From Candidatus Melainabacteria bacterium (GTDB lineage: Bacteria > Cyanobacteriota > Vampirovibrionia > Obscuribacterales > Obscuribacteraceae), in contig RXJR01000038.1 of NCBI GenBank assembly GCA_003963305.1, positions 1-64,000 on the forward strand: 64,000 nt of DNA. Reading direction: 5' to 3'. The stretch's first letter is position 1. Each line of letters begins with the position of its first letter. The position numbers and the translations under genes are program-made. This document shows positions 1 to 64,000 of this stretch, piece after piece. The notes under the pieces were generated by a model, which was not told the DNA's origin, did not search any database, and was given only the letters and a program-made list of their open reading frames with translations.

Positions 1-753
1 CTGCCGCAAAAAGCCATAGCTGGTCAACACATCACAGCATCGGTACTGGACGCGAACCGTACTGGTGAAAGCGGCATAGAGCTTGGTTTTAACGGCGTCA
101 GACTGTCCACTGATGCGTCCGGGAAGGTAACATTTATGGTGCCGGAGGATGCTGTGCCTGGCAATTCTCTCTCAGTGGCTATGGTGGGCAATTCACAAGC
201 GCGACCGGTGCAAGTAGAGGTGCTGCAGCCGTTGTCCACTTCCTCGCAACAAGAACCTCCAAGCATCGAACGAGCATCGAATATGGTATCAAGCAATGGA
301 ACCGTTGTTCTCGACGGCCATAACTTTGACGGTATCGCAGACCACAATCAGGTCATGATTGATGAGACCACCGAATGCAAAGTAACTGCCGCTTCTCCAG
401 TGCAGTTGAAGGCAACAGTTCCTACAACAGTAGCGCCAGGTATCCACTTCGCGACAGTCCACTTGAGAGGAACGAAAAGCAATCCGGGGCGTTTCGATCT
501 CGTCACCGCAGAGGTCCGTCCCGACAAGAAGGAAGCCGACAAGGAGCAAGAGACCACCCTGACCGTAAAAGTGTTAGGCACCACTAATCAAGTTCAGGTA
601 CGCCTGACCAATCAGACTCCGGATGTAATTAAGATTTCCAAAGGAAACGACCTGCATTTGACCACCTCCGGCGGCGATGACAACTCCGCAAATGTGGAGG
701 TGCAGCGTCTGCGCAAAGGTTCGTATCGTGTGGACGCAGTTATAGAGCAGTAG
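1..753 (+). CDS. IPT/TIG-like hypothetical protein, 5'-truncated
   Basis: The reading frame is open from the first base of the window and stops at TAG 751-753, so the N-terminus lies outside; about 250 residues are visible. The middle part (VSSNGTVVLDGHNF, followed by a DETTECKV segment and a VAPGIHFATVHL segment) resembles an IPT/TIG immunoglobulin-like domain, a fold common in extracytoplasmic proteins. The C-terminal 80 residues are charged and recognised as nothing in particular. No signal peptide can be judged because the start is missing. It is followed 61 bases later by a membrane-anchored protein on the same strand and may share its transcript. Function unknown; the domain call is a resemblance only. 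Confidence 0.65.
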   Translation: MPQKAIAGQHITASVLDANRTGESGIELGFNGVRLSTDASGKVTFMVPEDAVPGNSLSVAMVGNSQARPVQVEVLQPLSTSSQQEPPSIERASNMVSSNGTVVLDGHNFDGIADHNQVMIDETTECKVTAASPVQLKATVPTTVAPGIHFATVHLRGTKSNPGRFDLVTAEVRPDKKEADKEQETTLTVKVLGTTNQVQVRLTNQTPDVIKISKGNDLHLTTSGGDDNSANVEVQRLRKGSYRVDAVIEQ

Positions 754-814
754 GACACTGTTTGTAGTACGATCCCTGGCAGCCAAAAATGGCTTGAGCT
801 GGGTAATAACTGCC

Positions 815-1366
815 GTGACCAAACCATCCAAAACAGAATCAACGCCGACCGACACAGCAAGCGGCAAGTCAAAAGCAGCGAAGACGAAAGAAACGATTTC
901 ATTTTTGTCTACCGCCGTACCTTTACTTGGATTGATAGGGACAGCGTTTGTGTGGGCGGCGGCGAATTTTTACGTCGGAACGGTCGATGTCAAACCAGCC
1001 GATGATTACCAGGAAATCACGATACAGGTTTTCGATCAGAAAGGAGGCGAGAAAGAGTTCCACACGCCGCACTTCTTGATCGAACCAGGCAAATATCACA
1101 TGTCCATCAATCTGGACAAGAAAGGGGCACAGCACGTCGACGCGGAAGTGAAGCTCGGCGCGACTTCTGTGATACGAGTAGCAGCCGCTCCTAAACCCGC
1201 CGAAAGCGACAAAGACACAGACAAGGATGGCCGCAAACACTGGTGGCAAATTTGGAAGAAATCGAACGACAAAACTGAAGCGTCAAAGGAGCCGAGCGCA
1301 ACGGTTGAAAAGCCTGGCGCAAGCAACTCTGATTCGAACCAACAAACCCAAAACACAGAGAAGTAA
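815..1366 (+). CDS. Single-pass membrane protein of unknown function
   Basis: A 183-residue protein if GTG 815 is the start; TTG 794 in the same frame is an alternative. A charged Lys/Thr-rich N-terminus (about 25 residues) precedes one hydrophobic segment (ISFLSTAVPLLGLIGTAFVW), so it is probably anchored in the membrane with a soluble beta-rich region outside. The last 60 residues are Lys/Asp/Ser/Asn-rich and probably disordered. It stops two bases before hemL and lies just downstream of the IPT-like gene, suggesting one operon. No family was recognised. Confidence 0.6.
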   Translation: MTKPSKTESTPTDTASGKSKAAKTKETISFLSTAVPLLGLIGTAFVWAAANFYVGTVDVKPADDYQEITIQVFDQKGGEKEFHTPHFLIEPGKYHMSINLDKKGAQHVDAEVKLGATSVIRVAAAPKPAESDKDTDKDGRKHWWQIWKKSNDKTEASKEPSATVEKPGASNSDSNQQTQNTEK

Positions 1367-1368
1367 TA

Positions 1369-2655
1369 ATGACTGCCAGCGCTAGAAACAGCGACAAAAC
1401 ACTGCTCACCACAAAGTCTGAAGAATTCTCTCGAGAGATCGCAGCAGTGATTCCTGGAGGTAATGACAGTCCCTTCAGAGGGTTCGAAGAAGTGGGCGGG
1501 CACACCATTTTCTTCAACCGAGCCCTGGGTTCGAAACTTTACGACATCGACGGCAACACATACTTCGATTACCTGGGAGCCTGGGGTCCGGCAATACTCG
1601 GACACTGCGTTCCAGAGGTTGTAGCGGCCTGTCAGTCGGCGATCGCACATGGCGCCGTATTTGGTGCGCCACACGAATTAGAACTGGAGATGGCGAAACT
1701 GGTCATCGATACCATTCCATCAATCGAAAAAGTCCGATTTGTCAATTCCGGAACCGAAGCGGTAATGAGTGCGGTTCGCCTTGCCAGAGGCTTCACAAAG
1801 AAAGACAAAATCGTCATGTTCGAGGGCGGATATCACGGACATAGCGACGCAACTCTGTGCTCTCAAGGTCACCAGTCTAGTGCTGGAGTGCCGTCATCAA
1901 CTGCACAGGAAACACTGCTGGCTACATTCAATGATTTTGAATCGGTGCGGCAGGTGTTCGCAAAGCATCGCGGTGAGCTCGCAGCCTTAGTTGTAGAACC
2001 TGTATGCGGCTCAATGGGTGTGATTCCCCCAAACCCGGGCTTCCTCGAAAAAGTTGATCGATTATGCAAGCAAGAAGGCATACTCTTCATTTGCGATGAG
2101 GTTCTAACCGGTCTGCGCGTAGCCCGCGGCGGAGCGCAGTCGCTTTACGAAATCAAACCGGATCTCACCTGCCTTGGAAAAGCTCTGGGCGGCGGAATGC
2201 CCATTGGCGCCTACGGCGGCTCCGCAGAGATAATGGAGCAGTTGCTTCCAAATGGCGATGTCTACCAGGCTGGTACGTTTTCGGGCAATCCTGTCACCAT
2301 GGCCGGTGGCATAGCAACTTTAAAATTACTGGCTGATCCTCTCGTGTATAAAACCCTGGAATCACGCACGGCACAACTTTTCGAAGGATTACAGAATCAC
2401 ATAAACAGGAAGTCGCTACCGATACAGTTGCAACGGGTCGGCTCGATGTTCGGCATCATATTCGCAGCAAAACCAGTGAGAAATTGGCAAGATCACCTGA
2501 GCATAGACGCCAGGGCGTTCGCTCAGTTCTTTCACAAAGTGTTATCACAAGGGGTGTATCTGCCCCCATCATCAGTAGACGCAGCATGCGTCTCTGCCGC
2601 ACACTCGGAAGATGACATCGAAGAAACCGTTCGAATAATGTGCGCGCAACTGTAA
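1369..2655 (+). CDS. hemL: Glutamate-1-semialdehyde 2,1-aminomutase
   Basis: PLP enzyme that moves the amino group of glutamate-1-semialdehyde to make 5-aminolevulinate, the last step of the C5 route to tetrapyrroles. The 428-residue length is normal. Seen in the sequence: the N-terminal VIPGGNDSPFRGF region typical of HemL, the SGTEA phosphate-binding turn (about 127-131), the GYHGHSD segment, the DEV aspartate (about 243) and the Schiff-base Lys271 in LGKALGGGMPIGAYGG. The C-terminal GVYLPPSSVDAACVSAAHSEDD block matches HemL rather than other class III aminotransferases. It begins two bases after the preceding membrane protein gene and is followed by a palindromic repeat array. Tetrapyrrole supply fits the two cobalamin enzymes elsewhere in the window. 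Confidence 0.87.
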   Translation: MTASARNSDKTLLTTKSEEFSREIAAVIPGGNDSPFRGFEEVGGHTIFFNRALGSKLYDIDGNTYFDYLGAWGPAILGHCVPEVVAACQSAIAHGAVFGAPHELELEMAKLVIDTIPSIEKVRFVNSGTEAVMSAVRLARGFTKKDKIVMFEGGYHGHSDATLCSQGHQSSAGVPSSTAQETLLATFNDFESVRQVFAKHRGELAALVVEPVCGSMGVIPPNPGFLEKVDRLCKQEGILFICDEVLTGLRVARGGAQSLYEIKPDLTCLGKALGGGMPIGAYGGSAEIMEQLLPNGDVYQAGTFSGNPVTMAGGIATLKLLADPLVYKTLESRTAQLFEGLQNHINRKSLPIQLQRVGSMFGIIFAAKPVRNWQDHLSIDARAFAQFFHKVLSQGVYLPPSSVDAACVSAAHSEDDIEETVRIMCAQL

Positions 2656-2663
2656 GGATTGCA

Positions 2664-2832
2664 TGCCCGCGGTCGGTTAGGAGTGCGGTGCCCGCGAGAC
2701 GCGGGCGCTCCATCAGGACTACGATGCCCGCGAGACGCGGGCGCTCCATCAGGACTACGATGCCCGCGAGACGCGGGCGCTCCATTAGGACTACGGTGCC
2801 CGCGGGACGCGGGCGCTCCATTAGGACAAGGA
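2664..2832. repeat. Tandem palindromic repeat array, 36-bp unit
   Basis: Four consecutive 36-bp units start at 2689, 2725, 2761 and 2797, preceded by a degenerate partial copy at 2664-2688. Each unit holds an inverted repeat, GCCCGCG-AGA-CGCGGGC (GGA spacer in the last unit), followed by GCTCCAT and a variable linker. The array lies between the hemL stop and the convergent 2838-3161 gene. It can be translated on both strands as an RRGRS-type repeat, but this looks incidental. The hairpins could end transcription or protect mRNA 3' ends. A related element occurs at 36737-36827. Confidence 0.9.
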
Positions 2833-2837
2833 TGGGG

Positions 2838-3161
2838 CTAGCGGATTGGCAGGAATCGTCCGATTGCGGACATCAGTTTCGCAACGGCGCCCTGGTCTAC
2901 TGTCTCGCCGGCGACACGAAGCCTTTCATACTTGTCGACGAGCTTGCGAAATTCGGCATCACGCTTGCTGAACTGCGCATTCAGTTCATGGTAGCTGAGA
3001 CTGATTGCCACATATTCCTCATGACGCTTGGTGTAAAGTCGGTCGAACGAGTTCATCAAATGAGCCAACGCCTCAGCGTCCAGCAGTCCTTTGTTGGTGT
3101 AGGTCTGCAGCATCTGTTCTGCTTGAGTGAACAAGCCTTCTTCGGTTAGCAATTCGCCCAT
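2838..3161 (-). CDS. Small coiled-coil protein in glycan cluster
   Basis: A 107-residue helical, charged protein with no signal peptide or membrane segment and no recognised domain. It is rich in Leu, Glu and Lys, with runs such as SKRDAEFRKLVDKYERL that suggest a coiled coil. Its ATG overlaps the TAA stop of the upstream glycosyltransferase gene by one base (TAATG), so the two are probably translationally coupled. That coupling suggests a job with the glycosyltransferase, for example as a scaffold, but this is inference. Confidence 0.7.
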   Translation of the reverse strand: MGELLTEEGLFTQAEQMLQTYTNKGLLDAEALAHLMNSFDRLYTKRHEEYVAISLSYHELNAQFSKRDAEFRKLVDKYERLRVAGETVDQGAVAKLMSAIGRFLPIR

Positions 3162-4033
3162 TATAGTTGCCCCACTGTTACTTCAGTCCGTAATGCATCA
3201 TGCTCCAGGTCTTGATAGTAGCTCATCACATTTGCAAGACCACGTTTCAAACGTGCGTCGTCAGCAGAGAGTCGTTGCAAGTCTCGGCTGAGTCGCACTC
3301 TAGCCACAGCCAATTCTTGAACACGCACTTTCTGCAATGACAAAATCTGAGGTAAATACTGTTTGTACAAATTGAGATTGCGCTGAACCAGAGCCGAGTA
3401 GCGATCTTCAAGAACGGAAGGTTCTGCGCTGGCGGAGTTCTCTCTGCGGAAATAAAGCGGCTGCTTGATCTGCTTGAAGTTGAAACCCTTTTGCAGCGCA
3501 TCCAACAAGAATTGACGCTCCTGGTCGCTGTCCAGATTTTCGCGATAACCCTCTACAGCATCAAACACGCTTCTCTTATAGATGAAGGTATTACATACGG
3601 TGCTGCGGCTGAGAATTTGAGGGATCTCGAGTTCCGGATAAACAATGGCATCGGCGCCGCCAAAAATGCGAATTGCGGTGCAAACTCCGTCATCATTGCT
3701 GTCGAGCAGATACTTGACTGTCTCGCTCACATACTGTGGCGCCAGGAGGTCTGCCGCATCAAGGGTCAAAATATACTCACCAGACGAGCGTACGATACCC
3801 GCATTACGGGCAACAGAACTGCCCTTTCTCGACTCCAATTTGAAAACGAGCAACTTCGGATGACGAAGCCCTCGCAACAACTGAATGGCGCTCACCCCGG
3901 GCGAACAATCATCAACAACAATGATCTCGACATTCGCGTAAGTCTGCGCGATCACGCTTTCAACAGCGTCGCGCAAAAACTCCGGCTGATCAAAGTAAGG
4001 AATAACAACCGAAACAGTAGGTTGTGCAGTCAT
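3161..4033 (-). CDS. Family 2 glycosyltransferase
   Basis: Cytoplasmic GT-A fold glycosyltransferase of 290 residues. The N-terminus SVVIPYFDQPEFLRDAVESV, the nucleotide-binding EIIVVDDCSPG block and the LTLDAADLLAP segment near residue 100 (the DxD-like site) are typical of GT2 enzymes using NDP-sugars. The last 80 residues are helical and rich in Arg/Leu and probably form an extension. GAGG stands six bases before ATG 4033. It overlaps the downstream coiled-coil gene by one base and follows a second glycosyltransferase by 13 bases. Donor and acceptor cannot be read from sequence; cell-surface glycan synthesis is likely. Confidence 0.85.
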   Translation of the reverse strand: MTAQPTVSVVIPYFDQPEFLRDAVESVIAQTYANVEIIVVDDCSPGVSAIQLLRGLRHPKLLVFKLESRKGSSVARNAGIVRSSGEYILTLDAADLLAPQYVSETVKYLLDSNDDGVCTAIRIFGGADAIVYPELEIPQILSRSTVCNTFIYKRSVFDAVEGYRENLDSDQERQFLLDALQKGFNFKQIKQPLYFRRENSASAEPSVLEDRYSALVQRNLNLYKQYLPQILSLQKVRVQELAVARVRLSRDLQRLSADDARLKRGLANVMSYYQDLEHDALRTEVTVGQL

Positions 4034-4046
4034 GTGTCACCTCAAT

Positions 4047-4775
4047 CTAAAACGTCGAACGCATTTTGAAGAGATCTGAGAACGTTTCCCAAATCACGGA
4101 GAACTTGCCTCCAGATGCGCCTTGCGATAATCGTGGAAGATGGTCTATCGGAATCTCAACTACCTTAAAGCCGGCCCGCTCCGCTCGAATGCAGAGTTCA
4201 GCATCAACAAAAGGTGTGTGTGATCTCAGAATGACTTTGTCCAAAATCGATCTACGAAACAGCTTTATTGAATTCACATCAGTATGACGGTGACCGTAGA
4301 GAAAGCGCAAGAGAGTGTTGTAGATATGCGATTGGAATTTACGACGAGCCGGGTCGTTTCTTTTTACTCTTAAACCGATTACAAAATCATTTTTCTCAAG
4401 CCCTTTGGCCATTGCAAGGAGCTCTTTAGGAGCGTACTGATAGTCACCGGGCAGGGAAAAGATCAGATCTTTGCTGCCGGAGAGATATAGCTCTCGAATA
4501 GTCGCTCCGAAGCCTTTATTGACTTTATGATTAAGCACTTTTATACGACGGTTTCTGCTGGCAGCACCGTCGACAATAGCCTGTGTGTTATCTGTACTGC
4601 CGTCGTTGATGACAATAATTTCGTAATCGCGACAGACCTCGCGCAGTAAAGCGTCGGAATCTTCAATCAGGCGCCCAATCGTAGTTTCATCGTTGTATGC
4701 AGGTATCACCAGTGATACCGAAGTAAGCAGCCGGGCAACCGAAGATGAATATTTGAGCAAAGCAGATCTTGCCAT
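4047..4775 (-). CDS. Family 2 glycosyltransferase, dolichol-phosphate mannosyltransferase-like
   Basis: A 242-residue GT2 enzyme. SLVIPAYNDETTIGRLIEDSD and EIIVINDGSTDNTQAIV mark the GT-A nucleotide-binding half. The position of the usual metal-binding DAD motif reads LPGDYQYAPKEL, a variant seen in polyprenyl-phosphate sugar transferases. There are no C-terminal membrane helices, as in the shorter DPM1-type proteins. It probably loads a sugar onto a lipid carrier or glycan. It lies between the DegT aminotransferase and a second GT2 gene on the same strand, as one transcriptional unit. Confidence 0.82.
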   Translation of the reverse strand: MARSALLKYSSSVARLLTSVSLVIPAYNDETTIGRLIEDSDALLREVCRDYEIIVINDGSTDNTQAIVDGAASRNRRIKVLNHKVNKGFGATIRELYLSGSKDLIFSLPGDYQYAPKELLAMAKGLEKNDFVIGLRVKRNDPARRKFQSHIYNTLLRFLYGHRHTDVNSIKLFRRSILDKVILRSHTPFVDAELCIRAERAGFKVVEIPIDHLPRLSQGASGGKFSVIWETFSDLFKMRSTF

Positions 4776-4822
4776 GGTTTTTTCCGTTTGTCTCTGCTAG
4801 CAGCGCGGTCGGAACCGTTCCA

Positions 4823-5974
4823 CTATCTCGCTTGTGTGGCTCGCTCTAACTGAACGCCAGCGGCAGCAGTTGAGGGTTGAGCGCAAAAATCACGAATGCC
4901 CTTGATCACTTCATCAATTTGTTCGTCGGTCAGTTCGGGGAACATCGGCAAGCTCAGAATTCTCTTCGCCAACCGTTCGGTAACAGGAAGGTCACCAGGT
5001 TTATAACCTAAATAGCTGTAGGCTTTCTGCGTATGTGCAGGAATCGGATAGTGAATCAGACACTGGATGCCACGATCCAGCAGATAAGATTGCAAGTCGT
5101 CTCGATGAGGCGTCTGAATAACGTACAAATGATATACGTGTGTGCTGTCGCTGTTTTCAGCAGGGGTCACAACCACGTCTTTCAGGGCGTCTGTGTACCG
5201 TTTTGCGATTTCACGACGACGATCATTCCATTCCAGAACAAATGGTATTTGTGCTGAAAGAATGGCAGCTTGCATCTCGTCAAGACGGCTGTTGATACCG
5301 ACTATGTCGTGATGGTAGCGCTTCGACTGTCCGTAATTTCGCAACATGACGAGTCGATCGAAGTTTTCGCGCGATTTCGTCGAGACAGCGCCGCCGTCGC
5401 CGAACGCACCGAGATTTTTGCTGGGATAGAAGCTGAAAGCTCCAAAATCGCCTATTGTGCCGGCGATCTTACCTTTGTAGGTGGCACCTGTAGCCTGCGC
5501 CACATCTTCGACGACGACTAGCTTGTGCTTGGCAGCAATCGTCATGATGGCGTCCATATCGACGACCTGACCATAGAGATGCACAGGAATAATCGCTTTC
5601 GTTTTAGCGGTTATCTTGGATTCAGCGTCAGCGACGTCCATAACATAGGAAGCTGGGTCCAGATCAACGAACACGGGCGTTGCACCTGTCATCGAAATCG
5701 CGGATATCGTTGGTACAGCAGTGTGGGCGACTACGAGTACCTCATCACCAGGGCCCACGTCGCATGCGGCCAACGCAAGATAAATCGCCTCAGTACCCGA
5801 CGCGCAGCCTGCCACGTAGCCGCTGCCTAAGAATTCTTCAAAGTCTTTCTCAAAACGCTCCAGCTCAGGTCCGAGAATATAGTGACCACTCTCCAGAACG
5901 CGCTGAACTGCCTTATCAATCTGGGGCCTGTACGCCTGATAGTGGGTCTTCAAATCACCGAAAGGGACTTTCAC
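4823..5974 (-). CDS. DegT/DnrJ/EryC1/StrS sugar aminotransferase
   Basis: PLP enzyme of about 383 residues that probably transaminates a keto-sugar nucleotide for surface glycan assembly. The Schiff-base lysine lies in FGAFSFYPSKNLGAFGDGGAV (about residue 183). The N-terminal VPFGDLKTHY and the ASGTEAIYLAL phosphate-binding turn are typical of the family. GTG 5974 is preferred over GTG 5980 because GAGG lies five bases upstream of it and it gives the family-like start MKVPFGDL. It heads the minus-strand glycan operon, opposite the SDR at 6206. The exact sugar cannot be assigned. Confidence 0.85.
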   Translation of the reverse strand: MKVPFGDLKTHYQAYRPQIDKAVQRVLESGHYILGPELERFEKDFEEFLGSGYVAGCASGTEAIYLALAACDVGPGDEVLVVAHTAVPTISAISMTGATPVFVDLDPASYVMDVADAESKITAKTKAIIPVHLYGQVVDMDAIMTIAAKHKLVVVEDVAQATGATYKGKIAGTIGDFGAFSFYPSKNLGAFGDGGAVSTKSRENFDRLVMLRNYGQSKRYHHDIVGINSRLDEMQAAILSAQIPFVLEWNDRRREIAKRYTDALKDVVVTPAENSDSTHVYHLYVIQTPHRDDLQSYLLDRGIQCLIHYPIPAHTQKAYSYLGYKPGDLPVTERLAKRILSLPMFPELTDEQIDEVIKGIRDFCAQPSTAAAGVQLERATQAR

Positions 5975-6205
5975 TGGCACCTCGCCTTTACATTAACAAT
6001 CCAGAACATACTAGAAGAAAAGAGCTGACTGCGGATTAAGAGCGCTTTAGCATCCAGGCAGGCGCCCAACCAGTTCGGTTTCAAGCTCGTTAGATTTCTC
6101 AATAGCACGCCAAGAGCCATGGTAAGATTTGGCTTCTTCTCGTCGGGAATCAGCCAGGCGACTATGTTTTTGACGTCCCCAGGTAAGCACAATTTAATTT
6201 AGACA

Positions 6206-7252
6206 ATGATCAATCAAGCGTTCAACGGAAAATCGGTTCTCATTACAGGTGGAATGGGCTTCATTGGCTCGAACCTGGCCATCCGCCTGGCCGAAGCAGG
6301 GGCGAAAGTAACCGTACTAGACGCAATGATCCCGGATTACGGCGGCAATGAATTCAACATTGCACCGGTGAAGGATCTCATCACTGTTAACTATTGCGAT
6401 ATCAGAGACGATTCTGCAGTTTCATATCTGGTCAAAAACAAAGACTACATTTTCCATCTGGCCGGGCAAGTCTGCCACCTCATGAGCCTCTCCAATCCGT
6501 TTCCAGATATCGACATGAATATCACCGGCACGGCTGTGGTCATGGAAGCTTGCCGAAAAAACAATCCCGATGCCATCGTCGTCTATACAGGCACTCGCGG
6601 TCAGTACGGTCCATCTGTGTCACTGCCTGTGAACGAAGAAGCACCGACAAATCCAAAAGGCATCTACGAAATCTCGAATTTGACTGCAGAAAAAATCATT
6701 CACGTTTATCACGATGTACACGGCATTCGTTCTGTTTTACTGCGTCTGAGCAACATCTACGGACCGCGCTCACAAATGAAACACTCGCGCTTCGGCGTCT
6801 GTAACTGGTTTGTACGTTTGGCTATGGATGAATCTCCAATTCAAGTCTTCGGCGACGGCAGTATCTTGCGCGATTTCTGCTATGTGGATGACTGCGTTGA
6901 TGCAATCTTGCGTGCGGCCATTACAGAAAGTGCCTTTGGCGAAATTTTCAATGTCGGCTCAGATATTCCAGTCAGCTTCCTTGAACTGGTGAAGACAATT
7001 GTCGAGGTAGGGCAGCAGGGTTCATGGGAGTTTGCTGAGTTCTCAGCTGAAAGAAAAGCTCAAGAGCCAGGCGATTTCTATTCAGATGTAAGCAAGATAG
7101 CGAAATTCACAGGTTGGAAGCCAACCACAGATTTGAAAACAGGTCTGGCTCAGACATTCGACTACTACCGCAAATATCGCGAACACTACTGGACACCAAC
7201 TGCAAAGACTTCAGTCACCACCAAACCGCAGCCGGCAACAGCCAAACTCTGA
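6206..7252 (+). CDS. Extended SDR family NAD-dependent epimerase/dehydratase, atypical active site
   Basis: A 348-residue extended short-chain dehydrogenase of the nucleotide-sugar epimerase/dehydratase type. The Rossmann motif is VLITGGMGFIGSNLAIRL (11-28), FHLAGQV follows at about 83, and RLSNIYGP and FGDGSILRDFCYVDD match sugar-nucleotide binding regions. The catalytic YxxxK normally found here reads YEISN (Tyr154, Asn158), so the lysine is absent at its usual place; Lys163 is five residues further on. It is divergent from the DegT aminotransferase gene and probably acts on the same glycan. The substrate is unknown. Confidence 0.8.
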   Translation: MINQAFNGKSVLITGGMGFIGSNLAIRLAEAGAKVTVLDAMIPDYGGNEFNIAPVKDLITVNYCDIRDDSAVSYLVKNKDYIFHLAGQVCHLMSLSNPFPDIDMNITGTAVVMEACRKNNPDAIVVYTGTRGQYGPSVSLPVNEEAPTNPKGIYEISNLTAEKIIHVYHDVHGIRSVLLRLSNIYGPRSQMKHSRFGVCNWFVRLAMDESPIQVFGDGSILRDFCYVDDCVDAILRAAITESAFGEIFNVGSDIPVSFLELVKTIVEVGQQGSWEFAEFSAERKAQEPGDFYSDVSKIAKFTGWKPTTDLKTGLAQTFDYYRKYREHYWTPTAKTSVTTKPQPATAKL

Positions 7253-7341
7253 TTTTGTGACAGTCAGATCACAGGAGCGCCGTTGCGGAATCGCTTGCGG
7301 TTGCAATCTGTTAGCATAGCGGGAAGATCGCCCGAGGCCTC

Positions 7342-7956
7342 ATGATGACTACGAAAGTCGGTTCTAAGCAGGAAACCCGCACGGCCCTGATTGAAAAAGG
7401 TTTGGATATTATGCTCGTGAAGGGCTACACCAACACCGGCATTCAAGAGATTCTCAGCGCTCTGTCTATTCCAAAAGGTTCTTTCTATCACCACTTCGAA
7501 AGCAAAGAAAACTTTGCAGTTGAAATCATTCGCTATTACGACCATTTTCAGACGGCTGCTCTAAGCGCGATTCTAGGTGACTCCAGCCGCTCGCCCCTGG
7601 AAAGACTGCGTTTCTACTGCCAAACGTATCGCTCAAAATTGAATGCGCAGGAATGCAAAAGAGGCTGCTTGATTGGAAACCTCAGTCAGGAAATGTCTGA
7701 TCAAAGCGAGATCTTGCGCCATGAATTGAGCACAGTAATGCGCAGATGGCGCGATCGATTTGCAGAATGCATTGCAGAAGGTCAGGGCACAGGTGAGATA
7801 AGCAGCCTGCGCTCTGCTGATTCACTGGCTGAGATTTTTCAATCTGCCTGGTCTGGTGCGGTTATGCGAGCAAAGGTATTGCGAGATCCGGAATCCATCG
7901 ACAATTTTATGGATATCGTATTTGACGACATTTTGAAGGCGAAAGCCAGCGCCTGA
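7342..7956 (+). CDS. TetR/AcrR family transcriptional regulator
   Basis: A 204-residue TetR-type repressor. The N-terminal helix-turn-helix covers about residues 30-52 (GIQEILSALSIPKGSFYHHF). The ligand-binding half contains KRGCLIGNLSQEM, like the cysteine-bearing NemR/AcuR-type subgroup that often senses electrophiles or small acids. ATG 7342 and ATG 7345 are both possible, with CGAGG just upstream. No obvious target operon adjoins it: upstream is an SDR gene and downstream is a convergent SUFU gene. The ligand is unknown. Confidence 0.85.
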   Translation: MMTTKVGSKQETRTALIEKGLDIMLVKGYTNTGIQEILSALSIPKGSFYHHFESKENFAVEIIRYYDHFQTAALSAILGDSSRSPLERLRFYCQTYRSKLNAQECKRGCLIGNLSQEMSDQSEILRHELSTVMRRWRDRFAECIAEGQGTGEISSLRSADSLAEIFQSAWSGAVMRAKVLRDPESIDNFMDIVFDDILKAKASA

Positions 7957-8043
7957 GCCAAAGCCAAGACGAGAGCCGGAGCCAATAACGGAGCCATCGC
8001 CCACGCCTGAGACAAAGCCAGAGCCTGACCAGAGGACGCTTAC

Positions 8044-8874
8044 TCAGAATCCACCGGCGCGAAAGTTGTCTGCAAATTGTTTGACGTTATCCAGCACAGT
8101 ATCTATGTTGGCTCGTTCCATCACTGACTTGCGCTCGGGGTCCGAAACCTGTCCGTGACCGGTTTGCCTGAGCACTTCCTGAATGCACCAGGTGCCATAC
8201 TCTTCTACGGAGTCTGCATATTTCAATTCATCATCGGTGATACCAATTGCACAAAATAAACCAAACCCACCTGAGGGAAGTTGATACCAACAATCCGGTG
8301 CTTCATCGGCGTACCACATGCAGACATTGCGGAGCTTAGACTCTGTATTGACGGCTATCGGTGCGTTCAAGGCGATGCGCACGCCGGGGCTGATCGTGCC
8401 GGCATGATTGAAGATGTAAAACGCCATACTTCTCAAAATCTGGGCCGGCCATTTAGCATCAACAGGCGATTTGATCATCAGCTCACAACCAAAAGCGGAA
8501 ACTTCCTCGGGCTGCTGCTGAATCCAGGGCGTAGAAAGACCTGCGGTCACGTAAGTCCAGTAAGGGCGGAGCGGGTCCGGTCCATAAGCGAGCACCGCCA
8601 GATGGTGCTCCTCTGCTTCAGGATCTCCCGGGTCACCAGTATCGGTGCTGTTGTATTTGCTGGATTTTTTCTTCTTAGGTTTCTTGAGCTCTAATTTCGG
8701 AGGCGCATAACTTTCAGGAGTGACGTATGAAAAGTCACCGAACAACTGCTTGTACAGCTCGTCCCGAGCCTTCCAGGCGCTTACTAAGAGCTTCCGCTGA
8801 GCTTGAGCTGCTTCGCGTTCATCTTCCGGATTATCTCCGCCGGCGCTTCTCAATACAAAATCATCGTCGCTCAA
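8044..8874 (-). CDS. Suppressor of fused (SUFU) domain protein
   Basis: A 276-residue soluble protein. From about residue 90 the sequence LAVLAYGPDPLRPYWTYVTAGLSTPW and EVSAFGCELMIKSP match the bacterial SUFU domain, a fold known in many bacterial immunity-type proteins and in the eukaryotic Hedgehog regulator. A lysine run at about 64-73 (KKPKKKKSSK) joins an acidic N-terminal segment to the domain. The start is TTG 8874 with GGAG five bases upstream. It lies 35 bases downstream of lepA on the same strand and probably shares its mRNA. No toxin gene is visible next to it. Confidence 0.8.
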   Translation of the reverse strand: MSDDDFVLRSAGGDNPEDEREAAQAQRKLLVSAWKARDELYKQLFGDFSYVTPESYAPPKLELKKPKKKKSSKYNSTDTGDPGDPEAEEHHLAVLAYGPDPLRPYWTYVTAGLSTPWIQQQPEEVSAFGCELMIKSPVDAKWPAQILRSMAFYIFNHAGTISPGVRIALNAPIAVNTESKLRNVCMWYADEAPDCWYQLPSGGFGLFCAIGITDDELKYADSVEEYGTWCIQEVLRQTGHGQVSDPERKSVMERANIDTVLDNVKQFADNFRAGGF

Positions 8875-8909
8875 TTACGCTCCACCTGGGTCTCTGCGCA
8901 CCAACCAGA

Positions 8910-10712
8910 TCAATCTTCAAGCTTCAACAGAGCCATGAACGCTTCTTGTGGAATGTCGACTTTACCAACCGACTTCATGCGCTTCTTTCCTTCTTTTTGC
9001 TTTTCCAGAAGCTTGCGTTTACGACTGATGTCACCGCCATAACATTTTGAAAGGACATTTTTGCGCTGGGCAGAAATCGTCTCGCGCGCTACGATCTTGC
9101 CGCCGATAGCCGCTTGAATAGGCACTTCGAACATCTGTCGTGGTATCAACTTCCGCAACTTTTCAGCTAACTGCCTGCCGGCAGATTGAGCACGCTCATA
9201 GTGAACGATTGCAGAAAGAGCGTCACAAGGCTCGCCACCGATAAGGATATCGAGCTTAACAAGACGCGATTCACGATATTCGTGGAAATGGTAGTCGAGA
9301 CTGGCATATCCTTTCGAACGTGATTTCAACTGGTCGAAGAAGTCAGTGATGATTTCAGCCAATGGCAAGTGATAGTGAAGCATGGCTCTGCGCGTGTCGA
9401 CGTATTTCATGTCGACAAACACGCCCCGTCGACCCTGAGCCAGTTCCATCAAAGGTCCGACGAACTCGTTGGGAACAAGAATGCTGGCGGCGACAAACGG
9501 CTCTTCGATTTTTTCACGATAGTTTGGATCTGGCAGCTTGGCTGGGTTCTCAACCATGATCACGGTGCCGTCCGTCTTCGTCACACGGTACACCACGGAT
9601 GGTGCAGTCGTGATTAGATTGAGATTGTACTCACGCTCCAGACGTTCCTGAATAATCTCCATGTGCAATAAGCCCAGGAATCCGCATCGAAAGCCAAATC
9701 CCAGAGCATCGGAAGTTTCAGGCTCGAAAAACAAGGAAGCATCATTCAATTTCAATTTTTCCAGAGCATCACGGAGCTCCGGATATTGATCGTTATTAAC
9801 TGGATAGATACCTGCATACACCATCGGTTTGGCAGGGCGATAACCTGGCAAAGGCTCCGCCGCCGGTCGCTCATGGTGAGTTATGGTGTCACCGACCAGG
9901 GTCGAGACGTCCTTAATCGACGCAGCTAAGTAACCGACTTCGCCAGGTCCAAGCCGGTCGACACGCACTTGTTGCGGACGCAAAATGCCTAGCTCGATAA
10001 CCTCGAAAGACTTCTGGTTAGCCATGAATTTGATGCGGTCGCCGACTCGAATTTCGCCGTCTTTGACACGGAAGTAAACGATGATACCTCTATAGCTTTC
10101 AAAATAACTGTCGAAAATCAGCGCTCTCAGTGGCTCATTGACTGTATTTGCAGGCGGTGGAATGAAGTGAACGATGGCTTCGAGCACATCTTCTATACCA
10201 ATGTTGTTTTTGGCGCTGGACAAAACAGCATGACTGGCGTCGAGACCTATAACTTCCTCGATTTCCTGCCGAATTCTCTCGGGCTCTGCGCTGGGCAGAT
10301 CGATTTTGTTGATTACAGGCACGATCTCGAGATTATTCTCAACTGCCAGATGCACATTCGCGAGAGTCTGCGCTTCGACGCCCTGAGTCGAATCCACAAC
10401 CAGGAGTGCGCCTTCACAGGCCGCAAGACTGCGTGAAACCTCGTAACCGAAGTCGACGTGACCAGGCGTATCGATAAGATTGAGAATATAGACCTTGCCA
10501 TCCTTGGCAGGGTATTCCATACGAGCAGGCTGCGCTTTGATTGTGATACCGCGCTCACGCTCGATGTCCATCGTGTCGAGCACTTGTTCTTGCATTAACC
10601 GCTTGGCGATCGTTGCTGTATTCTCCAACAGACGGTCGGCAAGCGTAGATTTACCGTGATCGATGTGAGCGATGATTGAGAAATTGCGGATTAAGGTTAC
10701 GTCTGTTGTCAC
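8910..10712 (-). CDS. lepA: Elongation factor 4 (LepA) back-translocating GTPase
   Basis: Ribosome-binding translational GTPase of 600 residues, the normal LepA length. Visible are the G1 motif AHIDHGKST (about 15-23), the switch I stretch ERERGITI, the G3 DTPGHVDF, the G4 NKID and the LepA-specific C-terminal domain ending in [19 protein letters not shown]. The start is GTG 10712. It is followed by the SUFU gene after 35 bases. LepA is membrane-associated or ribosome-associated and helps stalled or misassembled ribosomes. Confidence 0.96.
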
Positions 10713-10997
10713 GGCGGAATGAACTGTCTCTTATTAATGACACCTGTAGCCCGCTCAAAATCTGGCGACCACCGGGGACTGCCAGCTTCAGTGCTGCTCG
10801 ACTGATTTTAGCAGGCCTCACGGCTAGTTTACTGTCGGCGCAGTTTGGAAACGTAACGATAATCGAACTGGCATGAAAAGCACGTAGGGTCTCGGATCCG
10901 TTGCTCCGCGCCGCACCAGCGGGTAAATCGACGCAACTGGCATGTTAAAATTGGCTGCTAGTCTCAATTGGGATGAGGCGAAGATAAAGGAACAGGT
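10713..10997. other. Divergent intergenic region between lepA and the YitJ-like gene
   Basis: This 285-base stretch must hold the promoters of lepA and the YitJ-like gene. I see no clear riboswitch, including no SAM or cobalamin riboswitch fold. A 10-base direct repeat, AACTGGCATG, occurs at 10866-10875 and 10935-10944, both upstream of the YitJ-like start, and might be an activator or repressor half-site. Confidence 0.4.
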
Positions 10998-12995
10998 ATG
11001 ACTCACCCTTTCTTACAAGCGCTCAAAGAGCGACCACTGCTTGTTGACGGCGCCACCGGAACACTCTTGTACTCAAGAGGAGCTTCAACAGAAGCAAGCT
11101 TCGAGCATCTCAATCTGACCAGACAAGATCTCGTGCAGCAGGCGCACATCGACTATATAAATGCCGGCGCCGACGTCATAGAAACTAATTCATTTTCAGG
11201 AAACAGATTGCGACTGGCCAACTTCGGTCTGGAGGAGCAAGTCTGGAAGCTTAACGTATGGGCTGCCAAAGTAGCTCGCAACGCCCGTGAAGTCGCAGGG
11301 CAGCCGGTTTTCGTAGCAGGCTCGGTAGGACCTACGGGTAAGTTGCTCAGCCCGCTTGGCGATGTAACAGAAGAAGAAATTGCTAATGCCTATCAAGAGC
11401 AAATGGAAGCTTTGCTGGCAGGTGGCGTCGACCTGTTCATGATTGAAACGATGTCCTCACTGGAAGAAACCGCCATTGCCGTTCGCATGGCCAGGAAAGT
11501 TTCACAACTGCCGGTGGTGGCACAACTGAGTTTCTCGGTGGAAGGGCATACTTTCCTCGGCGTCACACCCGAAGATGCAGTTCGACTGCTTCTGGAATTG
11601 GGCGATGACCTGCCGGACGTCTTTGGTATCAATTGCGGTGCTGGCCCGGGTCCCGTATTCGACAGCTTGATTCGTTTGTCGGCAGCAGTAAGAGCAAAAG
11701 GCTACGGCGAAGACAAGATCACCTTCTCCTGCTTGCCCAACGCCGGGCAGCCCAGCTTGAGCGGTGGTCGCTATACCTTTATGAGCAGACCGAACTACTG
11801 CGCATCTTATGTAGAGCCGATGGTCCGCAGCGGCGCTCGCCTGATTGGCGGATGCTGCGGCACTACGCCCGAACACATTAAAGCGATGCGTGCAGCGCTC
11901 GACCGTTACATTCAATCATCGAAACAAGCCAGCTCTGCCACTCTTACAGATCTTCCGGCAGTGGAAGTACCACCTGCCGTGTCGATTATTGCTAAATCTG
12001 GCAAGTCAGACTCTTCGCATTCAAATAATCTCAAAGATGGTAAAGAAGGCAAAGCCAAAGGCGAACTGCCTGATCTGGCGATGCGCCTGAAAGAAGCGAA
12101 AGAAAAAGACAACGGCGACTTTTATATCAGTGTCGAGCTAGACCCGCCTAAAGGCGCCGTCTCGAAAAAACTATTGCAAGCGGCGCAGCTTATTTATGAG
12201 GCAGGCGCAGATGCCATCAATGTTGGTGACAGCCCGATGGCTAGAGTTCGTATGTCGTCGCTAGCGACATGCCAGCTAATCAGCCAGAAAGTCGGCATCG
12301 ATACAATCATCCACTTCACGACACGCGACAGAAACTTGATGGGAATCCAGGCTGACTTGCTTGGCTGTCAGGCTTTAGGCATCAAAAATGTAATCGCTCT
12401 GACCGGTGACCCGCCCGCCCTCGGCAACTATGTGCATGCTACAGCTGTGTATGACGTCGATTCAGTCGGGCTGATCAAAATCATCTCGCAACTCAATCAG
12501 GGTCAGGACATTGCAGGCAATTCAATCGGCTCTCCTACGACTCTGTCGATCGCCTGTGCACTGAACCCGACTCACGAGAATCGGCAGCAAGAGCTGGAGC
12601 GCTTGAGAAAGAAAATAGATGCGGGTGCGCATTTCATCATGACTCAACCGATCTATCAAGTCACCGATTTAACAGATTTCCTCGATCAATTCGGGCCGCT
12701 GCCGATTCCAATACTGGTAGGTATCATGCCCCTGCACAGTTTCAAACACGCTGAATACCTGCATAACGAAGTTCCAGGCATAAGCATCCCACAAGAGATC
12801 AGAGATGCCATGGAGAAAGCTGGCGACGAAGGTTCACAAGTCGGTTTAGAACTGGCGGAAAAGTTGCTGGATGAGGTCAAGTCTCTGTGCCAGGGCACTT
12901 ATCTGGTGCCCTCATTTGGCCGCTATGAAGAGATGGCGACGCTGGTGCGCCGCCTGAAAGCAAAATCCAAATCGAAAAGCGCTGCTCCCGCCTGA
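10998..12995 (+). CDS. Bifunctional homocysteine S-methyltransferase / 5,10-methylenetetrahydrofolate reductase (YitJ-like)
   Basis: A 665-residue fusion. The N-terminal half (1-300) is a zinc-dependent homocysteine methyltransferase with DGATGTLLY, Cys213 (NCGAG) and Cys286-Cys287 (GGCCGTTPEH). A charged linker (about 300-375) leads to a flavin-type methylenetetrahydrofolate reductase half with VELDPPKGAV, ALTGDPPA and FIMTQPIYQ. It is like Bacillus YitJ but about 50 residues longer, mostly in the linker. It probably makes methyl-THF for MetH and may methylate homocysteine itself. It is followed by a strong hairpin at 13030-13053. Confidence 0.9.
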   Translation: MTHPFLQALKERPLLVDGATGTLLYSRGASTEASFEHLNLTRQDLVQQAHIDYINAGADVIETNSFSGNRLRLANFGLEEQVWKLNVWAAKVARNAREVAGQPVFVAGSVGPTGKLLSPLGDVTEEEIANAYQEQMEALLAGGVDLFMIETMSSLEETAIAVRMARKVSQLPVVAQLSFSVEGHTFLGVTPEDAVRLLLELGDDLPDVFGINCGAGPGPVFDSLIRLSAAVRAKGYGEDKITFSCLPNAGQPSLSGGRYTFMSRPNYCASYVEPMVRSGARLIGGCCGTTPEHIKAMRAALDRYIQSSKQASSATLTDLPAVEVPPAVSIIAKSGKSDSSHSNNLKDGKEGKAKGELPDLAMRLKEAKEKDNGDFYISVELDPPKGAVSKKLLQAAQLIYEAGADAINVGDSPMARVRMSSLATCQLISQKVGIDTIIHFTTRDRNLMGIQADLLGCQALGIKNVIALTGDPPALGNYVHATAVYDVDSVGLIKIISQLNQGQDIAGNSIGSPTTLSIACALNPTHENRQQELERLRKKIDAGAHFIMTQPIYQVTDLTDFLDQFGPLPIPILVGIMPLHSFKHAEYLHNEVPGISIPQEIRDAMEKAGDEGSQVGLELAEKLLDEVKSLCQGTYLVPSFGRYEEMATLVRRLKAKSKSKSAAPA

Positions 12996-13029
12996 TCACG
13001 TACTGTGATTATGGCTAACCATAAAGCAG

Positions 13030-13053
13030 CGCGCCGACTTGATTGTCGGCGCG
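13030..13053 (+). terminator. Hairpin between convergent genes
   Basis: CGCGCCGAC (13030-13038) pairs perfectly with GTCGGCGCG (13045-13053) across a six-base loop; flanking AAAGC and GCTTT can extend it. The T-tract is poor (TACTTTCC). It lies 35 bases after the YitJ-like stop and 33 before the stop of the opposing TPR gene, so it may end transcription from both sides. Confidence 0.55.
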
Positions 13054-13086
13054 TACTTTCCGCTTTAGCTCAGGCTCAGAGCAAAA

Positions 13087-14148
13087 TTACCGGTTGCCGG
13101 GTCCGTTAGAAAGACTCGTATTGCGAGAATTTCCGGCATCACCTACATGCTGCGCTCGAATTGCATTTACATGCTGGTCGAGCGTCTCAGCCAGATAGGC
13201 GCGATTAGTCTTGCGCAAGAGCAAAGCGTACTGCTCCTCGATGTCGGCAACGCGAGGATGCATTCGCCCGTACGCCTTCTCTCTAATCGCCAGGGCTCTC
13301 TTTAAAAGTGGCTCAGCAAGAGCAAAGCGTTCTTGCACAAGGTACAAACGAGCTAAATTTTTCAGTTCTGTCGAGACGCTTGGATGATTAGAACCGCAAG
13401 CGGACTCTCTGATTTTTAGCGCATCGACAAGCACAGGTTCCATTTTTGAATACATTCGCAAGCGGCAATACAAATCAGCAAGCCTGGTCAAGAGATCAGC
13501 AACTGAAGTGTGCTCGGCACCGACCATCTGCTTCAAAAGTTCGAGTTCCAGCTCAGTTTCTTTGATAGCGTCTTCGATGGTTTTAGTATTCGAGAAGGTT
13601 GGACGTGGACTCGACATTTCCGGTATAGCACCAAATCTAGTACCAGACGTGCCGGGACGAAGTGATTTTTGAGGAGGTTGTGCGGCTGCCGCCGAAACGG
13701 GCGGGACTGCGCTTTTTGCAGTTGCGTGTGAACTGGACATTCCTGAAGGAACTGTGGATTTGACTGTTTGCACAGGCTTGCCGCCCAGTCGCAACTGCTT
13801 GAGCTGTTCCAGACTCTCTCGAGTTTTCTCCACGTCATCGTGGTGAAATCCAACCAGGTTCAGTCGGATATTGAGAGCTCGTTTCAACAGGCGCTCAGCT
13901 TCATCAAAGCGCTCTGCACCAGCATATAGCTGGGCAAGCTTAGAAGCAGTGGTAGCTACTTCAGCAGATGATTCTCCCAGAGCTTGCTCTTGAATCTTCA
14001 AGAACTTCTCGAGATCAGGAATCGTGTCACATTTCATATCGCACCATTGTTCCAGGCAAACCAGAAAAAGAAGACCGCAGCATAGTATAGACTGCAAATG
14101 TTCAAAGAACACCTCAGTCTGAAGCATTCGGTGCTTCTTGTGAATCAC
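13087..14148 (-). CDS. Tetratricopeptide repeat protein
   Basis: Up to 353 residues with kinesin-light-chain-style TPR units, for example FDEAERLLKRALNIRLNLVG and LAEPLLKRALAIREKAYGRMHP, in two blocks (about 45-115 and 215-330). They are separated by a Ser/Ala/Pro-rich linker. The N-terminus is uncertain: from the codon at 14148 the protein carries a hydrophobic stretch (ILCCGLLFLVCL) like a signal peptide, while ATG 14037 (MKCDTIPD) would give a cytoplasmic protein. TPR arrays bind partner proteins; none is indicated by context. It is convergent with the YitJ-like gene. Confidence 0.75.
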   Translation of the reverse strand: MIHKKHRMLQTEVFFEHLQSILCCGLLFLVCLEQWCDMKCDTIPDLEKFLKIQEQALGESSAEVATTASKLAQLYAGAERFDEAERLLKRALNIRLNLVGFHHDDVEKTRESLEQLKQLRLGGKPVQTVKSTVPSGMSSSHATAKSAVPPVSAAAAQPPQKSLRPGTSGTRFGAIPEMSSPRPTFSNTKTIEDAIKETELELELLKQMVGAEHTSVADLLTRLADLYCRLRMYSKMEPVLVDALKIRESACGSNHPSVSTELKNLARLYLVQERFALAEPLLKRALAIREKAYGRMHPRVADIEEQYALLLRKTNRAYLAETLDQHVNAIRAQHVGDAGNSRNTSLSNGPGNR

Positions 14149-14391
14149 CGGAGCTTCAAATCAATGCAGTTGTCGGACCGAACGCATGAGCTGATTCCCG
14201 CGTCAGAGGAAATTGGGCTCTATGGTAAAAGGGAGCATCTTTTGTGTGCACAAGCAAAAACGCTGAATGCACATTTCTATTTTTACTCGTTTCAAAAAAA
14301 CAGGTATTGGTTTTTCTATATAACTTTGTACGGGAAAAATATACTGCAGTCGAAATTACTGCTTGAAAATACCATTGCTGAGCTTCCGGAA

Positions 14392-14913
14392 CTATGATTT
14401 CTGGGCGATTCTAGCTGTCTCAGACAAACGCTTGATAGATTGCAAACGCGCTTTCATATCCTTATGTGCAGCAGCAGCACCAATTTCATTGGCAAATGGA
14501 ATCTTCACCCCACTGTCGACTTGAGTACTCAACTCGAGGGTGACAGAATCTGCTCCGTTCGGCACGATCACGTAGCTGCCGGACCCCGAAACGAACTTGT
14601 CGGACTTCATCATCGTATAGTCGATACGCTGATAGGGCACTTCCTTCTCGACCCAGGTGCAATGAACATTGCCAAGTACGGGTACTCCCTCCAGCTGCTC
14701 TTCGACAACGGCGCTCTTGCCGTCATAGGAGACGAGCTTGCGTCGATAAGCGCTCGAGTTGCGATACCCCTGCAACGCCTGAAAAACGGACTCAGGACTG
14801 GCATCGATCTTTACTGTTTCTGTAACCGCTCTGCATTTAGCCAACCCAGGAGAAGCGAGAGTCAAAACGATCAGGGCTGATAACGCAGTTCTTAGAGCAG
14901 CTACTTTCAACAT
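14392..14913 (-). CDS. Exported SRPBCC (START-like) protein
   Basis: About 173 residues. A signal peptide is clear (ALSALIVLTLASPGLA, cut near residue 25). The mature part, with VTETVKIDASPESVFQALQGY near its start and KMPFANE-like VKIPFANEIG near its end, has the pattern of SRPBCC/polyketide cyclase-like lipid- or ligand-binding folds. ATG 14913 is preferred; GTG 14916 adjoins it. The ligand is unknown. The gene stands alone, 240 bases upstream of the TPR gene on the same strand and divergent from ppk2. Confidence 0.72.
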   Translation of the reverse strand: MLKVAALRTALSALIVLTLASPGLAKCRAVTETVKIDASPESVFQALQGYRNSSAYRRKLVSYDGKSAVVEEQLEGVPVLGNVHCTWVEKEVPYQRIDYTMMKSDKFVSGSGSYVIVPNGADSVTLELSTQVDSGVKIPFANEIGAAAAHKDMKARLQSIKRLSETARIAQKS

Positions 14914-15148
14914 CACAAAAGCTCACGAAAAAACTCTCTGGCTGGTAGCCAAAGGGATGGGATCTAAACGCACACGAAAACAATCGAGGATAAAAGCGCT
15001 TCAGTCGGCGCTGCCTAACCTCTCCTGATAATATCTTGCCCGAAAAATGCTATTTATATCGGCAACTCTGCACTTTTTTGTCTATCTTGCAGGGATTTTA
15101 CAGACAACCTGCGTGTTACATTCTTCGCACCACTTTTGGAGCCAGCGC

Positions 15149-16039
15149 ATGAAACTACAAACCAAAGATCTTGACGCGATCATCGAAAAATTCATCGCCC
15201 AGGGCGGCAAGAAGATTTCGCTCAAGAAAGACTTTGCAACTGAAGTCAAATTTGAAGACACCTCGAAGGAAGAACTGACGGCAGCGCTGGAAGCAGGCAA
15301 GGTGCTGCTTGCTGAAGAGCAAGACAAACTTTATGCTGCCCGCTCCCATGGGCTTCTCGTAGTCATTCAGGCGATGGATGCAGCCGGAAAAGATAGCACC
15401 ATCAAGCACGTCATGAGTGGTGTCAATCCACAAGGATGCCAGGTGCACAGCTTCAAAGCTCCTTCGGCGGAAGAACTGAATCACGACTATCTCTGGCGCT
15501 GTGCCAAAGCTGCACCACAACGTGGTTTTATCGGTATTTTCAATCGTTCCTATTATGAAGAAGTCTTGATTACGAAAGTACATCCGGAAATTCTGATCAA
15601 GCAGAATTTGCCTCCGGAATTACGCGACAAGAATATATACAAACGGCGCTACGAAGAAATCAGTTCATACGAAAAATATCTCGTCAACAACAGCATCTGC
15701 GTAATCAAATTCTTTTTGCACGTCTCAAAAGAGCAACAAAGAAAAAGATTTCTGGAACGAATCGAACTGAAAGAGAAAAATTGGAAGTTCTCAGCGCAGG
15801 ATGCTTTCGAAAGAGCACGGTGGGATGACTACCAGGAGGCTTACGAACAGTGCATAGAGAATACAAGCACGAAGCATGCCCCCTGGTACATCGTGCCCGC
15901 CGATTACAAACCGCTGACTAGATTGTTTGTCGCGCACGTCATACAAAAGACGCTGAAAGATCTGAAACTAAAATATCCGGCTGTCAGCCCGGAAGAAGAG
16001 AAGGCGTTGATCGAAGCAAAAGCGATGCTCACAAAGTAG
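15149..16039 (+). CDS. ppk2: Polyphosphate kinase 2 family protein
   Basis: A 296-residue PPK2 enzyme, which transfers phosphate between polyphosphate and nucleoside mono- or diphosphates. Seen: Walker A AMDAAGKDS (75-83), the HSFKAPS loop (about 100), and the Walker B/lid region GIFNRSYYEEVLI (129-141). The C-terminal WYIVPADYK is also typical. ATG 15149 is chosen because GGAG lies nine bases before it and the protein then has normal family length; the frame stays open to 15047 but that extension looks unrelated. Which nucleotide it uses cannot be told. It is the clearest sign of polyphosphate metabolism in the window. Confidence 0.9.
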   Translation: MKLQTKDLDAIIEKFIAQGGKKISLKKDFATEVKFEDTSKEELTAALEAGKVLLAEEQDKLYAARSHGLLVVIQAMDAAGKDSTIKHVMSGVNPQGCQVHSFKAPSAEELNHDYLWRCAKAAPQRGFIGIFNRSYYEEVLITKVHPEILIKQNLPPELRDKNIYKRRYEEISSYEKYLVNNSICVIKFFLHVSKEQQRKRFLERIELKEKNWKFSAQDAFERARWDDYQEAYEQCIENTSTKHAPWYIVPADYKPLTRLFVAHVIQKTLKDLKLKYPAVSPEEEKALIEAKAMLTK

Positions 16040-16328
16040 TCGAAATCGGCCTGCACAAAGCTGCATATAAATATAGAACGAAAATTGCGATCGCTGAAAA
16101 GCCGACAGGCTGGAACATACGCGGATTCGTGTATTTGAAAACCAGCATGAATATATATACTCCGGTATACCACGCATAGCCGCCGTTCCAGTACATTTGG
16201 AGTAGTTGGGTTCTCTGGAAGGTTTCCACTAATAGACGGGTTTTTGAGCCAGTCTTTGCCCCGCTTGGTCGCAAGCCAAACGGAAAGCGAAGCTGGTCTA
16301 TCGATCAACCAAGGATAGTCGGCGTCCC

Positions 16329-18161
16329 ATGTTCAAGAAACGCTTACTTCGAATTCTGCGTAAGTTCTGGAAGCCAGAACAACCGCTTGCCGCGCCTGAA
16401 CCCGTAGAGGATCTGCAAACCCGATTGCAGCATTTAAGTGAGCGCTACCCCTCGGCTGAACCGCCTGCTGATGCCGTACACGTGCAAATGCACGAAATCG
16501 AGCTATGCGAAGTCGACCTGGCCACCGAGCAAGGGCTGACACGCGGCATTGAAACGACTGGCCTGAACAACTGGGCGAACAACCGCAGAAAAACCACCTC
16601 AAACGACAATTTATCGGTTCCCAAAAGCCCCTTTGCTTACGACATCGATCCCGGTCGAGCGCCAGCTAAGCGGTCGGAAGAGATTCGGATTTCCAACCTG
16701 CATACTAAAGCGGACTCACACGCTAAACTCGATTCGCACACGAAAGCCGATTCGCACACCAAAGCCGGCTCGCATGCTAAAGCCGACTCGCTCTCTAAAG
16801 CCGACTTCAACAATAAAGTCGACCTTATAAATCATTCGCTCGACCAGATCTCAAAGAAAGTAGCGTCGCACGCCCATGAGCAACGCCAACCGGTAGCCAG
16901 ACAGCAGATCTCAGAAGCAGCCTTGCGAGAAATCACTCGACGTGAGGCAATTAACCGCAGTCAGATCTCGCGTTCGCTTGCCGGTTTCACCGACGAAGAG
17001 CATCGAGATACAGCGCTTGCCGACAAGTGGGACTGTTGCTCATACAACTCATTGTTTGTCTTGCCCGATCAGTCGACCGGCACGACCACAGAGTACGAGG
17101 AAGACTACGAGGAGGACTTGCTGCCCTACTTCACCGAAACCTTGCTTTTACAAGAAGACGAGCTGGAGGATCCATTCTACTTATCGGATGGCAAGGCGCC
17201 TCCTTCATCTATAACGGAAAGTGAGAGTGCAAATCGGACGGATGATTCCGAGCAACTCTCGATCAATCAGTCGATTCACAACTCGAGTCAGGCAAGCCCT
17301 GAAAAGATCAATCCTCAGCCATCGCCTGCACCAAAAATGGTGCCCACACCCAGATCAAAAGCAGCCAAAGCTGATTCGACCGGCTCTGCAGCATCCGGAC
17401 CTACAGACAGCTCCACAGCACTGCAACCATATAAGAATCTGTCAGACAACGCCCTCAAACTTATTGCCCAGAAGCCGGAGACTCCGGCAGCAACACTCAA
17501 GTGGTTGGCCTCGCACACAAACCCGCACATTCGCGCTGCCGTTGCGAAAAACCCGAGCACGCCTGGCGATACGATCACCGTTCTGGCCAAAGACCACGAA
17601 GCAGGAATTCGCCATTCCATTGCAGAAAACCCACTCAGCTCAATGGATGCTCTCAATCTGCTCATCAAGGACAGAAACCCGCTCATCGCCTGGCGCGCAC
17701 AAAACACGGTTTCCCAGATCCGCGAGAATCAGCGAGCCGCTCAGCAAACCAAAGAGGCTGCATTGCTGGAATCACAAAAGGAAAAAGAAGTGGCTCACCA
17801 GATCAAGGAAGCAAAAATCGCAACGACAGAAGAGACAATTGCCTTCCTGCAAGTGATTGCCCGCAAAACAAACACACCGGTGCGCAGGCTGGAAGAATTG
17901 GCCAGGCATGCCGATCCTCGTGTACGCGGTGCAGTCGCTGAAAATGCCAATGCGCCCGCTGAAATATTGTGGCAACTTTCAAAAGATCCAGAATCACTGG
18001 TGAAAACGAAAGTGACCGACAATTATAATTGCCCGATCGAAATTTTGGAAGCGATGAAAGATGACGAAGACGCTTATGTTGCGTATCAGGCTCACAGCGT
18101 GCTGAATCGAGTGCTCGGCGCCAGTTACGACCATCATATCCGCACGGCGACCTGGCCTTAA
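16329..18161 (+). CDS. LRV-repeat protein with histidine-rich hexapeptide repeats
   Basis: A 610-residue protein with no signal peptide or membrane segment. Residues about 126-165 are a tandem hexapeptide repeat of the form [AL]DSH[TA]K. The middle (about 170-380) is acidic and Ser/Pro-rich and probably disordered. From about 385 to the end run degenerate helical repeats of the form DPxVRxAVAxNPxxPxxxLxxL, like leucine-rich-repeat-variant (LRV) or HEAT units, split by a Lys/Glu/Gln-rich helix (about 460-500). Such solenoids bind proteins. No partner is suggested by context: ppk2 lies upstream and a membrane protein downstream. Confidence 0.75.
   Translation: MFKKRLLRILRKFWKPEQPLAAPEPVEDLQTRLQHLSERYPSAEPPADAVHVQMHEIELCEVDLATEQGLTRGIETTGLNNWANNRRKTTSNDNLSVPKSPFAYDIDPGRAPAKRSEEIRISNLHTKADSHAKLDSHTKADSHTKAGSHAKADSLSKADFNNKVDLINHSLDQISKKVASHAHEQRQPVARQQISEAALREITRREAINRSQISRSLAGFTDEEHRDTALADKWDCCSYNSLFVLPDQSTGTTTEYEEDYEEDLLPYFTETLLLQEDELEDPFYLSDGKAPPSSITESESANRTDDSEQLSINQSIHNSSQASPEKINPQPSPAPKMVPTPRSKAAKADSTGSAASGPTDSSTALQPYKNLSDNALKLIAQKPETPAATLKWLASHTNPHIRAAVAKNPSTPGDTITVLAKDHEAGIRHSIAENPLSSMDALNLLIKDRNPLIAWRAQNTVSQIRENQRAAQQTKEAALLESQKEKEVAHQIKEAKIATTEETIAFLQVIARKTNTPVRRLEELARHADPRVRGAVAENANAPAEILWQLSKDPESLVKTKVTDNYNCPIEILEAMKDDEDAYVAYQAHSVLNRVLGASYDHHIRTATWP
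16704..16823 (+). repeat. 18-bp tandem repeat inside LRV gene
   Basis: About 6.7 copies of an 18-bp unit close to AAAGCCGACTCGCACACC, in frame, encode the DSHTK-type hexapeptides. Copies differ at several bases, mostly silent or conservative, so the array is not a very recent expansion. Confidence 0.8.
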
Positions 18162-18251
18162 TTGCAAATTGCTCAGCCAGCTGAGGAGACTAAGCCCTTC
18201 AAAAACGGGGTATAGCAACGTAGCCACCAGCTAAGCGGGCGAGGATCAGTG

Positions 18252-18773
18252 ATGTCGCAGCGTTTTTACTTAGCAAATCACAGCCCCAGAATAGTGCTCA
18301 CTTTAATAGTACTGACTGTCCTTGTGTTCGGACCAATTTCCTATGTCAATAGTGAACTCAGTCGTGGAGGCTTCACCGCGGCAGGCATAGCGTGCATTTG
18401 CCTGGCGATAATCTGTGGACTTGTGCTCGTCAGTCTGGTGGCATTGATTGTGGTAGACCTGCTTCGAAAGCCGTATATCGAGTTGCATGAGGACAAATTG
18501 GTGTTGCATGGAACATTCAACGATCAGCAAATCTACTTCGTTAAAGTGGCTAAAATACTATTGTCTGACAATGGTGAATTGATGGTCAACGAATATGCTG
18601 GCATTGACAGTGATGCAAAATATTCGTCATCACCATTAATCGTAAGCGAAGCCCAGGTCGGTCGAGAGAAGTTTCAGCAACTGCTCTCGCATCTAAAACT
18701 CAAATCAGGAAAAGAGCCTGCTCTGGTACCGAAACTGAACTCAGTTTTCGTTCGACGAGAGCTGAGCGAATAA
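18252..18773 (+). CDS. Two-helix membrane protein of unknown function
   Basis: About 173 residues. Two hydrophobic helices (about 15-34 and 45-70) are followed by a soluble C-terminal domain of about 100 residues that begins PYIELHEDKLVLHGTFNDQQIYF, the pattern of a PH-like domain that follows paired helices in many small bacterial membrane proteins. ATG 18252 is preferred to the adjoining GTG 18249; GAGG stands about seven bases upstream. It converges with metH, whose stop is 38 bases away. Function unknown. Confidence 0.65.
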   Translation: MSQRFYLANHSPRIVLTLIVLTVLVFGPISYVNSELSRGGFTAAGIACICLAIICGLVLVSLVALIVVDLLRKPYIELHEDKLVLHGTFNDQQIYFVKVAKILLSDNGELMVNEYAGIDSDAKYSSSPLIVSEAQVGREKFQQLLSHLKLKSGKEPALVPKLNSVFVRRELSE

Positions 18774-18811
18774 GGTCGATCCTGAAACAAACAGTTGAGC
18801 GACGCTTCGGC

Positions 18812-21800
18812 TCAGTCTTCCTGTACGGCACCAACAGGCGTGCGCGAGATGTTGAAATACTTAGCTTCAGGATGCGGCACAACTATTGCCGAGGTGCTCT
18901 GCTCAGGAACGAGCATAAACTCTTCTGAAAGTGACATGCCGATGCGTTCGGGTTGCAGCAGTTCAAAGAGCTGTTTTTGATCTTCCAGGTTCGGGCAAGC
19001 TGGATAACCAAAACTATATCTGGTGCCGCGATAACCCTGCTGGAACATTTTCTGCCGCTCGGCAGCATCTTCTGCTGCGAAGCCAAGTTCAGCCCGAATG
19101 CGCTTATGTATCACCTCAGCCAGACCTTCAGCCGATTCGACAGACAAACCATGGAAATATAGATACTCAGTGTACTTACCTTCCTTGAACAACTCCTGAG
19201 CGTATTCACTGGCAACATCACCCATGGTGACTACTTGAAGCGGCAATACATCCATTCTCTTCTCATCGACGGCACTGAAAAAGTCTGAAATACACAGATA
19301 TCTGCCGTGGTCTTGCCTTGGGAATCTGAACCGAACCCACTCAGTCTTTCGGTCTTCGCGATAGACGATCAAATCGTCACCGGAAGATTGACAGGGGAAA
19401 TAGCCATAAATAGCTTTAGGCGCAAGCAGCTTTTCTTTGATGCATCTACTTTTCAGTTCAATGAGAGCAGGCATGACCTTGTCGGCGACCATAGCCTTGT
19501 ACTCAGCCTCCGGCATCTGACCCTGCCTGACTCTGAACTGTCCACGAATCAGCACATTCTCGTTGACGTGGTCGAATACTTCGCTCAGCGGCACGTCTTC
19601 AATTATCTTCGAGCCCCAAAACGGTGGCACTGCAATTTCCACATTGCGCGTCACATCAGAACGCTCCGGCTTCTTCTGACCGTTGTTGGAAACTGGGTCT
19701 CCGCCGTTGCCGTTCTTCGGCTCGACGACCTGGACGACCGGGCGCTCACCTGGCGCTGACATGAACGGCGTCAGGTCACGATTCTTGGCGATTGCTTCCA
19801 TAATGCGCAAATCATCGAATGCATCACCGGCATAGAACAACTTACCGTTGTACACGCGACGGCAGTCCTCTTCTACATACCGGCGAGTCAGAGCAGCGCC
19901 GCCCAGAATGACAGGTATGCCGATATCGCGCTGATTGAGAATGTCGAGATTCTCTTTCATTATCACAGTCGATTTGACGAGCAAACCACTCATCCCGATA
20001 CAATCTGCTTTGTGCTCAACGGCGGCAGAGATGATGTTTTCGATGGGCTGCTTGATACCGAGATTGATCACTTTGTAGCCGTTATTAGTGAGAATGATAT
20101 CGACAAGATTTTTGCCGATATCGTGCACATCGCCTTTGACAGTAGCCAGTACCATCGTCGCCAGCGATGAGCCTTCCACACGGTCCATGTATGGTTCAAG
20201 AAATGCCACTGCCGCCTTCATTGTTTCGGCTGATTGCAAAACGAAGGGCAATTGCATTTTGCCCGAGCCGAACAATTCGCCGACAACCTTCATACCTTCC
20301 AGGAGGATGTCATTGATTATGGCAAGGGGAGCATACTTCTCCATCGCAATTTTCAAGTCTTTCTCGAGATTGACCCTATTACCGTCTATGACGCGCTTCT
20401 TGAGCACATCTTCGATTTCAGCGGGGCCGCTCTCTACTTCAGCGGCAGACGATTTACCGCCGCGTTCCTTGTAGAACTCAAGCAATTTGAAAAGAGGGTC
20501 ATAATCATCGCTGCGCTCGTCAAAAATCAGCTTGCGGTGATATTCACGTTCCTCTTCATTGATTTTGTACAGAGGCAAAATTTTCTGGGCATTGACGATA
20601 GCCATATCCAGCCCGTACTCAACAGCATAGTGCAAGAAGACAGAGTTGAGAATTTGCCGAATCGCCGGGTCGAATCCAAAAGAGATGTTGCTCACACCAA
20701 GAATAGTGTGCACACCCGGCAGATTCTCCTTAATCAGCTTGATGCCTTTAAGTGTCTCGAGACCAAGCTTGCGGTCATCTTCGTTGCCGGTTGAGAGCGT
20801 GAATGTGAGAGCGTCGAAGATCAAGTCCGAAGGAGCGATACCAGCCGCGGTGGCGATATCGTAAATGCGTCTGGCAATTTCCAGTTTCTTTTCAGCGGGC
20901 CGAGCCATGCCCACTTCATCGATGGTCAAAGCCACGGCGGCAGCGCCATACCTGGTGATCAGCTCGATTTTGCGAAGCATTTTTTCTTCGCCGTCTTCCA
21001 AATTTATAGAATTAACAATCGGCTTACCGGCAACCAGCTGCAACGAATCCTCGAGCACATTGAACTCGGTGGTATCGATGACCAGCGGAATCTGCATCTC
21101 TGTGTTCAGCCGCTTGATGAGCGTATTCATGTCGCGCACTTCATCGCGTCCGACATAGGCTGTGCAAACGTCTAAAACATGCGCTCCCTCTCGCTCCTGG
21201 TCGCGCGCCATGGCGACCATAGAGTCCCAATCTTCCTTCTGCAAAAGCTGTTTGAACTTACGACTGCCGTTTGTGTTGGTGCGCTCACCGACAATCAGCG
21301 GCGCCGGGTCGACATGCATTGCAACGGATGTGTAGATGCTCGATACGGAAGGAGTGAAATCAATCAGACGCTGCTTGGGCTTGATATTGCCCACGACCTC
21401 GCAAACGCGCTTCAGATGCTCAGGCGTAGTACCGCAGCAACCACCGATGATGTTCACGCCGAGATCTCGAGCGAAGTGATTGAGCGAATCAGCCAGTTCC
21501 TGCGGCGTCAGCTTGTAGACTGTTTCGCCGTTCACATTTTCAGGCAAACCGGCGTTGGGCAAAACGGAGACGTACTTAGGACTGTTGTGACAGAGATAGC
21601 TGACAGGATCGAGCATCTCGCGAGGACCGGTAGCGCAGTTCAAACCAATCACATCAATTGGAAAAGCATTGAGAGTGGTCAGGGCACAGGAAATATCAGA
21701 GCCTACGAGCATCGTGCCCAGAGGTGGTGCCTCAATGGTGACTTGAGTGATAATTGGTACGCGTTTACCGACTTTCTTCAAATAGTCGAGAATGGCAACA

Positions 21801-22303
21801 ATAGCTGCTTTAGCCTGCAAAAGATCTTGCCCGGTCTCAAACTGCAGCGCATCTACGCCACCATCTACAAGCCCGGCCACTTGCACGTAATATGCATCTT
21901 TCATCTCGGCGAAGGAAATGTGACCGAGTGAAGGCAGTTTAGTAGTCGGTCCTATAGAACCGGAAACAAAACGTTTCTGCCCGTTCTGCGAATAACTGTG
22001 CGCGACATCTCGAGCCAGTTCGGCGGCCTTTTTATTTAGCTCGTAAGCCCGTTCAGCCAATCCGAATTCAGCCAATACTATCGGCGAGCCGCCAAACGAG
22101 TCGGTTTCGACAACATCACAGCCGACTTCCAGAAAGGAAGCGTGGATCTCTTTCAACACATGAGGTTGGCTTTCGACCAGGATTTCGGGACAATTTTCAT
22201 AGCCGAGATAGTCATCGATGGAAAGGTCATACTTATGAATCGATGTGCCCATGGCTCCATCGAATATGAGGACCTTTTCCTTCAGTGCTTCCAGGAAATC
22301 CAT
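18812..22303 (-). CDS. metH: Cobalamin-dependent methionine synthase
   Basis: A full-length MetH of 1163 residues that methylates homocysteine from methyl-THF through cobalamin. Domains in order: homocysteine-binding (1-300) with zinc ligands Cys223, Cys289 and Cys290; pterin-binding (about 335-590, starting IVGERTNTNGSRKF); the B12 cap and Rossmann domain (about 635-865) with the axial His727 in GDVHDIGKNL; and the C-terminal reactivation domain (about 905-1160), with RGTRYSFGYPACP. The reactivation domain implies repair with S-adenosylmethionine. A 56-residue gene ends 69 bases upstream on the same strand. No cobalamin riboswitch was recognised. Confidence 0.96.
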   Translation of the reverse strand: MDFLEALKEKVLIFDGAMGTSIHKYDLSIDDYLGYENCPEILVESQPHVLKEIHASFLEVGCDVVETDSFGGSPIVLAEFGLAERAYELNKKAAELARDVAHSYSQNGQKRFVSGSIGPTTKLPSLGHISFAEMKDAYYVQVAGLVDGGVDALQFETGQDLLQAKAAIVAILDYLKKVGKRVPIITQVTIEAPPLGTMLVGSDISCALTTLNAFPIDVIGLNCATGPREMLDPVSYLCHNSPKYVSVLPNAGLPENVNGETVYKLTPQELADSLNHFARDLGVNIIGGCCGTTPEHLKRVCEVVGNIKPKQRLIDFTPSVSSIYTSVAMHVDPAPLIVGERTNTNGSRKFKQLLQKEDWDSMVAMARDQEREGAHVLDVCTAYVGRDEVRDMNTLIKRLNTEMQIPLVIDTTEFNVLEDSLQLVAGKPIVNSINLEDGEEKMLRKIELITRYGAAAVALTIDEVGMARPAEKKLEIARRIYDIATAAGIAPSDLIFDALTFTLSTGNEDDRKLGLETLKGIKLIKENLPGVHTILGVSNISFGFDPAIRQILNSVFLHYAVEYGLDMAIVNAQKILPLYKINEEEREYHRKLIFDERSDDYDPLFKLLEFYKERGGKSSAAEVESGPAEIEDVLKKRVIDGNRVNLEKDLKIAMEKYAPLAIINDILLEGMKVVGELFGSGKMQLPFVLQSAETMKAAVAFLEPYMDRVEGSSLATMVLATVKGDVHDIGKNLVDIILTNNGYKVINLGIKQPIENIISAAVEHKADCIGMSGLLVKSTVIMKENLDILNQRDIGIPVILGGAALTRRYVEEDCRRVYNGKLFYAGDAFDDLRIMEAIAKNRDLTPFMSAPGERPVVQVVEPKNGNGGDPVSNNGQKKPERSDVTRNVEIAVPPFWGSKIIEDVPLSEVFDHVNENVLIRGQFRVRQGQMPEAEYKAMVADKVMPALIELKSRCIKEKLLAPKAIYGYFPCQSSGDDLIVYREDRKTEWVRFRFPRQDHGRYLCISDFFSAVDEKRMDVLPLQVVTMGDVASEYAQELFKEGKYTEYLYFHGLSVESAEGLAEVIHKRIRAELGFAAEDAAERQKMFQQGYRGTRYSFGYPACPNLEDQKQLFELLQPERIGMSLSEEFMLVPEQSTSAIVVPHPEAKYFNISRTPVGAVQED

Positions 22304-22372
22304 CGAAAGGCTAATCTCGCGCCGCTACCGAGACAGTTATATCCCAAAGAGCTTGTCAAAATCAAAATAAGG

Positions 22373-22543
22373 TTAAGCGGCTGCGGGTTTGACGGGCTTC
22401 CAAGTAATAGCACAGACACCGTTGCGGCAGATTTCGCCGGTGCGCTTAATATCCCGGGAATCGGAGTCTGCTTCGACAGCAGATTGAGCGGAACTTTCAG
22501 TCTCATCGACTTTGCGGAGCTCGGACGTAATTCTTCCGTTCAT
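22373..22543 (-). CDS. Small protein upstream of metH
   Basis: A 56-residue protein starting at ATG 22543, with GGAG eight bases upstream (AGGCAGGAGAACAGCC before the ATG). The N-terminal two thirds are polar and acidic; the tail GEICRNGVCAITWKPVKP holds two cysteines three residues apart. There is no signal peptide. It ends 69 bases before metH on the same strand, so it is probably co-transcribed. The cysteine pair could bind metal or respond to redox state, but nothing shows this. Supported by ribosome binding site, position and composition only. Confidence 0.6.
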   Translation of the reverse strand: MNGRITSELRKVDETESSAQSAVEADSDSRDIKRTGEICRNGVCAITWKPVKPAAA

Positions 22544-22628
22544 GGCTGTTCTCCTGCCTCTATACATGCCTGACGGAAAAGAGAAAAAATTTAGGACCAT
22601 TCGGCTCGATTTAATCGACTTTGCTTAA

Positions 22629-23498
22629 CTAATATCGATCGACAGGCGCATAACCGGCGGCACGCACCTGCTTTTGCGCTTCCGAGCTGAGACAGTAATC
22701 GACAAACTTGCGCACAGATGGCTTGGGATCTTCATCCATAAAGAATATGAGCGGGCGACTGAGTGGATAATTATCGATGGTTGATAGTTCCGTCGGCTTC
22801 ACGGGAGCGGAATCGGCAGACAATTTCAGTCCCAGTATTTTGACTTTGTCTCCGGCTTCTGCCGCCGTTCCCATACCGACATAGCCAATCGCTGCTTTAT
22901 TCTTCTCCACCGCCGCCAACAAATCACTGCCAGAAAGCACTGTTTGTGAGCCTTTAGCATAATCAATACTCTGCAAAAGATGACTTTTGACGAAATTGTA
23001 TGTGCCTGATTTTTCTTCCCGTGTAAATACCTGAATAGGAATTTTTGCTCCGCCGACCGCGCTCCAATCTTTGATGGAACCGGCAAAAATCTCTTTCACT
23101 TGAGCTAGAGTGAGGGCCGAAACAGGATTAGCAGAGTTGACGACAATAGCGACAGAGTCTCTGGCAACTGTAACTTTCTTCAGTTTTACAGACTTTTTGT
23201 GCAGCTCAATCGACTCGGCCGAGTTTAGATCTCGCGAGGCAGCAGCCAGATCAGTGGTGCGGTTCAGAAGCGCTTCGATGCCTGAACCGGAATCGCCCGA
23301 GTTGACGGAGATAGGTACATTCGGCTCCTTCTGCATGAAGTTACTGGCCCAGGTACGGACCAGTGCAGTCATTGTGTCTGAGCCCTCGATTGAGACGAGT
23401 GCGGTCAGCTGCCGAGCATCTCGTTTCACTCTTCTGGTACAAGCGCACAGCGAAAAGCACAGTCCAACAATCAGTGAAACTATTATTAGATGGCGCAC
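22629..23498 (-). CDS. PstS-like phosphate-binding lipoprotein
   Basis: A 289-residue substrate-binding protein of the PstS family (periplasmic-binding type 2). The N-terminus is a lipoprotein signal (IVGLCFSLCAC; probable lipidated Cys20). IEGSDTM, SGDSGSGIEALLNRTTDLAAASR and REEKSGTYNFV are the phosphate-contacting blocks of PstS. It probably captures phosphate outside the membrane. No pstCAB transporter genes lie beside it, so it works with a distant transporter or as a sensor. The downstream gene on this strand is the metH leader gene, 85 bases away. Confidence 0.87.
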   Translation of the reverse strand: MRHLIIVSLIVGLCFSLCACTRRVKRDARQLTALVSIEGSDTMTALVRTWASNFMQKEPNVPISVNSGDSGSGIEALLNRTTDLAAASRDLNSAESIELHKKSVKLKKVTVARDSVAIVVNSANPVSALTLAQVKEIFAGSIKDWSAVGGAKIPIQVFTREEKSGTYNFVKSHLLQSIDYAKGSQTVLSGSDLLAAVEKNKAAIGYVGMGTAAEAGDKVKILGLKLSADSAPVKPTELSTIDNYPLSRPLIFFMDEDPKPSVRKFVDYCLSSEAQKQVRAAGYAPVDRY

Positions 23499-23679
23499 CG
23501 CTGTCTTGCCTCGAAAATAATTGCTGCCAGCTCGTGCCTATGATACCTCAGCATTTAAGTCCTGACTGTCATGGCTTCAGATAACGAAACATGACGGCAC
23601 ATTAGCTTCTCAACGAACAACTATGATCGATCAGTTCGACGAGAGAGACTGTTAATTAGACGCCACCATATTTAGTGCC

Positions 23680-23710
23680 GAAAAAGAAAAAGGCCTGCTC
23701 TCGCAGGCCT
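23680..23710 (-). terminator. Rho-independent terminator
   Basis: On the minus strand AGGCCTGC pairs perfectly with GCAGGCCT across a four-base loop (23691-23710), followed by TTTTTCTTTTT (23680-23690). It ends the small acidic protein gene, 26 bases after its stop, and insulates it from the PstS-like gene. Confidence 0.9.
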
Positions 23711-23735
23711 CCAAAAGACTTAGAGTCGAATCGAT

Positions 23736-23930
23736 CTATTCTTCGAAATCTTCGTCCAAATCATCTTCTTCATCGCCGTCTTCTGCGATCATTTCGCAAG
23801 CAGCGAGAAAGAATTGGCTTGTGATTGTCGCTGCAGTGTCAGGTGAAACACCTACTGCGGTCAGACTTTTGATCCAGTGTACGACTTCGTCCAAAACTGA
23901 AGTGTCAACAATTGCTTGTGTTTGAGGCAT
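23736..23930 (-). CDS. Small acidic protein of unknown function
   Basis: A 64-residue protein from ATG 23930, with AGGA eight bases upstream; ATG 23963 in frame would add 11 residues. A helical N-terminal part (VLDEVVHWIKSLTAVGVSPDTAATI) is followed by a strongly acidic tail (EDGDEEDDLDEDFEE). No signal peptide or known domain. It is monocistronic, with a probable promoter (23995-24024) and a strong terminator (23680-23710), which argues that it is a real, well-expressed gene. Confidence 0.72.
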   Translation of the reverse strand: MPQTQAIVDTSVLDEVVHWIKSLTAVGVSPDTAATITSQFFLAACEMIAEDGDEEDDLDEDFEE

Positions 23931-23994
23931 ATGTAATATCCTGAGCGGTAAGCTATCAGCCATGATCCTATCCCGCTTCTGGTGCCGGTTTCAA

Positions 23995-24024
23995 GTTATA
24001 AGATCGGTTCGTAAAAAATCCCAA
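23995..24024 (-). promoter_or_regulatory. Probable sigma-70 promoter of the small acidic gene
   Basis: On the minus strand TTGGGA (24019-24024) and TATAAC (23995-24000) are separated by 18 bases. Transcription would start near 23988, just upstream of both candidate start codons. Confidence 0.45.
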
Positions 24025-24142
24025 ACAAGCCTTAAACCTCAGCAAAAAGCCCAGATTGGCAGCTTTCAGAGTTGCCAATCGATTTGCAACCGCAGCAAAG
24101 ACCCAGGCCGGCAGCAACATAAATTCTATTTACCGAGCCGAT

Positions 24143-25033
24143 CTAAGGCTTCATCGATTCATAAGCTCTGAACATAGCCTGGGTGCCCTGACGAAATCCC
24201 TGCTCGCTATCCAGCCGACCGGCCTGTTCAAACAGGTTTCGAGCCAGCTCCACCCCTGGAAGATTGCAGTCCTCGACGTTTTCATCGATCAGACGCAGAT
24301 CTTTGAGCATATGTTCGAGGGTGAAACCCGGCTTAAAATCGCCGTTCGTTATGCGCGCACCGAGATTCGTCAATGCCCATGATGCTCCAGCACCGTTACC
24401 AAGAGAATCCAGAAGCAACTTCTTATCGATATGCATCTGATCAGCTAGAGAAAATGTCTCACTGACAGCAATCATATTGATCGCACACAAAACCTGATTG
24501 CACAGCTTCATAGCCTGACCGCTGCCCGAAGCTCCGCAGTAGATGATGTTTTTACCGATAGCCTGGAAGAGCGGCAGAGTTTCATCAAAGACAGCCTTTT
24601 CACCGCCTGCCAGGATTGTCAAAGTCCCCTCTCTGGCTCCGACATCTCCACCTGTGACCGGAGCATCAAGAAATCGCAAACCGGCTGAGCCCAATCCATC
24701 GTAGAGTTTTACCGCCGCCGCCTTTCCAATGGTCGTCATATCAACAACAATCGCATTGGCGGGCGCATACTTTTTGACATCGCCGAGCAGCACTTGCTCA
24801 ACATCAGGCACATCGCCCAGGCAGGAGAAAATGTAACCAGCATTGGAGACGGCAGCTTGTACAGACTCAGCGACTTGAATACCAGCGTCCTTCACCGCCT
24901 GAACGCCGGGACGAGCCAGAGTACGATTCCAACCGACTACGTCGAATCCGTGCTTACGGAAATTGAGCGCCATAGAAGAGCCCATGATGCCCAGACCCAG
25001 ATAAGCAATTTTTTGCGGCTTTTGATTCGACAT
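24143..25033 (-). CDS. Beta-hydroxyacid dehydrogenase (3-hydroxyisobutyrate dehydrogenase family)
   Basis: A 296-residue NAD(P)-dependent oxidoreductase. The Rossmann motif GLGIMGSSMAL is near residue 12, the substrate loop DAPVTGGDVGAREGTLTI near 120, and the catalytic lysine in GSGQAMKLCNQ near 171. These motifs fit 3-hydroxyisobutyrate, tartronate semialdehyde or glyoxylate reductases. ATG 25033 is chosen because GGAGG lies four bases before it; the frame is open further upstream to 25123. It stands alone, divergent from the exported repeat protein. The substrate is not determined. Confidence 0.87.
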   Translation of the reverse strand: MSNQKPQKIAYLGLGIMGSSMALNFRKHGFDVVGWNRTLARPGVQAVKDAGIQVAESVQAAVSNAGYIFSCLGDVPDVEQVLLGDVKKYAPANAIVVDMTTIGKAAAVKLYDGLGSAGLRFLDAPVTGGDVGAREGTLTILAGGEKAVFDETLPLFQAIGKNIIYCGASGSGQAMKLCNQVLCAINMIAVSETFSLADQMHIDKKLLLDSLGNGAGASWALTNLGARITNGDFKPGFTLEHMLKDLRLIDENVEDCNLPGVELARNLFEQAGRLDSEQGFRQGTQAMFRAYESMKP

Positions 25034-25275
25034 AACACCTCCGAAACAAGTACGTGCTTCAATGACTTGCACATCCGAAAAATCCACGGATTCGGCGCCC
25101 AGCCGCAATTGCTCGAACGACAAGCCCTGTGAAGCCCTAAATTATCGGACAAGTGCAGATGGAGATGGTTTTGATAAACACACATCAGTGAGAAATCTTC
25201 ATATGGCAGCGGCAATCGTGGTTTAACTTGCATTTGCCAGGGAATTTCGGTATACAACAATCAGAGGTCTTGACA

Positions 25276-26061
25276 TTGGACTTGGTCGCCCCGCCATCTA
25301 TAAACAAAGTAATCGCGGCACTCGCGTGCTTGCCGATCTTTTGCTTGAGCGCCGAAGCAGCTGAGCGAAAAGCGGTAGTGCGAGTGACGACCGGCTCAGT
25401 GCAGATAAACAACTGGCAGCATCATCTGGTCAAGAACAACCCAAATCTCGGGCACTGGCACTGGAATCCGATTTATGCCAACGTGCAAGGGTTGAAGACG
25501 GTGCGGGCAAACTCGGGACCCGATCGCTTCCACCGCCGCTCGGGTCCGGCACAGCTGCATCCAAACGTTACTGTGACTCAGATCGTGCCGCGGTCGAAAT
25601 CCGTTTATCAGCGCCCCAATCACATTCCATTCAATCTGACCCGACCACCGCAAACAAATGTCGCCGCTAATCTGAGAGCTCCTGACGTCAGCGCCAGACT
25701 GGCTAATCGTGATGTCAGCGCCAGACTCGGTAATCGTGATGTCAGCGCCACCTTACGAAACAACCAGGTGAACGGGCAACTGGCGAATCGCGATGTCAGC
25801 GCCACCCTGACACAAAATAGAACCAATGCCAGTCTCGCCAATCGCAATGTCAGCGGCGAACTCCTGCCGGCACCACCACAACCAGTCGCACCGGCACCAC
25901 CGCGTGTGGCGACTTATGGACAGACATACGGCGGCGACGACTTCGCACGCATATCAGGAAGCGGCAATCGCGTCGAGAAAAGTTCGGTCTATGGCAGAAT
26001 CGCCATGCCCAAGAAGAGCAAGGGTAAGAAAACGACCGCGTCGAGCAGCATCAATTATTAG
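25276..26061 (+). CDS. Exported protein with nonapeptide repeats
   Basis: About 261 residues from TTG 25276, which has GAGG eight bases upstream; other TTG codons lie upstream in frame. A signal peptide is visible (VIAALACLPIFCLSAEA). The mature N-terminal half is rich in His/Trp/Asn. Residues about 134-196 are seven tandem nine-residue units of the form xNRDVSAxL, then a Pro/Ala linker and a Lys/Ser-rich basic tail. Regular N and V/L spacing suggests an extended beta-solenoid or a surface-binding repeat. No family was recognised. It converges with the cystathionine lyase/synthase gene. Confidence 0.68.
   Translation: MDLVAPPSINKVIAALACLPIFCLSAEAAERKAVVRVTTGSVQINNWQHHLVKNNPNLGHWHWNPIYANVQGLKTVRANSGPDRFHRRSGPAQLHPNVTVTQIVPRSKSVYQRPNHIPFNLTRPPQTNVAANLRAPDVSARLANRDVSARLGNRDVSATLRNNQVNGQLANRDVSATLTQNRTNASLANRNVSGELLPAPPQPVAPAPPRVATYGQTYGGDDFARISGSGNRVEKSSVYGRIAMPKKSKGKKTTASSSINY
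25675..25863 (+). repeat. 27-bp tandem repeat, seven copies
   Basis: Seven in-frame 27-bp units (189 bases exactly) encode the nonapeptides RAPDVSARL, ANRDVSARL, GNRDVSATL, RNNQVNGQL, ANRDVSATL, TQNRTNASL and ANRNVSGEL. Units 1-3 and 5 are nearly identical in DNA (GATGTCAGCGCCA core); units 4 and 6 have diverged. Confidence 0.9.
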
Positions 26062-26065
26062 CTGA

Positions 26066-27238
26066 TTAGACCTTCGAAAGCACTTGCACTTTTGACAGAG
26101 CGGTCTCGATGTCCTTAATCAAGTCATCTTGATCTTCGATGCCCACTGACAAACGAACCAATCCATCAACGATGCCGCGGGCCTCCCGCACATCTTTAGG
26201 AATTGAAGCGTGAGTCATGGTAGCTGGATGACCGATCAAACTTTCCACACCGCCCAGACTCTCAGCCAGCGAAAAGAGCTTCGTTCCATCGAGGAATGTT
26301 TTGGCATTTTGCAAGCCGCCTTTAACGACGACTGACACCATGCCGCCAAAACCACGCATCTGCTTTTTAGCAAGTTCGTGTTGAGGATGCGAAGTCAGCC
26401 CTGGATAAATGACCTTTTCGATAGCCGGGTGTTTCTCGAGGAATTTGGCAATCGCCATGGCATTGCTTTCATGTGCTTTCATGCGTACTGCAAGCGTCTT
26501 CAAGCCACGCAAGACGAGCCAGCAATCAAAAGGACCAGGAGTAGCGCCGACTGCATTTTGATGAAATCGCAGCGTCTCATGATACTTATCATTATTCGTG
26601 ATCGCGCATCCACCCACCACATCACTGTGCCCACCCAGATACTTCGTAGTACTGTGCACGACGATATCAGCGCCCAGACTGAGCGGGTTTTGCAGATATG
26701 GACTGGCAAAAGTGTTATCAACCACGGCGATGATATCCGCACCGTTTTTGGTGGCTCTAATAGCTTTCACCAGAGCCTGGATATCGATCAACTGCAGCAT
26801 TGGATTCGTAGGAGTTTCCAGCCACAACATCTTAGTGTTCGGCTTCACGGCGGCTTCTACATTCTTGACGTCACGTCCGTCGACGAAGTCGAAACTCAAC
26901 CCATAACGTCTGAAGACTTTGTCGAACAAACGATAGGTGCCGCCATAGACATCGTCGCAGACCACGACATGGTCGCCTGCGGATAGCAGTGTCATGACGG
27001 TAGCTGTGGCAGCCAATCCTGAGCCGAAACAGAGACCGTGCTTTCCGTCTTCCAACGAGGCGAGACACTCTTCCAGCGAACTGCGCGTAGGATTTTGAGT
27101 GCGTGCATACTCAAAACCCTTATGCTTGCCCAACTCATCCTGCACATATGTGGAGGTCTGAAAAATGGGCGTGATGATCGCTCCAGTACTTGGGTCCGGT
27201 GCTTGACCAACGTGAATCGCCTTCGTTGAGAACTTCAT
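26066..27238 (-). CDS. Cystathionine gamma-lyase / gamma-synthase
   Basis: A 390-residue PLP enzyme of the Cys/Met metabolism family. Lys199 in HSTTKYLGGHSD binds the cofactor, and YARTQNPT, FGSGLAATATV and the C-terminal SLGGVESLIGHPATMTHA are diagnostic. It starts one base after the CBS gene, so the pair forms an operon. That partnership favours the cystathionine gamma-lyase reaction (cystathionine to cysteine, reverse transsulfuration), but gamma-synthase activity cannot be excluded from sequence. Confidence 0.88.
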   Translation of the reverse strand: MKFSTKAIHVGQAPDPSTGAIITPIFQTSTYVQDELGKHKGFEYARTQNPTRSSLEECLASLEDGKHGLCFGSGLAATATVMTLLSAGDHVVVCDDVYGGTYRLFDKVFRRYGLSFDFVDGRDVKNVEAAVKPNTKMLWLETPTNPMLQLIDIQALVKAIRATKNGADIIAVVDNTFASPYLQNPLSLGADIVVHSTTKYLGGHSDVVGGCAITNNDKYHETLRFHQNAVGATPGPFDCWLVLRGLKTLAVRMKAHESNAMAIAKFLEKHPAIEKVIYPGLTSHPQHELAKKQMRGFGGMVSVVVKGGLQNAKTFLDGTKLFSLAESLGGVESLIGHPATMTHASIPKDVREARGIVDGLVRLSVGIEDQDDLIKDIETALSKVQVLSKV

Positions 27239-27239
27239 T

Positions 27240-28673
27240 TTATGCTCCTAAATGGGCTTTTTCAGCCTTATGTTTTCTCTCTTCTTTTGTTGCCAGATTG
27301 TCGCCCGACCCAATCTTTTCACGTAAGTGAGACATGATGTCGAACTTAGTCAGCACGCCTTTGGCTTTGTTATCTTTGGTGATCACCACCATAGCATTGC
27401 CCAATCTAAATGACTTATAGATCTGATCGATTTCGGAGTTAACATCAAATTGAGGGAAGGGTCGTCCCATTACAGATCCGACTGTTGTTTTAGCCGGGTC
27501 TTTTCGTTCGTAGACAACCTGCATGGCGATGACATCGTTGATATGTCCGACGTTGCGACCATCTTCAGTAACGACCGGCAGCTGGTCGATACCATGTTGC
27601 TCCATGGCATTGATAGTCTGCTGAATCGTATCTTCAGGATGAACGACGATAAGCGGGGAGATCTTGCCGCGCCCTTTCTTTCGTTCAAGCAAGTCTGATG
27701 CCAGATAGCTGTACTCAGGCGCAGGCAAGAAGCCATTTTCGCGCATCCACTCGTCTGAATACATTTTGCTCAGGTAACCGCGTCCGCCATCGGGCAAAAG
27801 CACGACGACAACATCTTTCTCTGTCAAATCTTGAGAAATTTTCAAAGCAGCAAAAACGGCGGTTCCACATGAGCCACCGGCAAGAATGCCTTCTTCGCGA
27901 GCTAGTCTGCGACCCATAGTGAACGAGTCTTTGTCGCTAACTCGAACGAATTCGTCGATAATCTTAAGCTCCGCATTACGTGGAATAAAGTCTTCGCCGA
28001 TGCCTTCTACTTTATACGAGCCGGCCAGATCGCCCGAATAAATCGAGCCTTCCGGGTCAACACCGATAATGCGAATATTCGGATTCTTTTCTCTCAGGTA
28101 GCGAGCAGTACCAGATATGGTGCCGCCCGTACCCATAGAAGCGACGAAATGAGTGATCTTTCCATCCGTTTGCTCCCAGATCTCAGGACCGGTAGAGAGA
28201 TAGTGGGCCATCGGATTATTGGGATTGGCGAATTGATTTGGTTGAAACGCCCCGGGGATTTCAGCAGTCAGCTTATTGGCGACCGAGTAGTAGCTCTCGT
28301 GCGAGCTGGCTGAAACGCTGGTCGGTACAACAACAACCTCTGCGCCATAAGCGCGCAATAAGTTGATTTTCTCTTGCGCCACTTTGTCTGGAACGACAAG
28401 AATGCATCGATAACCTTTCACAGCAGCAATCTGTGCCAGTCCAGTGCCTGTGTTCCCTGATGTCGGTTCGATGATGGTGCCGCCCGGTTTGAGCAAACCG
28501 TGTTTCTCGGCTTCCTCGACCATCCTGATAGATGGCCTGTCTTTTACAGAACCACCCGGGTTGAATACTTCTACCTTGGCCAGAATCAAAGGCTTCAGAC
28601 CTGCGGTGATTTTATTCAACTTCACAAGAGGTGTAGAGCCGACGGTTTCGAGAATGGTGTTGTAATACTTCAC
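27240..28673 (-). CDS. Cystathionine beta-synthase with CBS-domain pair
   Basis: A 477-residue PLP enzyme condensing serine (or O-acetylserine) with homocysteine. Lys44 in GGSVKDRPS binds PLP, and TSGNTG and GTGGTISG bind substrate and phosphate. After about residue 340 comes a tandem CBS-domain module (VHPEDTIQQTINAMEQHGIDQ and VGSVMGRPFPQF), which in homologues binds adenosyl ligands. GTG 28673 is preferred because GGAGG lies nine bases upstream and the protein then starts KYYNTILETVGSTPLV like its relatives. It is the first gene of the transsulfuration pair. Confidence 0.9.
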   Translation of the reverse strand: MKYYNTILETVGSTPLVKLNKITAGLKPLILAKVEVFNPGGSVKDRPSIRMVEEAEKHGLLKPGGTIIEPTSGNTGTGLAQIAAVKGYRCILVVPDKVAQEKINLLRAYGAEVVVVPTSVSASSHESYYSVANKLTAEIPGAFQPNQFANPNNPMAHYLSTGPEIWEQTDGKITHFVASMGTGGTISGTARYLREKNPNIRIIGVDPEGSIYSGDLAGSYKVEGIGEDFIPRNAELKIIDEFVRVSDKDSFTMGRRLAREEGILAGGSCGTAVFAALKISQDLTEKDVVVVLLPDGGRGYLSKMYSDEWMRENGFLPAPEYSYLASDLLERKKGRGKISPLIVVHPEDTIQQTINAMEQHGIDQLPVVTEDGRNVGHINDVIAMQVVYERKDPAKTTVGSVMGRPFPQFDVNSEIDQIYKSFRLGNAMVVITKDNKAKGVLTKFDIMSHLREKIGSGDNLATKEERKHKAEKAHLGA

Positions 28674-28716
28674 CAGAAGCGGACCTCCATTACAATATAG
28701 GAGCAAAGCAGATGCA

Positions 28717-28722
28717 ATTATA
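28717..28722 (-). promoter_or_regulatory. Probable -10 element of the transsulfuration operon
   Basis: A perfect TATAAT on the minus strand, 44 bases upstream of the CBS gene start codon. No good -35 box lies at standard spacing, so an activator may help. Confidence 0.4.
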
Positions 28723-28798
28723 CGGCGGAAGTGCGTGTAACATCTATCCGATCGCCCTTCATTTGTGCGCATTAACTATCAAAAAAGGTTCTACCTAA

Positions 28799-30358
28799 AT
28801 GACAGAAGACAAGTATTTATGGAAGCCCGAAGATCTATCCGGCTTTGATGGTCAGACAAAGCTGGGCAATCCCGGCGAATATCCTTACACGCGCGGCATT
28901 TACGCCGATATGTATCGCTCTCGCTACTGGACAATGCGTCAATATGCCGGTTTCGGCAACGCACGCGAGACGAACAAGCGCTTCCGTTATCTTCTTCAAA
29001 ACGGGCAAACCGGCTTGTCGACAGCATTCGACCTGCCTACTCAGATGGGTTATGACAGCGATGACCCAATGGCTCTGGGCGAAGTAGGCAGAACCGGAGT
29101 GGCCATCGATAGTCTGAAAGACATGGAAACGCTGTTTGACGGCATTGACCTGAGCAAAGTCTCTACGTCCATGACGATCAACGCCACAAGCGCAATCTTA
29201 CTGGCGATGTATCGCGCCGTTGGCATCAAGCAGGGAGTCGATGCCAAGCTGTTGCAGGGCACGATTCAGAACGACATTTTAAAAGAGTATGAGGCCCGCA
29301 ATACATACATTTTTCCGCCGGCAGGCTCGATGCGGCTGATCACCGACATATTCGAATACTGCTCAAGCGAGATGCCTCGCTGGAATACGATTTCCATCAG
29401 CGGCTATCACATCCGCGAAGCGGGAGCCACAGCCGTTCAAGAGCTGGCTTTCACCTTCGCAAACGCCATCCAATATGTCAGAGCCGCTATCTCACGCGGT
29501 CTCGATATCGACTCATTCGCGCCTCAATTGAGCTTTTTCTTCGTCGCGCAAATGGACCTGTTTGAAGAAGTGGCAAAATTCCGAGCCGCTCGCAGACTCT
29601 GGGCGCGCATAATGAAGGATCAGTTCCATGCCAAGAATCCTAAGTCACTGATGCTGCGCTTCCACGTGCAAACAGCGGGGTCAAGCCTGACGCAACAGCA
29701 ACCCGACAATAACATCGTGCGAACCACTGTAGAAGCAATGGCAGCCGTATTGGGCGGCGCACAATCGTTGCACACAAACTCAAAAGACGAAGCTCTGTCG
29801 CTGCCCAGCGAGGCCGCCGCATTGACGGCATTGCGCACGCAGCAAATCATCGCCAGCGAAACTGGTGTCGGAAACGTCGTCGACCCGTTTGGCGGCTCTT
29901 ATTTCGTGGAGCAGCTGACGGACAAAATCGAGAAAGATGTCGAGCTTTATCTGGAAAAGATTGAGGAGCTGGGCGGTGCCATAAGCGCCGTAGAACAGGG
30001 ATACATTCAGAAGGAAATCCAGGAGTCTGCCTATCAATATCATTGCAGCGTCGAAGATAAACGACGCATCATCGTCGGAGTGAATAGATTTATCGACAAA
30101 GAGTCCGAAAAGATCGAAATACATCGAGTCGATCCAAAATTGGAAACAGAACAAGTTGCCGATCTGAAGCGAGTCAAAGCAGAGCGTGATCAAGAAAAGG
30201 TGGATCACTCGCTTGGGAAATTGGCGGAAGTGGCTCAAGGCACAGGTAACCTGATTCCACACATCTGCGCAGCAGTGGATTGCTACGCTACTGTGGGCGA
30301 AATCAGCAACACTCTGCGTAAGGCATTCGGCAAATTCAGACCGGTCGCGACTTTGTAA
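28799..30358 (+). CDS. Methylmalonyl-CoA mutase large subunit (no cobalamin domain)
   Basis: A 519-residue substrate-binding (TIM-barrel) subunit of an acyl-CoA mutase. MRQYAGFG and [12 protein letters not shown] carry the Tyr and Arg that in characterised enzymes select methylmalonyl-CoA over isobutyryl-CoA, and [16 protein letters not shown] and [15 protein letters not shown] are conserved. The protein ends after the barrel, so the B12-binding domain must come from a separate small subunit, as in two-gene archaeal-type mutases. No such gene is in this window. It interconverts methylmalonyl-CoA and succinyl-CoA and is divergent from the CBS operon. Confidence 0.85.
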
Positions 30359-30480
30359 AGAGCTGATTGCAGTCTGAAAGCTGCCCGCAGCCCTCGAATT
30401 CCGCTTCTCTCATGATCAGCTGAGCCATTTGTGAGAAGACGAGAATAAGTCTGGCTCTTGAATATGTTTCAATTTACCGC

Positions 30481-31389
30481 ATGCCAACTCCGCGCGTTTC
30501 GATAGTCATCGTCAATTGGAAGACGCCCAAGCTCCTCGCTAAGTGTCTTGCCACGATCAACGATGATCCGGCTTGCGACCGATTCGAGATATTTGTCATC
30601 GACAACAACTCAGGCGATGAATCAGTTGACATGCTGCAAAAGGACTTTCCTTATGTCAACCTGATCGCCAACAGCGACAACCTGGGTTTTTCCAAAGCTT
30701 GTAATCAAGCGATTCCAAAAGCAAAGGGGCAGTACGTGTTTTTGCTCAACCCCGACACTGAAGTGCCGGACAGAGCAATCTCCAGGCTGGCCGATTTTAT
30801 GGACGCTAACCCTGACTGCGGCGCCGCCGGTCCCAAAGTGCTCAATCCGGACGGCTCATTGCAACTAGCTTGCAGAAGAGCTTTCCCATCGCCCACAGCC
30901 GCTTTTTACAGAATCACTTACTTAAGTCGAATTTTTCCGAATAATCCGACGTTTTCACAATATAATTTTTCCTCTGCGGATCCAGGGCAGCAGCTGGAAG
31001 TAGATGCTCTTGCCGGGGCGGCCATGATGGTGCGACGTCAAGCGATCGACGAAGTCGGTCTACTCGATGAAGACATATTCATGTATGGCGAAGATATTGA
31101 TTGGTGCTGGCGCATCAAACAAGCCAAGTGGAAAGTATGGTATGTCCCCGAATCAGTCATCTATCACGCACATGGAGCATCAAGCCGGTTAAGACCAGTA
31201 GGAGCGACGATAAACCTGCATAAAGGGATGCACGTCTTCTACAAAAAACACTTAGCGCAAAGGTACTGGGCCCCATTCAACTCACTGGTGTATGCTGCAA
31301 TTTGGTCGAGAGCCGCGCTCTTCATCCTGATCAATTTAGGACGCGGGCTTTTGCGTAACGGAAACCTATCAGCAAGGTCAGGCAGCTAA
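30481..31389 (+). CDS. Family 2 glycosyltransferase, rhamnosyltransferase-like
   Basis: A 302-residue GT2 enzyme. VSIVIVNWKTPKLLAKCL, FVIDNNSGDESVDML and FLLNPDTEVPDRAI are the typical blocks of the WbbL/rhamnosyltransferase branch, and EDIDWCWRIKQAKW follows the catalytic base region. A weakly hydrophobic C-terminus (AALFILINLGRGLL) may touch the membrane. It stops three bases before an epimerase gene on the same strand, so the two probably act in one polysaccharide or lipid-linked glycan pathway. The donor sugar is not known. Confidence 0.85.
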   Translation: MPTPRVSIVIVNWKTPKLLAKCLATINDDPACDRFEIFVIDNNSGDESVDMLQKDFPYVNLIANSDNLGFSKACNQAIPKAKGQYVFLLNPDTEVPDRAISRLADFMDANPDCGAAGPKVLNPDGSLQLACRRAFPSPTAAFYRITYLSRIFPNNPTFSQYNFSSADPGQQLEVDALAGAAMMVRRQAIDEVGLLDEDIFMYGEDIDWCWRIKQAKWKVWYVPESVIYHAHGASSRLRPVGATINLHKGMHVFYKKHLAQRYWAPFNSLVYAAIWSRAALFILINLGRGLLRNGNLSARSGS

Positions 31390-31392
31390 CAC

Positions 31393-32421
31393 ATGGTCCC
31401 AAATGGCGTTCGAAAGAGGGTACTAGTCACCGGTGCTTCCGGACTAATAGGAAGAGCGGTCACAGAGCGACTGCTGGCAGAAAACGCACATGACATAAAG
31501 GTGCAGGTGCGCAGTGCCATGAACGCCCGCAACGACGTGGGCTCAATCATCGACTTTACCCGTGTGCAGCTCGAAGAAGCCGACTTTACGAGAGTCGGCG
31601 ACCGTGAAATGCGCCTGATGACAAAGGGCTGCGACATCATCGTGCATGCAGCCGGGCTCGTGCATCAGCCGGACGCACCATATCAAGAGTACGAAGTTAT
31701 CAATGTGCGGGCAACTCAGCTGCTCGCTGAAGCGGCGGCCCAGAACAATGTCAAAACGCTGATCTTCTTGAGTTCATCGGCCATCTATGGACCGGGACCC
31801 TTCGACCGTATTGCCGAAGCGGGACCGCTCAAAGCCGTAACACCATATGCAGTGTCAAAGATGACTTCAGAAAACTGGCTGCAACAATTCAAAGGCATTC
31901 CCAAAGTCGTTATCTTGCGTCCTTCTCTGGTATTCGGCGAAGGCGACCGCGGCAACTTGTTGAGCTTGATGCGAAACATCAAACAAAACAAGTACAAACA
32001 CATCGGCAGCGCCGACACGGCAAAGAGCATGATCTATTCCAAAGATCTGGCTCGCGCGATAAGCCTGTGCATAAACAATTTGCCCGACGGCGTGCACATC
32101 TTCAACGTTGCCAATCCTGAGCCTGTGCCGGTAAAGACTCTTGCCGACACAATTGCGCGTGTGATGGCCGCAGCCGGTCACCCCAGCGTCAAGAAAATCA
32201 GTTCAGTGCCTGAAGGCGTTTTTCGAATCGGCGTTAAAGCCGCTGAGCTTTTCATGCAAGACAAATCGCCCATCACTATGGATCAGGTCAACAAACTGAC
32301 GACCACCACCACAACATCTATCAATAAACTGGTCAACGCCACAGGCTTTCAACCCAAGACTTCACTAGACGACGCCATTCTTGCTGAAATCAAATGGGCA
32401 GACAGTCACGATCTGCTCTAA
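31393..32421 (+). CDS. Extended SDR NAD-dependent epimerase/dehydratase
   Basis: A 342-residue nucleotide-sugar epimerase/dehydratase-like SDR. VLVTGASGLIGRAVTERLL (10-28) is the NAD site, SSSAIYGPGP carries the catalytic Ser, and YAVSKMTSE the YxxxK pair, here intact, unlike the SDR at 6206. It is coupled to the glycosyltransferase gene by a three-base gap. The substrate cannot be read from the sequence. Confidence 0.84.
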   Translation: MVPNGVRKRVLVTGASGLIGRAVTERLLAENAHDIKVQVRSAMNARNDVGSIIDFTRVQLEEADFTRVGDREMRLMTKGCDIIVHAAGLVHQPDAPYQEYEVINVRATQLLAEAAAQNNVKTLIFLSSSAIYGPGPFDRIAEAGPLKAVTPYAVSKMTSENWLQQFKGIPKVVILRPSLVFGEGDRGNLLSLMRNIKQNKYKHIGSADTAKSMIYSKDLARAISLCINNLPDGVHIFNVANPEPVPVKTLADTIARVMAAAGHPSVKKISSVPEGVFRIGVKAAELFMQDKSPITMDQVNKLTTTTTTSINKLVNATGFQPKTSLDDAILAEIKWADSHDLL

Positions 32422-32517
32422 TGCTTATCTGTCACGGCGGGAGCTCAGCTAACTTGAGAGCGGCTTTGACTGCAGCGCAAACTGAGATACCCGTCGTTTT
32501 TGCGGCGATGTAAGCCG

Positions 32518-33891
32518 ATGAGTCTCGACAGTTTTTTCAAAATTCAAGAACGCGGATCAACTGTCAAAACCGAATTGCTCGGCGGTGCGACAACATTTTT
32601 GACGATGGCATACATAATCGTCGTCAACCCGGCGATTCTTAGTTTTGCGCATATTCCTCAAGGACCAAGCACAGTCGCCACTATTTTGACTGCCGTATTC
32701 GGTTGCCTGGCCATGGCTTTCTACGCCAATCGCCCTCTGGCCGTAGCACCATATATGGGAGAGAATGCCTTCATTGCCTTCGGTCTGGGCGCACTGGGAA
32801 TCAGTTGGCAGCTGCGCCTCGGAGCAGTATTTGTCAGCGGCATAATTTTTGCAATTTTCGCATTGCTGAAAATTCGCCCATGGCTAGCAAACTCGATTTC
32901 GACCAGCATGAAACACAGCTTCGGAGCCGGAATCGGCATGTTCCTGATGCTGATCGGGCTCTACGAAACAGGAATAGTGACAAGCGGCGCAACGGGATTA
33001 CCAGCCGCAGCCCTGCTCACGGCAGAAGGAATGCTGCGAGCGCCGGACGTGCCCCTGAAGCTTGGTAATTTGCACAGCCCTACTGTTTTACTTTCGATAT
33101 TTGGATTTATTCTGATAGTAACTTTGATGCAGCGCAAGATCAAAGGCGCCATGCTGATTGGCATAGGTACAACAGCATTGATAGGGACACTGCTCGGCTA
33201 CGGCTCTGCACCACGGGCAGTGATGGCTATACCCTTCTTGCCACCATATGATCTGGCGCCAATCTTCCTTCAGCTGGATATCAAAGGCGTTTTCCAGCTG
33301 TCATTCCTGCCCATTCTGCTGACGCTCTTTCTGATGAGTTTTCTCGACACGCTGGGCACCCTGGTTGGCGTGGGCTCAATCGGTGGAATGCTGGATGAAA
33401 ACGGAAACTTCAAAGACATCGAAAAACCAATGATTGTCGATGCCTCTTCGTGCATCTTCAGCGCGCTGGTTGGATCGTCTACCAGCGGAGCTTTCATAGA
33501 ATCAGCTGCAGGCATCAAAGAAGGCGCGCGCACGGGTCTGGCGGCACTGGTGGTGGCGCTGCTGTTTGGCGTCTGCATCTTCTTTATACCTTTGATAGAA
33601 CCGCTGCAAAAGCTCACCTATGCCTATGCGCCTGCATTAATGGCAGTTGGGCTGCTGACGATAAATTCGATCAAACAGATAGATATGGATGACATCACCG
33701 AAGCTGCACCATCACTAGCCACAATTGCCATGATGGTATTTTCGTACAACATCGCGAACGGACTCACTGCAGGGCTAGTCTTGTATTCAGTAATCAAAAT
33801 TTGTTCAGGCAGATTCCGAGAACTAAACTCAGGCAGCCTGCTTCTCTCTGGGCTGTGCCTGATTTATTTCCTTTTCGGTCTGCAACATTGA
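32518..33891 (+). CDS. NCS2 family purine (adenine/guanine/hypoxanthine) permease
   Basis: A 457-residue inner-membrane protein with about 12-14 hydrophobic helices. The N-terminus SLDSFFKIQERGSTVKTELLGGATTFLTMAYI and the motifs NPAILSFA, GENAFIAFGLG and SSTSGAFIESAAGIKEGARTGL match the AzgA/PbuG-type branch of nucleobase:cation symporters. ATG 32518 is chosen; the frame extends to 32500 without support. It probably imports hypoxanthine, guanine or adenine with protons. No purine salvage gene adjoins it. Confidence 0.9.
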   Translation: MSLDSFFKIQERGSTVKTELLGGATTFLTMAYIIVVNPAILSFAHIPQGPSTVATILTAVFGCLAMAFYANRPLAVAPYMGENAFIAFGLGALGISWQLRLGAVFVSGIIFAIFALLKIRPWLANSISTSMKHSFGAGIGMFLMLIGLYETGIVTSGATGLPAAALLTAEGMLRAPDVPLKLGNLHSPTVLLSIFGFILIVTLMQRKIKGAMLIGIGTTALIGTLLGYGSAPRAVMAIPFLPPYDLAPIFLQLDIKGVFQLSFLPILLTLFLMSFLDTLGTLVGVGSIGGMLDENGNFKDIEKPMIVDASSCIFSALVGSSTSGAFIESAAGIKEGARTGLAALVVALLFGVCIFFIPLIEPLQKLTYAYAPALMAVGLLTINSIKQIDMDDITEAAPSLATIAMMVFSYNIANGLTAGLVLYSVIKICSGRFRELNSGSLLLSGLCLIYFLFGLQH

Positions 33892-33921
33892 TCAGCGCCT
33901 GAGCAGTCAACCATGCGGTTT

Positions 33922-35616
33922 TCAGCGCTGAGAGAACTGGGCATAGCGTGTAAACCGCTTCAAGATAGTCAATGCCAGAGGTGTGTTGGATTCAATTTGG
34001 GTGGCGCGTGTAGCCGCTTCACGAGCCGATCGCATATCACCATTTTGCTCATACAGTCGGGCAATTTGAGCCAGTGATTCGGCATCCTGGTTCGGGCAAT
34101 CCAGAGCTGTTTTGAGCTGATCAAGCTTGAGAAATTTGGTTCGCATTATATAAACCCAGGGATCGGACGGATTCAGCTTCTGTGCTGCATCCAGCGTAAT
34201 GGCGGCACCAGCGTCATCACGCAAGGCCAATTGCACCCGTGCTTTTTCAATCAGCAACTCTTCAATGTGAGGAGACCTTCTAATAGCGCTCTCGATGGCA
34301 ATCTTAGCCTCCTGCGGCTTGTTGAGGGCGCGATTCAGTTCGGAGGTGACCAGCAGCTGAAGAGTGACATTACGTCCATCACGTACCGAGGGGTCATCTA
34401 CGGTGGCATACTCCGCCAGTATCTTCTGAGCCTCGTCTGGATGTTTTTGCCTCAGTCGCCCCTGCGCGAGCAGGCAAGCCGCCGTGAAGCGCATGTCACC
34501 GGTGCGCCTGGGATCGTCGGAGACAACTTCTCTGGCATCACTGACGGCATCATGAACGCGACCAATGTGCATGGCGTAATCAGCGCGAGTGACAATTGCC
34601 GCGGGGTTGGACGGCGCCAGATTGAGGGCGCTGTCGATATAATCGCGGGCAACGTCGAAATCTCTTTTACGAATTGCGATATTGGCCAGAGAAATTTTTG
34701 CTTCAACAAAGTCAGGCTTGTAGAAAAGAGCGCGCTGCCAGTGCTTCTCGGCACCCGCGTAATCACCGAGAAGAAACTCGGAATTGCCCAGATTGTTCCA
34801 CGCTGCAGCGAAGGTTGGATCGACCGTTGATGCCGTCTGGTAGCGTTCTCTGGCAGCCGCAAAATCTTTCAGACGCATCGCTTTGTTGCCGGCATTATAT
34901 TGATAATTAACAACAGCCTTGCGACCGAGCACCGTGGTCAAGCCAAATGCAATCAATATTGAAAGCAGCACTCGCTGCCAGCCAAGCATTTTATAAACCG
35001 AGCGCAACTGCGTAAAACTCGATGCCGGCGCCACGACCACATCGGGCGCAGACGGCTCGAATCCGAATTTTTCTCGGCTCATGTCAGCCAGCAAACGTTC
35101 GAAATCAGACGGGGCAAACAGAAAGGAAGGAATGTGGTGTGGCACCAGATGCGGTCCAGCGCCTTTCCGCCATGAACTCTTCCGCTCAAAGATGGTCAAT
35201 TTTTTCGCCACCGGAGTCAACGAAAAAACCTTCGAAAAGAGGTACTGCGGCTCCATCGCGATAGCGTCGATATGCTGCCAGCGAATCGGGCGAGCCAGAC
35301 GCCACAGCCGTACTCCTTCTTGATTGACCTCAACTCCTCGTATAAGCAGGGCGACACAGTGAAGAATGCCCAGAAACCCAACAAACCAGAGAACCGCAGC
35401 AGACAACCAGACGCCTATTACTTTGAGAATCCAGCTGACCAGGTCGGTAGACTGAGGAATGAGCGCAATGCCGTCTGGTATGGCAAGCAGGGAGGCAATA
35501 GCGACGCACGTACCATGCGCGAGCTGAGTCATCGCTCTCGATTGAAGCGGGTAAATTCGCAACTGGCTGTCTGTCCCCGCGGCCGCGGGCGCGACGGAGA
35601 CTATTTCTGAAGACAA
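33922..35616 (-). CDS. Membrane-anchored TPR protein
   Basis: A 564-residue protein. Two or three hydrophobic segments in the first 110 residues and another near 215-232 (VLLSILIAFGLTTVLG) place it in the membrane. From about 235 on there are consecutive TPR units, for example AARERYQTASTVDPTFAAAWNNLGN and AEKHWQRALFYKPDFVEAKISLANIAI, to about residue 540. The TPR part probably binds proteins on one face of the membrane. It converges with the permease gene; no partner is indicated. Confidence 0.8.
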   Translation of the reverse strand: MSSEIVSVAPAAAGTDSQLRIYPLQSRAMTQLAHGTCVAIASLLAIPDGIALIPQSTDLVSWILKVIGVWLSAAVLWFVGFLGILHCVALLIRGVEVNQEGVRLWRLARPIRWQHIDAIAMEPQYLFSKVFSLTPVAKKLTIFERKSSWRKGAGPHLVPHHIPSFLFAPSDFERLLADMSREKFGFEPSAPDVVVAPASSFTQLRSVYKMLGWQRVLLSILIAFGLTTVLGRKAVVNYQYNAGNKAMRLKDFAAARERYQTASTVDPTFAAAWNNLGNSEFLLGDYAGAEKHWQRALFYKPDFVEAKISLANIAIRKRDFDVARDYIDSALNLAPSNPAAIVTRADYAMHIGRVHDAVSDAREVVSDDPRRTGDMRFTAACLLAQGRLRQKHPDEAQKILAEYATVDDPSVRDGRNVTLQLLVTSELNRALNKPQEAKIAIESAIRRSPHIEELLIEKARVQLALRDDAGAAITLDAAQKLNPSDPWVYIMRTKFLKLDQLKTALDCPNQDAESLAQIARLYEQNGDMRSAREAATRATQIESNTPLALTILKRFTRYAQFSQR

Positions 35617-35993
35617 ATTATTCGGTTCCGCTGGTAAAACAGGTAACTCCTATTTGATAGACGAATTTGCAACCCGAAACCATGGGGAAAAGGATGTCAT
35701 ATCCCCGACTAGTAAAAGAATAGTTCGTAGACGACATTTTTTCTCATGGCAACCAGATTTTTTCCCAGTCGGCAAACAGATATAGATTTGATTAAGAGCG
35801 CCTCGGGTATTTTCAGAGAACAAAGCGGCAAATTTGATGGCGTTGCCAAAGGGCGCGAAAGCCGAAATGCCCGATGGATAAACGATTTCCATGCAGATGT
35901 AACAAAATCAAACCGTTAGACAAAAAGATTAGAACGTGCCATATTGAACGGAGGTTAATATTAACTGTGGCAATTGGAAGTGAGGTGGCTTGC
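35617..35993. other. Intergenic region upstream of the response regulator
   Basis: This 377-base stretch is more AT-rich than its surroundings. It separates the divergent TPR membrane gene and the response regulator and must hold their promoters. GGAGG at about 35950 precedes GTG 35967, an alternative regulator start. I see no convincing gene, riboswitch or repeat in it. Confidence 0.5.
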
Positions 35994-36668
35994 TTGAAAA
36001 TCCTGATTATCGAAGACGATGTCAACATCGCTCGCCTAATCGAACTAGAGCTTGGTTACGAAGGCTATCAGGTCTTTGTAGCTCATGACGGCAACCAGGG
36101 CTTGGATCTGTTCAAGAAAGACCAGCCAGATTTGGTTTTGCTCGACGTTATGCTCCCAGGGCTGGACGGCGTGGAAGTCTGTAAACGCCTGCGAACGATA
36201 TCGAAAGTTCCGGTAATCATGCTTACGGCCAAAGACGGCGTGGGCGACAGAGTCACTGGTCTCGATGGCGGTGCCGACGATTACTTGACCAAACCGTTCG
36301 CGACTGAAGAATTATTGGCTAGAATCCGTGCCGTAATGCGCCGCAAGCCGCAGGAAGGCATTTTGACCTACGCCGACTTGTGGATGGACCAGCTCAATCG
36401 TGTCGTCAAACGTGGCGAACGACAGCTCGATTTGAGAGCGAAAGAATTCGACCTTCTGCGCCTCTTTATGCAGTATCCGGAGCAGGTGCTCTCACGCGAA
36501 TTTATTTTCGACAAAGTCTGGGGCTATGACTTCATCGGCGAATCAAACGTCATCGAAGTCTATATACGGTACCTGCGCTCCAAGCTGGAAGACGGAAACT
36601 CGAAGCGCCTTATCCAGACCGTTCGCGGCGAAGGTTACGTGCTCAGAGAAGAAGAGCCACAGCGCTAA
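35994..36668 (+). CDS. OmpR/PhoB-type response regulator
   Basis: A 224-residue two-component response regulator. The receiver domain (1-115) has the acidic pocket IIEDD, the phosphoacceptor Asp51 (LLDVMLPGLDG), the signalling Thr in MLTAKD and Lys in LTKPF. The C-terminal winged helix (130-224) ends in VRGEGYVL, as in DNA-binding OmpR-family proteins. TTG 35994 is preferred because GAGG lies eight bases upstream and the protein then begins KILIIEDD; GTG 35985 or 35967 are alternatives. No kinase gene adjoins it. A terminator follows at 36691. Confidence 0.9.
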   Translation: MKILIIEDDVNIARLIELELGYEGYQVFVAHDGNQGLDLFKKDQPDLVLLDVMLPGLDGVEVCKRLRTISKVPVIMLTAKDGVGDRVTGLDGGADDYLTKPFATEELLARIRAVMRRKPQEGILTYADLWMDQLNRVVKRGERQLDLRAKEFDLLRLFMQYPEQVLSREFIFDKVWGYDFIGESNVIEVYIRYLRSKLEDGNSKRLIQTVRGEGYVLREEEPQR

Positions 36669-36690
36669 TCTAAAAACAAGCTCTTATGGA

Positions 36691-36718
36691 AAGGCAGCGC
36701 CCTCAGCGTTGCCTTTTT
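36691..36718 (+). terminator. Rho-independent terminator of the response regulator
   Basis: AAGGCAGCGC (36691-36700) pairs with GCGTTGCCTT (36706-36715), with one G-U pair and a five-base loop. The T-run (36714-36718) follows. It lies 22 bases after the stop codon. Confidence 0.85.
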
Positions 36719-36736
36719 CGTTGCCGTCCTGCCCCA

Positions 36737-36827
36737 ACATGGAACGCACGCGTCCCGCGTGCTTGATTGGCTGCGCTGCCCTCACATGGAAGGGCCTCAC
36801 ATGGAACGCACGCGTCCCGCGTGCTTG
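36737..36827. repeat. Palindromic repeat, two copies
   Basis: Two 29-bp copies (36737-36765 and 36799-36827) contain the palindrome GCACGCG-TCC-CGCGTGC preceded by ACATGGAAC. The reverse complement reads GCACGCGGGACGCGTGCGTT followed by CCAT, which aligns with the 2664-2832 unit (GCCCGCGAGACGCGGGCGCT followed by CCAT). The two sites thus belong to one dispersed family in opposite orientation. No transposase or other gene is attached. Confidence 0.85.
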
Positions 36828-37030
36828 TTTGTCCTGCCGAAACCGATTGCATACACCTAAGAACTACTTCACAAAGACAAAAGATCTGCTGACAAATATC
36901 GATCAGGGCGACCATAAATAGCGATCAGCAATACCCACACAAGCCAACAGGAAGCTGCTTTACAGAATTTCAAATGGGAAAAACCCCATTGAGATCGACG
37001 AATTTGGCAGGTTCTTTCGTAAGGTTGCCC

Positions 37031-37060
37031 TTTACTTTGCCGATCGTGTAAAGTTATGAT
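37031..37060 (+). promoter_or_regulatory. Probable sigma-70 promoter
   Basis: TTTACT (37031-37036) and TATGAT (37055-37060) with an 18-base spacer lie about 80 bases upstream of the 94-residue gene start. Confidence 0.45.
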
Positions 37061-37143
37061 ACGGCAAGATAAGACGTTGTTCAGGTAAACGCGCATGTAA
37101 AGCGGGTTCCGAACATACAAATGCCGGTCCGAGGTAACCTAAC

Positions 37144-37428
37144 ATGCCACTAGTAAAAGACAGAGTCGGGAAAATCCGTCAACATGACGAGAGATTCTAT
37201 TTAAGCATCCTCTCGGAAAGCGAGACAGGAAGCTGGGTTTTAACGCTGCCACCTCTACTATCGGCTCACCAAGCCGAGCTGGAGCAAATGCTAGGCAGAG
37301 TCTTTTCTGGTCGTCCAAGCTCAAAAGAAAATTTTGCGCTTGCACAACAAATGTCCATGAACTGGTGCTTCTCCAAGTGCAAGCAATTCGGCAAGCAACT
37401 GGAAGAGTGCTGGAGCGAAGCAGTCTGA
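37144..37428 (+). CDS. Small protein of unknown function
   Basis: A 94-residue soluble protein, starting at ATG 37144 with GAGG nine bases upstream and a likely promoter at 37031-37060. The N-terminal part looks beta-rich (RFYLSILSESETGSWVLTLPPLL), and the C-terminal part is helical with two cysteines (NWCFSKCKQFGKQLEECW, three Cys in all). No family was recognised. It converges with gyrA; a hairpin (TCATGCG with CGCATGA, 37452-37473) lies just after its stop. Confidence 0.68.
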   Translation: MPLVKDRVGKIRQHDERFYLSILSESETGSWVLTLPPLLSAHQAELEQMLGRVFSGRPSSKENFALAQQMSMNWCFSKCKQFGKQLEECWSEAV

Positions 37429-37544
37429 GCCCATCATAAAATCGAACCCAATCATGCGATCTTCAGCGCATGAAGACCACCTGCTAAGAGCAAGCTGACC
37501 AATCCGTTCCCTGGTCCAGCTGATGCGCTATCGGGCAGATGAAC

Positions 37545-40106
37545 CTAGGCTTCCGCCGAAGGCTCGCTATCATCCGACAAGCTTTCTGCGTCAGGCTCAA
37601 CAAGCGGTGTGACAGAAACGACCTGGTCGTCTTCGCCCAGCTGCTGGATGCGTACGCCTGTCGCCATGCGTCCTTGCGAACTGATGTCGTCTGTCAATTG
37701 ACGGACCACGATACCGTTCATGGTGGCAATCATGACCTCATCCTTCTCTTTGACGACGCGCAGCGCAGCCAATCTCGAAGCAGCATTCTTGAACTTGGTA
37801 CCAATCAGACCGATACCGCCGCGACCTTGTTGACGGAACTCGTCAAGTTTGACGCGCTTACCGAAACCGTCAGTGGTGACGACAAGCACGTGAGACTCGC
37901 CTTCTGTGCCGGGTTCTATGACATCAAATCCAACGATCTTGTCGCCTTCGCGCAGAGTAATGGCACGTACACCACGAGCTGAACGTCCCATCGGACGCAA
38001 CTCTTCTTCGCTGTAGCGAATACACATACCGTCGCCTGTGCCGATCAGCACATCCGCCTTTCCACTGGAAGGGCGAACCCAACCCAGCTCATCGCCTTCA
38101 TTGAGCGTGATGGCGATAATACCGCTCTTGCGAATGCTGGCAAAGTCAGACATCTGCACCTTCTTGATGAATGCCTTGTGCGTGAGCATGATCAAGTAGC
38201 TGTCTTCAGAGAAAGTAGAGACTGGAATAACAGTCGTCACACTTTCGTCTTGCCCGATCGGCAGCAGATTGACGAGAGCCAGTCCGCGTGCAGTTCTTCC
38301 GCCTTCAGGCAGATCCATTACTTCAAGCGAGTAGACAGTTCCCTTGGTTGTGAAGACAAGCAAGCGATCGTGCATCTTGGCTGTGAAGAAGTGCTGGAGA
38401 TCATCTTCCTCTCTTGTTTTCACGCCCGTTACGCCACGAGTATTACGACGCTGCTTCTTGAACGTATCAAGCGGCATACGCTTGATATAGTCCTGCTTGG
38501 TGATGAAAATCGCCATGGCATCGTTAGGCGTCAGGTCTTTGGACGAGAGCTGCTCATAAGAACCTTCAATCTTTGTGCGACGAGGATCTTTCTTTTCGCC
38601 GCCATATTTTTCGCGAATGGCGAGCAATTCTTCTTTGATGATATTCAACACGAGTTGACGATCAGCAAGAATCTTCTTGTACTCGGCAATCTTGAGCAGA
38701 ATCTCGTCATATTCAGCCTGCGTCTTGCCACGTTCTAATCCTGTCAGGCGGCGCAGTTGCATTTCGAGAATCGCATTCGCTTGCGCTTCATCCAACTTGA
38801 AGGCGGTGATGAGAGCCTGACGTGCTTCGTCTGTGCTGTCTGCCTTGCGAATAGTGGCGATGACCTTATCGATATTTTCCAGCGCCTTGAGATAGCCTTC
38901 CAGGATGTGGGCTCTCTGCTCGGCTTTTTCAAGTAAATAACGAGTGCGGCGTGTAACTACTTCAATGCGGTGATCGATGAATTCTTGCAGCATGTCGGAC
39001 AGGCCAAGAGTTCTTGGCTCGAACGAATAGCCGCCCTTCGAGTTCATCTTTCGTACAAGCGCAAGAGTGTTGACAGGGAACGACTGCTGCAACTGCGAAT
39101 GTTTGTAGAGGTTGTTGAGAACAATTTCCGGATGCGCGTCGCGCTTTAACTCGAGCACAACACGAATACCATTGCGATCGGTTTCGTCTGTCAGGTCTGA
39201 GATGCCACCCAACTTGTCTTCTCGAACGAGATCTGCGACACGCTTTGTGAAAGCCTCTGGACCGATCATATATGGAAGAGACGTGACAACAATTGCCATA
39301 CGCGTCTGACGACCGCCACGACCTTCGATCTGCTCGATTGTGGCCACACCTCGAACTGGTATCGAGCCGCGTCCGGTTGTGTAGGCTTCAACAATGCCGT
39401 CAGTTCCCATAATTACGCCGCCCATTGGGAAATCCGGGCCTTTGATCCACTCCATCAATTCGACGGATGACAACTCATGGTTATCAATCTTGGCGATTGT
39501 GCCATCAATGATTTCAGTCAAGTTGTGCGGAGGAATGTTAGTGGCCATTCCAACTGCGATTCCGGCAGAACCATTGAGCAAAAGAGCTGGAATGCGCGCC
39601 GGCAGAACACTTGGCTCCATACGGCTTTCGTCGAAATTGCCGCGCATGTCGACAGTTTCGCTCTCGATATCGCGCAGCATTTCTTCTGCCATCGGCGCCA
39701 ATCGGCATTCCGTATAACGCATGGCAGCCGGTGGATTATCAAGGTCACCGAAGTTTCCATGCCCGTCCACGAGCACATAGCGGCTGGCACTCGGTTGAGC
39801 AAGACGCACCAGAGCTTCGTAAATAGCGGAGTCGCCATGCGGGTGGAAGTTACCCATGACTTCACCGACCACCTTGGCAGACTTTCTGTATTTAGCACCA
39901 GGATTCAGGTTGAGCTCGTACATACCGTAGATGATGCGGCGATGCACCGGCTTCAAACCGTCACGAACGTCTGGAATGGCGCGGCTAATGATGACTGACA
40001 TTGCGTAGTCGATGAACGACCGGCGCATTTCATCTCTCACTTCGATGGTGACGATACGCTCGCCGCCGGCTCCTCCGCCCGGTGTGGAAGGTGGTTGGCT
40101 GCTCAC
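37545..40106 (-). CDS. gyrA: DNA gyrase subunit A
   Basis: The DNA-cutting subunit of gyrase, 853 residues. The catalytic tyrosine is Tyr131 (AAMRYTE). The quinolone-determining loop reads [12 protein letters not shown] with Ser93 and Glu97, the usual sensitive-type residues. The C-terminal beta-pinwheel includes the GyrA box at 552-558, QRRNTRG, against the classical QRRGGKG; this supports gyrase rather than topoisomerase IV. The start is GTG 40106 with GAGGAG eight bases upstream. The acidic tail ([17 protein letters not shown]) is typical. gyrB is not in the window. Confidence 0.95.
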
Positions 40107-40468
40107 TAATGATGCTCCTCAGGTTGCGACAAACGGATAACCGATGGATATACGACACATCCTACGGTCAATCGGAAAGGCTGAATTTTACTGGCTTTCA
40201 ATCAAGCTCAGGCGACAAAACCCAACCAAGGTAAATTATAACACGCAGAGCTGATCAGCTTGTGAAGCGGGTTTCAGCCAAAATTTGCTTGTCAAAAGAT
40301 GGGCGATTGCGCCAGTGCATAAGATGCTTCTAAGCCTGTCATGAGGCTCTCATTCAAGTCGTGCCAGATTGTCACAAGAGAGCCCTGATTGCTTGGAGGC
40401 GCCACTTTCATCACGTAATATAGATGGGGCACAGCGGTGTGCGCTCCAGGAGGTTTGTGTAAGTCATT
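40107..40468. other. Divergent gyrA/lysS intergenic region
   Basis: A 362-base region with a gyrA promoter (40235-40243) and a 12-base palindrome AGCTGATCAGCT (40249-40260) just upstream of it, a possible operator. Toward lysS an AGGAGG (40448-40453) stands 15 bases before the ATG. No gene or RNA was recognised. Confidence 0.5.
40235..40243 (-). promoter_or_regulatory. Extended -10 promoter of gyrA
   Basis: On the minus strand TGTTATAAT forms a perfect extended -10 element, about 130 bases upstream of the gyrA start. The -35 region is poor, as is usual with extended -10 promoters. Confidence 0.5.
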
Positions 40469-41980
40469 ATGGAATTTGACGGCGATTCACGATTGCGTGC
40501 AGAAAGGCTCAGAAAGCTGCGAGAACTTCGCGAGCAAGGCGTCAATCCATACCCATACAAGTATTCGCGCACACACCGCAACCAGGAGCTGCAGGAAAAA
40601 TACAAAGACCTGCCTAACGATACCGAAACAGAAGATGTTGTCAGCGTTTGCGGTCGCATCATGAATGAACGCAATACCTGGATGTTTGTCGACGTTTTTG
40701 ATGAATCCGGGAAAATTCAGCTCTTTTGCCACAAACAAAATCTTCCTGAAGCTGAGTTGAAGCGCCTGCGCCTCCTTGACAAAGGAGATTTCATCGGCGC
40801 CACCGGCACTATTCGCCGCACAAAACAGGGCGAAATCTCAGTCAAAGTGACTAAATACGAAGTGCTGGCAAAATCGCTTCAGCCACTTCCTGACAGCTGG
40901 GACGGCTTCAAAGATGTCGAGCAGCGATATCGTCAGCGCTATGTGGACATGATCATGCACCCGTCGGTGCGTGAAAATTTCCGCACGAGAGCGCTGGCAA
41001 TCAGATACATTCGCAATTTCCTGGACGAGCGTGGTTGCCTGGAAATCGAGACACCTGTTTTGCAGGTGGAAGCAGGCGGTGCGGACGCACGTCCATTCAT
41101 CACGCACCATAACGCCCTGGACCTCGAACTCTACTTGCGCATCGCCACCGAGCTACACCTGAAAAGGTTGATTATCGGCGGTTTTGAGCGAGTCTACGAA
41201 ATCGGCAGAATCTTCCGCAATGAAGGATTGAGCACACGGCACAATCCTGAATTCACCATGATGGAGATGTACTGGGCTTACGGCGATTACAACGAACTCA
41301 TGGATCTGACCGAGGAGATGGTTCGCGGATTGGCGATGCATCTGACCGGTTCCACAAAAATCAAATATCAAAATACAACTATCGACTTCGGGCAAAAATG
41401 GCGCCGTCTCTCTATGACACAAGCGATCAAAGACGCCACCGGACTCGATGTCAAAGCGATCAAAGATTATGACGAGATGCGCGATACCGCCATCAAAATG
41501 GGCATCGAACTCAAGCACGAAGACTCTCGCGGCGCCATCATCAACGCTATCTTCGAAGCGAAGTGCGAAGCAGCGCTCATACAACCGACATTCTTGATCG
41601 ACTACCCGGTCGAAATCTCACCTCTGACAAAAGCGCATCGCCGCAACCGTGACGAGGTAGAACGATTCGAAGTATTCGTCTTCGGACGAGAACTGGCAAA
41701 CGGATACAGTGAGCTGACAGATCCCGAAGATCAGCGCTCGCGCCTGGAACTTCAAGCTCTTAAAAAAGCCGCCGGCAATGAGGAAGCGATGCCGCTCGAC
41801 CTCGATTTCATTACCGCCATGGAATATGGAATGCCGCCCACGATGGGAATCGGAATCGGTATAGACAGGCTCGTCATGCTGCTTACTGACTCCGCATCGA
41901 TTAGAGACGTGATTGCGTTTCCTACCATGAAACCGCTCCACAAAGAGAAGGATGACGACGAGCGCACGCAGAAATCATGA
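40469..41980 (+). CDS. lysS: Lysyl-tRNA synthetase, class II
   Basis: A 503-residue enzyme that charges tRNA-Lys. The N-terminal OB-fold anticodon domain (about 55-155, starting VVSVCGRIMNERN) is followed by the class II catalytic core: motif 1 (NFLDERGCLEIETPVL), motif 2 (RIFRNEGLSTRHNPEFTMMEMY) and motif 3 (GIGIGIDRLVMLL). Length is normal. An in-frame TAA at 40460 limits the start to ATG 40469, and the AGGAGG upstream is unusually far away (15 bases). The stop overlaps the next gene's start (ATGA). Confidence 0.96.
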   Translation: MEFDGDSRLRAERLRKLRELREQGVNPYPYKYSRTHRNQELQEKYKDLPNDTETEDVVSVCGRIMNERNTWMFVDVFDESGKIQLFCHKQNLPEAELKRLRLLDKGDFIGATGTIRRTKQGEISVKVTKYEVLAKSLQPLPDSWDGFKDVEQRYRQRYVDMIMHPSVRENFRTRALAIRYIRNFLDERGCLEIETPVLQVEAGGADARPFITHHNALDLELYLRIATELHLKRLIIGGFERVYEIGRIFRNEGLSTRHNPEFTMMEMYWAYGDYNELMDLTEEMVRGLAMHLTGSTKIKYQNTTIDFGQKWRRLSMTQAIKDATGLDVKAIKDYDEMRDTAIKMGIELKHEDSRGAIINAIFEAKCEAALIQPTFLIDYPVEISPLTKAHRRNRDEVERFEVFVFGRELANGYSELTDPEDQRSRLELQALKKAAGNEEAMPLDLDFITAMEYGMPPTMGIGIGIDRLVMLLTDSASIRDVIAFPTMKPLHKEKDDDERTQKS

Positions 41981-42471
41981 GTCTGATTCGTCTCTACGTT
42001 CGCCACGAACGCTTGATTTTGCCTACCGTTGCTGAGACGGAAGCTGGTTTTTACGTCGACATGGAACCAATCGACGTGTTCGAAATTCACGACATCGAAC
42101 AGTGGCGCAACGAGCTCTATCTGCGACTGGTGCACGGCAACCCGCTTGTGCCAACACCTGAGCGCTCCGACGACCCGGGCTCGGCCATACTAGAGAAGCT
42201 GAACATTGCGAAGTGGTCGACGTTCGAAACAAGCGCGATCATGTACACCATCCACATCGGCGGCAGATACATTTCAGTCTACAGAACCGGCAAAGGCGCT
42301 GACGGTATGTGGACGCAAGACAACACGGACTTGCGCCAATTCGCCAGTCGCACGCCTTTGAGCTGGATTGCCCTCGCTGTGGCAGAGGACGTCATAAAAC
42401 AGCCAGAGGCCAACCGCCCTAAAACGAGTTTGATGCTGGCACCACCGGCGAAACCAGAAGCAAAATCATAA
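41977..42471 (+). CDS. Unknown protein translationally coupled to lysS
   Basis: A 164-residue soluble protein. Its ATG overlaps the lysS TGA (ATGA), so it is probably co-translated. Visible stretches such as YVDMEPIDVFEIHDIEQWRNELYLRL and YTIHIGGRYISVYRTGKG suggest an alpha/beta fold, with a Pro/Lys-rich tail. No family was recognised. Its last six bases overlap the end of the convergent gene at 42466-43047. Confidence 0.72.
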   Translation: MSLIRLYVRHERLILPTVAETEAGFYVDMEPIDVFEIHDIEQWRNELYLRLVHGNPLVPTPERSDDPGSAILEKLNIAKWSTFETSAIMYTIHIGGRYISVYRTGKGADGMWTQDNTDLRQFASRTPLSWIALAVAEDVIKQPEANRPKTSLMLAPPAKPEAKS

Positions 42472-43047
42472 GCTCATCGCTTCGATAGCCAGATCACCGG
42501 CTAGAACGAAAGGATCATCAGCGGCAAGATAGTTTTGAGACTTGATATGCCAGAGAATTCGCTGTAGTTGAATGGGCAGAAGCTCGTTTTGCTGAAAAGA
42601 AAAAATCGATGCACCAATAAGCACTCGCGCTTCGGTTTCTGTGAGCGGTTCGAAGAGCAATTGAATGTCTTCAGGCGGCACTTCGCCTGTCGTTAGAAGC
42701 GCTCGACAGGCACGCCCCAACTCAGGTGAAAGTGCAGATTCCTGACCGGGAATGGAAGCAGCAATGCGCAAAAGGTGAATAAGGTCGCTCAGGTCGCCCG
42801 TCTCCCGAGCCCGCTTGACCAGCTCGATAATTTGCCAGGCCTTGATTTTGAACTGCTCCTCTAAAGCAGCGGCAACGGACTGGTCGATATTCGAGGCGTT
42901 GGTCAATTCACCTATGCGCGCGCAGTAATAAGAAAGAATGCCATCCTCGCTCAAATCTGCACCAAGCGGCAGCAACTCCAGAAAGAGCGCCTCAGCTCCT
43001 TCATACTGGTTGAGCAATAAAGCCGACTGCTGTTCAGTTAGCGCCAT
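42466..43047 (-). CDS. Helical protein of unknown function
   Basis: A 193-residue protein, almost entirely helical and acidic, with no signal peptide or membrane segment. Repeated Leu/Ala/Glu-rich stretches (LLNQYEGAEALFLELLPLG, LIHLLRIAASIPGQESALS) might be a helical-repeat fold. It overlaps the convergent lysS-coupled gene by six bases. No family was recognised. Confidence 0.68.
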   Translation of the reverse strand: MALTEQQSALLLNQYEGAEALFLELLPLGADLSEDGILSYYCARIGELTNASNIDQSVAAALEEQFKIKAWQIIELVKRARETGDLSDLIHLLRIAASIPGQESALSPELGRACRALLTTGEVPPEDIQLLFEPLTETEARVLIGASIFSFQQNELLPIQLQRILWHIKSQNYLAADDPFVLAGDLAIEAMSL

Positions 43048-43282
43048 TTGGTAATCAGATGCCTCGCCTACACTCCTATTTTAGATCGCGCCGGAGTTAC
43101 CGGTGCAGCAAGCAAGCAAATGCGTTCAGCGTTCGCTGAATCTGTCATGGCAGTATGCTTTAGCGCCTTACGCCGCTCTGCATGAAAGAGCGATTATGTG
43201 TCGTTTGATGAAGTTGCATGCTACCATCATCGGGAAATGCCTGCTGGTGACAGGTTCCGTCTATCAAAGAGGACGTTTGTCA

Positions 43283-44449
43283 ATGAGTGTCTACCTGGAC
43301 AATAGTGCGACCACACGTGTCAGAGATGAAGTGCTTGAGGCGATGCAGCCTTACCTGACCGACAAATGGGGCAACCCTTCCTCCATTCATCGACTCGGTC
43401 GACAGGCCAGAGCAGCCATTGAAGCAGCAAGGCAACAAATAGCCGACTTGATAGGCGCCCAACCGGCCGAGATTCACTTCACACCGGCCGGCACATACAG
43501 CAACAATGTCGCCCTGCTCGGTCGAGCCAGATTTGTCGAAGAGAACAAGCTGGGTCGGCACTTGATTACGTCATGCATCGAACACTCATCAGGACTTGGT
43601 CCCTCCAAGCATCTGGCAGCACGCGGCTGGAAGGTCACTTACCTGCACGTAGACAAAGAAGGCTTCGTTGATCTCGATGAACTGCGCGCCTCTCTCTCAG
43701 ACGAAACCAGCATGATCTCGCTCATGTACGCCAACAACGAAGTCGGCACGGTGCAACCAATCGAGGAAATCGCGAGAATTGCTCAAGAACGGAATATCTT
43801 TTATCACACTGACGCAGTGCAAGCGGCAGGAAAGATCAAACTAGACGTGACAAAGTTGCCCGTTCAAACCATGAGTTTGTCGGGTCACAAATTCCACGCC
43901 CCTAAAGGAATAGGCATTCTCTACATTCGAAAAGATGCACCGATTCTGCCAATTATTTTTGGCGGTGGTCAGGAGAAAGGAGTTTTCCCCGGCACAGAAA
44001 ATCTGGCCAGCATTGTCGGCATCGGGAAAGCGGCCGAGCTGGCCGCCCAAAATCTGGAAGAGAATTCAAAAAAACTACGTGCCATTCAAGAAGTCATGAT
44101 TGCTCGATTGACCCGCGAAGAGTGTGTCAAATTGACGGGCGCAAAAAATTTAGATAAGCGAATTCCCGGACACGTCAGCGTCATCGTGCACGGCACAGTC
44201 GGCGAACAACTGGTGAACGATGCCGACTTCAAGGGCATCTGCATATCAAGCGTTTCAGCATGTTCTTCAAGTGGAGTTGATCCATCGCACGTCCTCAGCT
44301 GCATTGGTTTCCCCAGAGAAGAAGTAATGGGCTCGGCGCGCATCACAGCAGGTTGCTTCAATACCCTGGAAGAATGCGAAAAGGCAGCTGATGTCCTGGC
44401 GCAATTGTTTGTCAAACGTGCTGCAAAAAATACTGTAGCGGCTGTCTGA
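43283..44449 (+). CDS. Cysteine desulfurase family protein (NifS/IscS-like)
   Basis: A 388-residue class V PLP aminotransferase-fold enzyme that likely removes sulfur from cysteine. YLDNSATT starts it, the cofactor lysine is in SLSGHKFHAPKGIG, and the nucleophilic cysteine is in SVSACSSSGVDPSHVL. Several usually fixed motifs differ: SGGTESN reads PAGTYSN, and the GTEN loop reads GVFPGTEN. ATG 43283 with GAGGA about nine bases upstream gives family length; the frame runs on upstream to 43103 without support. It could serve Fe-S assembly or tRNA thiolation. No iscU-like gene adjoins it. Confidence 0.85.
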   Translation: MSVYLDNSATTRVRDEVLEAMQPYLTDKWGNPSSIHRLGRQARAAIEAARQQIADLIGAQPAEIHFTPAGTYSNNVALLGRARFVEENKLGRHLITSCIEHSSGLGPSKHLAARGWKVTYLHVDKEGFVDLDELRASLSDETSMISLMYANNEVGTVQPIEEIARIAQERNIFYHTDAVQAAGKIKLDVTKLPVQTMSLSGHKFHAPKGIGILYIRKDAPILPIIFGGGQEKGVFPGTENLASIVGIGKAAELAAQNLEENSKKLRAIQEVMIARLTREECVKLTGAKNLDKRIPGHVSVIVHGTVGEQLVNDADFKGICISSVSACSSSGVDPSHVLSCIGFPREEVMGSARITAGCFNTLEECEKAADVLAQLFVKRAAKNTVAAV

Positions 44450-44473
44450 TCCAAACACTAAAGAGATCACCGT

Positions 44474-45967
44474 TTGCGACTGGCACAACTAAAACCTGCA
44501 AATCTGACTATTGGTCAAAAAGGTTGGATTCTGATTGCCATTCCGCTCGGTTTCGAGATTCTCATTGCCGCATCATTGTGGTTTATGTTCCTGCAAGCTG
44601 AACATAAGGCAGTGCAGTTGTCGCATTCACGTGACATCATTTTGAAGCTGGGGCACCTTTCTTCGTCGCTTCTTGAAGCAAGCGGCAACATGCTCACGTT
44701 CGCTTACTCGGGTCGCCCAGGGCTGGTGGAAGCCAGTCGCAAAGCCGAAGATACCTGCCTGCGAAATATGGCCACGCTTATGCAATTTGCTCGCGATGAC
44801 AATCGCGACATCAACGAATATGCGCGCCTGGAAAAATCTCTAAACGGTGCCATTCAACTGCTGCGTAGCTACGAGCATCGTGACGAAAGCGTTGGCATGC
44901 TTGCAAACGTGGGAGAACTGCGCAAACAGCTCGAATCGGTGCATCGCGAATTCAAAGGCATCGTTCAGCATATAAGCGACATAGAAAAGCAAATCGAACT
45001 GCAAGAGAATGATGCAGACCAACAGTTAAAAGCAAATATTCAATATCTGCTCATCTCTTTTATCGCCGCAAGCGTAGTTATTTCCGCACTGCTAGCCAGA
45101 TTCTTCTTTTCAAATATCGCCGATAGATTAAACAAAATCGAGGAGAATTCACGTCGCATCGGTCATCGCGTCGAGCTACAACCGGCACTGACGGGAGATG
45201 ATGAACTGGCAAAACTTGATCGCAGTCTTCACAAAGCGGCTGAAGATCTGGCTGCGGCCGAATCAAAAAAGCAACTGATGGTAGCGATGATCAGCCATGA
45301 TCTTCGCTCGCCCTTACTGTCACTGCAGGGGACGCTGGCATTACTCCTGGCGGGCACATGCGGTACCATCCCCGAAAAAGCTCAAGCCCGGGTACAAAAG
45401 GCTGAACGCAGCCTGGAGAGATTGATCTCGATGATCTCAGACTTTCTTGATCTGGAAAAATTCAGCGCATCAGATGCTGTAATGAGTTTGCAGATGAGGA
45501 GAGTGAAGATGCAGAAGGTGTTCGAAGAAGCGAAGATGGCGGTAGAGAACCTTGCCACGGAGCGCTCCATAGACATCGTCTGCACCGGCGAAGAGACTGA
45601 GTTGAGCGTGGATTTGAACTTGATGATTCGATTGCTGACGAACTTATTGTCGAACGCAATCAAATTTTCACCACCAAATTCAAAGATCGAAGTAGCCGCT
45701 GGTCTGGAAACCACCGACGCTTTTATCACAGTCACCGACCATGGCACCGGCATCGAGGCGAAATCTCTGGACACGCTCTTTGAACCATTTGTTCAGACGC
45801 AAGAAGGTGCTGAAAAGGACAACAGTTCAGGACTTGGACTCGCAGTCTGCCGTGAGATTGCAAGAAAACACCAGGGCGAAATCTCCGTGCGAAGTAAACT
45901 TGGCGTCGGCACGGTTTTCAGAGTGACGATTCCGCAACTAAAAGGAGATGAGCAATGTCGATCATAA
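44474..45967 (+). CDS. Membrane sensor histidine kinase
   Basis: A 497-residue hybrid-free sensor kinase. Two membrane helices (about 17-40 and 190-213) enclose a helical four-helix-bundle-like periplasmic sensor. A HAMP-like linker leads to the dimerisation domain with His275 (AMISHDLRSPLLSLQG), then the ATPase domain with the N box (LLTNLLSNAIKFSPP), G1 (DHGTGI) and G2 (SSGLGLAVCREI). TTG 44474 is the start in use here; no better one is near. It overlaps the following exported-protein gene by 13 bases. No regulator gene adjoins it. Confidence 0.87.
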   Translation: MRLAQLKPANLTIGQKGWILIAIPLGFEILIAASLWFMFLQAEHKAVQLSHSRDIILKLGHLSSSLLEASGNMLTFAYSGRPGLVEASRKAEDTCLRNMATLMQFARDDNRDINEYARLEKSLNGAIQLLRSYEHRDESVGMLANVGELRKQLESVHREFKGIVQHISDIEKQIELQENDADQQLKANIQYLLISFIAASVVISALLARFFFSNIADRLNKIEENSRRIGHRVELQPALTGDDELAKLDRSLHKAAEDLAAAESKKQLMVAMISHDLRSPLLSLQGTLALLLAGTCGTIPEKAQARVQKAERSLERLISMISDFLDLEKFSASDAVMSLQMRRVKMQKVFEEAKMAVENLATERSIDIVCTGEETELSVDLNLMIRLLTNLLSNAIKFSPPNSKIEVAAGLETTDAFITVTDHGTGIEAKSLDTLFEPFVQTQEGAEKDNSSGLGLAVCREIARKHQGEISVRSKLGVGTVFRVTIPQLKGDEQCRS

Positions 45968-46659
45968 AAACTATAAAAGCGTTGATACCAGCAGTGATCG
46001 GCGAAGCGTCGGATATCGGTATAGCATCGGTTATTGGTGCAGCGTCGTTTCTCGGCTCAGCAATACTAATGCCGAATCCGGCTTATGCTCAGCAGCCGGC
46101 TGTTGTGGAAGGCACCTATAAAGTCAACGCCACTAGCGGTGCCACCGCATTATTCACGAAGACACAAGGAGTCGACAAAATTTACAGCATCGGCAAAACA
46201 AAGATGAAAGCCTTGCTGATCAATCCTGGTGGACAGGGACAGTTGGCCGCAGCCGATTTGAATTTCGTACTGATAGGAAATCCCAACAGACCAACCGACG
46301 GGCTATTTAGCCGTTTCGAATTTCCAATTTCCCAGAACTCGACAACAGCTGTAGATGGAGTGATGACAGAACTCTACTTTCGAGATGCCGATAATCCCAA
46401 CGTGCCGATTTATCGAAAGTACGACAGTTTCTCCGACTTTCCCAAGTATCCGCTTAACTTGTTGCCGGACGGAAATGCATTACTCGGATATTTCTACCTG
46501 CACCCCTCAGACCTGGGTTTTGCTGACCCCAGCAAAATAAGCTTGAAGGAAGTCAAATTCACGCTCCAAAAACCAGGACAATTGTCAATTTTGGACAGCA
46601 GTTTCCAGGTCGCCGGCGAAACAACAATTACGAAAAACAGAATCGATCTCTCCAACTAA
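45955..46659 (+). CDS. Exported protein of unknown function
   Basis: A 234-residue protein with a long signal peptide ending in MPNPAYA-QQP (cleavage near residue 46). The mature part is beta-rich (VEGTYKVNATSGATALFTKT, ISLKEVKFTLQKPGQLSIL) and without known domains. Its ATG lies inside the last codons of the histidine kinase gene, so the two are probably translated together. It may be sensed or regulated by that kinase, but this is inference. Confidence 0.7.
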   Translation: MSIIKTIKALIPAVIGEASDIGIASVIGAASFLGSAILMPNPAYAQQPAVVEGTYKVNATSGATALFTKTQGVDKIYSIGKTKMKALLINPGGQGQLAAADLNFVLIGNPNRPTDGLFSRFEFPISQNSTTAVDGVMTELYFRDADNPNVPIYRKYDSFSDFPKYPLNLLPDGNALLGYFYLHPSDLGFADPSKISLKEVKFTLQKPGQLSILDSSFQVAGETTITKNRIDLSN

Positions 46660-46790
46660 CCCGAACAATCCATTCAAGCCTAGCTATCGAATCACCGAAA
46701 TCGAGCCGGAATCGAACCGGCAATTCAGATTTAGAGCAACAACCAAAATCGAGTTGTCGCTATCTCAATAGTCCCAATCATCTGTAAAGA

Positions 46791-47594
46791 TCAGATTCCG
46801 GCGCCGTGCAAGAAGATGTCTACAGCATCAGAAGCAGCGGTCACTGCAGCAGTGTTTCCAGTATTGCCCGGATAAACTGCGGTATTGTCTGTAAACGCAG
46901 CGCTGCGTGATGGACGTCGAACGCCGGTCAGAGTCGGTTCGAAGATCGGTATCTGCTGAACGCGCTCGATCTGTTTTTCGAGAGATGCAAGCTTGTCTCG
47001 CAGACACTTGATCGCTTCAGCTTCGATATCCGGCACAGGGTCGCTGACACGCACACCCTGCCTGAAAATCACGCGACCTGGCACGCCCACTACAATACAA
47101 TCGTCGGGCACTTCTTTGAGCAGAATCGAGCCGGATGCCACTTGCACGTTGTTTCCAACCGCGAAACCACCGAGGATTTGCGCCCCGCTGCCGACCACTA
47201 CTGAATTGCCCAGAGTTGGATGACGTTTGGTATCACGAGACAGAGCACCCATTCTTGCCGCTGCTTGCGCACCGAGAGTGACACCCTGATAGAGCACACA
47301 ATCGTCGCCAACCTCTGCAGTCTCACCTATCACAACACCCAGACCATGATCGATAAAGAGTCGTCGACCGATTTTTGCCCCCGGGTGAATTTCAATGCCT
47401 GTGAGGAATCTTCCGAGTTGAGAGATGCTGCGAGCGACAACACGCAGTACTTTGTCATTTGTCGTCCAGAACCGGTGAGCGATTCTGTAAATCAGAACGG
47501 CGTGAAAGCCCGGGTAACAGAGGAAAACTTCTGCGCGGCTGCGAGCAGCCGGATCTTTCATCAGAATATTTTCTATCTCTTCCCTCAAGCTCAT
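46791..47594 (-). CDS. cysE: Serine O-acetyltransferase
   Basis: A 267-residue enzyme that makes O-acetylserine from serine and acetyl-CoA. A short N-terminal helical part (LREEIENILMKDPAARSRAEV) precedes a left-handed beta-helix of hexapeptide repeats with the catalytic IDHGLGVVIGETA and the acetyl-CoA loop of TLGAQAAARMG. It is the short, Bacillus-like (EpsC) form. The C-terminal tail is extended by about 80 low-complexity residues. It lies 91 bases downstream of cysK on the same strand. Confidence 0.92.
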   Translation of the reverse strand: MSLREEIENILMKDPAARSRAEVFLCYPGFHAVLIYRIAHRFWTTNDKVLRVVARSISQLGRFLTGIEIHPGAKIGRRLFIDHGLGVVIGETAEVGDDCVLYQGVTLGAQAAARMGALSRDTKRHPTLGNSVVVGSGAQILGGFAVGNNVQVASGSILLKEVPDDCIVVGVPGRVIFRQGVRVSDPVPDIEAEAIKCLRDKLASLEKQIERVQQIPIFEPTLTGVRRPSRSAAFTDNTAVYPGNTGNTAAVTAASDAVDIFLHGAGI

Positions 47595-47685
47595 ACTTTT
47601 GCCCTCGGCTTGTGCTCTTACCCTTTCAGTCTAACCTTGCTAGATTCAGCTTAAATGCAGTCTTTCCTAATTATTTAACTCCGAC

Positions 47686-48693
47686 CTACTTAGTTCCGGC
47701 CGCGACAGGTTCACCAGCATTGCTGGATGCACCATCGGCGACGATATCGTTGAACAAAGCAGTAGACAGGTAGCGCTCGCCCGTGCTCGGCAAAATGATG
47801 ACTACAGTCTTGCCTTTGTTTTCAGGGCGCTTAGCCACCTGCACAGCGGCATATGCGGCGGCACCACTGCTGATACCACAAAACAAACCTTCTTCAGCAG
47901 CCAACCGTCGTCCCCATTCGAGAGCCTGATCGTTGGTGACCTGAAATACCTCGTCAATTACCGAAAGGTCCAGCACTCCGGGCACAAACCCTGCACCTAT
48001 GCCTTGAATTTTGTGAGGGCCCGGTTTCAACGGTTCGCCTTTCAAAGTCTGAGTGAGAACTGGACTGTCTGCTGGTTCAACAGCGATGATTTGAACACCA
48101 GGTTTTCTTTCTTTCAAAACTTGTCCGACACCAGTAATGGTGCCGCCGGTGCCGACCCCGGCAATAAAAATGTCTACTTTGCCCTCGGTATCACGCCATA
48201 TCTCTTCCGCTGTAGTCTCACGGTGGATCTTAGGGTTGGCAGGGTTATCGAACTGCTGTGGCATGAAGGCATTTGGTGTAGTCTTTGCCAGCTCAGTAGC
48301 TCTATTGATGGCTCCGCGCATGCCTTCTGTACCCGGAGTGAGGACAAGCTGAGCCCCCAGCGCAGCCAGCAGTTTGCGACGCTCGAGCGACATGGTGTCG
48401 GGCATGGTCAAAATCAATTTGTATTTTCTAGCAGCGGCAACGAAAGCCAGCGCGATGCCCGTGTTTCCAGACGTTGGCTCAATCAGAGTGGTCTTTCCTC
48501 GGGTAATCAAACCGGCTTTCTCTGCTTCATTAATCATCGAGACCCCGATTCTGTCTTTGACAGACCCGAGTGGACTTCGCGACTCCAGCTTCGCAGCGAT
48601 AACTGTATCGGGCGACAGCTCGCTCGTCAGACGGTTCAACCTGACCAGCGGAGTGTTGCCGATCACTTCAGTAACGTCATTTGCAATAGCCAT
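47686..48693 (-). CDS. cysK: Cysteine synthase A (O-acetylserine sulfhydrylase)
   Basis: A 335-residue PLP enzyme turning O-acetylserine and sulfide into cysteine. [16 protein letters not shown], Lys46 in [19 protein letters not shown] and [10 protein letters not shown] are diagnostic. GGAG lies seven bases before ATG 48693. With cysE directly downstream it makes a two-step cysteine pathway and probably a complex with CysE. It differs from the CBS-type enzyme at 27240, which has an extra CBS-domain pair. Confidence 0.95.
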
Positions 48694-48784
48694 AATTTTG
48701 CTCCAGTCTCGAAACGCTCACAATTATCCGTTTTTCCGCTCAAACTTGTAAGCGAATTTTTTCAAATCTAAGGATACGCACTAA

Positions 48785-49765
48785 TTAGCGTGACTGACTC
48801 AAGCATCGGTCTAGTTCAGCGCGCAGCACTTCTTTCTCATTCAATGGAACACCCACATGAGCCCATGCGACATTGCCATTCTTATCAACGATGACGGTCT
48901 CAGGAAGGGCTTCGACCATAAAATCCCTGTTCAGCTCGGGCGTGCCTTTTATGCCGACCAGGTCAACTTTCGCAGCTTTCAAATATGACTTAGCCGTGTG
49001 CCAGTCATCATCATTGCTGACAGCGAGCACAACCACATTTCTATCTTTATACTCTCTTGCCACTTCGGCCAGGGTCGGCAGACTGCTTCGACATGGCGAG
49101 CACCAGGTTGCCCAGAAGTCCAGAACCACAACCGACTTACCTTTAAGATCCGAAAGCTGAAACGACTCACCCTCAAACGGCGAAAGCAGAGCCTGTGGGG
49201 CAGATTGATGCACCAGCTTCTCCGCCGGATAATGCTTTTGCATCGCTTTCATCAAACCAAAAGTTGACACACCAGCAAGCATGGCGGTCAATGCCACCAT
49301 TATTGACTGCAACGTGATAGCTCGTGCAAGTGGAAATCCATGGGCCATTCTCAAGCCAACTACAGCCAGGCAAAATGACCAGATCAACCCCATCAAAGCA
49401 GTTGGTGGAGCAGCAAACAGGATGGCGGGCAAGAGCGAATATGCGGCAACCAGAAACAACCTTCTGATCGTGCCCTTGCCGCCTAACTTCTTTCCCAGGG
49501 GAAATGCAACCAGTGCATAGAGAGCGCAGTATCCCCACGCTACAGTTGTTACTGCGATGACGAACTGCCCCAGGGTCTTGGCAGTTGAGGGCAATCCCAG
49601 TGCACCATCAAGAGCGGCACGGGTCAAGCAAAACAAACTGGAGAGAATGAAAAGAAAAAAGAGAGCCCAGCCTACTTTCTGCTCCAGCAATATGGAAGCA
49701 AAAAATCTGCTCGGCTTGGTAATTAGCAGTAGATATTTTTCGGCCGTCTTCAAATCAAATGCCAC
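48785..49765 (-). CDS. Yip1-like membrane domain fused to TlpA/thioredoxin-like domain
   Basis: A 326-residue fusion. Residues about 30-172 form four or five membrane helices in a Yip1-like arrangement (the N-terminal PSRFFASILLEQKVGWALFFLF is typical). Residues 190-326 are a TlpA/ResA-type thioredoxin domain with WATWCSPC (Cys222, Cys225), so a membrane-tethered thiol reductase or oxidase is likely. The start is GTG 49765. It is upstream of cysK on the same strand (91-base gap). The side of the membrane on which the domain lies cannot be decided here. Confidence 0.82.
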   Translation of the reverse strand: MAFDLKTAEKYLLLITKPSRFFASILLEQKVGWALFFLFILSSLFCLTRAALDGALGLPSTAKTLGQFVIAVTTVAWGYCALYALVAFPLGKKLGGKGTIRRLFLVAAYSLLPAILFAAPPTALMGLIWSFCLAVVGLRMAHGFPLARAITLQSIMVALTAMLAGVSTFGLMKAMQKHYPAEKLVHQSAPQALLSPFEGESFQLSDLKGKSVVVLDFWATWCSPCRSSLPTLAEVAREYKDRNVVVLAVSNDDDWHTAKSYLKAAKVDLVGIKGTPELNRDFMVEALPETVIVDKNGNVAWAHVGVPLNEKEVLRAELDRCLSQSR

Positions 49766-49875
49766 CGCTCAATCACAATTGCTCGATCACAATTAGTATC
49801 ACCGGCGATGGCATGAACGAAGACCGAATCACATCAATCGAAGTCAGTTGGTCCACTCAAACGTTGCAGTAAGAG

Positions 49876-50193
49876 TTAGTCTTCGCCTGCGTGCTCGGCT
49901 TCGCTTTGACGAGCCAGTTCTTCAACGTGAGCAACGACACGTTCGAATTCATCGTCGCTTTCGATGGTTTGAAAAATCGATTGGTCTTCGCGTTGAATCA
50001 GACGCATGATTACAAGCGAACCTTCTTCTTCTTCGGCACTGTCGCTCTTAGCGTCACCCATTTTGAGAAGCAGAGCATATTCCTGATTCTCAAACTCGAA
50101 AATGTCAAGGATCTGACACGAATAAGAATGACCGTCTTCTCCTTCGAGCGTGATCATCGCTTCATTTTCTTGGGTCTGTGCTTCGTTGTTCAT
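49876..50193 (-). CDS. DUF1292 family protein
   Basis: A 105-residue acidic protein; ITLEGEDGHSYSCQILDIFEFENQEYALLL matches the DUF1292 (YrzB-like) family of small, widespread proteins of unknown role. Its ATG overlaps the TAA of the potassium channel gene by one base, and AGGA just upstream supports coupling. A job with the channel is possible but unproven. Confidence 0.8.
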   Translation of the reverse strand: MNNEAQTQENEAMITLEGEDGHSYSCQILDIFEFENQEYALLLKMGDAKSDSAEEEEGSLVIMRLIQREDQSIFQTIESDDEFERVVAHVEELARQSEAEHAGED

Positions 50194-51200
50194 TACAATT
50201 CCTCGAGTTTTTGCTTACGGGCCAGGGCGGCAAGGGTTTTTAGCTCTTGTTCAGTTCCCAAGGCTATCAGTTCATCACCGTCGTGGAAAATCAGATCGGG
50301 AGACGGATTGGTCATCAGCTTACCACTTTGATTCACCGCGAGGATCATAGCGCCTGATGTTTGTTTTATATTGGCGTCCTTTAACGTCAGTCCGACAAGC
50401 TTGGAATGGTCGTCGAGCGTGATTTGCTCCATGCGCAGGTCGTAGGCGGAGCTATGCATGACCACATCGAGAAATTCCGTCACAAGCGGGTGAGTGACAG
50501 CAGTAGCCATTCGCCGACCGCAGATGACATAGGGAGAGATCACCATACTGGCACCGGCTCGGCGCAACTTGGCTTCAGAACCTGGATTACCGGCTCTTGA
50601 GACGATCGTAATGTTTTCGTTCAAGCCCTTGGCTGACAACGCAATAAAAGTATTGGCCGTGTCGTCAGGCAAGCAACAGACGATGCCATTCGCCTTGTCA
50701 ATTTGAGCTTCAAGCAAAACCTCATCGTTGGAGGCGTCACCGAGCAGCACGAGCAAGCCTTCGCCCTCTGCCTTTCTGACTCGGTCTGGATCCATTTCCA
50801 AAATTACAAAAGGAATTTTGTTTTGGCGAAAATGTTTCGTTACTTCTTGCCCGGTTCTACCGTAACCGCATACGATCTGGTGCCCCGTCAGCTTGACAAT
50901 TCTGTGTTTCATGCGCCTGCTAGTGAAGTTAAGCTCTAGAAAGATTTCGACCATGTCGGACAGGACATACAAAACTATACCTGCACCAACGAGAATCAAG
51001 ACGACTGTATAGATTTTTCCCGACTCTGAGAGGGCATGGGTTTCGCCATAACCGACGGTTGTAACGGTGATCACCGTCATATAAAGAGCATCGATGAATT
51101 TCCAATGCTCGACCAGCATGAAGCCAATAGTTCCAACCAGGATCAAGACCCAGAGCCGAACTATGTCGTTAACGAAACGTTGTAAAAGAGAATCTTTCAA
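50193..51200 (-). CDS. RCK-domain potassium channel
   Basis: A 335-residue K+ channel. Two membrane helices (about 12-30 and 62-85) enclose the selectivity filter TTVGYGET (47-54). The RCK/TrkA-N domain starts at about 105 (HQIVCGYGRTGQEV), and a TrkA-C domain occupies about 250-330. It is of the MthK/GsuK type, gated by a ligand such as Ca2+ or nucleotide. The start is TTG 51200. It overlaps the DUF1292 gene by one base and is divergent from atpD. Confidence 0.88.
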   Translation of the reverse strand: MKDSLLQRFVNDIVRLWVLILVGTIGFMLVEHWKFIDALYMTVITVTTVGYGETHALSESGKIYTVVLILVGAGIVLYVLSDMVEIFLELNFTSRRMKHRIVKLTGHQIVCGYGRTGQEVTKHFRQNKIPFVILEMDPDRVRKAEGEGLLVLLGDASNDEVLLEAQIDKANGIVCCLPDDTANTFIALSAKGLNENITIVSRAGNPGSEAKLRRAGASMVISPYVICGRRMATAVTHPLVTEFLDVVMHSSAYDLRMEQITLDDHSKLVGLTLKDANIKQTSGAMILAVNQSGKLMTNPSPDLIFHDGDELIALGTEQELKTLAALARKQKLEEL

Positions 51201-51298
51201 GAATCCAGAAAGCCAGTCGCTATGCGCATACGAAAAGTATCATAAACGACGGGGATAAAGCAGCCCGAAGCATCTATCCTATAGCTGTTAAGATCTAA

Positions 51299-52810
<1,512 letters not shown>

Positions 52811-52821
52811 ACGCCGGAGCC

Positions 52822-53544
52822 ATGAAAAAGAAAAATCAACCAGCGCCCGCAACACCAGGAATCGAGACTCCAGCCAAAGTAGGCACTCGCGATATCTTTT
52901 TGTTCGGGCGTCTGGAGAATGAGATCACATTGCCAGTGATCAAAAAGCTAATCAAGCTAAACAAAGCGAACGCGGCAGAGCCCATCAATTTGTATATCAA
53001 TTCCGCTGGCGGCAATGGCTACAATGCCGATGCCATCATCGCCGTGATGCACTCTTTGCAAGCACCGGTAAATACAATTTGCCTCGGCCATGCTCTTTCC
53101 GGAGCTTGCGAAATTCTCGCTTCCGGCACGGGCACTCGATCTGCTTATGAATTTTCCACTCTCATGTTTCATCAAACATTGTGGGAAGCTGATGGAGACA
53201 TCACCAATCTGGAGATTCAAGCAGCTCAGGGTAAGCGTTTCAGAGAAGCACAGATCGAATTGCTGCATCGTTGCACCGGACAAGACAAATCTGTTGTCAA
53301 ACGCGACATCGAAAGAGACCACTACATGTCGGCGCGAGAAGCGCTTGATTACGGCATCATCGACAGCGTTTTGACGCACGACCGCGTCAAGAGCAACAAC
53401 GGCGGCAATAACAATAGAGCATCAAGTGGTTCTGTTTCGAGTAAGAAACTGAGTGCCAAAGCGGCTCATCTCGGTTCAGGTAAGTCAGGCTCCAAGTCAA
53501 CAGGCAAAACACCGGGCCGTCCGAAAAACGGCAAGGGCAGATAG
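52822..53544 (+). CDS. ClpP-family serine protease with basic C-terminal tail
   Basis: A 240-residue ClpP-like protein. The fold core is clear from IFLFGRLENEIT to YGIIDSVLTH. The triad is intact: Ser93 (GHALSGACEI), His117 (MFHQTLWEA) and Asp166 (ERDHYMS). The Met after Ser in typical ClpP is Gly. The N-terminus lacks the axial pore loop that docks unfoldases, and about 48 residues after the core are Ser/Lys/Gly/Asn-rich, ending PGRPKNGKGR. It lies between atpD (11 bases) and atpC (14 bases) and must share their mRNA. It could be a ClpP subunit or a specialised protease; its link to ATP synthase is unknown. Confidence 0.85.
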   Translation: MKKKNQPAPATPGIETPAKVGTRDIFLFGRLENEITLPVIKKLIKLNKANAAEPINLYINSAGGNGYNADAIIAVMHSLQAPVNTICLGHALSGACEILASGTGTRSAYEFSTLMFHQTLWEADGDITNLEIQAAQGKRFREAQIELLHRCTGQDKSVVKRDIERDHYMSAREALDYGIIDSVLTHDRVKSNNGGNNNRASSGSVSSKKLSAKAAHLGSGKSGSKSTGKTPGRPKNGKGR

Positions 53545-53558
53545 GAGAAATAGCAAAA

Positions 53559-53990
53559 ATGCCAGGCGCTCTCAATCTAAAAATCATCACCCCAGAACGT
53601 GTTGTGCTGGAACAAGCAGTCGACGAAGTATCAGCCCGCGCTATCGACGGCGAACTTTCGATTTTGCCGAACCACCAACCTTTGATCACAGCGCTTGCTA
53701 TCGATGTTTTGCGCTACAAAGTGCAGGGTGAAGAAAATATCGCAGCTGTCATTGGCGGCTTGCTTGAAGTTGGCGAAAATCAGGTGACGGTGCTGAGCGA
53801 CGTTGCCGAACTGGATACAGAAATCGACGAAGCCAGAGCACACGACGCTAAGGCAAGAGCCGAAGCTGAAAAGACGCAGAAGACAGACAAACTCGACGTC
53901 TATCTCTCCGAGATGGCTATGTCTCGTGCGGTTGCTCGACTAAAGGCTGCCGAACTGTCCAAGCAACGCCGTCGCAAACACCAGGTCTAA
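53559..53990 (+). CDS. atpC: F-type ATP synthase subunit epsilon
   Basis: The regulatory/central-stalk epsilon subunit, 143 residues. The N-terminal beta-sandwich is LKIITPERVVLEQAVDEVSARAIDGELSILPNHQPLITAL, followed by IAAVIGGLLEVGENQVTVLSD; the helical C-terminus is lysine/arginine-rich. AGGAG stands 11 bases upstream of ATG 53559. It is the last gene of atpD-clpP-atpC. Its stop overlaps the convergent glycosidase gene by four bases. Confidence 0.93.
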   Translation: MPGALNLKIITPERVVLEQAVDEVSARAIDGELSILPNHQPLITALAIDVLRYKVQGEENIAAVIGGLLEVGENQVTVLSDVAELDTEIDEARAHDAKARAEAEKTQKTDKLDVYLSEMAMSRAVARLKAAELSKQRRRKHQV

Positions 53991-54931
53991 TCTGCGAATA
54001 CGGACAACGTTGACTTAACGAGCGTCTCTGGATCGCGTCCGCACACCATATGGGCGTCAACATCGTCGCCCAATCTGACAGCCATGGTTGTTGACGTGCC
54101 ACCGTCCAGGTTGAGCGCTTCGGTGCAGCCTAGCTTTACAAGCAATGCCGCCAGCTCGGGCAACGTCAGACCCGATGAGAACTCGTCTTGACGTTTGCTT
54201 GCAACACAGATGATGAGCGCATATCGCCTGTCTTTAGTGATACCAATAGCGGTGCGAGCAGCCGGCTTATAGACACCGATCGAATCGACGACTTTCCCAT
54301 CTGACTCAGTCCGAACGAAGGCTTCTTCTCTTTCCGTCATCCTCGGCAAAAGGCGCGGACCGGCTTGTATCGCATGCAAGATCTTCAGCCCCTGCGGTAG
54401 CGGAACAAAGTGCGGCGCGATGCTTAGTTGTACTGCGCCGGACTTGTCTTTGAGCATGCGCAATTCGCTGCGCTTATAAATGGTGTCCAGAAAAGGCTTC
54501 AGTTTAGGATTTTCAGTCAGAGCCTTGTTCTTTGTCGGGTCGCAGATCTGCTCGCCGGACACTGTGATGTAGCTCGTGCTCTCACCATTACTCAAATTGA
54601 AAAACGCACCGTTGACACCGGCTAAAGCATGAATCCGATTGGTAGTCGCGGTTGTGGCAGCAGTTGGACTATTCACAACAGGTTCAATACGCAGTTTCTT
54701 ACTGCTCAAATCCACAGCCAACAGGAAAACGTTACTGCCGTTTTTGGTTTTAAATTCGAAATACTTCAAGCCATCTCGCTTACCGAGACGAGGTGACGGT
54801 GAGAGATCTTTCCAGCTTGAAATACTTTCCACATTCTTAGTCTCATCAGCCCGAGCAGTAGTTGAGATTGACGCCGCAACGCAAGCGGCTGCGCTTATCA
54901 CCATGACCATAAATTGTTTTGCTGACTTCAT
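53987..54931 (-). CDS. Exported phosphodiester glycosidase family protein
   Basis: About 314 residues with a signal peptide ending near ARADE. The domain matches phosphodiester glycosidase/NAGPA (former DUF2233); the active-site region EALNLDGGTSTTMAVR near residue 275 and NGAFFNLSNG near 110 are typical. Homologues remove sugar from phosphodiester-linked glycans. ATG 54931 with AGGA six bases upstream is preferred; GTG 54934 adjoins. It is coupled to the upstream TPR gene (overlapping its TGA) and converges with atpC. Confidence 0.85.
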   Translation of the reverse strand: MKSAKQFMVMVISAAACVAASISTTARADETKNVESISSWKDLSPSPRLGKRDGLKYFEFKTKNGSNVFLLAVDLSSKKLRIEPVVNSPTAATTATTNRIHALAGVNGAFFNLSNGESTSYITVSGEQICDPTKNKALTENPKLKPFLDTIYKRSELRMLKDKSGAVQLSIAPHFVPLPQGLKILHAIQAGPRLLPRMTEREEAFVRTESDGKVVDSIGVYKPAARTAIGITKDRRYALIICVASKRQDEFSSGLTLPELAALLVKLGCTEALNLDGGTSTTMAVRLGDDVDAHMVCGRDPETLVKSTLSVFAD

Positions 54932-56214
54932 CACTTATCCTGTGCATGCTCAAGCAGCGGATTACTCAACTTAGCACTGTTGCTCTCTTGCTTAGCATTG
55001 GCAGGTACCTCGAATTTCAGATCAGAGGGAACAATTGGATCTACATCCTGAGCACGGCGAATATCTTCTTCGGCAGCATCGACCTCTTTGAGCTGATGAT
55101 AATAGAAAGCGCGAGCCAGAAAGTAGTTTGGATTAGTGCCGTCCAGCTCTATAGCTCTGTTTAAATCTTCGAGCGTTTGCTTCTGGTTGCCCAGCTGTAT
55201 AGAGGCTCTAGCTCGCTGGAACAACAGAGTCGGATCTTGTGGATGAGCAACTATTTGGGCATCTAAATCTCGAAGGTCGCGCCTGGGGTCTTTCAAAGAA
55301 AAGTACCGCGTTCCGTGCTGCACGCTATCTGCCCACTCAGGCTGTCCGTTGAATCCAGACAACGGAATCAATTGTCCGAAAATATTCAGCAAGCCACTAT
55401 ATGTAGTACCAGGACGGAAATAACCACTTTCGTTGTCTATGATGTTACGGGCTGCCGTCTTGTAAGCGTCCACTGCGCGCTCATTCCTTCCCAGGCTGAG
55501 CGTCGCCGATTTCGTTTTGATACTGGAATCTGTGGCGGAACTGCTGCTGGTGCGCGCATCAACAGACGCGCCATGTTGAGACGCCATCATGTTATTTACG
55601 GCCGCTTGAACAGCGGCAACACGAGCTTCCAAACCACCGGAAGTAGAGGGATCAACAGGAACCGCAGGAGTTACGGCAGCAGCAGGAGTTACGGCACCAG
55701 CAGAAGGAGTGACGGCAGCAGCAGCAGCGCTGTTCGACTTATCATTTGGATTCGCAGGCGCGGCCGCCTCGGGCTTCTTGCTGTCGGCGCTTCTGAACGG
55801 TTCGACGAGCTTGGGATTGAGGCGCATTGCCTTTTCATAGTTGAACACCGCCTGCTCGACATTGTTCAACTTAGCATTGGCTGTACCTTTCCAGAGATAC
55901 ACGTTGTAGTCGAGCGCACCTTTGGCAAGAGCGCGATCGAAATCCACTATCGCTTCTTTGTAATTGCCCATGCATAGAAAACTCTGCCCGCGCCGGAAGT
56001 AAGAGTTGACGTCCTCACCATCTTCCGCTATTGCTTCAGTGAAACTTGAAATAGCGCCGGAGAAATTTTTCTGCATCATGAGCTCGCAGCCACGCGCAAA
56101 TGGTGACTTGGAGTTGCCGGTCTGAGCCAATGCAGCAGTTTGCGGCATTGCAAACGAGCCAAAAACTCCAACAACCAATAGAGAAATTCCAAATCGATTC
56201 AGCTTGCTATTCAT
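54931..56214 (-). CDS. Exported TPR protein with Ala/Pro linker
   Basis: A 427-residue exported protein with signal peptide (VVGVFGSFAMPQTAALAQ). TPR units occupy about 35-140 (GCELMMQKNFSGAISSFTEA, AIVDFDRALAKGAL). A low-complexity Ala/Pro/Thr/Val region follows (about 150-195), and more TPR-like units at 320-400 (LEDLNRAIELDGTNPNYFLARAFYY). It overlaps the phosphodiester glycosidase start, so both are probably secreted together. Partner binding is likely; a cell-envelope role fits. Confidence 0.82.
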   Translation of the reverse strand: MNSKLNRFGISLLVVGVFGSFAMPQTAALAQTGNSKSPFARGCELMMQKNFSGAISSFTEAIAEDGEDVNSYFRRGQSFLCMGNYKEAIVDFDRALAKGALDYNVYLWKGTANAKLNNVEQAVFNYEKAMRLNPKLVEPFRSADSKKPEAAAPANPNDKSNSAAAAAVTPSAGAVTPAAAVTPAVPVDPSTSGGLEARVAAVQAAVNNMMASQHGASVDARTSSSSATDSSIKTKSATLSLGRNERAVDAYKTAARNIIDNESGYFRPGTTYSGLLNIFGQLIPLSGFNGQPEWADSVQHGTRYFSLKDPRRDLRDLDAQIVAHPQDPTLLFQRARASIQLGNQKQTLEDLNRAIELDGTNPNYFLARAFYYHQLKEVDAAEEDIRRAQDVDPIVPSDLKFEVPANAKQESNSAKLSNPLLEHAQDK

Positions 56215-56256
56215 CCAAAATCCAACCGAAAGCAGACCAAGTTAAAGTCTAACAGA

Positions 56257-56286
56257 GCAAAAAACCGCCTGCATAAGCAGACGGTT
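56257..56286 (-). terminator. Rho-independent terminator of the aldehyde dehydrogenase
   Basis: On the minus strand AACCGTCTGC pairs with GCAGGCGGTT (one T-G pair) across a four-base loop (56263-56286), followed by a TTTTTT run. It lies 24 bases after the aldehyde dehydrogenase stop. Confidence 0.85.
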
Positions 56287-56309
56287 CTTTGTAATTTTCA
56301 GCGAGTCGC

Positions 56310-57803
56310 TTAAGCCAGGTTTACCCAGACACTCTTGATGTTGGTGTACAACTCAATTGAGTGTTTGCCGAGTTCACGACCGTAGCCGCTCATCTTGTAG
56401 CCGCCGAATGGGATGGCTGGATCGAGCATGTTGACGCAGTTTACCCAGACAGTTCCTGCTTTGATTTGAGCAGCGAGCTTGTGGGCTTTCTTGACGTCGC
56501 TGGTCCAGACAGCGCCAGACAGACCGTAGGTGATCTTGTTGGCTTGCTCGGCAACTTCTTCCATGGAGTTGAAAGGAATTACAGCCAGAACCGGTCCGAA
56601 GACTTCTTCCTGAGCAATGCGCATGTCGTTGTTGACGCCAGTGAAGATGGTCGGCTTGACGAAGTAGCCCTTAGACAGATCGCCTGCTGGAGCGTCGCCG
56701 CCACATGCAACCGAAGCGCCTTCTTTCTTGGCGATATCGATGTAGCTCAAGATGCGGTCTTGCTGATCTTTCGATACTTGAGGACCGATCTGAGTTTTCT
56801 CGTCCATACCAGGACCTTGCTGCATCTTAGCGACGCGAGCGAGGAGTTTGCTCATGAACTCATCGTGGATTGATTTTTCCAGGAAGAGTCTGGAGCCTGC
56901 GCAGCAAACCTGTCCCTGGTTGAAGAAGATACCGGTGATTGCGCCTTTTACAGCAGCGTCGATATCAGCATCAGCAAAAACGATGTTTGGAGCTTTGCCG
57001 CCGAGTTCGAGCGAAACTCTCTTCAAGTTGCCGGCTGAAGCTTTGACGATCTCGCGACCGGTTTTGTCTTCACCAGTAAAGGCAACTTTGTCGATGTCCA
57101 TATGGTTGGAGATGGCAGAACCAGCTGAATCTGCGCCAAAACCGGTGATGATGTTTACAACACCGTCTGGGAATCCAGCTTCTTGAATCAATTCACCGAT
57201 TCTCAATGCTGTCAAAGGTGTCTGTTCTGCTGGTTTGAGCACTACTGCGTTACCGCAAGCCAGTGCTGGACCGAGCTTCCATGCAGCCATGAGCATCGGG
57301 AAGTTCCAGGGGATGATCTGACCAACTACTCCGACTGGCTCACGTAGCGTGTAGGTGAACATGTTCGGATTGGCGTTGATGGTTTCGCCTTCCAGCTTGG
57401 TTGCCCAGCCTGCGTAATAGCGGAAAGTCTCAATCGTCTGAGGCACGTCGATGTGCTTCGATTCGTTGATTGGCTTACCGTTGTCCAGAGTTTCCAATTG
57501 AGCCAACTGCTCAGAATTCTTTTCGATCAAATCAGCCAGCTTGAGCATAACCTTGGCTCGTTGAGCTGTGCTCATCTTGCGCCATGGGCCTTCTTCTACA
57601 GCCTTGCGAGCTGCTTTGACAGCTTTGTCGACATCAGCTTTCGAACCTTCAGCAACCTTTCCGATTACCTGATCGTTAGCTGGGTTCTTGGTTTCAAATG
57701 TTTTTCCTGATTCCGCGTTGACCCACTTTCCATCGATGAGCAACTGCTTGTCTTTGGTGAGGAAATCCTTGCAAAGTAATTCTTTTTCTTGGACGACGGC
57801 CAC
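56310..57803 (-). CDS. NAD(P)-dependent aldehyde dehydrogenase
   Basis: A 497-residue ALDH. The oxyanion Asn167 (PWNFPM), cofactor-region [11 protein letters not shown] (the usual FTGSTEVG altered), catalytic base Glu266 ([10 protein letters not shown]) and nucleophile Cys300 ([11 protein letters not shown]) are present, and the C-terminal [14 protein letters not shown] is typical. The start is GTG 57803. The closest relatives in my judgment are plant/bacterial class-1/2-like ALDHs; the substrate is unknown. The gene stands alone with a terminator. Confidence 0.88.
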
Positions 57804-57953
57804 GTTTAGACCCTCCAGAGAGTGTTGATGAGCATCTCGTGAAAGCCGAGCTTCACGTTTGATTAGATAATGATCCTCTATAAAGCAACGCTTTGTAAAT
57901 CTCTTAAGCTTGCTCTAACTATGTTGGGATTGTGGATGAGTTCAGGATACTAA

Positions 57954-58451
57954 CTATCGCAAGCCCGATCCCTGGTTGATGATGCCAGTCGTGTTGTTCG
58001 AGGCAGTGCCCTGGTTGTTGAAGCCCGGATTGTTGGAAGCTGGGTTCGTCGAAGTGTTGGGCGTCGAAGCCGAGAGCGGTGTAAGGTTCAGGCTTGTATT
58101 GCTCAATCCCGTCAGATTAATAGAGCTGATGCTCTTTCCCTGCGCATTGAGACCGTTAGTGCCGCTGTAGCTCTGGATATTCGTATTGGGCGTGTTGTTG
58201 ATCTGATTGGCGAACGCGCCGGTGCCACCACGTACGGTTGGATATAGGAGCGGGCTGCCGGGGTTTGGATAGGTCGGATTGTTGAAGCTCTGCGGATTTC
58301 GGAAGGTGTAGGAACTGAATCCTCTTGTCGCTCCAAAGTTCGAGGAGACTCCGGAATTGTTGGTTGCCGTCTGCGCAAACGCTGCAATGCCAACAGTTCC
58401 AACAAAACTTCCCAGCACAAGTGTGCCGACCAAACGGGCAGTGCGATTCAT
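57954..58451 (-). CDS. Exported Asn/Ser/Thr-rich protein
   Basis: A 165-residue protein from ATG 58451, with GGAGG five bases upstream. The signal peptide (LVGTLVLGSFVGTVGIAAFAQ) is clear; the mature chain is Asn/Ser/Thr/Gly/Pro-rich low complexity with no recognised domain. It lies 19 bases downstream of ftsH on the same strand and is probably in the same transcript. It may be a surface-exposed or envelope protein. Confidence 0.68.
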   Translation of the reverse strand: MNRTARLVGTLVLGSFVGTVGIAAFAQTATNNSGVSSNFGATRGFSSYTFRNPQSFNNPTYPNPGSPLLYPTVRGGTGAFANQINNTPNTNIQSYSGTNGLNAQGKSISSINLTGLSNTSLNLTPLSASTPNTSTNPASNNPGFNNQGTASNNTTGIINQGSGLR

Positions 58452-58470
58452 AGGAGCCTCCATCAGACGT

Positions 58471-60465
58471 CTAAGCGAATTTAGGCTGCAAGCCACCAGG
58501 AGATGCATCAGGCGGTTCCTGCTTCTTGTCTGCCGGGATCTTTTCCTTCTCTGCGTCCAACACTACCTTGCCACCGTCGAGAGTGTACTCGAATGGAGGC
58601 GGCACGTTGGTGTTGTCGTCGCCTGAGCTCGTCGTGATGACGTTTCCAGTGCTGCGATTAACTTCTTCGATGATGGCATCTACCTGTGCTTTGTCGAGCG
58701 TTTCTTTCTCGAGCAGCACCTTCACGATAGCGTCCATGTGTGGACGGTGCTGCGTGAGCAAATCTTTGACGCGCGTGTAATTTTCGCTTACCAGCCTCGT
58801 TACTTCTTCATCGATGATGGTGGCGACATTTTCACCGTAGTCACGCTCGTGACCGAACTCACGTCCGAGGAAAACATGATCGTGTCTCTTACCGAAAGTC
58901 ATCGGACCGAGACGGTCGCTCATGCCAAACTCAGTCACCATGCGGCGTGCGAGCTTAGTGCTCTTCTCGAGGTCATCTTGTGCACCAGTTGTGATCTCAC
59001 CGTACACGATCTCTTCTGCCACTCGTCCGCCAAGACTGACGCCTATCTGGTCGATCAGCTGAGAGCGCGTCTGAGTGAGAATGTCTTCCTCTGGGAAGAA
59101 CATCGTCAGACCGAGAGCGAATCCGCGGGGAATGATACTGACTTTGTGCAACGGATGTGCGTTCTTCAACAAGATGCACATGAGAGCATGACCGACTTCA
59201 TGATAAGCGGTCATCTCTTTCTCTTTGCCGGAGATGATGCGAGTTTTCTTCTCAGGACCAGCGATTACTTTGTCGATGGCCAGTTCGAGATCAAGCATCT
59301 CAATCTCACGCTTGTCCTGACGAGCAGCGATCAAAGCAGCCTCGTTGATCAAGTTGGAAAGGTCAGCACCAGTGAATCCTGGCGTTCTGCGTGCAAGCGT
59401 CTTCAAATCGACATCTTTGGAAAGCGGTTTGCCACGCGAATGCACGTTGAGTATCTGTTCGCGACCGAGCACATCAGGTCTGTCGATAACGACCTGACGG
59501 TCGAACCGACCTGGACGCAATAGCGCTGAGTCGAGAATGTCAGGGCGGTTTGTAGCAGCAATGACGATAATTCCAGTCGTGCCTTCAAAGCCATCCATTT
59601 CCACAAGCAACTGGTTCAGAGTCTGTTCGCGTTCATCATGACCGCCACCGAGACCGGCACCACGCTGACGACCGACAGCATCGATCTCATCTACGAAAAC
59701 GATACAAGGGGCGTGCTTCTTAGCCTGGTCAAACAAGTCGCGAACGCGCGATGCGCCAACACCGACAAACATCTCGACGAAATCGGAACCAGAAATACTG
59801 AAGAATGGCACGCCTGCTTCACCGGCAACGGCCTTGGCGAGGAGCGTCTTACCAGTACCAGGCGAACCAACCAGGAGAACACCGCGTGGAATTCGCGCTC
59901 CAAGCGCCTGGAACTTCTCAGGGCTCTTTAAAAAGTCGACGATTTCCTGCAGCTCTTGTTTGGCTTCGTCGATACCGGCTACATCTGCAAAGGTTACTTT
60001 CACCTTGTTATCGACCATCAGTTTGGCGCGGCTGCGACCAAAACTCATAGCCTGATTGCCACCAGATTGAGCACTCCGGAACATGAACAAGAAGCCGACG
60101 AGCAGAAGAATAGGGAGGAAGAACGAGCTGATCATGCTGAACCAGAAACTTGATTTATCCGGCTCTTTGATATCGAGCATGATGCCGGCTTTGTTGAACT
60201 CTTTGATCAGATCTTCCTTGGATTCTGTCGGAACAGTAACTTGCTTATCACGCTCCGAGCCAGCCATCTTGACGAGAATGCTGGCTTCACCGTTCGTGAT
60301 CGTGACGCGCTGGATAGCGTCGGCTTTGCCCTCACGAATGATGTTCTGCAATTGCGAATATGTCAGAGGCTCATCATGCTTGCTGATGCTTGTCAGCGAA
60401 AACACAAATACGACCAACACTAATAGTAAAAAGAAAACGGCCCAAGTCGTTCCGTACTTCCGCAT
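58471..60465 (-). CDS. ftsH: ATP-dependent zinc metalloprotease FtsH
   Basis: A 664-residue inner-membrane protease. Two helices (8-26, 107-129) anchor it. The AAA+ domain has Walker A GSPGTGKT (about 200-207), Walker B IVFVDEID and second region of homology [20 protein letters not shown]. The zinc site reads HEVGH (422-426; most FtsH have HEAGH), with the third ligand in the DDLE region near 498. The C-terminal tail is acidic and proline-rich. A strong extended -10 lies at 60498-60506. It degrades membrane and misfolded proteins. Confidence 0.95.
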
Positions 60466-60497
60466 AATCGTCTCTACTCCAGAATCCTCATCATCAA

Positions 60498-60506
60498 ATT
60501 ATATCA
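60498..60506 (-). promoter_or_regulatory. Extended -10 promoter of ftsH
   Basis: On the minus strand TGATATAAT forms a perfect extended -10, about 33 bases upstream of the ftsH ATG, with TTAGAG at -35 spacing (17 bases). Confidence 0.5.
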
Positions 60507-60757
60507 CGCTGTAACTCTTGCTCTAACCCTGAACCTGCCTGGCTTTCGAGCGTTCACAGATGACAGCAATTCATTTATATTTAGCAAATCCCCACCTCTA
60601 TAACCGATCTCGGCGCTTGACATCCACTTCTAATGCAAAAATACCTTTCACACACTTGCGTTTAATGGGCTCTTAAGGCGATTACTGTCTAAATGAATTT
60701 GTAACTCGAAACTGAACCAATTTCCGAATATCAAGCAAATGTTACAAAACCAGCCAC

Positions 60758-62218
60758 TCAGACAGAGACGAAATCGGCTGATATTGCCGAGATCGCAAGA
60801 TGATGGGTGGGGTTTTCGCGCACCCGAATCTTTTCGTTCAGTCCCACTCCCGGCACCCATAAAACCTCGTTCCCGTCGGCTACGACAATAGTTTGCAAGA
60901 AGTTATTTCGGCTATTTCTGCTACTGCTACTCTTATTACTCTTCAAATATCTCTTGAGGCTGACTGATTGCGACATTCCGAGCGGAGTGATGCGATCGCC
61001 TTCACTCCCCAGGCGGACCAGAAGGTGGCCAGAGGTCGCGGTCAAGTCGACATACGCTTCCATGTCGGACCGGGAGGGAAATTGCATGGGTGAGTGCCCC
61101 GCATGCAACTCAACAGTTAACACCTGTCCAGACTGCAAGAGCATGGTTCGCCCTGGCACCTTCACAGCAACAGGATTAAAGTGATAGTCCTCAACTACCG
61201 CTTGCTTGTCAATCCATTCAATCTTGCTGCTGTCAACGGCTACGTCCCAGCGCTGATTGAGGGAAATTCTGCTCACACGGGAACCAGCGCTAGCCACTAC
61301 ATTTAATACCGTCTGCACACGCTCAAATGAAACCTCGATCTCTCGGCATTCAAATGACTGAGCCAGCAAACGCCGCTGCAAAGCCAAATGCACGCTCGAA
61401 AACGTCTCGGTCGACCAGGACTGACGAAGTGCCCCACCGAGTTGGTTGAGAACCGCCCCTGTAGCCTGATTGAGATACTCATCGTCGCAAGCGACAAGCT
61501 CGCGCAAACGTTCGACCTGCCGCTCCAGAGTGGGAAAGCGCGTCAGACACAGAGGTATGACTTCATTACGCAAAAAATTGCGTGCAAACTTGCTGCTCTT
61601 ATTTGACGCATCTTGTTGAGGTACAACGCCACAGTATTCAAGGAATTCATTAACCTCAGACCGTGATGAAGTGAGCAGAGGACGGAGTAGCCAGATGCCA
61701 TTACGCATCTGATGAGCACTTTTTATGCCAGACAACCCAGCCGGGGACGTGCCCCTGAGAAAGCGAAACAAGACCGTCTCTACCTGATCATTGGTAGTGT
61801 GCCCAAGCATGAGAAAGCGACAACCGTCAGACTGCGCACAACGAAACAGGAAGTCGTATCTGGTGGCACGCAAGTCAGACTCAGACGCTTCCGCCTTAAC
61901 GTCTTCTGCAGCAACTCTGTAAACATCCAACTCGATGCCCAGTTTTTCGCACACCATTTTGCAAAATTGCTCGTCCTGGTCTGATTCCTCGCCTCTGAGT
62001 CGGTGATTTATATGACAGGCTCTGAACTTGAACTCAACCTGCCTGGCGAGCAAATGCAAGGCAACCAGCAGTGCGGTCGAATCGGGTCCACCTGAAATAG
62101 CCACCAATACTCCAGATTGGGCAGAGAAACAAGCTTCGTCAGGAAGGTTGTTCAGTGCTGCTGAAATCTTGGCAATGAGCGGGGGTGGCGTGTTTAAATG
62201 GAGGTCCATACGCTTCAC
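60758..62218 (-). CDS. tilS: tRNA(Ile)-lysidine synthase
   Basis: A 486-residue enzyme that changes the CAU anticodon cytidine of tRNA-Ile2 to lysidine. The PP-loop ATP site is SGGPDS (42-47), and RACHINHRLRGEESDQDEQF and LGHTTNDQVETVLFRFLRGTSP are diagnostic. The C-terminal part (about 370-486) contains the TilS substrate-binding domains, with a Ser/Lys/Asn-rich stretch near 440. The start is GTG 62218; ATG 62209 is an alternative. It precedes ftsH on the same strand, the common bacterial order, and a tRNA with CAU anticodon lies 1.7 kb away. Confidence 0.92.
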   Translation of the reverse strand: MKRMDLHLNTPPPLIAKISAALNNLPDEACFSAQSGVLVAISGGPDSTALLVALHLLARQVEFKFRACHINHRLRGEESDQDEQFCKMVCEKLGIELDVYRVAAEDVKAEASESDLRATRYDFLFRCAQSDGCRFLMLGHTTNDQVETVLFRFLRGTSPAGLSGIKSAHQMRNGIWLLRPLLTSSRSEVNEFLEYCGVVPQQDASNKSSKFARNFLRNEVIPLCLTRFPTLERQVERLRELVACDDEYLNQATGAVLNQLGGALRQSWSTETFSSVHLALQRRLLAQSFECREIEVSFERVQTVLNVVASAGSRVSRISLNQRWDVAVDSSKIEWIDKQAVVEDYHFNPVAVKVPGRTMLLQSGQVLTVELHAGHSPMQFPSRSDMEAYVDLTATSGHLLVRLGSEGDRITPLGMSQSVSLKRYLKSNKSSSSRNSRNNFLQTIVVADGNEVLWVPGVGLNEKIRVRENPTHHLAISAISADFVSV

Positions 62219-62233
62219 AAAAGATTCTGACCG

Positions 62234-62249
62234 GGTAGGTTATCCTACC
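62234..62249. promoter_or_regulatory. Short perfect palindrome between tilS and the TonB-C-like gene
   Basis: GGTAGG-TTAT-CCTACC lies in the 65-base divergent gap, 35 bases upstream of ATG 62284. It could be an operator or a short hairpin in the leader. Confidence 0.4.
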
Positions 62250-62283
62250 AATTAAGATCAGGGGAAATTGGAAAAGAGACGGA

Positions 62284-63105
62284 ATGATGAAAATTCAACC
62301 TTTCTCGACAAAGAACAAAACAAGCGCAGTGAGCACTTTCGCGATTGCCTTATCGTTCACCTTGATCAGTCAGTTGATGGAGGCTCCGATTGCCTGGGGC
62401 GAAGACGCGCCTCCTGCCACTCGCGAGCCGTTGAAAGGTGGTGTAGAAGACACGAATGTCTTGCCGAACAAGCAAGATAACTTGAAAGACCAAATTCCAA
62501 TGATGGTGCCTGTGCCGAAGAAAAAACTGGAAGGCCAGGCCGATGAAACTGGTCGCGATGCACTCAAAGGTCAAGCTGAAGACGAATCAGCCAATTTACA
62601 GGGTCTGAATGGTCAGACCGACAAAAAAGTCTTGCAAGGCAGCGCTCAGCAACTCGACGGAGCATTGAGCGAAGATCCTGACACTGCGGACCAACAATTG
62701 ATGGTCGAATGGGATGCCTGGCGCAACCGCTTTCTGCGCGCGGTACAGTCTGACGTACAGAGCAATCTAAACAATTCAGAAGACACGATGTCACGATGGG
62801 ACCCTCGTAGCCAAACAGTGATCAGACAATTTCCGCTTGGCACCACAGCCTGGTTCAAATGCGACATCAGAGAAGACTTGAAAATAGTCAATTTCCAACT
62901 GGTGAAGTCATCAGGTTTTCCAAACTACGACCGCCTGGTAATGGATGCGGTTGCGGCTTTGAACGGAACGGAAATTCTTCGTTTTCCGGCCAAATCAAAA
63001 CGCCATCGAGTCAATCAAATGGCTGGTATTCAGACGGCATCACGCTCGTCGAATGAATATTTCCACTTTGGCGATGTGGAGAAGTATCGCGTGCCGAATC
63101 CCTGA
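62284..63105 (+). CDS. Exported protein with TonB C-terminal-like domain
   Basis: A 273-residue protein. A signal peptide (FAIALSFTLISQLMEAPIAWG) precedes a charged linker with short Leu-Lys-Gly-Gln repeats (about 85-125). The C-terminal domain (about 150-255), with FKCDIREDLKIVNFQLVKSSGFPNYDRLVMDAVAAL, resembles the TonB C-terminal fold. There is no transmembrane anchor apart from the signal, so it may act in the envelope rather than as a true TonB. ATG 62284 and ATG 62287 are both possible. No TonB partner genes adjoin it. Confidence 0.72.
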   Translation: MMKIQPFSTKNKTSAVSTFAIALSFTLISQLMEAPIAWGEDAPPATREPLKGGVEDTNVLPNKQDNLKDQIPMMVPVPKKKLEGQADETGRDALKGQAEDESANLQGLNGQTDKKVLQGSAQQLDGALSEDPDTADQQLMVEWDAWRNRFLRAVQSDVQSNLNNSEDTMSRWDPRSQTVIRQFPLGTTAWFKCDIREDLKIVNFQLVKSSGFPNYDRLVMDAVAALNGTEILRFPAKSKRHRVNQMAGIQTASRSSNEYFHFGDVEKYRVPNP

Positions 63106-63139
63106 TTTAGTGCCGAATCCCGGACTGGGCTGCCGACTC

Positions 63140-63877
63140 TTACTGCTTCCAGACCGTAGTCGGTGGAACCTTGCCCGCGTGAATCTGATCTACCTGGTAA
63201 TCAATCTGTTCAGCTTCGCTGATTCTGTCAGTTTTATGCAAGACATCGCTGTAGCAGTTTAGAAGAGCCAGAACCTGCGCACTTGTGTGGTCGCCGATCT
63301 TATCGCGAAGAAGCAGTGATTGCTTAATCAACGATTCACTCTCTTTGTAGTTTCCAGAGCGCTCCAACGTTTCAGCCAGCTTTTCTCTTATTGAGACAGA
63401 TTCAAGATCTTCTACTCCGCCTTTGCGCTCGGCGAGAGCCAGTGCCTGCCTGAGATGCGATGCAGAGTCAGAGTACTTCTTTTGCTGATAACAAACTCGG
63501 GCCAGGGTGGTGAGCGGTTTGATCAACTCCGCGCTGCCAGCTCCGTACATGTTGACCGCAGCCGACAGAGCTTCACGATAATTCAAATCGGCGCCAGTTA
63601 AATCCTGGAGCTTCATGTCAACATTACCTAACCCGGTGTAAGCCTGATAAAGATTGGCGAAGTTCTTGACCTTCTGCTTCTCATAACGATGCACGATGGT
63701 CTCGTAACAGTACTCAGCCTCTTTGAGATTGTTCTGCTTTTCCAATACCTGAGCCGATCTGAACAGATCTTCTACCGATCTCTCAGGTGCCGCCGGCGCT
63801 GTGGGTGCCTGTGCATAGACCGTCGTGCTTGCGGTAATCGACAGCAAGACGACCCAAACAAACCTATTTAGCTTCAT
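63140..63877 (-). CDS. Exported TPR protein
   Basis: A 245-residue protein from ATG 63877, with GGAG five bases upstream. The signal peptide ends in TTVYA-QAP. TPR units run from about 35 to 235 (LKEAEYCYETIVHRYEKQK, GADLNYREALSAAVNMYG, DSASHLRQALALAERKGG, KESESLIKQSLLLRDKIG). It probably binds a partner in the periplasm; none is indicated. It converges with the TonB-C-like gene. Confidence 0.8.
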   Translation of the reverse strand: MKLNRFVWVVLLSITASTTVYAQAPTAPAAPERSVEDLFRSAQVLEKQNNLKEAEYCYETIVHRYEKQKVKNFANLYQAYTGLGNVDMKLQDLTGADLNYREALSAAVNMYGAGSAELIKPLTTLARVCYQQKKYSDSASHLRQALALAERKGGVEDLESVSIREKLAETLERSGNYKESESLIKQSLLLRDKIGDHTSAQVLALLNCYSDVLHKTDRISEAEQIDYQVDQIHAGKVPPTTVWKQ

Positions 63878-63931
63878 TGTTTCTCCAACCGTGCAGATGC
63901 CGCCCCAGGGAAAACTCTCATATTTAAAACT

Positions 63932-64000
63932 TAGCACGGGGCAGGATTGAACTGCCGACAACGCGGTTATGAGTCGCGTGCTCTACCGACTGAGCTACCG
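63932..64000 (-). tRNA. tRNA with CAU anticodon (Met or Ile2), cut by window edge
   Basis: On the minus strand the D arm (GCTC...GAGC), anticodon loop CTCATAA (anticodon CAT), T arm (GGCAG-TTCAATC-CTGCC) and 3' acceptor strand CCGTGCT with discriminator A are all visible; the first four bases lie outside the window. The 3' CCA is not encoded. The anticodon stem has one A-C mismatch at its loop end. Elongator methionine and TilS-modified isoleucine tRNAs share this anticodon; I cannot decide between them with certainty. Confidence 0.85.

Follow-up and report, generated by a model that had tools for sequence, protein, structure and literature searches.

A short open reading frame lies on the minus strand just upstream of metH in the window, i.e. 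the whole stretch of 64,000 nucleotides of Candidatus Melainabacteria bacterium DNA that was analysed. This locus raises the question of whether the frame is a real gene and whether its product serves the cobalamin-dependent methionine synthase encoded next to it. The minus-strand translation of 22543-22373 is MNGRITSELRKVDETESSAQSAVEADSDSRDIKRTGEICRNGVCAITWKPVKPAAA, 56 codons followed by a stop, and the plus strand of the same segment gives a translation without the cysteine-pair protein. The sequence 5' of the ATG, ggcAGGAGaacagccATG, exhibits a good Shine-Dalgarno sequence with a 7-nt spacing. An earlier note, made from the sequence, had claimed a good ribosome binding site and a distance of 69 bases to metH; both were found on the minus strand, AGGAG at this spacing and a spacer that ends just before the metH start at 22303. 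The features are collected in Table 1.

Table 1 Features of the small gene and its surroundings in the window
Feature	Position	Strand	Detail	Basis
56-aa small protein gene	22373..22543	minus	ATG at 22543, stop 22375-22373	translation, orthologues, selection, family profile
C-terminus of the 56-aa protein			CRNGVCAITWKPVKPAAA	
Shine-Dalgarno AGGAG	22551..22555	minus	7 nt from ATG	read from sequence
Conserved C-terminal module C39-x-N-G-V-C44-x-I-x-W48-K-P50-VKPAAA	22376..22429	minus	two Cys flanking a turn, the second Cys and WKP being peroxiredoxin-like	alignment, motif counts, peroxiredoxin tail match
Spacer between small gene and metH	22304..22372	minus	69 nt	congener alignment, promoter/terminator scan
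metH, B12-dependent methionine synthase	18812..22303	minus	downstream neighbour	TIGR02082 and Pfam domains
PstS-like phosphate-binding protein	22629..23498	minus	upstream neighbour, cluster c16	Pfam/NCBIfam scans

Full-length orthologues of the 56-aa protein were found in two congeners, with 66% and 59% identity, and both cysteines are kept in three congeners. The three pairs among three congeners give pN/pS ratios of 0.44, 0.52 and 0.44; bootstrapping sets the upper bounds at 0.75, 0.77 and 0.67, and at least 99.9% of the resamples fall below 1. When the +1 and +2 frames were read as coding, stop codons being omitted, pN/pS ranged from 1.03 to 2.27, so the coding behaviour is confined to the proposed frame. 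In each of the three pairs, differences are more frequent at third codon positions than at first or second ones. In its own genome, the protein is recovered by the family profile described below with an E-value of 1.9e-10. These data confirm that the 56-aa frame is a real gene under purifying selection. The earlier note had proposed a real small gene and had named an unconserved frame, or one free of purifying selection, as what would speak against it; the frame proved to be conserved, with pN/pS of 0.44-0.52.

Used as a query, the 56-aa protein retrieved weak paralogues whose likeness is mainly at the C-terminus. A family profile was built from 33 tails drawn from these matches and gave 115 matches in 47 of the 53 genomes of the order (probably Obscuribacterales) at E<=0.01, with 1-6 per positive genome, the 6 other genomes having no member at this threshold. 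The genome of the window contributes five clear members, with E-values between 1.9e-10 and 1.3e-7; a sixth match, weak and inside a 909-aa frame, was taken as chance. In a phylum-wide draw, the profile matched 3 of 292 genomes, that of the window included. Two matches of this draw, L187 and L188 (E 6.5e-4 and 0.001), were treated as chance, W-[KR]-P not being in place. One match in viral contigs was read as a chance frame, and the search of phage records for the family gave no match.

The 115 matches fall in 114 regions, and the 109 that fit a strict motif were counted. Left out by this motif were L167 (CSNGVCTLACKP, W replaced), L169 (C-x3-C), L170 (CKNEVC, G replaced), L174 (F for W), L186 (W lost) and L179, whose match lies inside a 909-aa frame and is probably due to chance. 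The constancy of C, G, C, W and P in the 109 members follows from the motif, which requires them, and the independent support for it comes from the 33-row alignment, in which all five are invariant. The fixed tail of the family is C-x-[NDG]-G-V-C-x-[LVI]-x-W-K-P, preceded by variable N-termini, and the median length of the 109 members is 62 aa with the start placed by a simple rule. The gap from the second cysteine to the tryptophan is 3 residues in 103 members and 4 in 6 of them. [LVI] stands two residues past the second cysteine in 106/109, N, D, G or S precedes the motif glycine in 93/109, and K or R follows the tryptophan in 100/109. Between 2 and 49 residues follow W-K-P, the last one being Ala or Ser in 80/109. 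At L123 two members lie close together, at 3628-3826 and 4829-5081 of its minus strand, and L094 likewise holds two; a C-x3-C spacing is seen in one L123 member (QCNGSCELHWKP) and in L169 (ECSGVCSLSWKP).

S, E, N, T, A and Q abound in the N-terminal part of the members, and AlphaFold models of three sequences gave an N-terminal body without structure, with a mean pLDDT of 56. The family N-termini are probably disordered. Pfam returned no family for the 56-aa protein, and no family was found in Pfam, NCBIfam or PHROG for the members scanned. Among the 33 C-terminal parts, seven families (four Pfam, three PHROGs) were each touched by one member (E 0.023-0.085), PF10417, taken up below, being one of the seven. 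We rejected a weak match to a calcium exchanger model of NCBIfam among four members (E 0.028) and four PDB matches of the family profile (E 0.23-0.32), attributed to chance, in C-x-x-G-V-C stretches of NS1A-binding protein and evasin. Titles and abstract starts of open-licence PMC text held nothing on this small-protein family. The family is apparently undescribed and specific to one order.

A lead to the nature of the tail came from one of the 33 members, which touches PF10417, the C-terminal segment of peroxiredoxins, with an E-value of 0.085; no small protein matched this model above its cut-off. Of the 7 occurrences of the pattern G-[VILM]-C-x3-W-K-P in the 7.48-Mb genome of the window, five are in family members, one is in the peroxiredoxin and one, in a 31-aa frame, was put down to chance; the backward control pattern does not occur there. 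Alignment of the 33 family tails with 13 peroxiredoxin tails of the order by hhalign gave a probability of 84.9, a P-value of 6.4e-6 and a score of 22.6 over 14 columns, and none of 150 column-permuted tails came near this score (maximum 13.1). The single own-genome tail scored 19.5, above all 250 C-termini of rough-called neighbouring ORFs (maximum 10.5). With the first cysteine in the family profile, the own-genome peroxiredoxin is absent at E<=1. A model without this cysteine, run against 39,001 frames that include about 30 peroxiredoxin loci added on purpose, returned peroxiredoxin frames as 21 of its first 40 matches outside the family, the best with an E-value of 0.086; the peroxiredoxin of the window's genome reached an E-value of 19.

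A resolving-cysteine segment, [VL]-C-x3-W-K-P, is recognised in the small proteins by hhalign and by the genome pattern, against which stand PF10417 and the E-value of 19. In the small proteins, W-K-P and the second [KR]-P are separated by one residue fewer than in the local peroxiredoxin, and the 56-aa protein contains no AhpC/TSA domain (PF00578) with its peroxidatic cysteine motif. In the controlled tests the tail of the small proteins resembles the peroxiredoxin resolving-cysteine tail above chance, but over a short length; shared ancestry cannot be distinguished from convergence on the same docking site.

The genome of the window encodes a typical 2-Cys peroxiredoxin (G000:C12:44784-45320; PF00578, E 2.1e-41) whose tail is LRVLEALKTGGLCGADWKPGQKPLTV, also given as TGGLCGADWKPGQKPLTV, and ends 7 residues past W-K-P. 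This peroxiredoxin was matched in 51 of the 53 genomes at E<=1e-20, 49 of them at at least 80% identity; G016 and G068 have a match at 37-45% identity only. It is present in all six genomes that have no family member. PF10417 stayed below its cut-off in all 53 genomes, which reflects the shortened tail of this order; the absence of a 2-Cys peroxiredoxin, which this miss might have indicated, is contradicted by the 51 matches. In a comparison with solved structures, this tail was matched to the segment of BAS1 and PRDX2 whose cysteine has an established role as the resolving cysteine. A thioredoxin-like gene lies near the peroxiredoxin in 30/30 loci examined (L262-L291), out of 51 genomes with a match; in the window's genome it is found at about G000:C12:45461-45988 and its product carries CGTC. 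None of the 114 family regions holds a detectable relative of the peroxiredoxin or of the thioredoxin-like protein.

The small proteins bear an extra cysteine five residues ahead of the peroxiredoxin-like one. It is present in all five own-genome members and absent from the peroxiredoxin, which has a lysine there. Outside the strict motif, 4 of 5 divergent members (L167, L170, L174 and L186) have it as well, and it lies four residues ahead instead in L169 and in the second member at L123. AlphaFold places two-residue strands at 39-40 and 43-44 around N41-G42, with low confidence (block pLDDT 56-63). Asn-Gly favours two-residue turns, and cross-strand cysteines at such turns can form a disulfide.

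Because the two-cysteine tail resembles the reactive peroxiredoxin tail, the small proteins are probably redox switches; that the family members are thiol (dithiol) switches linked to peroxiredoxin and thioredoxin is the reading that we prefer, at a probability somewhat short of even. The tail would be a free-standing copy or mimic of the 2-Cys peroxiredoxin resolving-cysteine tail, with one cysteine added. C44, in its G-V-C-x3-W-K-P context, would form a mixed disulfide with a thioredoxin-like protein or an oxidised peroxiredoxin, and C39, set opposite by the N-G beta-turn, would resolve it, leaving a C39-C44 disulfide hairpin. The partner cysteine would thereby be built into the small protein, unlike that of the peroxiredoxin resolving cysteine, which pairs with the peroxidatic cysteine. 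Peroxiredoxin tails are where thioredoxin-fold reductases engage. The docking site of the small proteins may be the one used by these tails, on the thioredoxin-like protein of the gene neighbouring the peroxiredoxin or on the peroxiredoxin itself. Through its variable N-terminus, each paralogue would relay the redox state to a target of its own, which for the metH-linked one may be MetH or metH expression. A reversible C39-C44 disulfide is what the geometry of a low-confidence model (mean pLDDT 56) would allow, and within this scheme the disulfide, the partner on which it docks, the target and the way in which electrons flow are inferred. Two sources describe related chemistry: according to a review, Prx4 oxidises PDI-family partners via mixed disulfides (PMC12561257), and a plant study reports that the chloroplast 2-Cys peroxiredoxin acts as a thioredoxin oxidase (PMC6221545). 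A wider version, at a somewhat lower probability, is that peroxiredoxin tails of this order have turned into free genes, i.e. paralogous disordered adaptors of ~50-80 residues in which a docking module with its own resolving cysteine plugs targets, one of them MetH, into a peroxiredoxin/thioredoxin relay.

The earlier note had seen metal or redox sensing in the cysteines, and of these two redox is the better guess because the tail resembles that of the peroxiredoxin resolving cysteine. A small metal-binding protein, in which the C-x4-C pair offers two thiolates (four in a dimer) to zinc, copper or iron and W-K-P is structural, seems unlikely to us. The cysteine pair present in 33/33 aligned tails is consistent with such a site, as are the further cysteines of 27/109 members and a CusA-like efflux gene (c13, named by reading) that is first or second downstream, on the opposite strand, at seven loci; but 82/109 members have just the two motif cysteines, and a metal site alone leaves the peroxiredoxin-like W-K-P unexplained. 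Somewhat less likely again is a docking peptide without redox turnover, a tether or inhibitor that would compete with the peroxiredoxin tail for a shared site, e.g. on the thioredoxin-like protein. The similarity of the tail, a body predicted to be unstructured and the several paralogues of most member-bearing genomes suit it, whereas a pure tether has no use for the extra first cysteine, which is kept in the small members and absent from the peroxiredoxin. The lowest probability of all goes to a RiPP precursor, a ribosomally synthesised peptide whose Cys/Trp/Lys tail would be the core that is modified: the members are short and multi-copy and bear Cys and Trp at the C-terminus, but conservation is in the tail and not in a leader, and no maturase was recognised among the neighbour clusters read (named by reading, metH and the PstS-like gene being family-scanned).

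Two further explanations concern metH itself and are weighed against the neighbourhoods of the family, which were called with a rough gene caller (frames of at least 80 aa, longest start), so that distances are approximate. The metH gene was matched in 44 of the 53 genomes. A family member precedes it on the same strand, at about 68-196 nt, in all 14 genomes of three genera (g1 3/3, g23 8/8, g24 3/3), and none of the 29 other metH upstream stretches of the order holds one, two of these being shortened by contig ends and two relaxed-pattern matches among them being unrelated short frames. G035, in which the 5' end of metH is missing, was left out of both counts. Conserved small ORFs before metH, which the earlier note had proposed to look for, are found in three genera and not before the other metH genes examined in the order. 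Since those 29 are unlinked and 95 of the 109 motif-bearing members are situated away from metH, the family is not a dedicated MetH partner, one that occurs with metH and only there, and the idea of a small partner dedicated to the cobalamin enzyme was not supported. On the same counts, we regard a small MetH-specific regulator, e.g. of cobalamin reactivation or protection, as very improbable, even with the adjacency kept in 14/14 genomes. A cis-acting leader or arrest peptide that controls metH translation through its conserved C-terminus is given the same very low probability. Arrest peptides combine a variable N-terminus with a fixed C-terminus, as the small proteins do, and the 14 metH-linked members are upstream and co-directional. 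Of the 109 members, 47 have a convergent gene as their next downstream neighbour, 50 a same-strand gene within 300 nt, 10 a same-strand gene beyond that distance, and 2 have none; the convergent and the distant cases argue against cis control by the tail as a general role. The varying number of residues past W-K-P and a spacer without a terminator-like site also speak against it. The metH linkage is real and kept, but the family is dispersed and this is one of its postings.

The other postings, named by reading, include a NUDIX-like gene with a class I aldolase, a permease with a deaminase, an FHA gene, sigma-factor and response-regulator genes, CusA-like genes and others, and the member neighbourhoods form no coherent redox gene set. 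In L117, L133, L134, L138, L146, L154, L158, L160 and L166 another group of paralogues has a divergent NUDIX-like gene on one side and a convergent class I aldolase-like gene on the other, followed in L154, L158 and L166 by a methylmalonyl-CoA-epimerase-like gene (named by reading).

At the locus of the window, the metH product has 1163 aa and matches NCBIfam TIGR02082 at equivalog level with 1305 bits. On the other side, a PstS-like relative (c16) also lies upstream in the two remaining g1 genomes and in all three g24 ones. Between the window's locus (L073) and a congener (L074), 64 of 72 aligned spacer columns are identical, and the small gene itself, with 125/171, is below this conservation. 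As the spacer is better conserved than the gene, it may carry control signals of metH, which suggests that 22304-22372 is an unrecognised metH control element; the codon pattern of the small gene is evidence separate from the conserved spacer. A scan of 22200-22800 gave 0 terminator-like and 0 consensus sigma-70-like sites, and Rfam at gathering thresholds gave no riboswitch at metH, a tRNA at the far end being the sole match in the window.

If the proposed switch is correct, bacteria would possess a modular wiring of peroxide signals to chosen targets by tail-only adaptors that borrow the docking site of peroxiredoxin. How peroxiredoxin relays choose their targets is a debated question. The docking and the presumed target-choosing modules are here separate and tiny, so the idea is directly testable. 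Should the mechanism prove wrong, a family matched 115 times in 47/53 genomes, with C-G-C-W-P invariant in its 33 aligned tails and without a Pfam, NCBIfam or PHROG family for the members scanned, would still deserve annotation.

Among known systems, CP12 is small and has disordered regions, like the small proteins. CP12 carries a C-terminal cysteine pair, with another cysteine spacing and an AWD motif that the small proteins do not have. Its oxidised form assembles an enzyme complex within the thioredoxin network, according to the plant study (PMC6221545). A Pfam scan of the 56-aa protein, three relatives and the 33 C-terminal parts gave no match to the CP12 domain. A 20-aa C-terminal peptide of Prx4 is present as a separate chain in PDB 3w8j and 3wgx. 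The likeness here is that a short free C-x3-W-K-P peptide can be a ligand; the Prx4 peptide is an experimental fragment of a mammalian peroxiredoxin, whereas the tail of the small proteins is part of a separate gene. Its partners in 3w8j and 3wgx are presumably thioredoxin domains of PDI-family proteins.

The system most directly compared is the resolving-cysteine tail of typical 2-Cys peroxiredoxins (Prx1/AhpC/BAS1; the PF10417 region), which shares G-[VL]-C-x3-W-K-P at the extreme C-terminus and whose resolving cysteine aligns with the second cysteine of the small proteins. The small proteins differ from these enzymes in being without the peroxiredoxin domain and the peroxidatic cysteine and in having a cysteine added at -5, and the protein of the window is 56 aa long, with several paralogues.
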